Origin: a virus
IMG/VR virus record: IMGVR_UViG_3300036760_000568
Location: 1-27,300 of that record
Length of the DNA: 27,300 nt
Direction: 5' to 3' (one strand)
In this document: positions 1 through 27,300 of the stretch, one piece after another
Layout: every line of letters begins with the position of its first letter
Numbering within the stretch: position 1 is the stretch's first letter
Notes under the pieces: model-generated
Seen by the model: only the letters and a program-made list of their open reading frames with translations
Told to the model about the DNA's origin: nothing
Database searches by the model: none
Program-made: the position numbers and the translations under genes

Positions 1-2
1 TG

Positions 3-131
3 TCCCCCGATGGTGGCAGCGCAACCTCGACGCTGATGTACTGCCCCGCGCAAGAGAAGGAACGCTACACGCTGGACTGGTGCCTCCTCCACGGGGAGAC
101 CCGCGTGCTGCACTCGAAGGAGAAGCCGTGA
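3..131 (+). CDS. C-terminal end of an unknown protein (5' truncated)
   Basis: An open frame enters from the left edge and stops at TGA 129-131, giving 42 residues. It has two cysteines (MYCP and DWCLLH) and a charged C-terminus ending in KEKP. The stop overlaps the GTG start of the next small ORF as GTGA, a coupling arrangement seen at most gene joints in this window, which supports it being a real gene end. There is too little sequence to assign a family, and no domain is recognised. Confidence 0.45.
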   Translation, partial: SPDGGSATSTLMYCPAQEKERYTLDWCLLHGETRVLHSKEKP

Positions 132-226
132 ACGAACTGGCTGTAGTTTTGTTTATGGGCGCGGTCGCCCTACTCGCCATCGCGCGAATCATTTACGTCT
201 ACGGGGCGCCCCAGGAGAAGCCCTAG
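128..226 (+). CDS. Small single-helix membrane peptide (32 aa)
   Basis: The GTG start at 128 overlaps the upstream stop (GTGA), and the frame closes with TAG at 224-226. The 32-residue product begins MNELAVV and has one hydrophobic stretch at about residues 4-25 (LAVVLFMGAVALLAIA within it), followed by RIIYVYG and a short polar tail PQEKP. It would sit in the inner membrane as a single-span peptide. Small one-helix proteins are common in phage lysis and moron regions, but nothing here identifies a holin, a spanin or another named family, and no endolysin is next to it. The call rests on tight coupling to the upstream gene and on composition. Confidence 0.4.
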   Translation: MNELAVVLFMGAVALLAIARIIYVYGAPQEKP

Positions 227-230
227 CCCC

Positions 231-416
231 ATGCGCTGCCCGGCCTGTGGATCGCGCGCCAAAGTGACCAACTCTAGGGAAAAGAACCAGCGGACCTCGC
301 GCTATATCTGGCGTCGCCGGCGCTGTACCAAATGCAACCTCAGTTTCACCACCCATGAAACCTGCCCTACGCTTCTAAAAGCACACGCCCTGCACAACAT
401 CTTGTCCAAATCTTGA
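231..416 (+). CDS. Stand-alone zinc-ribbon protein, NrdR N-terminal-like
   Basis: This is a 61-residue protein with a four-cysteine zinc ribbon: C3-x2-C6 and C32-x2-C35. The segment RRRRCTKCNLSFTTHE closely resembles the N-terminal zinc ribbon of the ribonucleotide-reductase repressor NrdR, whose hallmark is RRRRC-x2-C-x3-FTT-x-E. The ATP-cone domain that follows in NrdR (total about 150 residues) is absent. The layout also recalls the P2 Ogr/Delta zinc-finger transcription activators, where TSRY and an F-x-T-[YH]-E end are found. A nucleic-acid-binding or transcription-regulating role is therefore inferred, not shown. The stop codon TGA lies within a TTGACA hexamer, and a palindrome follows immediately, so this small regulator could act on the promoter just downstream. 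Confidence 0.7.
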   Translation: MRCPACGSRAKVTNSREKNQRTSRYIWRRRRCTKCNLSFTTHETCPTLLKAHALHNILSKS

Positions 417-440
417 CACAGTGCAAGATTTCTCTTGCAT
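413..440 (+). promoter_or_regulatory. Candidate promoter with a palindromic spacer
   Basis: A perfect TTGACA (-35) lies at 413-418, overlapping the stop of the zinc-ribbon gene. At 16-bp spacing the -10 would be TTGCAT (435-440), only 3 of 6 matches to TATAAT, so the promoter is weak or needs an activator. The spacer is filled by a perfect inverted repeat (422-439). It is the only sizeable gap before the long + strand gene run, which makes it a plausible late promoter. The palindrome could be the site of a repressor or activator. Confidence 0.35.
422..439. repeat. Perfect 7-bp inverted repeat (operator-like)
   Basis: TGCAAGA (422-428), a 4-base spacer TTTC, then TCTTGCA (433-439), the exact reverse complement. 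The arms sit between the candidate -35 and -10 elements, the classic location for an operator. No U-tract follows, so a terminator is not indicated. Confidence 0.6.
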
Positions 441-484
441 GGGCTATCCGTGCAACACATCATCCGCTCGTTGTAAGCTGCGGA

Positions 485-527
485 CCCCCAGCGCATCCTC
501 GGGGGCAATTGTGAGAGGATAACTATC
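485..527 (+). promoter_or_regulatory. Leader hairpin, Shine-Dalgarno and possible ATC start
   Basis: CCCCC (485-489) can pair with GGGGG (501-505) across an 11-base loop. Directly after comes AATTGTGAGAGGATAAC (507-523), which contains a good Shine-Dalgarno GAGAGGA (513-519). Five bases later is ATC (525-527), in frame with the following gene, where an ATG would be expected. The 507-523 stretch also resembles the lac operator core with one mismatch in 17 bases; this is probably coincidental. Confidence 0.35.
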
Positions 528-542
528 GCCCGCGAAATTCTG

Positions 543-824
543 TTGGTCCCGCCGTTCTTCCAAGCCAGTGAGTTAGACCTGCCGCAAACGAACCGTCGCT
601 ACGGCCATGTCAGCGAGTCGGAAAAAAACGAACTCATCCGCCACCATAGGGCAGATTGGTTTCGCGCGCCAGACAGCAAAGGGAGAGGTGGAGTCCTTCG
701 CATGAAGGAGAAATTCGCTATTCGCGGCTTGAGCTGCAAGATCGGCGAAACGCTGAGTCTCTGGCTGCACAACCCGCAGCATTGTGATGTCGCGCAAGTG
801 ATCGTGGCCGCACAGTTTCAGTGA
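543..824 (+). CDS. Hypothetical protein (about 93-99 aa)
   Basis: This is a soluble, charged small protein with motifs such as ASELDLPQTNRRYG and a tryptophan-containing C-terminal half (LSLWLHNPQHCD). No family is recognised. The first conventional start is TTG at 543, but it lacks a ribosome site at proper spacing. An in-frame ATC at 525 sits five bases after GAGAGGA and would add six residues ((M)AREILL). The frame is closed upstream by TAA at 474-476, so no ATG or GTG start is available. It is followed 9 bases later by the next gene with its own strong Shine-Dalgarno. It is the first gene after the candidate promoter at 413-440. Confidence 0.65.
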   Translation: MVPPFFQASELDLPQTNRRYGHVSESEKNELIRHHRADWFRAPDSKGRGGVLRMKEKFAIRGLSCKIGETLSLWLHNPQHCDVAQVIVAAQFQ

Positions 825-833
825 GGAGGAAGC

Positions 834-1214
834 ATGGCCGTCATTCCAATAGGGGTTCCGGTTGTAACGCTAGACCCCGGTTTTGAAGTCACGGTGGTCA
901 ACGGTGCGACCGCTACCAGCGCACTACAAACGCCGCCTTTCTCCGCTAGTCAACTATTCACTTTGCAACCACAAGCTGGCGGCGGAGATAGGACGATAGT
1001 TTTTCAAGCCATCAAAAACACGATTAGCGTGCTGACGGCTGACCTCGAAGAATCGAGCGATGGTGGTGTGACTTTCGGAGTGTTGCAAGCCGCTTTGGAT
1101 TTCGCCGCGACTGCCGTGCAAAAGGTTCAGGCTCTTGTTCCCGGCCCGATTTACCGTCTGAACATAAAAACACTGACGGGCACCAGCGTGACCATCAACG
1201 CCGCCGCGAACTGA
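834..1214 (+). CDS. Hypothetical beta-rich protein, possible virion decoration
   Basis: A 126-residue protein, started by ATG 834 after a strong GAGGAGG site. It is rich in Val, Thr, Ala and Gly with alternating polar and hydrophobic residues (for example VTVVNGATATSAL and IYRLNIKTLTGTSVTI), as expected of a small beta-sandwich. It has no cysteine, signal peptide or membrane segment. Its stop overlaps the next ATG by one base. Its place in front of a fibre-like gene suggests a structural accessory or fibre-attachment role, which is inference only. Confidence 0.7.
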   Translation: MAVIPIGVPVVTLDPGFEVTVVNGATATSALQTPPFSASQLFTLQPQAGGGDRTIVFQAIKNTISVLTADLEESSDGGVTFGVLQAALDFAATAVQKVQALVPGPIYRLNIKTLTGTSVTINAAAN

Positions 1215-1495
1215 TGACGTTCACCGACCAGGCCAGTTACGACAACGTAGGCTTTGACCCCGTGATTACCGCCGTTGCCTGCCGGCGGCTCACTATTCGA
1301 GAACTAGCAACGAGCGGGACACCTGGAGCCTACAGCGTGGCAGCGCCACTCTCGAGCAACGCCGTCTTCCCGAAATATCCGGCGGAAAGTACGACGTTCG
1401 AGGCCGCGCCAGGCACGATGTTCGACGCGGGCGTGACGGTGGGTTACATCCAAGCTTCAGCGGGAACTATAGTTTTCTCGCGCATCCACGAATGA
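1214..1495 (+). CDS. Hypothetical small structural-type protein
   Basis: A 93-residue protein whose ATG shares base 1214 with the preceding stop and whose stop overlaps the next ATG as ATGA (1492-1495), so it is coupled on both sides. The sequence is beta-prone (DPVITAVACRRLTIREL near the start, VGYIQASAGTIVFSRIHE at the end) with one cysteine. No family is recognised. The small size, composition and tight coupling with 834-1214 and 1492-3681 suggest the three act together, perhaps as a fibre or decoration module. Confidence 0.7.
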   Translation: MTFTDQASYDNVGFDPVITAVACRRLTIRELATSGTPGAYSVAAPLSSNAVFPKYPAESTTFEAAPGTMFDAGVTVGYIQASAGTIVFSRIHE

Positions 1496-3681
1496 TCTAC
1501 GCAAACAACCCCGCGCTACAAGAGCTTCTGAAGCTGGGCGCAGCCGATTCTCGATTACAGGAAGCCAATAGTTTTGAGTTTTCGGATGTGGCTTTTGACG
1601 TGGCGGTGGCTGACGTTTCCAATCAGCACGGATATTTCAATGAGGAAGAAACGCGCACCCGCGCCGCCTACCGGCTGCTAACCCGGAAGCGGTCTGTGCC
1701 GCCAGTAGTAGGGGAGCTACCCGCGCCGATAGTAACCCCGCCATTCTGGAGACAAGAGAGAGTTTGGCGCTGGCTGCAAATAGCTTGGGCGATTGCGATT
1801 CTTGCCGCGCTGATTCTGATTGCCGCACACCCCGCGCACGCGCAGAGCTTTCGTGACCCGCACTACAGGTTGTTTTCCCAACCAGCAGCGCCTGACAGTC
1901 TGATTGTCCAATTCAAGAACGCAGGTTCCCTACTCGCCACACGCCCTGCCGGGCTCATTGTCTTCGATTGCGGCGCGAATATGAGCTGTTCGTTTTCTGG
2001 TTCCACCTTCTCACTCACGGCTGGAGCTGGTGGAGCTGTAGCGTGGTCAGGAATCAGCGCACCTACAGCCAACCTGAGCCTTGCTCACGCGGCATGGACA
2101 ACGACATTTACTTGGAACGCCGCGACGGGCGCTGGCGTGGACCTGTTCAATTTGGCGGACACGCTCAACAACACCGGTACCGGGCATCTTTTCAAAGTGA
2201 ATTTGGCGAGCGGCAGCGCCATGAAGCCAGTGCAGTTCTCGGTGAACGGGAACGGCGTGGAGATGAGCAACGCCGGGTTGCTAGCTGGGTTGGGCACGGG
2301 CGGGATCAACGCAACGCAGTACAAGGGCGGGACAGCGGCGGGGGTAGGAACCTGCACGAATCAGGCGGTTACGGCCACGGTGGATGCCGCGGCGCCCACC
2401 TGTACCACGATTACTTCGGCCTACACTAGTGGCACCTTCCCCGCAACCGCGCACAATCTCCTCTCCGCCAGCCACACGGATACTACAGTTACATCGGCGG
2501 TGCGCGGGAGCATCATTTACGCCAATCTAACTCCCGCATGGACGGCGCTCGGCGTGCAAACGGCTAACAAATACCCGAAGTGGGATGGGACAGACCTTGT
2601 AGCTTCCACGGGAGCGGCTTCCGGTGTGGGTACGCCAACGGTTTGCACTAACCAAGCAGTTACCGGATTTACGTTGAACGCCGATGCCGCGCCGACGAGC
2701 ACCTGCACTACGTTCACGCTGGCCTCCGCGCAGTTCGCCAATCAGGGCACCACGACAACGCTACTTCATGGAAATGGGGCTGGGAATCCTTCATGGGCGG
2801 CAGCCAGCCTCACCGCCGATGTCAGCGGGATTCTACCCACGGCCAATGGCGGAACGGGGATTGCGTTCTTTACCGCTGCGGGGCCAACCGTAGCGCGTGT
2901 TTACACCTTCCCCGACGCGGCGGCGACCGTTCTGACCAGCAACGCCGCTGTCACCATCGCGCAAGGCGGCACGGGCACGGGGAGCACGCTGACCGGGCTG
3001 GTGCGCGGCAGTGCCTCGGCCATGACTGCGGCGGAACTCTCCGGCGATGTAACCACCAACGGCTCGAACGCCGTCACGCTGGTATCGACGGTGCTGAAAG
3101 ATTCCAGCACGCACACCCTCACCAACAAAACTCTGGATGTGGAAGGCACCGGCAACAGCGTCACTACCGTCTCGAAGATTTGGCTGGAAGCGGCGGCCTG
3201 CCAGAATGCCACCGCCACGCTGATGTGGGACACGCCCCCCAGCAACCCCGCCGTGGCCGCCTGCATTACCGGCACCAACACGCAGAAGGGCGTGGCCGAC
3301 TTTGCGGATGGCGCGAACTCTCTTTCCATGCAGCGCACCCTAGCCCTGCCCTCGGACTTCACGGGCGCGGTGGACGTGAAATTCAAGTGGCTGACCACGG
3401 CCACCACCGGCGACGTGGTGTGGCAGATTGCCACCATCTGCGTGGCTGACGCGGAGACCGACGACCCCGCGTTCAATACTGCCTCGACGGTGACGGATAC
3501 CGCCAAGGGCACCGCCAACCAGACCAACGACGCCAGCGTCACCGGCATCACCATGACCGGCTGCGCCGCCGGAGAAGCGTGGCATATCAAGGTGCTGCGC
3601 GACCCGGCGCACGCTTCGGATACGCTGGCGGCCACCGCGCGGCTGCTCGGCGTCGAACTGACTGTGCGGAGGGCCCAGTGA
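1492..3681 (+). CDS. Tail-fibre-like protein with internal membrane anchor/signal sequence
   Basis: A 729-residue protein. Residues 1-90 are polar, lack cysteine and end in an Arg-rich stretch. A hydrophobic segment follows (AWAIAILAALILIAAHPAHA, about residues 99-118), ending in a signal-peptidase-like AHA|QS site, so the remainder could be released or displayed outside the inner membrane. The rest resembles phage fibre shafts: two repeats of the type C-T-N-Q-A-V...A-P-T-x-C-T-T, GGTG turns (LPTANGGTGI, IAQGGTGTG), and a C-terminal beta domain of roughly 140 residues from about residue 585, of the kind found at fibre tips and thought to bind sugars. The ten cysteines form five neighbouring pairs. 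It overlaps its neighbours as ATGA upstream and GTGA downstream. Fibre homology is inferred from repeats; the export signal is unusual for a virion fibre. Confidence 0.75.
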   Translation: MIYANNPALQELLKLGAADSRLQEANSFEFSDVAFDVAVADVSNQHGYFNEEETRTRAAYRLLTRKRSVPPVVGELPAPIVTPPFWRQERVWRWLQIAWAIAILAALILIAAHPAHAQSFRDPHYRLFSQPAAPDSLIVQFKNAGSLLATRPAGLIVFDCGANMSCSFSGSTFSLTAGAGGAVAWSGISAPTANLSLAHAAWTTTFTWNAATGAGVDLFNLADTLNNTGTGHLFKVNLASGSAMKPVQFSVNGNGVEMSNAGLLAGLGTGGINATQYKGGTAAGVGTCTNQAVTATVDAAAPTCTTITSAYTSGTFPATAHNLLSASHTDTTVTSAVRGSIIYANLTPAWTALGVQTANKYPKWDGTDLVASTGAASGVGTPTVCTNQAVTGFTLNADAAPTSTCTTFTLASAQFANQGTTTTLLHGNGAGNPSWAAASLTADVSGILPTANGGTGIAFFTAAGPTVARVYTFPDAAATVLTSNAAVTIAQGGTGTGSTLTGLVRGSASAMTAAELSGDVTTNGSNAVTLVSTVLKDSSTHTLTNKTLDVEGTGNSVTTVSKIWLEAAACQNATATLMWDTPPSNPAVAACITGTNTQKGVADFADGANSLSMQRTLALPSDFTGAVDVKFKWLTTATTGDVVWQIATICVADAETDDPAFNTASTVTDTAKGTANQTNDASVTGITMTGCAAGEAWHIKVLRDPAHASDTLAATARLLGVELTVRRAQ
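2341..2718 (+). repeat. Two cysteine-paired fibre repeats within the 1492-3681 gene
   Basis: Copy one (2341-2415) encodes GVGTCTNQAV...AAPTCTTIT. Copy two (2623-2718) encodes GVGTPTVCTNQAV...DAAPTSTCTTFT. Both have a Cys before TNQAVT and a second Cys after an A-P-T turn, typical of collagen-like or beta shaft repeats in phage and bacterial fibre proteins. Each copy is followed by a spacer with further beta segments. Confidence 0.6.
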
Positions 3682-4406
3682 TCCCGAGGCGTCGGGAGCG
3701 CCCTTACAAGGCGCTGGCGATAACCGTGGCGGTAATTCTGGCCGCCCTCCCCGTCTTAGCGACCACGCTGTTTTCAGATGATTTTAACCGCGCCGACAAC
3801 GACCTGCTGGGCGGCAACTGGGTGGAACGCGGCCCCTCTGTAGACTTCGATATCGTTACCGGCCGCGTGCAGGTGATGGCCTACGCTACGTCTCTGATAG
3901 GTGTCGCCTACAACCCCGCTGGAATTAGCAGCGCCGATTACACGGTGCAGGCCATTGTGAATCCCGCTACAGGGGATACCTTGACGGGAGTTTGTGGGCG
4001 TCGCGTAAATTTTAGTACCGCTGATTCAGACGGCTACATGGCTTTTATCCACGACACTGCAAACTCTCTCTTTCTTTATAAGCGTGTCAGCGGGACGTGG
4101 ACGGAGCTAGGCTCTTTCGCCGTCACTATCACCGCAGGAACCGATTACACGGTGAAGTTGTCCATGCAAGGTACGACCATCAAGGCATTCCTCGATGGAG
4201 TAGAGCGAATTTCAGTGACGGACAGTTCCTTGTCTGCCGCAGGCGACGCCGGTCTTTGCATCAATGGTGGAGCTGAAAACACAGGGATGCGTTGGGACGA
4301 TTTTCTCGTGGAGGATTTCGGCGCGCCCGCCACACCCCGGAAGCGTGCGGCGGTCGTGTTTGCAAAGGCTCATCTCCATCAGCCAAACAGGGAGGGAATA
4401 AAATGA
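3678..4406 (+). CDS. Secreted lectin-like (LamG/concanavalin-type) protein with signal peptide
   Basis: A start at GTG 3678 is preferred to upstream ATGs because it overlaps the previous stop as GTGA and begins a textbook Sec signal peptide: MIPRRRERPYK, then hydrophobic ALAITVAVILAALPVLA, then a likely cut near residues 28-31. The mature part begins with DDFNRAD...LGGNW, a signature of concanavalin/LamG-like jelly-roll modules that bind carbohydrate. It continues with the alternating beta strands of that fold (DYTVKLSMQGTTIKAFLDG and WDDFLVEDFG). It has only two cysteines (GVCG and GLCI). The 242-residue length suits one jelly roll. Its role may be binding of host surface glycans, as fibre partner or exported protein. 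The C-terminus is basic, and the next small ORF overlaps it by ATGA. Confidence 0.7.
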   Translation: MIPRRRERPYKALAITVAVILAALPVLATTLFSDDFNRADNDLLGGNWVERGPSVDFDIVTGRVQVMAYATSLIGVAYNPAGISSADYTVQAIVNPATGDTLTGVCGRRVNFSTADSDGYMAFIHDTANSLFLYKRVSGTWTELGSFAVTITAGTDYTVKLSMQGTTIKAFLDGVERISVTDSSLSAAGDAGLCINGGAENTGMRWDDFLVEDFGAPATPRKRAAVVFAKAHLHQPNREGIK

Positions 4407-4518
4407 AAAACAGTCTTTCGAAAATCATTCCGCCAACGCAGCGACCGCCGCGCAAATGACTACGGCCATCGCCAAGGCGCGGAAAGAAGTGGACACGCTG
4501 GGAGTGCCGAAGAAATAA
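4403..4518 (+). CDS. Small ORF in two overlapping frames; possible frameshift
   Basis: ATG 4403, well placed after GGAGGG (4391-4396), opens an 18-codon frame that stops at 4459. A second frame with ATG 4456 runs to TAA 4516-4518, encoding MTTAIAKARKEVDTLGVPKK. The second frame stays open upstream to 4402 with plausible coding sequence (EKQSFENHSANAATAAQ). A single-base deletion right after the ATG, or a -1 shift at the AAAA run near 4422-4427, would join it to the ribosome-loaded start and give a peptide of about 38-39 residues. TAA overlaps the small-terminase ATG (TAATG). Function is unknown; it may be a coupling leader for the terminase pair. Confidence 0.35.
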
Positions 4519-4853
4519 TGGCTGGCAAACGCAAGAAGGTAAACGAGAAGCAACTCTTTGAACTCGCGCGCATCGGCTGTACGGATAAAGAGATCGCGGC
4601 GGTCATGGACATTTCAGACCGCACAGTGCGAGACAACTTTTCCGCTATTCTTATAAAAGGACGCGAACAAGGGAAACAGCGTCTCCGGCGTTTGCAGTGG
4701 AAGTCCGCTGAAAAGGGCAATGTCACGATGCTGATATGGCTTGGGAAGCAACTCCTCGACCAAAAGGACAAGAACGAGCACACCGGCAAAGATGGTGGCG
4801 CGATGCGAATGATCCTTGAAACTGTAGGGAGCCATGGAAACAGCCGCGCCTGA
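4518..4853 (+). CDS. terS: Phage terminase small subunit (putative)
   Basis: A 111-residue protein immediately before, and overlapping by 20 bases, the large terminase. Residues about 10-40 form a helix-turn-helix (ELARIGCTDKEIAAVMDISD, then RTVRDNF), as used by small terminases to bind pac or cos DNA. The second half contains a Lys/Arg- and Trp-containing helix and the segment GNVTMLIWLGKQLLDQKDK, which recurs in many phage small terminase-like proteins and would form the oligomerisation part. It would select viral DNA and regulate the large subunit in the cytoplasm. The call combines HTH, length and position. Confidence 0.75.
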   Translation: MAGKRKKVNEKQLFELARIGCTDKEIAAVMDISDRTVRDNFSAILIKGREQGKQRLRRLQWKSAEKGNVTMLIWLGKQLLDQKDKNEHTGKDGGAMRMILETVGSHGNSRA

Positions 4854-6396
4854 CATCACCTTGCGCGCGCAGTTCTGGCCGAAGCAAGCGGAGTTTGACC
4901 GCATGGTGGAAACTACACCCGCTACGATTCTTGGATATGGAGGGAGCCGCGGGGGAGCCAAGAGCGACGCTGGCCGCAAGATCATGCTCAAGCGCAGATT
5001 CAGCTATCCGGGAACCTGGGGCTTAGTCATGCGGCGGCTGTGGAGTGAAGTCCGTCGGAATCACATTGAACCCATGTTTCGTGATTGGCCGGCACTAAGA
5101 GATTTCTGGAGTGAACAACAACGCACGCTGTTTTTCCCCAATGCTTCTCAGCTTGTCTTTCGATCCGGCGAACATAGCCGCGACATTTACGAAATGCAGG
5201 GCGACGAATACTATGATGTGTTCATTGACCAAGCGGAGCAGTTCAGCGAAGCAGAACTTGTTTTTCTAAAGACAATCAACCGCTGGCCCATGACTCCAGA
5301 GGCCAACTGCAAGCTCCTACAGACGTTTAATCCCGGCAACATCGGCCATGCGTACCTGAAGCGCGTGTTCTACGACAAGAAGTACAAGGAGCGCGAACGT
5401 CCCGAAGATTACGCTTTCCTGCAAGCCTATGGCTGGGACAACGCAGCCTGGGTGTTGCCCGCGCTGGAAGCGGATGGCAAGACGGTAGATGAGTATTTCG
5501 CGTGGCCGGAAGAGAAGCGATTCGAGTATTTCATCTCCCGCAGCCAAACAGGAAGGGAACTCGACGCTCTACCGCAAGCGATGAGGATTGGTCACCTATT
5601 AGGGCGCTGGGATCAGTTTGCGGGTCAATACTTCGACATTCTGAATCCGGATAAGCACTTTCGTTCTCGCGCTCACATGGGGTTAAAGCCCTGGCATCGT
5701 CGCTGGATAGGGATTGACTGGGGATTCGCGCACAACTCTGCGGCCCACTGGAACGCGCAAACCGAAGAAAGCAAGACCATGACCTACAGAGAGTTCGTCA
5801 GGAATGGCTTGGGGGCTCGCGCGCTCGCACAGGAAATCAGCGACCGCTGCGGTACAGGGGAGCAACGAGAAAAGATTGACACCATCTTCCTAAGTCCCGA
5901 CGCTTTTGCCAAGCGAACCAGCGAAAACACCATCGCCGAGCAGATGAACGAAGTGTTCATTGCCAACGGCTTGCCAGCCTGCACGCCCGCCGATGATGAC
6001 CGTGTAGGCGGCTGGCACTTGATGTATGAAATGCTGCGCTGCGAGGAGTGGCTGATTGCCGATGAGTGTACGGAGTTGATCTCCTGCCTGCCGATGCTCA
6101 CGCGACAGCCGATGGACAAGAATCCGAATGACTGCCTAAAGTTTGAGGGGGACGACCCGGCGGATTCAGCACGTTACGCCCTCAAGTCTTTCTTGGGCAC
6201 GCGCCAGATGCCATTTGAGGAGCGTGTGGCAGAGAAGGTGGAGACTTTCGCCCAGACGCGCGGGCAGACGATGGACACCCTCGAACCCACGTCGCGCGCC
6301 ATGCTGATTCGCCAAGCCATGCGGCTGGAGAAGAAGAATAACCGGGGCATTCGGTATCCATTCGGGCGGCGGTTTAGGCCGGGAGCGATGAACTGA
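4834..6396 (+). CDS. terL: Phage terminase large subunit (packaging ATPase-nuclease)
   Basis: The 520-residue motor cuts concatemeric DNA and drives it into the prohead through the portal. The ATPase domain shows a Walker A-type loop, GYGGSRGGAKS (residues 34-44), and a Walker B-like strand YYDVFIDQAEQF (about 126-137). At the position usually held by Glu there is Gln133, with Glu135 two residues on. The C-terminal RNase H-like nuclease is marked by WIGIDWGFAHNS (D-x-G motif, about 286-300), a middle acidic motif FLSPDAF and a final DDPADSARYALKSF. The length is typical. ATG 4834 follows GGGAG, and translation is coupled to the small subunit. The gene ends by sharing one base with the next ATG. 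Confidence 0.93.
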   Translation: METAAPDITLRAQFWPKQAEFDRMVETTPATILGYGGSRGGAKSDAGRKIMLKRRFSYPGTWGLVMRRLWSEVRRNHIEPMFRDWPALRDFWSEQQRTLFFPNASQLVFRSGEHSRDIYEMQGDEYYDVFIDQAEQFSEAELVFLKTINRWPMTPEANCKLLQTFNPGNIGHAYLKRVFYDKKYKERERPEDYAFLQAYGWDNAAWVLPALEADGKTVDEYFAWPEEKRFEYFISRSQTGRELDALPQAMRIGHLLGRWDQFAGQYFDILNPDKHFRSRAHMGLKPWHRRWIGIDWGFAHNSAAHWNAQTEESKTMTYREFVRNGLGARALAQEISDRCGTGEQREKIDTIFLSPDAFAKRTSENTIAEQMNEVFIANGLPACTPADDDRVGGWHLMYEMLRCEEWLIADECTELISCLPMLTRQPMDKNPNDCLKFEGDDPADSARYALKSFLGTRQMPFEERVAEKVETFAQTRGQTMDTLEPTSRAMLIRQAMRLEKKNNRGIRYPFGRRFRPGAMN

Positions 6397-6629
6397 TGTT
6401 GCACCTCAAGCTCAAGAACTACGCAACGCAAGGGGAAGTGGACGATCTGGGCGAGGCGGTAGTGCAGTTGCGTAAAGAACTGGACGAACTCAAGAAGCGC
6501 CTGCCGCCGGGCATTGTAGCGAAGCCAGAGGCGAAACCGCGCCATGTGACTTCAGGGAACGTACACCGCGTATTGCGCGAGCTGGAGTTGCGCGACGCAC
6601 AGGAAGAAAAAGGAGCAACGCATGGCTAA
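6396..6629 (+). CDS. Hypothetical coiled-coil protein
   Basis: A 77-residue protein whose start overlaps the terL stop (TGATG). Residues about 12-38 (GEVDDLGEAVVQLRKELDEL and on) show heptad spacing of Leu and Val with alternating charge, indicating a short coiled coil, followed by a proline break (RLPPG) and a charged helix (VLRELELRDAQEEK). There is no cysteine or membrane segment. It overlaps the following gene by 8 bases. It may be an assembly helper of the packaging module; no named family is recognised. Confidence 0.65.
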   Translation: MLHLKLKNYATQGEVDDLGEAVVQLRKELDELKKRLPPGIVAKPEAKPRHVTSGNVHRVLRELELRDAQEEKGATHG

Positions 6630-6849
6630 GAAAGCATTTATGAACCCTGCGCTTGGCAAACACATGGCCGATGCTGGCATGGATGAAGCACCCGACCCGC
6701 TGGCCGCTCCGCAGGAAGAAGGGATGCAGAACCAGCCGGTGACGTGTCCCAAGTGCGGCGCTCAATTGTCGCTCGAACCGGCAGAGGAATCGGAAGCGGA
6801 GCACGCGGCATTGGCGGCTCCCGCGCCCATCAAAGGGCCGGTGGCCTAA
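6622..6849 (+). CDS. Small acidic protein with a CPKC knuckle
   Basis: A 75-residue protein with an N-terminal part MAKKAFMNPALGKHMADAG, an acidic Pro/Ala linker and one CPKCGA knuckle (C42, C45). The second cysteine pair of a zinc ribbon is missing, so zinc could be shared between subunits or the ribbon may be degenerate. The C-terminus is Ala/Pro-rich. AAGGAG precedes the ATG. It lies between terminase and portal, where small accessory head proteins are common. Function is unknown. Confidence 0.6.
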   Translation: MAKKAFMNPALGKHMADAGMDEAPDPLAAPQEEGMQNQPVTCPKCGAQLSLEPAEESEAEHAALAAPAPIKGPVA

Positions 6850-6892
6850 GAGTTTCTAAGCACGCCCCACATCGGGGAGGAGAGAAAGCAAC

Positions 6893-8467
6893 ATGAGAAC
6901 AGTACGAACGATTCTGGCAGTTCTGTTGGCGCTGGCAATTACGGCTCCTGTCCCTATGCTCGCGCAACAGCAATCGAGGGTTGCCGGCGTGTTTGTGGCC
7001 GCCAACTACAACACTTGGCAGGCCACAGTTGTGACTGGCAACGCAGCTACTGGCGGTGGCGCGGTCATCGTGGTTTCGCCGGCTACAGCTATGGCCGATG
7101 GGCGGGTGCTGAGCCAATTCAATGTCAATGCGCCCGTCACCATCAATGATGCGGCATCGGAAACCTTTACCCCTACCGCCGTTGCTTTCGGCACTTGTCC
7201 GACAGACGGTTCTGTATCTGGCGGATTGGGACCGTGCGCGACGCTTACCGGCACGATTGCCAACTCGCACGGTCGCGGCGCGCAAGTAAAATCGGGTACC
7301 GCGGGCCTGCAAGAAGCCCTCAACGACGCTACCGCGATTGGTGGCGGTGAGGTTATCGTGGATCGTGGATGGTCTGGCACAACCGCGAACATCACATCAG
7401 CGGCACCTTTCTCAAACGTGTCAGTGACGGACAAGCGCAACGCGGCGCCAGTCTACTACTATGCACAGCCGACTACACTGACGGCTTTAGCCACGCCAGC
7501 CACGCGGTCTGCGGCTGCTGGCGCAACGCAGGTCATAGACGGTACGGCAGTGGGCACTTTCGCCAATGCCGTGTTGTTCGTCTGCGTGACCTACGTAGAT
7601 ATGCTGGGCGGGGAAAGCCCTTGCTCAGCGTCGTTCAGCTACACGCCGGCCGGCAGTTTGGCTACTAACTGGGCATCTCCAGCGGCCTCTACGGGAGCCA
7701 TCGGCTGGCGAGCCTACGCGGGCATCACGGGCACGAGCACGCAATATCAGCTTCCCATTACAGCCTCCAACTGCACACTAACCACGCTGGAAAGCATTTT
7801 CCCCGCGTGCGCTATCGGTTCTTCGGCGATATTTACAACTCCGCTGACCACCAGCTCTCTGGCTCCCGGATATGTGGTCAACGTCTACCGACCGAATACG
7901 CAAAGTCATACGACGTTCGGCTATCAAGCAAGCGCCTCGGTTGCGGCTGGTGCCTTCCAATCGAACTATGGGCCGTTCATCGCCACCGGGAACATTGCTT
8001 CCGGTCAATTGGGCGTTCTGGGCACGGTGCCTTTGCCTTTGGGCTACCTCAACCAGATTGGGAAGTCGGTCAAGATCAGCGGGAAGATTGCCTCTACCGC
8101 GGTCAGCACAGCCGTACAGGGCTATCAGGTATCTCTTGGCCCTACGTTCACAACCGGCACGCCGACTGTGCTTTGCCAGTTCACCAATACCGTGACCTTG
8201 GCGGCGGTGGCTTATGGCACGTCGTTTGAATGTACGCTGACCACCAACGCCATCGGCGCGAGCGGCACGATCATGCCTAATGGCTTTGCCATCACCCAAG
8301 CAGCGGCTGGCGGCGCCACGGCGCTGTCGATCGCTGTGGATACCGGGACGGCAGCCATCACCAACAAACTCGACACGCAGAACACCATCTACATCGTGCT
8401 GACGACCGGAACGGCTGCCACCAACCCAGCACAGTTGCTGGACCTGCACATCGTACCGATGAACTGA
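6893..8467 (+). CDS. Secreted beta-rich tail-fibre-like protein with signal peptide and eight paired cysteines
   Basis: A 524-residue product starting at ATG 6893 after GGGGAGGAG. Residues 1-25 are a clear Sec signal peptide (MRTVRTILAVLLALAITAP, then MLAQ|QQ). The mature protein is Thr/Ala/Gly/Val-rich and almost entirely beta-predicted. A mid-region fibronectin-like module contains VCVTYVDMLGGESPCS followed by GWRAYAG. The C-terminal region (KSVKISGKIASTAV, later QLLDLHIVPMN) has the look of fibre-tip or receptor-binding domains in phages. The eight cysteines form four adjacent pairs (TCP/GPC, FVC/SPC, SNC/PAC, VLC/FEC), as expected for disulfides in the periplasm or outside the cell. Location between terminase and portal genes argues it belongs to the phage. 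Function as fibre, decoy or adhesin is unproven. Confidence 0.75.
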   Translation: MRTVRTILAVLLALAITAPVPMLAQQQSRVAGVFVAANYNTWQATVVTGNAATGGGAVIVVSPATAMADGRVLSQFNVNAPVTINDAASETFTPTAVAFGTCPTDGSVSGGLGPCATLTGTIANSHGRGAQVKSGTAGLQEALNDATAIGGGEVIVDRGWSGTTANITSAAPFSNVSVTDKRNAAPVYYYAQPTTLTALATPATRSAAAGATQVIDGTAVGTFANAVLFVCVTYVDMLGGESPCSASFSYTPAGSLATNWASPAASTGAIGWRAYAGITGTSTQYQLPITASNCTLTTLESIFPACAIGSSAIFTTPLTTSSLAPGYVVNVYRPNTQSHTTFGYQASASVAAGAFQSNYGPFIATGNIASGQLGVLGTVPLPLGYLNQIGKSVKISGKIASTAVSTAVQGYQVSLGPTFTTGTPTVLCQFTNTVTLAAVAYGTSFECTLTTNAIGASGTIMPNGFAITQAAAGGATALSIAVDTGTAAITNKLDTQNTIYIVLTTGTAATNPAQLLDLHIVPMN

Positions 8468-8646
8468 TGCCCGCAAAGTCTAAAGCGCAACGCCGCTTCA
8501 TGGGTCTAGCTGAGCACCATCCAGAAGAAGTGTACGCGAAGAATCGCGGGGTGCTCGGCATGGACAAGGGACAATTGCATGACTTCGCAATCACATCGGA
8601 GCGCGGTCTAAAGCGTCACGTTTCGCCGAGCAGGAGAAAACGTTGA
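8467..8646 (+). CDS. Small phage protein, DUF3008-like
   Basis: A 59-residue ORF whose ATG shares base 8467 with the previous stop. It opens with PAKSKAQRRFMG, the hallmark of a small phage protein family (DUF3008, usual form PAKSKAQQRFMG). It continues with a central KNRGVLGMDKGQLHDFA segment and ends GLKRHVSPSRRKR, matching the family's D-[LF]-x-D-F-A and G-L-P pattern near the end. Members are small, basic and frequently sit in structural modules, and their role is unknown. It ends by overlapping the TTG start of the next ORF as TTGA. Confidence 0.7.
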   Translation: MPAKSKAQRRFMGLAEHHPEEVYAKNRGVLGMDKGQLHDFAITSERGLKRHVSPSRRKR

Positions 8647-8822
8647 TTTTGTCCGAACGTGAACTCCGCGAACGCGGGCGGCAAATCCTTATCCGTCAAT
8701 TGCGCGCCCGCGCGCCGTTTCTCACAGGAAGGAAGCTCCGCACACTGGCACGTGGCATCGAGCGCGAGCAGTGGATGGAGCGCGATAAGGAGGCTGTTCA
8801 CCGTCTGACGCATGGCCGCTGA
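8643..8822 (+). CDS. Small basic hypothetical protein (59 aa)
   Basis: TTG 8643 overlaps the preceding stop (TTGA) and has AGGAG about 8 bases upstream. The frame ends at TGA 8820-8822, overlapping the portal ATG by 11 bases. The product is highly charged and helical (LSERELRERGRQILIRQLRA, then REQWMERDKEAVHRL), with Arg-rich surfaces that could bind nucleic acid or the portal. No family is recognised. Coupling on both sides supports expression. Confidence 0.55.
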   Translation: MILSERELRERGRQILIRQLRARAPFLTGRKLRTLARGIEREQWMERDKEAVHRLTHGR

Positions 8823-11223
8823 CGTTCTGCCAATCAACACTCAGGAAACCCCGCCAGAAACCACGCAAGAGAATAGCCCTCAAGAACTCTCCGAAGATTT
8901 GCAGAAGGAACTCCGCGCTCTCTGGCAGAAGTGCGTTACCGATGGGATCACCGCCGACCGACAGGAAGTGCGCGATGTTTGGCAGGCTCACTTCTACTGG
9001 CGCGGGCTGCAATACACCTGGTGGAGCGAGAAAGAAGGGCGGCTTAAGCTCCTCAGCCAAGCCACAGACCGCGACATCGACAATCCCGATGAGATGCCGC
9101 GTTTCCAGTATGTCACCAACATTTACCAGTCACGGGGACTAGGCTACATCGCGGCTGTAGCCGGGGCCGCGCCGCGAATCCGCTTCTTCCCCGATGATGC
9201 GGACAACCCCGACGATCTCGAAACCGCGCAAGCAGACACCAAACTGGCGAAAGCGATTGAACGCTGGAATCCCACCAAGAAACTGCTACAGGAAGAGGCA
9301 CACCTGTTCTGGATGGACGGTGTTGTAGGAGCTTACGTTCGCCGCGTGGCTGATGGGGAAAAGTTTGGCACGGAATCTGTCGCCAGCCTGAGTTCCCAAG
9401 AAACCGAACTGGCTCCCGAAACGATGCGGTGCGCGAAATGCGGCTGGGAAGGGCCGGCGCAGGAAGTAACTCTGCCAGTGCCGTGCCCTCAATGCGGACA
9501 GCCGCTCACGGAAGAGAATCTAGCCCCAGCCCAGAACGCGAATATCCCTGCGGAAGGAGGCGAAGAGGAGTTTGCCAAGACCCGCGTCGTGATTACTCCT
9601 GTAGGAGCATTGAACCTCAAGCGCCCGCAGTGGTGCAAGGAGCAAGGAGACTTCCACTACCTGGTTTACGAGCGGGAAGTGCATTTCTCGAAAGCTCGCG
9701 CCGCCTTCCCCAAGAAAGCCAAAGAGATCAAGGGCGGGATTCAAGGCGGAGGAGTAGCGGCTTACCGTCGGATTGCGAGACTTTCTACCGCGCAAGGCAC
9801 GACTTTACTCTCACAGACTGGAGACGCCCTAGCGTCGCTCGTCACGATCTCCACGGTCTGGTTCCGCAAAGACGCGTTCTACATGCTGGACGATGAGACG
9901 AAGCGCGACGAGCTGATCGCGGCCTTCCCGGACGGCTGCAAGGTGATTTTCGTTGGCGATACCTATTGCGAATCCGCGCCGGAAAGCATGGACGATGCCT
10001 GGGTGATTGAGCACGCTTACCCTGGGGACGGCCAGCACCGGCCGGCCGTAGGTTCGAGCATGATTTCCGTGCAGGACCGCTTCAACACGGAAAGCAACAT
10101 CGAAACGGAAACTTACGAATACGGGCAGCCCATCACCTACCGCGCGTCCGACACTTTCGATCCCGACGCCTCGAAAGAACAAATCTCCGAGCCTGGGTCG
10201 GAGGTTCAAGTCGCGCTGCGCGCGAATGAAAACATCAGTAACCGGATTATGACCACTTCTCCGGCTTCGGTTTCTCCCAGCATGACTCAGCACATGCAGG
10301 AATTGCGCGGGCCGCTGTCGGACGAAATGAGCGGCGTATATCCAGCCCTGGCAGGCGCGGACACCGACCAAAAGACTTTAGGCGGACAGGCCATGCAGCG
10401 CGACCAGGCGATGGGGCGCATGGGGATTTCCTACTCACGGCTGAAACAGTTCCACGCGAATGTGATGACTTTAGCCTGCCGCGCGCTGCGTAGTGAAGGA
10501 ACAGGCAAGATTTCAACTCCTGTACTGGCTAAGAGCGGAGAGTTTGAATCTGAATCCGTTGATGTGACGGCACTGGAAGGGGAATCGCAAGCCTACCCAG
10601 AGGGAGACGAGAATTTCCCTGAAGGCTGGGCGCAGAAGCGCGCGGTAGCCATGCAGGTTGCAGACTCCCCGCAGGGGCAGATGCTCCTGCAAGACCCGGA
10701 CAACCAACAGGTATTTTTGGATCTCCTGGGCATTCCTGAATTGGTGAGCCCTGACGCGAGTTCGCGCAAGAAACAGCTTCGAGAAATTAAGGAATTGAAA
10801 CCGCAGCCGCAAGCTGAAGCGGCAATCCCTAATGGACAGCCACCCGTGCAAAATCCGCTCGCGGAAATGCTGATTGACCCTGAGTTCGACAACCATCCGG
10901 CGGAGTTAGCGACTTGTGTTGCTTGGCTGAATGGAGAAGAAGGACAGCGCGCGAAGAAGGATGAGCCGGAATGGTTTACCACAGTGCGCGCTCATGCTTT
11001 GGAACATAAGCAACTGATTGAGCCACCTGTAGATGAAAAGAAGCCCATTAGCGTCGCTGTCGCCACCGACAAGATGGTGCCGGAAGCGCAGGCTCAAATT
11101 CTCGAAAAGATTGATGTGCACGTGCAGCCGCAGGATTTCGCGGCAGCCGCGGCGCTGGAAAAGGCAAAGAAGCCGCAACCGATTTTGTCCACTCGCGGAA
11201 ACGTGACCGCGCCCGGCACCTAG
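8812..11223 (+). CDS. Portal protein (P22-like size) with inserted zinc ribbon
   Basis: An 803-residue protein, in the size range of podoviral P22-type portals. It would form the dodecameric ring at one head vertex, docking the terminase and tail. Supporting features are position directly after terminase and before scaffold and capsid; an N-terminal YWRGLQYTWW/NIYQSRGLGYIAA region typical of portals; a conserved central stretch SVQDRFNTESNIETETYEYG with following T-rich loops; and a long C-terminal helical region with Pro/Gln/Ala-rich end as in barrel domains. Unusual is a four-cysteine ribbon, C207-x2-C210 and C225-x2-C228 (RCAKCGW...CPQCGQ), inserted before the core. ATG 8812 overlaps the upstream ORF and has GGAGG about 16 bases upstream. 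Confidence 0.85.
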   Translation: MAADVLPINTQETPPETTQENSPQELSEDLQKELRALWQKCVTDGITADRQEVRDVWQAHFYWRGLQYTWWSEKEGRLKLLSQATDRDIDNPDEMPRFQYVTNIYQSRGLGYIAAVAGAAPRIRFFPDDADNPDDLETAQADTKLAKAIERWNPTKKLLQEEAHLFWMDGVVGAYVRRVADGEKFGTESVASLSSQETELAPETMRCAKCGWEGPAQEVTLPVPCPQCGQPLTEENLAPAQNANIPAEGGEEEFAKTRVVITPVGALNLKRPQWCKEQGDFHYLVYEREVHFSKARAAFPKKAKEIKGGIQGGGVAAYRRIARLSTAQGTTLLSQTGDALASLVTISTVWFRKDAFYMLDDETKRDELIAAFPDGCKVIFVGDTYCESAPESMDDAWVIEHAYPGDGQHRPAVGSSMISVQDRFNTESNIETETYEYGQPITYRASDTFDPDASKEQISEPGSEVQVALRANENISNRIMTTSPASVSPSMTQHMQELRGPLSDEMSGVYPALAGADTDQKTLGGQAMQRDQAMGRMGISYSRLKQFHANVMTLACRALRSEGTGKISTPVLAKSGEFESESVDVTALEGESQAYPEGDENFPEGWAQKRAVAMQVADSPQGQMLLQDPDNQQVFLDLLGIPELVSPDASSRKKQLREIKELKPQPQAEAAIPNGQPPVQNPLAEMLIDPEFDNHPAELATCVAWLNGEEGQRAKKDEPEWFTTVRAHALEHKQLIEPPVDEKKPISVAVATDKMVPEAQAQILEKIDVHVQPQDFAAAAALEKAKKPQPILSTRGNVTAPGT

Positions 11224-11250
11224 CGGGAAAACGCTGGACAAGGTGAAGCA

Positions 11251-12558
11251 ATGGCAGCAACCCCAGACGTAGCAGTGAACTTGGCAGCCGAAGCCGCCCC
11301 GTCAGCGGTGGAAACTGCCCCAGTTGGAGCACCCGAAGCTGGAGCCGAAGAAGCTCTGGAGACGCCAATCGTAGGGGCGGAACAACCTATCGAGGGTGAG
11401 CAACCGGAAACGGCAGAGCAACCCGAAACCAAGGAAGAGGATTTATCTGAGTTCAAGGTTCCGGTAGCGGCACGCCTGCAAGCATTGGCAAAGAGTTCGC
11501 CACTGTTTGCGCAGGCGATGAACGAGAACCCGAAACTTGCGGACTCATTAGCCGCCACCTTCCGGCGTGAAGAAGGTTTTCGGGAGCAGTTTTCCACGGT
11601 CGCGGAAGCCCGTGAAATGCGGGAGATGTTTCCGCGCGGCGCGGAAGACGCGCAACAGCTTGTCGCAGAGATCGAGGAAGTCGCCGAACTGGATGGCCTG
11701 TACTACAGCAACGATCCTGTTTCGCATGAGCAGTTCATCCGCAATCTGCATGAACAAGACCCCAAGACTTTTCGTTCGCTGTTGAGCACGCTGCCGCAAG
11801 TGTGGGCCAAGCTCGACCCGGATAGCTATCAGAAAGTCTTTTCGGGGATTCTCGGCGCGACGTTTGAGAGTGAAGGGCTGCCTGCTTTTGTGCAGAGCCT
11901 TCGCCAAGCGGCTGAAGCCGGAGATGTCGAAAAGGTCAAAGGGTTCGCCAATGAACTCTCTGGCTGGCTCGACAGGTTCACGCCGAAAGCGAAAAAGACG
12001 CTCGACCCGCGAGAACAGGAGTTGGAGCGCAGGCAGAAGGAACTGGACGACCGCGACCGCGCCGCGAGCACGAAACAGCGCGAAGCGTTCAATGCTTCCT
12101 TCACACAGTCGGAAGTGAAGAACCAGACTGACGCGATCCAGAAACTGATCGGCGCCAAACTTCCCAAAACGCTTTCTGAGGCGAGACGCACACGCATTAC
12201 CGAGGACATTCGCGCGGGCATGGTGAAGTATTTGGGCTCCAGCCGGCCCTTTATGCGCGCATTGAAAGCAGCGTTTGATGAAGGCGACATGAACAAAGCT
12301 CTGGCAATCTCGAAGAGCGCATGGTCGCGGCTGCTTCCCGGTGTAGCGCGGCGCGTCTTGAACGAAGAAACGCAAACCATTGTCCAGGGCAACCGCGAGA
12401 CTGTCGAGCGCAAGCGCGCGGCAGCCGCACGGACTGAAGTAAGGGGCGCAGCTCCCACCCGAACACCAACGCCCGTGAAATCGGGGCCGGAAGACCTTTC
12501 GAGTCTTTCGATGAAGGAGCGCGTACAGCGCCTCATGCAAAAGTCCACAAAGGGATAA
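11251..12558 (+). CDS. Capsid scaffolding protein (putative)
   Basis: A 435-residue protein lying between portal and major capsid, the standard scaffold position. The first 70 residues are Ala/Glu/Pro-rich and acidic, likely disordered. The middle is almost all helix. A strong coiled coil appears at about residues 250-285 (LDPREQELERRQKELDDRDR). The end is basic and ends in a short helix, SSLSMKERVQRLMQKS, as in scaffolds that bind coat protein through a C-terminal helix. It would guide procapsid assembly and then leave or be degraded. There is no cysteine. Only six bases separate its stop from the capsid ATG. Confidence 0.75.
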   Translation: MAATPDVAVNLAAEAAPSAVETAPVGAPEAGAEEALETPIVGAEQPIEGEQPETAEQPETKEEDLSEFKVPVAARLQALAKSSPLFAQAMNENPKLADSLAATFRREEGFREQFSTVAEAREMREMFPRGAEDAQQLVAEIEEVAELDGLYYSNDPVSHEQFIRNLHEQDPKTFRSLLSTLPQVWAKLDPDSYQKVFSGILGATFESEGLPAFVQSLRQAAEAGDVEKVKGFANELSGWLDRFTPKAKKTLDPREQELERRQKELDDRDRAASTKQREAFNASFTQSEVKNQTDAIQKLIGAKLPKTLSEARRTRITEDIRAGMVKYLGSSRPFMRALKAAFDEGDMNKALAISKSAWSRLLPGVARRVLNEETQTIVQGNRETVERKRAAAARTEVRGAAPTRTPTPVKSGPEDLSSLSMKERVQRLMQKSTKG

Positions 12559-12564
12559 ACAGCA

Positions 12565-13836
12565 ATGCCGAGCACACCAACAGCACCGAGTACAGCACAA
12601 AGCATCGCCGTGCAACTGGAGAAAGTGCGTCCGGTTGTGAAGAAGGCGTTCGAGACGGAAGACGTTTTGCTCGACTTCTTCAAGGAAAACGGAGATGTGG
12701 AAGTCATCGGCACGCGCGCCGTGCGCGCTCCGATTTACATTCGTCCCGGCGGTGCCGCGTCGCAAGGCACCGGCGACTTCGACGACAAGGGCCGCGGTTC
12801 CGGCAGTGTATGGGACTTTGCGACCGTTTCCACCATCGAGTTCCACTTCGCGTTTGAAGTGTCCAAACTCGCCGAATACGCCACGGACAGTAAGAGCAAA
12901 GCCGTGGAGAACGTAGCCACGGCGGAAGTTGCGAACGCGATGGAAAACTTCAAGGCGTTTCTCGACCGCCTGACCAACACGGCTGGTTCCGGCGTGCTGG
13001 ACACCATCGGGGCCATCGCTACCAGCACGACTTTCACGGTGACGAACGCCGACATGTTTTTCTACAACCAACTCATTCAGGTCTACAGCTCCACGCTGGC
13101 GACCAACCGCGGCCTCTGCAAAGTGGTGGCGGTTGACCCGCTGGCAAAGACCATTACCGTGGACGCTGCGCCGGGCGGAACCATTGCTGGCGATGTGCTG
13201 GTGATCAACATCAATCAGGGCACTTCCGGCGCGAACCCGGTTTCGCTCCAGGGCTTGCTCTACACCCACGTGGATAGCGCGACGGGAAGTTGGCAAGGGC
13301 TGGCGCGTTCAAGCTACCCCGAAGCGTTGAAGACCCCTCACATCGCCGCAGCCGCCGCCGCGATTACGCCGGGCATGGTGCGGTTGCTCTTCTCGAAGAT
13401 ACGTCGCGTACTGGGCTCGAAGCAATTCGAGAAGGAAGAGTTGATCCCCTACATGAACGTGGACCAGGAAGCCGCGTGGGAGAACACCGGCTTGAACGTG
13501 TCCTCGATCATCATCAATCAAGTGGGCGGGAGCAACGCGCCCGAAGTGGGCAAGAAAAGTCCGCCGGCAACCATGATGGGCCGCAAAATCATGTCCAGCA
13601 TCCACGCCACACCGGGCCGCGTGGATATGGTCATGCCGAAACACTGGTGGAGAGCGGTGACGAAGGAGATTGACTTCTTCGAGGAAGGCGGCCAGACGGT
13701 GTTCCCGCTGTACGGAACTTCCGGCGGCTTGCTTTCCGGGTACATTTCGTACCTCGACACCGTGTTCCAGATCGGCGCGGACCTGCCACGTTTCGGCGGG
13801 TTCATCGACGGCGCGGCACAGCCGCCCGGGTACTAA
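12565..13836 (+). CDS. Major capsid protein (HK97-fold expected)
   Basis: A 423-residue protein following the scaffold and ending in a strong terminator. The N-arm (VRPVVKKAFETEDVLLDFF), a charged E-loop-like segment with Gly-rich RPGGAASQGTGDFDDKGRG, a long spine helix (KAVENVATAEVANAMENFKA) and a C-terminal P-domain-like half (RVDMVMPKHWWRAVTKEIDF) fit HK97-type coat proteins. Residues about 145-225 hold an inserted small beta domain (TFTVTNADMFFYNQLIQVYS, followed by VVAVDPLAKTITVD and GDVLVI), as in several podoviral coats with I-domains. The gene uses strongly biased codons (frequent GGC, CTG, AAG), suiting high expression. It would form the icosahedral shell. Confidence 0.82.
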   Translation: MPSTPTAPSTAQSIAVQLEKVRPVVKKAFETEDVLLDFFKENGDVEVIGTRAVRAPIYIRPGGAASQGTGDFDDKGRGSGSVWDFATVSTIEFHFAFEVSKLAEYATDSKSKAVENVATAEVANAMENFKAFLDRLTNTAGSGVLDTIGAIATSTTFTVTNADMFFYNQLIQVYSSTLATNRGLCKVVAVDPLAKTITVDAAPGGTIAGDVLVININQGTSGANPVSLQGLLYTHVDSATGSWQGLARSSYPEALKTPHIAAAAAAITPGMVRLLFSKIRRVLGSKQFEKEELIPYMNVDQEAAWENTGLNVSSIIINQVGGSNAPEVGKKSPPATMMGRKIMSSIHATPGRVDMVMPKHWWRAVTKEIDFFEEGGQTVFPLYGTSGGLLSGYISYLDTVFQIGADLPRFGGFIDGAAQPPGY

Positions 13837-13883
13837 ACGCTAACCTTCGGCTCTCTGCCCTAACGGCGGATGCTGAAGTTTGG

Positions 13884-13917
13884 AAGGGGGCGGTCTTCGG
13901 ATCGCCCCTTTCATTTT
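13884..13917 (+). terminator. Rho-independent-type terminator with UUCG loop after the capsid gene
   Basis: A 12-pair stem (13884-13895 with 13900-13911, including two G-U pairs) is closed by a cUUCGg tetraloop at 13896-13899 and followed by CATTTT after the UUU of the stem base. The imperfect U-tract suggests partial termination, which would raise capsid mRNA relative to the downstream connector and tail genes. Confidence 0.8.
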
Positions 13918-13926
13918 GGAGGGAAC

Positions 13927-14244
13927 GTGCCCATCAACAAACTGATGTCGGAAATCAATTACGAGAAACAGACGGTGAGGATTAGCGCGGAGATTCATTC
14001 GGACGGCGCGAATCCGCTTTTCCCTGAAGGCGCGGAGTTCAAGGTGGAGAAGGGCGCGGTGTCCATCGGTGCGGCTGGAGAGCTTCTTTTCGGAGTGGAG
14101 TTGAGCTACGCGGTTCCCGCAGCAGAGGCTGAACTTCTCCCCGTGCCGCCAGAGGAAGCGTTGCCGGAAACGCCTGAGCCTGAGCCGCCCACGAAAGAAC
14201 CAGAAGTTACAGCGAAGAAAGGCCGTAAAGAAACCATCCAATGA
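13927..14244 (+). CDS. Hypothetical head-completion-type protein
   Basis: GTG 13927 after GGAGGG is chosen over ATG 13870, because the earlier start would run through the terminator hairpin. The 105-residue product starts MPINKLMSEINYEKQTVRIS and has a beta-rich first half (AEFKVEKGAVSIG) and a Pro/Glu-rich, Lys-ended tail. There is no cysteine. It overlaps the next ATG as ATGA. Position between capsid and connector genes suggests a head decoration or completion role, without family evidence. Confidence 0.65.
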   Translation: MPINKLMSEINYEKQTVRISAEIHSDGANPLFPEGAEFKVEKGAVSIGAAGELLFGVELSYAVPAAEAELLPVPPEEALPETPEPEPPTKEPEVTAKKGRKETIQ

Positions 14245-14837
14245 AATGTCCTGAGCACATTGCAGCGCGAATCACTGCCGCTGGGGGAAAGAACTGTTTC
14301 GGCGAGCCGATGTTCCGCGTGGTCTGGGGATTTGACCGCATCGTGCCCTTTCATGGTTTCTGGGAGGATACGGGCCGCATCGAAACGCGACATGAGCCAA
14401 AGTACCTGCCCGCCGACCGCTGGCATTTAGAGGGCTGGCGTCCACCAGAAGAGTACGGCACGCCCGAATCATGGAAGAAAGCAGGAGAAGAGATCCGCGT
14501 CGGCGCGACGGTGGATACTGCCGGGCCGTTTCCTTCGCGCGGAGAGTACGAACTTGTGCTCACGTTTCAGTCCGAGCAGGGAGAGTTTGTGCCGCTCAAC
14601 GCGACAACTTGCGAATGGGTTGTGCAGGCCATCACTTTCGGGCGCAACAATTTCAGCTTTCACATGCGGCGGCAGGCCATCTTGCAGCGCGAAGCGCGCG
14701 CCAAGAAGAACCGCATTGATGAGCGCCAAGGAAAGATGCTCGAAAATCTTCGTCCGTTTTGCAGCAATCCTTTCGTTACCGTTCCGGGGAATCCCACGGA
14801 GAAGCGGACGAAGGGCGGAATCGTTTTGGTGAATTAA
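14241..14837 (+). CDS. Conserved-type phage hypothetical protein
   Basis: A 198-residue protein coupled to the previous gene (ATGA). It contains AAGGKNCFGEPMFRVVWGFD near its N-terminus, a pattern (G-x-N-x-F-G-E-P-x-F-R-V-V-W-G) that I recall from hypothetical proteins in head-tail regions of environmental phages. The centre is Trp/Pro-rich (HLEGWRPPEEYGTPESW). The C-terminal third is a basic helix (RRQAILQREARAKKNR) and a loop region. There is no membrane or signal segment. The most likely role is in virion assembly; the molecular function is unknown. Confidence 0.7.
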   Translation: MKCPEHIAARITAAGGKNCFGEPMFRVVWGFDRIVPFHGFWEDTGRIETRHEPKYLPADRWHLEGWRPPEEYGTPESWKKAGEEIRVGATVDTAGPFPSRGEYELVLTFQSEQGEFVPLNATTCEWVVQAITFGRNNFSFHMRRQAILQREARAKKNRIDERQGKMLENLRPFCSNPFVTVPGNPTEKRTKGGIVLVN

Positions 14838-14878
14838 ATCTCGCGTCGTGGCGCGCAACCCACGGAGGGAGAAACAGA

Positions 14879-15694
14879 ATGAATTGTGGAATCGTTATCA
14901 ACGTCAGCGACCAAGAAGTTACGCAGAGTCTCGGGAATCTCGGCAAGTTCACCGTACCCGCGAGGGAAGGGAAGGACAAGTTCGCGTTCTTGGTGGTGGA
15001 ACCTGGACTCGAAACGGTTGATGAAGGTTTCGGGAAATCCCACACCAAGGAATGGGACGGTTTCGACGTGGCGCGGGACGTTTGCGGGATGAACAGCGAC
15101 CAGCGCATGGAGCCGCGAGGAATTTTGCTGTGCGCGGCGCGGCCCAACTTCCCGGAAGAGTTGCGCGACGCCGAACGCGAAGCCGCCAAATTCAATCTGG
15201 GTCATCCGCGCGGGTACGACCAGATGAAGAACTTGTACGACCCGCAATTTGACAAGAAAGTGGAAATGGGAGCGCGCATTCAGGCGTTGCGTGCGAAGTT
15301 CCAGGCGGAATGCGTGCAACTCGTCACCGCTGAGGAAATCTCCAAAGCCACCAAGAACCTGTACGCGGAAGCGCAGCGACTGGTGCTCGCGGCGGACTTG
15401 CTGTGGGCCGGGAATCCGCAAGATAAGGCGGAAATCACCGCGCAACACCGCCGCGCAGCAGAACTCATCGGGCAGGAGCGTCCGTGGGCCTATCTCGCTG
15501 CGGAATTGGTTGATTGCCCCGGCTGCGGCATGAAGATCAAGAAGGGCGTCATCACCTGCGGACATTGCGGCGCGCTGATTTCCGAAACCGAAGAAACCTA
15601 CGCGGCCATGACGCCGAACGAAAAGGCGCGAAGTCTCTACCCGGAACGGTTTGCTCCGGACCAAGAGCCAGTTCCAGTCGGCAAGAAAAAGTAA
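14879..15694 (+). CDS. Hypothetical protein with C-terminal zinc ribbon
   Basis: ATG 14879 is preferred because GGAGGGAG lies 9-16 bases upstream; the longer frame from 14759 would overlap the previous gene in another frame. The 271-residue protein has a beta-type N-terminal domain (GIVINVSDQEVTQSLG), a helical middle (ARIQALRAKFQAECVQLVTA) and a four-cysteine ribbon C213-x2-C216 and C227-x2-C230 (CPGCGM...CGHCG). It ends in a Lys-rich tail. Such ribbons usually stabilise protein or nucleic-acid contacts. Its location just ahead of the head-tail connector suggests a neck or head-completion role. Confidence 0.7.
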   Translation: MNCGIVINVSDQEVTQSLGNLGKFTVPAREGKDKFAFLVVEPGLETVDEGFGKSHTKEWDGFDVARDVCGMNSDQRMEPRGILLCAARPNFPEELRDAEREAAKFNLGHPRGYDQMKNLYDPQFDKKVEMGARIQALRAKFQAECVQLVTAEEISKATKNLYAEAQRLVLAADLLWAGNPQDKAEITAQHRRAAELIGQERPWAYLAAELVDCPGCGMKIKKGVITCGHCGALISETEETYAAMTPNEKARSLYPERFAPDQEPVPVGKKK

Positions 15695-16468
15695 ATGTCC
15701 CCAGTCATCGCCACCTCCGGCTACAACACCGCCAGCCAAGTGCTGAATCGTGCGCGCGCCATTGTGAACGACGCGAGAATCCCCGGCGGTGACGTGCTGA
15801 CGGACGGCGCTCCCTTCACGTTTGAATATCTCAATTCCGCGTTCGAGCACATCCAGTACGAATTAGCTCTTTCAGGGATTGAGACTTTAGCGGCGGAAGT
15901 GTGGATGCTCGCCATTCCTGTAGTGCCATTCGCGGACCCGGCCACGCGCGTCGTCATTGACGATTCAGGAACGCATATCGTCACCGCCACCGGCGCGGGA
16001 TCAATAAACCAGGCCACGCCGCAGTTGCCCACTGACCTGGTGGCTCCTCTGCGCCTGTGGGAGCGCGTGGCCGGGTCCACCGACCAACCATCACCCATGA
16101 AGCAGCCGAGCGACGGCCTGACGGAAGGCTTTCAGTGCCAGAACTTGCTCGTTTGGGAATGGCTGAACGACGGCATTACCCTGCTGGGCGCAACGCAGGT
16201 GAATGACCTGCGATTGCGTTATGAAAAGCACTTGGCCCAACTGTCCGCGGTGACTGACCCGCTGCCGATTCGCGGCGTGGAAAATGCGGCGGCATTTTTT
16301 GTCGCGGAAATGTTCGCGGAGGCCCGAGGCTCGGAACTGGCGGCTGGTTTTGGGACCGCCGGCGACAATGCTTTGTTTCAATTCCGGGGACGTTCGGCGC
16401 GGAGAAATCAGCACTCCCCGCGACGAAGGAAACCGTTTTCGTACCGTACCAGACGCACTATCTTTTAG
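15695..16468 (+). CDS. Head-tail connector/adaptor protein (putative)
   Basis: A 257-residue protein with an N-terminal pattern NTASQVLNRARAIVNDARIP...LTD, then FTFEYLNSAFEHIQYELALS, shared by podoviral adaptor (gp4/gp11-type) proteins that bind beneath the portal. The middle is a beta insertion (TRVVIDDSGTHIVTATGAGS), followed by LPTDLVAPLRLWERVAGS and the helical LRLRYEKHLAQL, also typical of that family. The C-terminus is unusually basic (SARRNQHSPRRRKPFSYRTR). It would form the ring linking portal to tail nozzle. The start directly follows the previous stop, with only a weak ribosome site (AAGAAAAAG), so coupling is likely. Confidence 0.65.
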   Translation: MSPVIATSGYNTASQVLNRARAIVNDARIPGGDVLTDGAPFTFEYLNSAFEHIQYELALSGIETLAAEVWMLAIPVVPFADPATRVVIDDSGTHIVTATGAGSINQATPQLPTDLVAPLRLWERVAGSTDQPSPMKQPSDGLTEGFQCQNLLVWEWLNDGITLLGATQVNDLRLRYEKHLAQLSAVTDPLPIRGVENAAAFFVAEMFAEARGSELAAGFGTAGDNALFQFRGRSARRNQHSPRRRKPFSYRTRRTIF

Positions 16469-16481
16469 TTAAGGAGAGCAC

Positions 16482-16832
16482 ATGCCTCTGATTCTCACAG
16501 TGGACCAGATTGACCAGACCGCGAAATCGTTAGTGGTTCGCGGGCGGCTTACCGCAAACGGAAGCTACACCACCACTGGCGTAGCGGTGGATTTTACCGT
16601 GGCGGTTTTACCCCTCGGACAGTCGCTCGGCGTCAGCAAATTGCCGCGCACCGTGTTTATGGAAGGAAGTACCGGGCACAGCTACGGATGGGTGCCAGGA
16701 ACTACGCTTGCCAATGGGAAGGCCATCATCTTCACAACGGCGGGCACGGAACTGTCCGCAGCGGCATTCCCGGCGGGGATTCTCGCGGACACGGCCATTT
16801 ACTTTGAAGCTGTGTTCGACAAGAACCTGTAA
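16482..16832 (+). CDS. Small beta-rich structural protein (putative)
   Basis: A 116-residue protein, ATG after AAGGAGAGC. It has alternating strand patterns (AKSLVVRGRLTANGSYTTTG, VDFTVAVLPLG) and a C-terminal FPAGILADTAIYFEAVFDK. There is no cysteine, signal or membrane segment. It sits between the connector and the large tail-nozzle protein with gaps of 13 and 5 bases. A minor virion or decoration role is inferred from neighbours and composition. Confidence 0.65.
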   Translation: MPLILTVDQIDQTAKSLVVRGRLTANGSYTTTGVAVDFTVAVLPLGQSLGVSKLPRTVFMEGSTGHSYGWVPGTTLANGKAIIFTTAGTELSAAAFPAGILADTAIYFEAVFDKNL

Positions 16833-16837
16833 CCGCG

Positions 16838-19800
16838 ATGAGCGTTGCGGGCCTGGCAGACTTGGCGCTTGAAATCTTCGGAGGATTTGTGTCTCCAGAG
16901 GAGTTCGACCCTCAATCCTTGCCTCCGGGCGCAAGCTGGGACTGCCAGGACGTGCAATTCCCGCAAACGGGAGTGCGCACGCGACCCGGCCTGACAAACG
17001 TGCCGCTGAATTTTGGCGGTCCCAGCCCGCTATCGAATCAGGTCATCAACTACACGAAAACCTACCGTGACCCGCTTGGGAACAACCGTAATCTGTTTTT
17101 GGTCGCTAATTATCTGACCGGGCCAAGTGGGGCGTCGGGCAGAGTCTTGCAAGAATTTCCGCAAGGAAGCATTCCGCCGACGGCTCCTTATGCGGACGTT
17201 CCAGTAAATTTGTACTGTCATTCCGCCACTGCGTTTGGCCGGGAATATCTTGCATTCCACGATGGGAAGTTCGGAGCCTATAAACCGCTGCAATTCGATG
17301 GCACGAATTTTGACCGCGTAAGCCAGGTAGGGCCAGGCGAAGACCCCACTTGCGTGGATGTCACACCGACGGTGAAAAACATCGTTGCGACACCGAACGG
17401 AGCGAGCCAGTCCGGGAATATCGCTACCATCGTAACGACCGCCCCTCATGGATTTGTGATTGGCGATACGGTGACGGTGGCTGGCGTGGATGTGGGCGGA
17501 TACAACGTCACGGCACAAATTCTTAGCGTGCCAACGACGACGAGTTTTACCTACGCCAACTCAGTTACGGGATTGGCGGCTGGCGGAAACGGTACGGCAA
17601 CGCCCGCGGGGAATGTCACGGCGGGGAAACACGGCATCGCTCTGATTTTTGTCACGCGTTCTGGGGGGATGTATATCAGTCCGGGCACTACTTTCTGGAA
17701 CGCAGCGGGAGGCAATCAAGCAGCCGTTACGCTTCTCCATACGGGGCCAGCCAATGTGGTGAAGCGCATTGTCTGTTTCACCGCGGCTAATGGCGGTAAT
17801 TTCTATTACATGCCCGACCGCATGATCGTCAACGACAACACGACCGTTGCGGCGACTTTCGATTTTACGGACGCGGCGCTGACCGCCAGCACGAACGTGG
17901 ATCAGCTTTTCCAACAGATAGAACTTGGCGAATGCGCGGACGTAATTTTCTACGCGAACCGTTTGGCGTGGGTCGGCGAACGCAACAAAATGAACAACTG
18001 GACGAATTTGTCATTTGATGGCTGTTCGTTCAATGAACTTCTGGGATGGAAAAAAGATAACGCATCATTCTCTGGTGGTTCAGTGGGCCAGCCTGTAGCA
18101 GTGACTAATCCAGCAGGATTTGCTTACGGAATCTTCCCACAGAACCCTTTTTTGGGCACGGTCTGCATGATCACACAGGGCGCCGTACTGGATGTTTACG
18201 GTGTGCCGCGCATTAGGGCCGGCATTAACTACTCTGTGCGTGTTCGTTTGGCAACCGTCAATGTGGGAGGAGGGTTTCCGCCGAACGGGGCGCTGCACAT
18301 TGACTTAGCTGGTACAGGCGTAGCGACAACGGGATTAGTCGTCACGGTCGCCACGATGAACGCGCTCTTCGGCGGATTCGCAGACTACACGGCGGTTCTG
18401 ACAGCACCGCTCACTTTGATTCCGAATGACCTTGAGCTTCGAGTATATATGGGCGGCAACACATCGAACGTCGGAGAAATAATTGTGGATGACATCGAAA
18501 TCTATCCGACAGACCAGCCCTACAACTCCAGTTTGGTGCGTGCGAGCCGCTCGGGGCAGCCGGAAAACTACGATGGCGTAACCGGAATTATGCTGGTGGA
18601 GGAAAACAACGGCCAGCGCATCACGACCGCCTTAAAAATCAGAGAACAACTTTACTTCGTCAAAGAACGAAGCCTCTACGTCACTCAAGATGACGGCGTG
18701 AACGAGCCCAATCAGTGGCCGGTGACGGAAATCTCCAACAAGGTAGGGTCTGTCTCCGTAGAGGGCGCGGCGGTAGGCGAGGAATGGGCTACTTTGGCCG
18801 CGCGAGAAGGATTTTACATTACCGGCGGCGGAGAACCCGCGAAACTCTGCAAAGAAATTCAGCCGGATTGGGACCGCATCAACTGGCAGTACGGGCACAC
18901 GATCTGGACGAAGATTGACACGCGGAGACGCTTGATTCTGGTTGGTATTCCTTCAGGAAGCGCCATTTCTCCCAACAAAATTCTGACTTTGAGTTATCGC
19001 GCGCTGGATACTTGGGAAGAAATTGCTTCTCATGCGATGGTGGACTTTTCCGCGCGCACTGGAGCCAAGATCGCTATCGGGGACGCGCGGAAATGGTGCC
19101 CGTGGAACATTGCAGCAAATTGTTGCGGACTTATCGAGCGGAATGATGGGACGGCGCAAATCTTTCTGGGCAACGGCGCGGGGACAGGAAAACTCTACCA
19201 ACTGGACGACAACGCCACGTCCGACGACGGCGCGGCGATTGACAACTGGTACACGCCGTATTTCTTCCCGAGCCACCAGGAAGAACAGGGGCTTCAGCTT
19301 GGCGCGCACCGCAAACTTTTCGGCTATCTCTCTTTTCAAGCATCGGGAATTGGAAGTCTGAGTTTGACCGCTCGAACTCCAGCGGACATTGCCAATCCCG
19401 GTGTGCTTTCCCTGCCTTTTCCTGTGGCCGCGATTAACGCCGCCAGTCAGACGTTCTATACGGTGACAATTACGACAGCTTCGCCGCACGGATTTTCAGC
19501 CGGGCAGCGTGTGGTGGTTTCCGGCGTGACCGTTCCGGGCTACAACGCAACCGCGCAAATCATCGCCACACCCACGCCAACTACATTCACCTACGACTTG
19601 CTGGTTACGGGGCTTGCTGCGTCTGGTGGCGGGACCGCGCAAGTGATTCTCACGCCTTCGGCTACTTTGCTTGGCCCTGAAGTTCTTTCTCTCGCGCCGC
19701 AATGGGACGCGGAGCGCACCATTAATCTCGCGGGAGAAAGAATCTCCTTCAAGATGGGCACGAACGCGGTAGGGGAATGGTTCTGGCTCAAGAAGTTTGT

Positions 19801-19846
19801 TGTATCGGTAAAACGCCATCCTGCCTCGCCCGTGAGGGGAACCTGA
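16838..19846 (+). CDS. Large short-tail (nozzle/stabilisation-like) structural protein
   Basis: A 1002-residue protein, the largest in the window. It is strand-rich with repeated blocks of the type seen in tail nozzle proteins of short-tailed phages (T7 gp12 / P22 gp10 class): an entry region ASWDCQDVQFPQTGVRTRPG, and a propeller-like part with LYFVKERSLYVTQDDG, VGSVSVEGAAVGEEWATLAA and REGFYITGG. Two copies of a 60-residue beta module are embedded near residues 194-254 and 875-934. Many cysteines are scattered, and no signal peptide is present, unlike the fibre-like genes. It would extend the portal-connector channel outward. The family call rests on these motifs and on genomic position after the adaptor. 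Confidence 0.65.
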   Translation: MSVAGLADLALEIFGGFVSPEEFDPQSLPPGASWDCQDVQFPQTGVRTRPGLTNVPLNFGGPSPLSNQVINYTKTYRDPLGNNRNLFLVANYLTGPSGASGRVLQEFPQGSIPPTAPYADVPVNLYCHSATAFGREYLAFHDGKFGAYKPLQFDGTNFDRVSQVGPGEDPTCVDVTPTVKNIVATPNGASQSGNIATIVTTAPHGFVIGDTVTVAGVDVGGYNVTAQILSVPTTTSFTYANSVTGLAAGGNGTATPAGNVTAGKHGIALIFVTRSGGMYISPGTTFWNAAGGNQAAVTLLHTGPANVVKRIVCFTAANGGNFYYMPDRMIVNDNTTVAATFDFTDAALTASTNVDQLFQQIELGECADVIFYANRLAWVGERNKMNNWTNLSFDGCSFNELLGWKKDNASFSGGSVGQPVAVTNPAGFAYGIFPQNPFLGTVCMITQGAVLDVYGVPRIRAGINYSVRVRLATVNVGGGFPPNGALHIDLAGTGVATTGLVVTVATMNALFGGFADYTAVLTAPLTLIPNDLELRVYMGGNTSNVGEIIVDDIEIYPTDQPYNSSLVRASRSGQPENYDGVTGIMLVEENNGQRITTALKIREQLYFVKERSLYVTQDDGVNEPNQWPVTEISNKVGSVSVEGAAVGEEWATLAAREGFYITGGGEPAKLCKEIQPDWDRINWQYGHTIWTKIDTRRRLILVGIPSGSAISPNKILTLSYRALDTWEEIASHAMVDFSARTGAKIAIGDARKWCPWNIAANCCGLIERNDGTAQIFLGNGAGTGKLYQLDDNATSDDGAAIDNWYTPYFFPSHQEEQGLQLGAHRKLFGYLSFQASGIGSLSLTARTPADIANPGVLSLPFPVAAINAASQTFYTVTITTASPHGFSAGQRVVVSGVTVPGYNATAQIIATPTPTTFTYDLLVTGLAASGGGTAQVILTPSATLLGPEVLSLAPQWDAERTINLAGERISFKMGTNAVGEWFWLKKFVVSVKRHPASPVRGT
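17417..17599 (+). repeat. Embedded 60-residue beta module, copy 1
   Basis: Encodes residues about 194-254 of the 1002-residue tail protein. The pattern is HGF-x2-GD-x-V-x-VAGV, then GGYNVTAQI, PTTTSFTY and TGLAAGGNGTA. It matches copy 2 (19460-19639) at about half of positions or more by eye, including the order of all four blocks. Confidence 0.7.
19460..19639 (+). repeat. Embedded 60-residue beta module, copy 2
   Basis: Encodes residues about 875-934 of the same tail protein: SPHGFSAGQRVVVSGV, PGYNATAQI, PTPTTFTY, TGLAASGGGTA. It is separated from copy 1 by about 620 residues. The DNA sequences have diverged, so the duplication or module capture is old. Confidence 0.7.
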
Positions 19847-20379
19847 TGCTTGTCTGCCCTTATCTGAATGCGATTCGCCAGGACTACCCGGAAACCTACG
19901 AGGACTTAAACAAGATCGTGCGCGCGATCAACGACCTCATACTCCAACAGGGCGGGGCGGCGGTTTCCGTGGCGACCGGATTGCTCTTGGTGACGGCGGC
20001 GAACGGCATCATCGACATTCAGATCAACGACTCGACTCCGCTCAAAGGCGAAGAGTATTTTATTGAGTACGATACCTCGCCCTCATTTGCCAACGCGCGG
20101 GCTGCCACGCATGGAGTGAACCGCAACTACCGTGACGCGACTTTGGCGAATCTCACCACCTACTGGCGGTATTACAAAAGTTCCGCGCTGGGAGCGAGAA
20201 GCAATTACGTCTATTTCGGGACGCAAGAAAATCCCACCGCCGTTGTGCCCGGCCTGTTTTCGATTGTGGCGGGTGGCCCTACTCCTTCGGATTCGACGGG
20301 CACAGGCACAGCGCAAACGGGCGGAGACGGCTACGGGAAAATCATCAATCCCGCAGATCAAGGACTTGAACTGGCATGA
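19846..20379 (+). CDS. Hypothetical virion-associated protein
   Basis: ATG 19846 shares a base with the previous stop and is preferred over the upstream in-frame ATG 19777, which would overlap the tail gene by 70 bases. The 177-residue product starts with a helical part (PETYEDLNKIVRAINDLILQ). It then has a fibronectin-like beta module (IIDIQINDSTPLKGEEYFIE...TTYWRYYKSSALG) of the sort used as a linker in tail proteins, and a Gly/Thr-rich end. It is probably a minor tail or fibre-adaptor protein. The stop overlaps the next gene as ATGA. Confidence 0.65.
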   Translation: MLVCPYLNAIRQDYPETYEDLNKIVRAINDLILQQGGAAVSVATGLLLVTAANGIIDIQINDSTPLKGEEYFIEYDTSPSFANARAATHGVNRNYRDATLANLTTYWRYYKSSALGARSNYVYFGTQENPTAVVPGLFSIVAGGPTPSDSTGTGTAQTGGDGYGKIINPADQGLELA

Positions 20380-20786
20380 TTGGTGAAACGACAGTCCGGC
20401 CTTACAGGGAAAGCGACCTGGCCGCGCTCAAAGGCATTTTTGAGCACGACGGCTTTGCATTTGATTTCCCAAACTTGAGCGACCCCATATTTGTGCGGCG
20501 CTTGGTTTCTGAGAATGGAACGGTGCGCGGTGGGCTAGTAGCCAAGATCACGGCGGAGATGTTTCTGTTTCTTGACAAGCAAGTGGGCACGCCGGAAGAG
20601 AGAATGTGGAGCTTTTTGGAATTGCACGAAACGATGCGTGACGAGCTAACGCGCTTGGGCTTGGCCGACGCGAACCTGTGGCTCCCTCCACAACTTGAAA
20701 AGTCTTTTGGTAAAAGGTTAATGCGCTTGGGTTGGGAAAAAGCGTTGTGGCCAGCCTACGTTTTCGACCTGGACAAGGCACGATGA
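20376..20786 (+). CDS. GNAT-like N-acetyltransferase fold protein
   Basis: A 136-residue protein whose N-terminus TVRPYRESDLAALKGIFEHD matches the first strand and helix of GNAT acetyltransferases. A later block (VRGGLVAKITAEMFLFLD) corresponds to the central strands, and the end (LEKSFGKRLMRLGWEKALW) to the last helix-strand unit. The usual acetyl-CoA loop (Q/R-x-x-G-x-G/A) is not evident, so catalysis is doubtful. GNAT-like proteins of this size occur in the tail modules of some short-tailed phages with no known substrate. It is coupled to the previous gene (ATGA). Its last 31 bases overlap the antisense HNH gene. Confidence 0.6.
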   Translation: MIGETTVRPYRESDLAALKGIFEHDGFAFDFPNLSDPIFVRRLVSENGTVRGGLVAKITAEMFLFLDKQVGTPEERMWSFLELHETMRDELTRLGLADANLWLPPQLEKSFGKRLMRLGWEKALWPAYVFDLDKAR

Positions 20787-21403
20787 AACTTCTGATGCTC
20801 AGCGTGACCACTGAAAAGCCTAAGATTACCTGGTCGCGCATCCGCCCTATTCTGGTTGATGTGGTGGACTACTTCACGGGGCAGCAGTTGTCTTTGCAGC
20901 TTTCGCTCCATCACAAGACGATGGAGTCTGAAGCAAATAACGCGGCCATTTTTAGAAATGGCAAAGCACGGATAACCCCAATTCATAAAAATAGAATGAA
21001 CTCCAATGACCGCAGACAATCCAGATTCGCGCTTGATTTGTTCCTGAACTTCTTGGGTCAATTTGATCGCTTTCTTCGTGGTGTGAATCGCCTTCAACTT
21101 TTCACCACGTTTTTTGAGCTTGTAGTGCTGCTGGCAAAAACCAAAAGCAAGGCGCTTGCGATCGCAGGCCGGGAATTTGCAGAAGCGAGAGCGATACATA
21201 GGACGAATGGTAATGGCATGGAGCCTCGCCCCATACACATGCCTTTGCTGATAGTGGGCACGGCAAAGTCCATGACCAAAGTGAAGGCGTATGCAGCCTC
21301 GGAATGCGCATTTTCTAGAATGATAGCGGCACAAGAATCGCTTAGGCCCATAAGCTCTCTGCTGGGGTTTTCTGCATCCGCGAATTTGGCAGATGAGTTC
21401 CAT
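20756..21403 (-). CDS. HNH endonuclease with three zinc-knuckle repeats (mobile/homing type)
   Basis: A 215-residue protein on the strand opposite to the late operon. The N-terminal half has three Cys-rich knuckles: C5-x4-C10-x14-C25-x2-H28, C32-x4-C37-x9-C47-x2-H50 and C75-x4-C80-x9-C90-x2-H93. The last two share the pattern C-x4-C-x7-G-x-C-x2-H-Y and probably bind zinc and DNA. The C-terminal 50 residues are a clear HNH nuclease of the HNH_3 type: RLVMERKL, EVVHHINQNRADARPGNLRL, then HAEHQKFH, with His180/His181 and Asn193 as likely catalytic and metal residues. It would nick or cut DNA, possibly to spread its own gene. GC looks lower than in the surroundings. A near-perfect promoter lies right in front of its ATG. 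Confidence 0.9.
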   Translation of the reverse strand: MELICQIRGCRKPQQRAYGPKRFLCRYHSRKCAFRGCIRLHFGHGLCRAHYQQRHVYGARLHAITIRPMYRSRFCKFPACDRKRLAFGFCQQHYKLKKRGEKLKAIHTTKKAIKLTQEVQEQIKRESGLSAVIGVHSIFMNWGYPCFAISKNGRVICFRLHRLVMERKLQRQLLPREVVHHINQNRADARPGNLRLFSGHAEHQKFHRALSRSKT

Positions 21404-21411
21404 CGCACGGA

Positions 21412-21441
21412 ATTATACAGCAATGATCTGAGTCCTATCAA
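21412..21441 (-). promoter_or_regulatory. Strong sigma70-like promoter for the HNH gene (leaderless)
   Basis: Read on the minus strand: TTGATA (21441-21436), an 18-base spacer, TATAAT (21417-21412, perfect), then 8 bases to the ATG at 21403. Transcription would begin about 2 bases before the start codon, leaving no room for a Shine-Dalgarno sequence. Confidence 0.75.
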
Positions 21442-21444
21442 GGC

Positions 21445-21461
21445 GGGAGGGTAACTCTACG
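21445..21461 (+). promoter_or_regulatory. Ribosome site facing an ACG start codon
   Basis: GGGAGGG (21445-21451) is followed by a 7-base spacer and ACG (21459-21461), in frame with the gene ending at 22016. No ATG, GTG or TTG occurs in this frame before ATG 21648, although the intervening sequence reads as convincing protein. ACG differs from ATG by one base. Confidence 0.6.
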
Positions 21462-22016
21462 GCACGCGGTCAAAAGCAATTAGCCACCAAGCAGCTCGAC
21501 ATTACCAACAAAGAAGCTGGTGTACAGAGCGCGAACGCGCAATCGCTGTACGGAATTGCGAGGCCAGCGTATGAAGCCGGGCTCGACAGCGGGTACAGTC
21601 CGCTCGAACAATCCAACATTCGAACTTCAGCTTTAGAGGGCGCGGAGATGCCTTTCGCATCAGCAGCGGACACTTTGGAAAACCGCGCCGCACGCACACG
21701 CAACACGGCGGGACTGAATGAGACTTTAGACCTCATGGCGCGGGACCGCTCAAAGGCGGCTTCGGGCGCGGGCCGCGACGTGGAAACGCTGTTTGCGAAT
21801 GAGAAACAGCGGCGCCGCGAAGAATCTCTCAAGGGCTTGGCGAATCTGTATGGCGTGAGCACCGACGCGATGGCGAAACTCTACGGCTTGGGGCCGGGAA
21901 CGCTGGGAGCACGGGCGGCTGGCGGCGGCTGGGCGCAAGGGTTTGGCGATGTGGCAGGAGGAATCGCCGGAGTTATGAATGCGGCAACCGGTGCCTACAA
22001 CGCGAGTAAACCATGA
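21459..22016 (+). CDS. Internal virion / minor structural protein, probable ACG start
   Basis: The first conventional start is ATG 21648 (122 residues), but the frame is open and protein-like upstream: (M)ARGQKQLATKQLDITNKEAG, then ANAQSLYGIARPAYEAGL. This is the Q-rich, helical N-terminus usual for minor internal proteins of short-tailed phages. The frame starts at an ACG correctly spaced from GGGAGGG, giving 185 residues. The middle is a basic helix (NRAARTRNTAGLNETLDLMA, then FANEKQRRREESLKGLANLY). The end is Gly/Ala-rich and weakly hydrophobic (FGDVAGGIAGVMNAATGAYN), compatible with membrane-active ejection proteins. It lies just after the antisense HNH gene, whose arrival may have altered the start. 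The next gene overlaps by ATGA. Confidence 0.65.
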   Translation, partial: TARGQKQLATKQLDITNKEAGVQSANAQSLYGIARPAYEAGLDSGYSPLEQSNIRTSALEGAEMPFASAADTLENRAARTRNTAGLNETLDLMARDRSKAASGAGRDVETLFANEKQRRREESLKGLANLYGVSTDAMAKLYGLGPGTLGARAAGGGWAQGFGDVAGGIAGVMNAATGAYNASKP

Positions 22017-22291
22017 GCATGTTCAATCGAAGAAACGGCATGAGGTTTGACCCTTACGGCGCGTCGCAACCGGAAGTGCTGAACGAAGCGCCGAACCTGA
22101 ACGCGCTCTACGGCCTCCCACCGCAACCGGTCAGCGGAGAAGTCCCTGGCTTGCAGAATCCGGGCTTGACCCCTGCTCCGGCCGCAGGCTTGCAGACTCC
22201 AGGGATCACTCCCGCGCCGCAAGGCTTGCCTTACATGGGTGGCCGCGCAAAACGGCGCACGGAGAATTTCGGCCCGTACAGGTTTGATTAG
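22013..22291 (+). CDS. Proline-rich hypothetical protein with short tandem repeat
   Basis: A 92-residue protein coupled by ATGA to the preceding gene. It is mostly low-complexity, with Pro, Gly and Leu dominating. A 12-13-residue unit occurs twice in tandem (GLQNPGLTPAPAA, GLQTPGITPAPQ). The ends are basic (FNRRNGMRFDPYG; RAKRRTENFG). Likely an extended or disordered linker-type minor virion protein among the internal-protein genes. No family recognised. Confidence 0.6.
   Translation: MSMFNRRNGMRFDPYGASQPEVLNEAPNLNALYGLPPQPVSGEVPGLQNPGLTPAPAAGLQTPGITPAPQGLPYMGGRAKRRTENFGPYRFD
22148..22222 (+). repeat. In-frame tandem repeat, 39 + 36 bases
   Basis: Two adjacent units (22148-22186 and 22187-22222), each starting GGCTTGCAGA, encode the Gly-Leu-Gln...Thr-Pro-Ala-Pro unit of the 92-residue protein. 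The second unit is one codon shorter. Confidence 0.7.
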
Positions 22292-22299
22292 AGGCTCCT

Positions 22300-23619
22300 A
22301 TGCCCTACTTTGAAGACCCTGAAGATGATTTGAGGCGGCTGCTGGCGATTCGCCGGCCTGAAGCTGGTGTGCCACAGGAAGACCCGGAAGCGATTCGCGC
22401 TCCAGAAGCCCCACAAGCGACACTGGGCGAACAAAAGGCGGAAGTATCCAACTATCCGCCAGTCGCCCCGCCTACCCCCCAGCCAGCCCCGGCACAGGCC
22501 AGTCCTCAAGCCTACCCGCCTGTGCGCCCCGCGCAAGAGCGCTACCAAGCACTTCAGGCGCAGGGCGAACCGCAGTTACACGGGTTCAAGAAGTTCTTGA
22601 ACGTGCTGGGGCAGGCGACGTTTCCTGGCGTTGTCGCCGCGATCCCAGGAACACCTTTGAATTACCGGGACAGGCTGAGGGGCGCGGAGCGCGCGGCGGT
22701 GAATGAAAGCACGCTCGGCGAACGCGCCGCGCAAGAGCAAGAACGCATAGCAGGAGCAGAGGAACGCCGCGCGCGCGCCGCGAAAGATACAGCCGCCGCA
22801 AACGCTCCAGCAAAACCTGTGAAGCCGGATAGCATCGAGCAGCAGTACGCGGACGCGCTGGAAGAGCTGGACGCCGCCAGGACGCCACAGGAGAAGCAGG
22901 CAGCACAGGCGAAAGTTGACCGCTTGGAACGCGCCGCAAACGTCAAGACAAAAGAAGCAATACCGAAGGTTTCGCCCGCGCGCATCAACTACGACCAGGG
23001 CATCCCCGTGAGTGTTGTCGGGAGAGACGGCACGACGTATGACGTGAACGACCCCGCATTGCCACCGGAATTGAAACCGCTGGTTGCCGCGGCAAACCGC
23101 GCCCACAAGCAAGGGCTTTCTGAGCGAGAAAATACAGCGGCAAATGCCGCAGCACGCGCCGATGAGCGAGCCGATAAACGAGCAAACCAGTTGACGAGCA
23201 CGACACGCTCCATGATTGAAGCCGCGCCAAAGGTGCTGCAATTCATCAACAGAATCCGGCCACTGATCGATAAATTAGAGCCAAGCATCGGCCCCATTCG
23301 TGGACGGTTTAGCGAAATCATGACAGGCAGGTATGGAGGCGGAAATCCTGAGTTCGCCAAACTCCGCACTGATGTTGGATTGCTTCAAACGCTCCTCATG
23401 CGGATGCACGTCGGAGCGCGCGGCGGCGAATACATTATGAAGCATTTTCAGGATCTCCTTGATTCCGGCAAGCAATCGCCTGAAAACTTGCGCGCCATAC
23501 TGGGAGAAGTGGAAGCCTACGCAAATGATTTGGTCGAAGAGGGCGGACATGGGCGTCCTGCACAGGGGAGCGCAAAACCAGGTAAGGGTAAAGTGCTGGT
23601 TGAGGGCAAAGATTTCTAA
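22300..23619 (+). CDS. Internal/ejection-type virion protein (putative)
   Basis: A 439-residue protein with a Pro/Ala/Gln-rich disordered N-terminus (about 20-90). One amphipathic or hydrophobic stretch follows (FLNVLGQATFPGVVAAIPG, about 101-119). A long Ala/Glu/Arg coiled-coil zone spans about 125-225 (ERAAQEQERIAG; QQYADALEELDAAR). A helical C-terminal domain contains LRTDVGLLQTLLMRMHVGA and HFQDLLDSG. The Gly-Lys-rich tail is short. Position among internal proteins, helix content and the lone membrane-active stretch resemble ejection or pre-neck proteins of short-tailed phages. The stop overlaps the end of the antisense membrane gene by four bases. Confidence 0.6.
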   Translation: MPYFEDPEDDLRRLLAIRRPEAGVPQEDPEAIRAPEAPQATLGEQKAEVSNYPPVAPPTPQPAPAQASPQAYPPVRPAQERYQALQAQGEPQLHGFKKFLNVLGQATFPGVVAAIPGTPLNYRDRLRGAERAAVNESTLGERAAQEQERIAGAEERRARAAKDTAAANAPAKPVKPDSIEQQYADALEELDAARTPQEKQAAQAKVDRLERAANVKTKEAIPKVSPARINYDQGIPVSVVGRDGTTYDVNDPALPPELKPLVAAANRAHKQGLSERENTAANAAARADERADKRANQLTSTTRSMIEAAPKVLQFINRIRPLIDKLEPSIGPIRGRFSEIMTGRYGGGNPEFAKLRTDVGLLQTLLMRMHVGARGGEYIMKHFQDLLDSGKQSPENLRAILGEVEAYANDLVEEGGHGRPAQGSAKPGKGKVLVEGKDF

Positions 23620-23852
23620 CGTGCGAGGGCAAAGCGCAAGATTCGATAAACAGCCCAACAAATCACTGAGGCTGGAATGCTGACGATGATACCCATTACA
23701 AACCATTCGCTCGCATCGGGCCATGTCCCGCTCGGTTTTAGAATGAACGGGCAAGCAATAGTGGCAAGTACCCAAAAGACGAGAATTTCGCGCACGGCGC
23801 GGCGCAATCCGCTCTTGAAGTTTTGTCCGGCAGAGAAAGCATCCTCGTACAT
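23616..23852 (-). CDS. Small two-helix membrane protein (antisense cargo gene)
   Basis: A 78-residue protein that fills the 294-base gap between two + strand genes. After a basic, polar start (MYEDAFSAGQNFKSGLRRAV) come two hydrophobic helices: REILVFWVLATIACPFIL (about 21-38) and FVMGIIVSIPASVICWAVYR (about 51-70). A short Trp-rich loop separates them (KPSGTWPDASEW), and the end is basic. An inner-membrane location is expected. Its own promoter lies directly in front of the ATG. Small membrane proteins with private promoters inside late operons are often phage-encoded host-modifying (moron) proteins such as superinfection-exclusion factors, but no family is recognised here. Confidence 0.6.
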   Translation of the reverse strand: MYEDAFSAGQNFKSGLRRAVREILVFWVLATIACPFILKPSGTWPDASEWFVMGIIVSIPASVICWAVYRILRFALAR

Positions 23853-23859
23853 TGGCGCG

Positions 23860-23889
23860 AGTCTAGCCCCGCGAGGGAAGGGAAGTCAA
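23860..23889 (-). promoter_or_regulatory. Sigma70-like promoter for the antisense membrane gene (leaderless)
   Basis: Read on the minus strand: TTGACT (23889-23884), an 18-base spacer, TAGACT (23865-23860), then 7 bases to the ATG at 23852. The -35 has 5 and the -10 has 4 of 6 consensus bases. Geometry is nearly identical to that of the HNH promoter, and again no Shine-Dalgarno site fits. Confidence 0.5.
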
Positions 23890-23913
23890 GGCCGTAAGAC
23901 ACTGTAGTACGCG

Positions 23914-26274
23914 ATGACAACAGCCACACAGATCACAGACCCCGAACAATTCACAGACGCGCAGTTGAGTGACGGCACGACGCTGCGCTTCAAAGGGCAA
24001 CTTGGCCCGGATGAAGTGCGCGCGAAAGTAAGAGCCTACCGCGAAAAGCAAAATCCGCCAAAACCCACCACCGCAGAGAATCCGATTGAGCGAAAAGGGA
24101 AGACAAGCACGCTGGGCACGGTAGCGCGCGAGGGGATGCTGGGAATTGGCGCGGGCGTGGGACTACCTGAAACCACACATGCCTCTGACTTCTCTCTCCT
24201 GCCCGGCCTCAAGACGATGGTGACGCATCCCATCGAATCCACAAAGCTATTGGCGGGCGGGATCGTGCGCCCGATGGCTGAACGTCTCGCTAAAGGTACG
24301 AACCTCATCCAAGAGGGCGGCGCGCGAAACATCATTGAAGGTGGAGCGAATTTAGCGGCTGGAATCGTGCCGATTGTCGGGCCTGCTGCTTATGGCGCGG
24401 GAGAAGAATTAGGCGAAGGAATCAAGACGCGCGACCCGGCGGCGATTGCTCATGGCGGCGGGGCCGCGTTGGGAACATTGGCGACGCTCGGACTTGGCAC
24501 AAAGCGCGGCGGGGCACTGACGGAGAAAGCTATCAGCACAGTAGGCGGCAGGGCGGAAACGGCGCTTCGGGCGGTAGGACGCGCGCCTTTGAAAGTCGCT
24601 GAGAAAGTTGGTTTGCGCGTTCCCGAAGCTCCAAAGGCTTTGCGGCAGGCTATTCAGCCTGGCATCAACATTCCTCGCGCTGGAGAATCCATTGACATTG
24701 CCGGACCGCGCCTCCAGCAAATCGCAAAATCCGAAGGCATTGACCTTACCCGCGTCACAAAAGAAAAAGGCGAAGTCACCGGAAAGTTTTTGGATCTCGT
24801 CAAGCGCGGGAAGCAGCAGATTCACGCCGCCATCGAGCAGCGGCTAGGCCCGGTGGACCAGCTCTCGCCCGACACGTCAGCGATTGCCGATGCGATGGAG
24901 AAGAGCATCAGCGGACGAACGCTGCGGCAACGGCCTCAAGTAGCCCAAGCCATTCGTGACCGTGCAGCCACCTATCGCGGGAATACCAGTTTGCGCGAGA
25001 TCGAGAACGCGATTGAGGACGCCAATAAGGAACTCCGCGGCTACTACAAACAGCCCGTTTCTGGCGAGAGTCCGATTTCTCCTCAGATGGACGTGACTAT
25101 CGCGGAAGTCAAAGCTCTCCGCAAAATGCTTGATGAAAAAGTGGAAAGCCTGAGTGGTTCCGGCGTGAAAGAACTGAAACGCGAGTATGGGGCGTTGCGC
25201 GACGTGGAACGCGCGACAGCTCGACAGCACGCAGTCCAAACCCGCGTGAAAGGTGCAGGACTTTGGGAAGGGCTTGCGGCGCTGCACGCTGCGGGAGATT
25301 TCATCAGCGGGAACGCGCTCGGAACGCTGAAAGGTATTGGGACGCTTGCGGTAGGGCGGCGGCTGCAACTGGTACGCAATCCAGACTTCCTGATTGAACA
25401 GGCGTTTCAAGGGAATCGGCCATTTGTAGCCGCGCCGCCGATTACACAAGTCAATGCACCGCAAATCTATGCCGATCAAATTCTTGGGCAGATGGGTCGG
25501 CGCGCTACAAATGAAAGAATGCTTCCGCCACGGACGAGCGGCCCCGTAGAAGGACCAGGGCCGATACCTGTAACAGCACAGCCGCCAGCACGTCCCATGC
25601 TCCCCAGTAGGAATGTGCGGGGCCTGTTGCCTTCTTCCGTGGGTTCCCTTTATTGGCCACCGACGCTTGACCGTCCCCTTTCTCCAGCGCCAGGGCATCC
25701 TACTTCTCTTGGCGCAGCGGTGAGTCTTCCAGTATCTCTGAAAAAGCGACCGTCCTTGCCAGAACCGCGTGTAGCCCCTCCGCCCGAAGCGCCCGCCCCC
25801 ATGCCGCCCCCAGTTAAAGCGCCACTGGCCGCGCGCACACTCAGGAGCACACCGCGTTCTGAATCTCTCTCGACCTACAACAGCCTGCCCGAAGAAATCC
25901 GCCAGGCGATTGACGCACAAGCCGCAGAGCACACACACCAGCCACAATCTCTCCGCGAAGCCAGAGAGCAGCAACTTGCGAAATTCGGTGGCAAGGGCAG
26001 TCCTTTGAAAGAACGCATGGCGCGAGAAGCGGCGCGCGATGAAGGGCTACCAATTTTAGGTGAGACGCTTGGCACTGGACTTAGCAAAACGCAAGCAGAC
26101 ATTCGCGCGAACATCGAACGACTCAATAAGCAGTACATCGAACTCGGTAAGCGCGAATTTAGGATGCGCGGCGGAAATCTGGAAGGGAAGCGCGCCATCC
26201 GCGAAAAACGCGAATGGATTAGTACAACGCTCGAAGGCTTGAGAGAGCAACTGAAGGAACCGGAGCAAAAATAA
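23914..26274 (+). CDS. Large internal/ejection-type virion protein
   Basis: A 786-residue protein. A short N-terminal domain (FTDAQLSDGTTLRFKGQLGP, then EVRAKVRAYREK) of a type common at the start of phage internal proteins is followed by Gly/Ala-rich hydrophobic stretches (MLGIGAGVGLPE; NLAAGIVPIVGPAAYGAGEE; AAALGTLATLGLG-like region near 180-195). These could insert in membranes during DNA ejection. The middle (about 245-430) is helical and charged. Residues about 500-660 are Pro-rich and probably extended. The end is a coiled coil (RANIERLNKQYIELGKREF; STTLEGLREQLKE). Tape-measure-like length is modest and no long-tail genes exist, so an ejection-channel role is more likely. Start ATG 23914 has no clear ribosome site. 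Confidence 0.6.
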   Translation: MTTATQITDPEQFTDAQLSDGTTLRFKGQLGPDEVRAKVRAYREKQNPPKPTTAENPIERKGKTSTLGTVAREGMLGIGAGVGLPETTHASDFSLLPGLKTMVTHPIESTKLLAGGIVRPMAERLAKGTNLIQEGGARNIIEGGANLAAGIVPIVGPAAYGAGEELGEGIKTRDPAAIAHGGGAALGTLATLGLGTKRGGALTEKAISTVGGRAETALRAVGRAPLKVAEKVGLRVPEAPKALRQAIQPGINIPRAGESIDIAGPRLQQIAKSEGIDLTRVTKEKGEVTGKFLDLVKRGKQQIHAAIEQRLGPVDQLSPDTSAIADAMEKSISGRTLRQRPQVAQAIRDRAATYRGNTSLREIENAIEDANKELRGYYKQPVSGESPISPQMDVTIAEVKALRKMLDEKVESLSGSGVKELKREYGALRDVERATARQHAVQTRVKGAGLWEGLAALHAAGDFISGNALGTLKGIGTLAVGRRLQLVRNPDFLIEQAFQGNRPFVAAPPITQVNAPQIYADQILGQMGRRATNERMLPPRTSGPVEGPGPIPVTAQPPARPMLPSRNVRGLLPSSVGSLYWPPTLDRPLSPAPGHPTSLGAAVSLPVSLKKRPSLPEPRVAPPPEAPAPMPPPVKAPLAARTLRSTPRSESLSTYNSLPEEIRQAIDAQAAEHTHQPQSLREAREQQLAKFGGKGSPLKERMAREAARDEGLPILGETLGTGLSKTQADIRANIERLNKQYIELGKREFRMRGGNLEGKRAIREKREWISTTLEGLREQLKEPEQK

Positions 26275-27300
26275 TGCTCAAACGACTGCTTTTGATTTTC
26301 GCGTTTCTGTTCGCGGCGAGCGCAGCTCACGCTCAGGGCGTTGCTGTTAGCGGAATCGTGCTTTCCGGCTCGGGCCGTCCGGTAGGCGGGGCGACGATTC
26401 GCATCTGCACTTCGGCTTGGGCGGGGCCAGCGACGATTTCCTGCACGCCGCTCGCGTCCATCTATTCCGACTTGGCTCTGACGGTGCCGGTCAGCCAAAG
26501 TCCAACTCCTTACACGACGGATGGACTGGGGAATTATTATTTCTTCATCGCGGCGGGAAACTACTGGAAGCAAACCAGCGGGCCCGGCTTGACCGCGAGC
26601 CAGGAAATGATCACGCCCGCGTCGTCCAGCCTCGTCGGCTCGTTCATCAATGTGCCGCAAACCGGAACCTCTGCCCCGGTCCAGGTCGGCAGCGTGTGGT
26701 ATCCCGGCACGGCCAGCGGGACGGCCACAGCGCCTACAGGGACACCGGGAAGCTCGGTCACGCTGAGTGGTGGGTCTATCGCGGACGGAACGTACTATTT
26801 CAAGGTGACGTATTTCAACTTTTTCGGGGAGACAACGGGTAGTCCGACCAAGACCGTGACAGTTGCCGGTGGCGGCGGGTCGGCAAAGGTTTACATCGCG
26901 CATAACGACTTCGACTTTGTGACAGGCTCTTATGGCTTCATCGTTTACGCCTCGAATGACAACGTGACGTTTTATCTTCAGACTCCGAGCGCGGTTGCCA
27001 ACGATTTTCTACTGACGAATGCAAACGCAGGAGCGCCCGTTGGGAAGACAGGCCACTACGTCAAACTGAGTTCTTTTGGAGCGCGGTTTACCTCACTCAC
27101 TTTCAGTGGCACAACGATACCGACATCCAACACCGCGACTATCTCTGCACAGCAAGTAGCGATGAACGCCACGCGGAGAGCGTCTGACTACAACCCACAA
27201 GGCGCTTTGTTTCTTGGCGCGCTAGACGCAGCAGGGTCTAACGGCCATTCTATCGGTACGCCGCTCATCATGCACAAGGGCGACCGCATCATTGGCGTAG
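26274..27300 (+). CDS. Secreted tailspike/fibre-like protein, N-terminal part (runs off window)
   Basis: ATG 26274 shares a base with the previous stop (TAATG), and the frame stays open for 342 codons to the window edge. Residues 1-21 are a Sec signal peptide (MLKRLLLIFAFLFAASAAHA|Q). The mature N-terminus GVAVSGIVLSGSGRPVGGAT resembles carboxypeptidase-regulatory-like beta domains, with one cysteine pair (RICTS...SCTPL). A fibronectin-like module follows (YYFKVTYFNFFGETTGS...GFIVYAS), related in pattern to the module in the 6893-8467 product. Later GALFLGALDAAGSNGHSIGT looks like the entry to a spike or beta-helix domain, which lies beyond the window. It is probably a host-surface-binding protein; the signal peptide is atypical for a virion spike. 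Confidence 0.7.
   Translation, partial: MLKRLLLIFAFLFAASAAHAQGVAVSGIVLSGSGRPVGGATIRICTSAWAGPATISCTPLASIYSDLALTVPVSQSPTPYTTDGLGNYYFFIAAGNYWKQTSGPGLTASQEMITPASSSLVGSFINVPQTGTSAPVQVGSVWYPGTASGTATAPTGTPGSSVTLSGGSIADGTYYFKVTYFNFFGETTGSPTKTVTVAGGGGSAKVYIAHNDFDFVTGSYGFIVYASNDNVTFYLQTPSAVANDFLLTNANAGAPVGKTGHYVKLSSFGARFTSLTFSGTTIPTSNTATISAQQVAMNATRRASDYNPQGALFLGALDAAGSNGHSIGTPLIMHKGDRIIGV

Follow-up and report, generated by a model that had tools for sequence, protein, structure and literature searches.

A set of spike- or fibre-like proteins that, as read from sequence, is very probably exported through the Sec pathway and disulfide-bonded is encoded by the phage of the window and by its relatives; the window is the whole stretch analysed here, a linear IMG/VR record of 27.3 kb that forms a tailed-phage structural segment. 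The accepted view is that tailed phages fold their fibres and spikes, and attach them, in the cytoplasm, which is reducing. In the mechanism proposed here, a cleavable Sec signal peptide would take proteins of the spike and fibre type, still unfolded, across the inner membrane; once rid of the signal they would fold, and several disulfide bonds would form in the oxidising compartment of the host. Heads and tails would assemble in the cytoplasm as usual. At lysis, the mature spikes may meet the particles and attach by N-terminal virion-binding domains, which signal cleavage would turn into the N-terminus of the protein. For life in soil, the benefit could be an adhesion organelle hardened by disulfides. 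The explanation as a whole, from Sec export and oxidation to the docking of spikes on particles at lysis, stands at an even chance of being right.

The window genes that bear on the argument are the following.

1492–3681, + strand: P0002, a fibre-like protein of 729 aa with 10 Cys and an internal hydrophobic, signal-like segment (about 1768–1845)
3678–4406, + strand: P0003, 242 aa; predicted signal peptide at residues 1–28, 2 Cys, a concanavalin-like region, and a PHROG assignment as tail/virion structural protein
4518–4853, + strand: terminase small subunit (TerS)
4834–6396, + strand: terminase large subunit (TerL), without a signal; control for Cys parity and for the signal scorer
6893–8467, + strand: P0001, the focal gene, 524 aa; Sec signal peptide, N-domain, middle domain and C-terminal beta domain; 8 Cys
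8812–11223, + strand: probable portal protein, by position and conservation beside TerL; without a signal; scorer control
12565–13836, + strand: major capsid protein
26274–27300, + strand: P0004, cut by the contig end; predicted signal peptide at residues 1–20, 2 visible Cys
26334–26630, + strand: N-domain of P0004, resembling the head-binding domain of podovirus tailspikes in profile comparison

The focal gene and its setting

P0001 is read from an ATG at 6893 to a stop ending at 8467 and lies between TerL and the portal. The original prediction had described it as a protein with a signal peptide and eight cysteines in four neighbouring pairs, set in a packaging and head cluster, and both the protein and the setting (TerS, TerL, portal and capsid) are borne out. 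The portal-like protein at 8812–11223 has no match in Pfam or PHROG. The parts of P0001 are listed below.

6872–6892, + strand: ribosome-binding site GGGGAGGAGAG and spacer, read directly upstream of the ATG
6893–6964, + strand: signal peptide by the signal scorer, residues 1–24 (ending in PMLA, followed by QQQ); a signal is kept in 59/78 family members
6971–7495, + strand: family-defining N-domain, residues 27–201 (AlphaFold pLDDT 91.4), where signal-less relatives begin
7196–7237, + strand: Cys102 and Cys115, a predicted disulfide; Cys115 has another partner in relatives
7583–7624, + strand: Cys231 and Cys244, a predicted disulfide; both columns are Cys in 25/36
7772–7810, + strand: Cys294 and Cys306, a predicted disulfide; both columns are Cys in 32/36
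8174–8233, + strand: Cys428 and Cys447, a predicted disulfide; the Cys447 column has one of two mutually exclusive partners in kin

Because a strong ribosome-binding site precedes the ATG, the signal peptide is not an artefact of start-codon choice. Its sequence, MRTVRTILAVLLALAITAPVPMLA followed by QQQ, has the traits of a Sec (SPase I) signal, namely a charged n-region, a hydrophobic h-region and small residues at −1 and −3, except that −3 is Met; the cleavage site was placed by judgement, and the home-made scorer favoured A15 instead. A scan of P0001 for a lipobox found none, and at 524 aa the protein also lacks the small size of Llp and Cor.

AlphaFold models both the whole protein (pLDDT 86.8) and its N-domain with confidence. 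Except for the signal helix and a small number of short helices, the modules of P0001 are rich in beta structure. A fold search of the N-domain against solved structures in the PDB gave no match, and PDB fold searches with P0001 gave nothing convincing. In the BFVD, the whole chain has a weak likeness (low TM) to uncultured phage proteins, a neck appendage and a pectate lyase. P0001 matches no fibre or spike family in Pfam, PHROGs or NCBIfam; its probable fibre-like identity is drawn from fold type, context and kin, not from a family match.

The other three genes had been predicted to share an export signal and an even cysteine count, which describes P0003 and the truncated P0004 correctly. 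For P0002 the 10 cysteines stand, but the supposed N-terminal export signal does not, as the hydrophobic segment is internal (about residues 93–118, behind some 92 residues) and GTG 1696, the sole later start close by, is preceded by a poor ribosome-binding site at best. P0002 thus fits the exported set least well. Its ATG shares bases with the stop codon of the gene before it. Against phage records it yields a short C-terminal match only, and none of P0002, P0003 and P0004, taken as whole proteins, has a phmmer homologue in the kin loci.

Signal peptide and cysteines across the family

P0001 alone, used as a degenerate-pattern query, retrieved no relatives, and neither did the portal or P0004; a kin spike used as query matched only its own record. 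A search with TerL yielded two distant contigs, L002 and L003 (TerL identity 37–38%), in which the protein directly behind TerL, of 580 and 572 aa, respectively, has a signal and eight Cys and is 37 and 35% identical to P0001. The alignment of these two proteins with P0001 was used to search IMG/VR and gave 79 loci, many of them on contigs that are fragments. Aligned members are approximately 30–54% identical to P0001. In loci that include TerL, the family gene mostly follows it at a distance of 0–2.6 kb, and the portal comes next. A large group of uncultured phages thus conserves the P0001 family within its structural module; these phages are presumably of soil origin, as is generally the case for such IMG/VR contigs. 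Searches of cultured-phage records gave nothing for P0001, for two signal-less relatives or for two of the P0004 kin; the local matches of P0002, P0004 and the L007 protein are marginal. The family is absent from the descriptions in Pfam, PHROGs, NCBIfam and cultured-phage records; a Pfam match of one relative to coronavirus NSP10 was judged to be due to chance. In five loci (L047, L065, L067, L075 and L080), two or three members form a tandem array in which every copy has a signal peptide of its own, and the arrays end in very large members of 880–1400 aa with 16–34 Cys.

Of 81 dereplicated family sequences, 78 could be classed by signal state: 59 have a signal peptide and 19 have none. The calls were made with the home-made scorer, whose false positives on control proteins amount to 0/67 TerL, 0/67 portal and 1/50 capsid proteins and 1.4% of shuffled segments. 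The survey of related contigs suggested with the original prediction finds the combination of signal and fibre gene conserved across dozens of them. Besides P0001, 58 dereplicated homologues have a Sec-like signal, most with 4–14 Cys in the aligned mature core. Signal-less proteins begin 2–11 residues before a fixed position in the domain, and the predicted mature ends of signal-bearing ones fall at a median of about 7. The signal peptide is thus a clean N-terminal add-on, since the start of signal-less proteins coincides with the mature start of their signal-bearing kin.

These starts, just past the cleavage site, argue against an improbable alternative, in which the hydrophobic N-terminus remains uncleaved and anchors in, or penetrates, a membrane, while the rest of the protein stays with the particle. 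The less than ideal site of P0001, with Met at −3, and the internal segment of P0002 would agree with an anchor. Across the kin, however, −1 is a small residue, nearly always Ala, and +1 is mostly Gln; moreover, covarying and even sets of cysteines point to an oxidising compartment. Gln follows the likely site in 40/59 signal-bearing members, a count in which the choice of site was weighted towards Gln, and might hint at the host group.

On supported branches of the family tree, signal state changes at least three times; the best tree has five such changes. The median number of Cys in the mature core is 8 in signal-bearing and 1 in signal-less members (P=3e-9, uncorrected for relatedness). The contrast persists in the N-domain alone (P=2e-7, likewise uncorrected), which removes the difference in length as its cause. 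TerL of the same phages has no such trend with signal state, the tendency being reversed, so the contrast does not reflect genome-wide cysteine use. Nearly all independent supported pairs go in the same direction or are tied, their number (n=3) leaving the sign test powerless. On this sequence evidence, related phages whose protein is without an export signal also lack those cysteines. As signal and cysteines come and go jointly inside a single gene family, they constitute a natural experiment.

The mature Cys count is even in 54/56 complete signal-bearing members, compared with 18/35 TerL proteins and 6/15 signal-less members. Mapped on the family tree, the count shows 26 changes and parity just two, which largely disposes of the objection that the sequences are related. 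Column analysis of 36 full-length members indicates which cysteines may be bonded. Cys occupies column 301 together with column 313 in 32/36. Cys at 459/460, present in 34/36, has a partner at 406 (19 members) or at 441 (14 members), never at both; Cys at 116/117, present in 36/36, has a partner at 107/108 (18) or at 68–71 (8), again never at both. In the 19 signal-less members, every tested column is free of Cys. Such alternation of partners is the pattern expected of disulfides rewired in evolution, and the paired, covarying cysteines tied to export have the character that disulfides would be expected to leave in sequence. Phage-encoded DsbA (PF01323) was found in 0/35 contigs; the bonds are therefore presumably formed by host enzymes.

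One window taken alone would be compatible with an artefact, in which hydrophobic N-termini and even cysteine counts came together by chance. The family-wide statistics and controls refute this reading at the level of the family: parity, partner switching and the TerL and scorer controls rule it out and leave it next to no probability.

Spike-like kin and the site of action

The domain behind the signal of P0004 is common to proteins in 17/50 kin contigs. All but one of these proteins have a signal, and nearly all have Cys in the domain; the single signal-less one is free of Cys throughout. As a single sequence P0004 has no Pfam or PHROG match. With the profile of its N-domain, the best solved relatives are tailspike head-binding domains (7EEQ, E=2.8e-4, which is modest, and 9VYG, 0.013), a suggestive likeness. 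One of the kin of P0004 (L102) contains the beta-helix domain PF13229. More generally, signal-bearing proteins of the kin include pectate-lyase and beta-helix bodies, a head-spike-fibre domain and virion-structural PHROGs. Among the unrelated genes that accompany the family in its loci, those with a signal encode proteins with 1.9 Cys per 100 aa versus 1.3 in signal-less ones, and the count is even in 37/41 versus 166/307, with a maximum of 42 Cys in one protein. A 2152-aa protein at L026:11901-18359, which has a signal peptide and 42 mature Cys, starts with a head-binding-like domain of the P0004 type. A signal together with an even Cys count may serve as a cheap marker for unannotated spike genes in viromes.

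Described tailspikes fold in the cytoplasm and are not known to carry a Sec signal. P0004 and its kin have a tentative likeness to podovirus tailspikes (P22 gp9 type; PDB 7EEQ, 9VYG) in the N-domain, resemble them further in the beta-helix and pectate-lyase bodies of the kin and in their place in the structural module, and differ from them in that the exported set has a signal and even Cys sets. The GTA/phage head spike fibre domain (NCBIfam NF048003) occurs in the exported kin protein from L093 (E 4.5e-8, just under the cut-off); it is not found in window proteins.

Where the exported proteins act is the point on which readings diverge. It is possible, and on the doubtful side, that they never join virions and cut or bind glycans outside the cell; acting free in this way, they would loosen exopolysaccharide for spread, or mask receptors on infected cells and debris. 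Beta-helix or pectate-lyase folds in several exported kin agree with such action, and there are precedents of two kinds. Pantoea WceF is a tailspike-fold depolymerase with an export signal; it is, however, a bacterial enzyme acting on biofilm glycan, and its signal is of the Tat type (PMC7949094). T5 Llp, a disulfide-containing protein exported by a phage, blocks the receptor (PMC9586334). The superinfection-exclusion lipoproteins Llp and Cor are thus phage-encoded and exported like the present set, but they are small and act from the periplasm, whereas the exported set consists of beta-rich proteins of 240–2150 aa, mostly in structural clusters (PMC9586334). Free action accords poorly with the place of the focal gene between terminase and portal, which is fixed in many phages, with the common start of signal-less versions, and with the head-binding-like domain that follows the signal in P0004 kin and that free enzymes would not need. 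The last of these leans towards attachment to the virion after export.

Docking at lysis is accordingly preferred to free action, although the step itself is evenly poised. The modest head-binding match concerns P0004, not P0001, whose N-domain has no match among solved structures, and this counts against docking. So does the coexistence of exported and signal-less spike-like genes in one phage: in L053, L041, L043 and L082 the focal-family member is signal-less, yet other large, signal-bearing, Cys-rich spike-like genes are present. Export thus seems to be decided gene by gene. As for the extracellular fibre and decoy system originally proposed, an exported, disulfide-bonded, spike-like set is upheld by sequence and family statistics. 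Of the functions put forward with it, receptor coating, modification of the surface glycan and attachment of fibres after lysis are conjectural, and a role as a decoy has no direct support.

Bacteria, too, can use such proteins. The MAT fibre proteins of Bdellovibrio are exported, phage-fibre-like and used as adhesins, but it is the predatory bacterium itself, rather than a phage, that encodes them, for use in invading its prey (PMC10769870). By analogy, lysogens might make the present proteins as surface adhesins, their place in the structural cluster being incidental. Such lysogenic conversion is very unlikely, since the place between terminase and portal is fixed, promoter- and terminator-like sites are not above chance, and the family was found on only one contig of a bacterial genome. 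That contig, of 37.7 kb, is phage-like and belongs to a Betaproteobacteria MAG; it is not treated as proof of host, and 0/368 other genomes of the class have the family.

The broader proposal, that a clade of tailed soil phages finishes its virions outside the cytoplasm, with spikes exported, oxidised, trimmed by SPase and docked at or after lysis, is tentative, its chances falling slightly short of even. If true, such split-compartment assembly would be a route not known for tailed phages, and soil phages whose spikes travel by Sec into an oxidising compartment would alter views of virion assembly and of phage-surface biology. A literature search of partial coverage turned up no account of tailed phages that export their fibres. 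At the start of the window, positions 231–416 encode a small zinc-ribbon-like protein with five Cys and an NrdR-like look.

What the first reader, a model, noticed from the sequence alone, without database searches (positions are those of the whole stretch)
21459..21650. Structural gene apparently starting at ACG
Strong protein-like reading (Q-rich N-terminus typical of internal virion proteins) extends 63 codons upstream of the first ATG, back to ACG at ideal distance from GGGAGGG. No other start exists in that frame: the upstream stop lies just before the ribosome site. The neighbouring HNH gene ends only about 55 bases away, so the region may have been reshaped by its insertion, or ACG may deliberately lower expression of a minor protein.
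Basis: partly seen in the sequence, partly recalled or inferred. Interest (0 to 1): 0.6.

Follow-up and report, generated by a model that had tools for sequence, protein, structure and literature searches.

The report
Phage gene starting at ACG
A phage of soil bacteria has an ACG triplet exactly where 65 of 67 related genes have a normal start codon, and a second, distantly related phage has ACG there too, so this is probably a real and very unusual start codon rather than a sequencing mistake, although no protein has been measured.

Summary
ACG 21459-21461 lies 8 nt after GGAGG, a stop closes the frame just upstream, and no ATG, GTG or TTG precedes ATG 21648. Residues 2-63 are real coding sequence: codon usage equals that of known genes, and they alone match the family profile (E 8e-9; best of 2000 shuffles 0.02).

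I found 67 distinct homologues with a readable start, in IMG/VR contigs and in genomes of one Acidobacteriota order. All start at the same place: ATG 63, GTG 2, ACG 2. The second ACG is in L067 (IMGVR_UViG_3300021437_000033), 32% identical, with the same layout (GGGAGGGTAGCTATACGGC) and no HNH gene. A sequencing error is therefore very unlikely.

The HNH gene did insert just upstream, at CAAGGC, cutting the last codons off a GNAT-like gene, but it did not create the ACG.

Best explanation: fMet initiation at ACG driven by a strong Shine-Dalgarno, in L067 and in the window's ancestor probably helped by ribosomes ending the upstream gene 4 nt before. Use of ACG by ribosomes, and any deliberate lowering of expression, is inferred. 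The protein may be a minor ejection protein. Only two cases; no reads, no proteomics.

The parts
21459..22016 (+). Gene with apparent ACG start, 185 codons plus TGA stop; predicted helical, Q/A-rich, possible minor ejection (internal virion) protein
   Evidence: 67 homologues start at the aligned position; coding score
21459..21461 (+). ACG in the place of the family's start codon
   Evidence: same in L067 at 19026-19028
21445..21451 (+). GGGAGGG, Shine-Dalgarno (GGAGG 21446-21450, spacer 8 nt)
   Evidence: sequence; GGAGG or a close variant precedes the start in most homologues
21452..21454 (+). TAA that ended the GNAT-like gene before the HNH insertion; L067 has TAG at the matching place, 4 nt before its ACG
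   Evidence: empty-site translation ...DLDKAGG*; L067 ...YELREGG*
21462..21647 (+). N-terminal 62 codons between ACG and the first ATG, conserved coding sequence that standard gene callers would leave out
20376..20786 (+). Upstream 136-aa protein, GNAT acetyltransferase-like by predicted fold; in relatives its stop is next to the target's start
   Evidence: synteny; Foldseek top hits all GNAT enzymes, E about 4e-3
20780..21444 (.). 665-bp insertion flanked by CAAGGC copies (20774-20779 and 21439-21444), G+C 0.486 against 0.578 for the window
20756..21403 (-). HNH endonuclease gene carried by the insertion (its last codons overlap the end of the GNAT-like gene)
   Evidence: Pfam HNH_3 E 7e-7, PHROG HNH E 1.5e-11; absent from all relatives compared
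22013..22291 (+). Next gene (92 aa); its ATG overlaps the target's stop (ATGA), so it may be translationally coupled to the target

Best explanation
The gene starts at ACG 21459. Initiator fMet-tRNA pairs imperfectly with ACG in the P site, held there by a strong, well-spaced Shine-Dalgarno (GGAGG, 8 nt). The ACG is a real feature of this initiation site, not an error: L067 has it at the same spot in the same short context. In L067, and in the window's ancestor before the HNH gene came in, the stop codon of the GNAT-like gene lies between the Shine-Dalgarno and the ACG (TAR-N4-ACG), so ribosomes finishing that gene would be delivered onto the ACG (termination-reinitiation). In the window the HNH insertion moved that gene's stop 672 nt away and left the Shine-Dalgarno and ACG intact. 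The expected result is a low but sufficient yield of a minor structural protein. Shown: position, coding N-terminus, conserved start site, ACG in two divergent contigs, empty HNH site. Inferred: use of ACG by the ribosome, coupling, low yield, ejection role.
For: Coding potential and homology begin at the ACG. All 67 homologues with a readable start begin there: ATG 63, GTG 2, ACG 2. L067, 32% identical, has ACG with 13 of the 17 preceding bases identical; only one other of 1448 pairs under 45% identity is as alike, mean 5.2. ACG is the only near-AUG codon after the Shine-Dalgarno in both. GNAT-like stop and target start lie within -8 to +4 nt in eight relatives. In the window and L067 this is the only homology-supported gene whose homology typically begins well before its first usual start codon.
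Against: Two cases only. ACG gave 0.1-1.5% of ATG in an E. coli RFP reporter (PMC6925171). In the window the coupling to the GNAT-like gene is broken by the insertion. No reads, transcript or protein data. The window and L067 do not form one clade, so long-term conservation of ACG by descent is not shown.
Confidence: 0.72

Rival explanations
1. The real start is another codon: ATG 21648 in the window (122-aa product), TTG 19068 in L067 (159-aa product); the stretch from the ACG on is a relic.
For: These are the first usual start codons in each frame. A GAGGG lies 8 nt before ATG 21648.
Against: Residues 2-63 keep coding bias and family similarity; no homologue starts there; the two supposed starts do not correspond to each other. 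For L067 only 14 residues are at stake, too few to test alone.
Confidence: 0.12
2. The base is wrong or variable: a sequencing or assembly error, or a T/C polymorphism with ATG as the common form.
For: One base separates ACG from ATG; metagenome contigs carry some errors; no near-identical contig was found to check against.
Against: A divergent contig from its own assembly has ACG at the same place in the same rare context.
Confidence: 0.06
3. The start codon was lost by mutation and the gene is failing or silent in this phage, for instance after the HNH insertion.
For: The HNH insertion lies directly upstream and broke the link to the GNAT-like gene.
Against: The frame and its codon usage are intact; L067 has ACG without the insertion and with an intact frame.
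Confidence: 0.06
4. The target is made as a +1 frameshift fusion with the GNAT-like protein at GGG TAR, so no start codon is needed.
For: In L067 the GNAT-like frame ends GGA GGG TAG, and a +1 shift there enters the target frame just before the ACG. The window keeps GGA GGG TAA at the matching place.
Against: In the window the GNAT-like frame now stops 672 nt upstream, and only an antisense shadow frame reaches the site. The other homologues start on their own with ATG or GTG.
Confidence: 0.04

Closest known systems
Non-canonical start codons of bacterial genes (GUG and UUG; AUU of infC and pcnB, from general knowledge)
   Same: Initiation by fMet-tRNA with a mismatch to the start codon, backed by a strong Shine-Dalgarno, with a lower yield.
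   Different: ACG mismatches the middle base and is nearly inactive in an E. coli reporter (0.1-1.5% of ATG, PMC6925171). The ten literature searches returned no natural ACG-started phage or bacterial gene in their listings; hits concern plastids, mitochondria and eukaryotic viruses.
ACG starts in plastids and eukaryotic viruses
   Same: ACG at the start position of a structural or other protein.
   Different: Plastid ACG is commonly edited to AUG in RNA (PMC9845219), and eukaryotic viruses use scanning ribosomes; neither applies to a phage with a Shine-Dalgarno.
T7-type internal virion (ejection) proteins, gp14-like
   Same: Small Q/A-rich helical protein placed after the tail tube genes and a small GNAT-like gene, before two larger proteins (gene order; comparison from general knowledge).
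   Different: No Pfam, PHROG or PDB sequence match to T7 proteins for the window protein; one of 16 family members hits a PHROG 'pilot protein for DNA ejection' at E 1.2e-4.
Free-standing phage HNH homing endonucleases
   Same: HNH domain; lower G+C; sits between two conserved genes that are adjacent in relatives.
   Different: The end of a neighbouring gene was changed; flanked by a 6-bp repeat; cleavage not tested.

Membership tests
Genes with a non-canonical bacterial start codon | Coding sequence and homology begin at the codon, not at a later ATG, GTG or TTG | tested here: met
Genes with a non-canonical bacterial start codon | No usual start codon between the upstream stop and that codon | tested here: met
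   same in L067
Genes with a non-canonical bacterial start codon | Well-spaced Shine-Dalgarno | tested here: met
   GGAGG with 8-nt spacer in the window and L067
Genes with a non-canonical bacterial start codon | Base confirmed and not a sequencing error | tested here: inconclusive
   ACG recurs in a divergent contig; reads not available
Genes with a non-canonical bacterial start codon | Protein shown to start at that codon | not testable with these tools
   needs reporter, initiation profiling or N-terminal peptides
T7-type internal virion (ejection) protein, gp14-like | Sequence similarity to a known ejection protein | tested here: inconclusive
   one of 16 members hits a PHROG pilot protein at E 1.2e-4; the window protein hits none
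T7-type internal virion (ejection) protein, gp14-like | Place in the gene order after tail tube genes | tested here: met
T7-type internal virion (ejection) protein, gp14-like | Present in the virion and ejected with DNA | not testable with these tools
   needs virion proteomics
Free-standing phage HNH homing endonuclease | HNH domain | tested here: met
Free-standing phage HNH homing endonuclease | Uninterrupted site in relatives | tested here: met
Free-standing phage HNH homing endonuclease | Cleavage of the uninterrupted site | not testable with these tools
   needs an enzyme assay

The most novel reading that the evidence does not exclude
ACG is a selected start codon in this phage family: a start with a middle-base mismatch kept in two deep lineages, together with its Shine-Dalgarno and the stop codon of the upstream gene, as a throttle that makes a minor ejection protein depend on ribosomes arriving from the upstream gene. 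Acidobacteriota ribosomes may also use ACG better than those of E. coli.
Probability: 0.22. Interest if true: 0.72.

Novelty: new variant of a known kind. Interest (0 to 1): 0.5.

Why it matters
ACG is not accepted as a start by the usual gene callers and is nearly inactive in E. coli reporters. A natural ACG start shared by two divergent phages would mean that such callers cut 63 and 14 residues off these proteins. It would also give a natural site to measure how far Shine-Dalgarno strength and termination-reinitiation can rescue a weak start codon, in a host phylum whose translation initiation is little studied. The site is small and easy to test with a reporter.

Tried and rejected
Direct search of IMG/VR and phage records with the window protein found nothing; relatives came only through neighbouring tail and capsid genes. 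A degenerate pattern for the same N-terminus with ATG or ACG found no near-identical contig. A scan for other GGAGG-N7/8-ACG-Ala-Arg-Gly-Gln sites gave 33 hits; only L067's own contig belongs to the family. The phylum sample gave no match beyond the centre genome, and the order searches added no new members. Phage tRNAs that might read ACG: none in the window or the L067 locus. Rfam found nothing at 20300-22100, so no intron. The AlphaFold model of the target is too weak to search with (pLDDT 55, pTM 0.29). RNA folding gave no special structure at the start. A 224-codon plus-strand frame antisense to HNH (20783-21454) was considered as a coding link and set aside as a shadow frame: it lies codon against codon, with a chance of about 0.07 of being open. 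C-to-U RNA editing, as in plastids, has no support here. A first version of the start audit that used the earliest alignment start was too noisy; the median was used.

Full report
The observation. Window 21429-22016 reads TGA GTC CTA TCA AGG CGG GAG GGT AAC TCT ACG GCA CGC GGT CAA and on to TGA. ACG stands at 21459-21461, GGAGG ends 8 nt before it, and the first ATG in the frame is at 21648. The window is a 27.3-kb IMG/VR virus record.

Is the N-terminus real? Against the codon usage of ten other genes of the window, codons 21462-21647 score 0.277 bits per codon; known genes average 0.280 (5th percentile 0.095), the other five frames score -0.28 to -0.42, and the same frame upstream of the ACG scores -0.65. 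A family profile built without the window and L067 finds residues 2-63 alone at E 7.8e-9; the best of 2000 shuffles gives 0.02. So the coding sequence begins near the ACG, not at ATG 21648.

Relatives. Nothing matched the window protein directly. The second tail tube protein and a capsid profile brought in relatives with the same gene order: capsid, tail tube A, tail tube B, a 200-aa protein, a GNAT-like protein, target. Profile searches then found the family in 48 of 95 genomes of one Acidobacteriota order, in 55 of 399 of its class, and in none of the phylum sample beyond the centre genome. Of 67 distinct homologues with a readable start, 63 begin with ATG, 2 with GTG (L023, L132) and 2 with ACG (the window and L067), at the aligned position before the conserved [AGS]-Arg-[GAS].

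The second ACG. L067 (IMGVR_UViG_3300021437_000033) reads GAGAGGGAGGGTAGCTAT ACG GCG AGA GGC CAA. Its GNAT-like gene ends with TAG 19019-19021 and the ACG follows 4 nt later at 19026; there is no HNH gene. The 17 nt before the ACG are 13/17 identical to the window although the proteins are 32% identical; of 1448 homologue pairs under 45% identity only one other reaches that, and the mean is 5.2. Two independent errors at the same base in the same rare context are not credible. In the trees the window branches beside the MARG-type relatives (L077, L016-L023) and L067 beside the MGRG-type relatives, so ACG lies on two deep branches. Either it arose twice, or it is old and was replaced by ATG more than once, or the short start region was exchanged; I cannot decide.

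The HNH insertion. The GNAT-like stop and the target start lie within -8 to +4 nt in L017-L019, L021, L023, L077, L070 and L067, and 29-174 nt apart in L005-L007 and L009. In the window they are 672 nt apart. Joining the flanks of 20780-21444, between two copies of CAAGGC, gives a GNAT-like C-terminus ...WPAYVFDLDKAGG*, matching L067 ...WTDYMYELREGG*. The insert has G+C 0.486 against 0.578 and carries an HNH gene on the minus strand. It therefore came into an arrangement that already had this Shine-Dalgarno, and L067 shows that ACG does not depend on it.

Audit. Among the homology-supported plus-strand genes of the window (about 16) and L067 (about 12), leaving out frames nested in longer genes, the target is the only one whose homology typically (median alignment start) begins well before the first ATG, GTG or TTG.

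Mechanism. Inferred: Shine-Dalgarno-driven fMet initiation at ACG, helped in L067 and in the window's ancestor by termination-reinitiation from the stop 4 nt before. In an E. coli RFP reporter ACG gave 0.1-1.5% of ATG (PMC6925171), so the yield should be low unless context or host helps. The next gene's ATG overlaps the target's stop (22013-22016), so the effect may pass on. The product is small, Q/A-rich and predicted helical at low confidence. Its place in the gene order and one weak hit of a family member to a DNA-ejection PHROG suggest a minor ejection protein; this is not shown. The GNAT label of the upstream protein rests on a predicted fold, not on a Pfam match.

Rivals. A start at ATG 21648 or TTG 19068 conflicts with the coding N-terminus and with every homologue. 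Sequencing error conflicts with L067. A +1 frameshift fusion with the GNAT-like gene is possible on paper in L067 but not in the window, where that gene stops 672 nt upstream. A failing gene conflicts with intact frames in two lineages.

Verdict. Literature searches for ACG starts in phages and bacteria listed only plastid, mitochondrial and eukaryotic-virus cases and reporter work; the library is incomplete, so this is weak evidence of novelty.

Noticed in passing
loci L092-L155: The target family, as prophages or phage remnants, occurs in 48 of 95 genomes of one Acidobacteriota order (that of Candidatus Acidiferrum typicum and gp2 acidobacteria), but not in the phylum sample outside it: a very common phage group with no relative in the phage record collection.
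   Followed up: partly
window 20783-21454: A 224-codon plus-strand frame runs antisense to the whole HNH gene, opens with an ATGA overlap at the GNAT-like stop and closes with TAA 4 nt before the ACG. Probably a shadow frame (chance about 0.07), but it would keep ribosomes arriving at the ACG if translated.
   Followed up: partly
window 16838-19846; L002, L006, L067: The large tail protein carries repeated modules of about 55-90 residues (e.g. residues 183-240 and 864-934) whose number varies between relatives.
   Followed up: no
L002 13756-15275; L008 about 2300-4000: The junction between the GNAT-like gene and the target holds other inserted sequence in some relatives, so it looks like a recurrent insertion site.
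   Followed up: no
L023 19119; L132: Two family members start with GTG, one of them (L023) overlapping the stop of the GNAT-like gene (TAGTG), so this start site tolerates weaker codons.
   Followed up: partly
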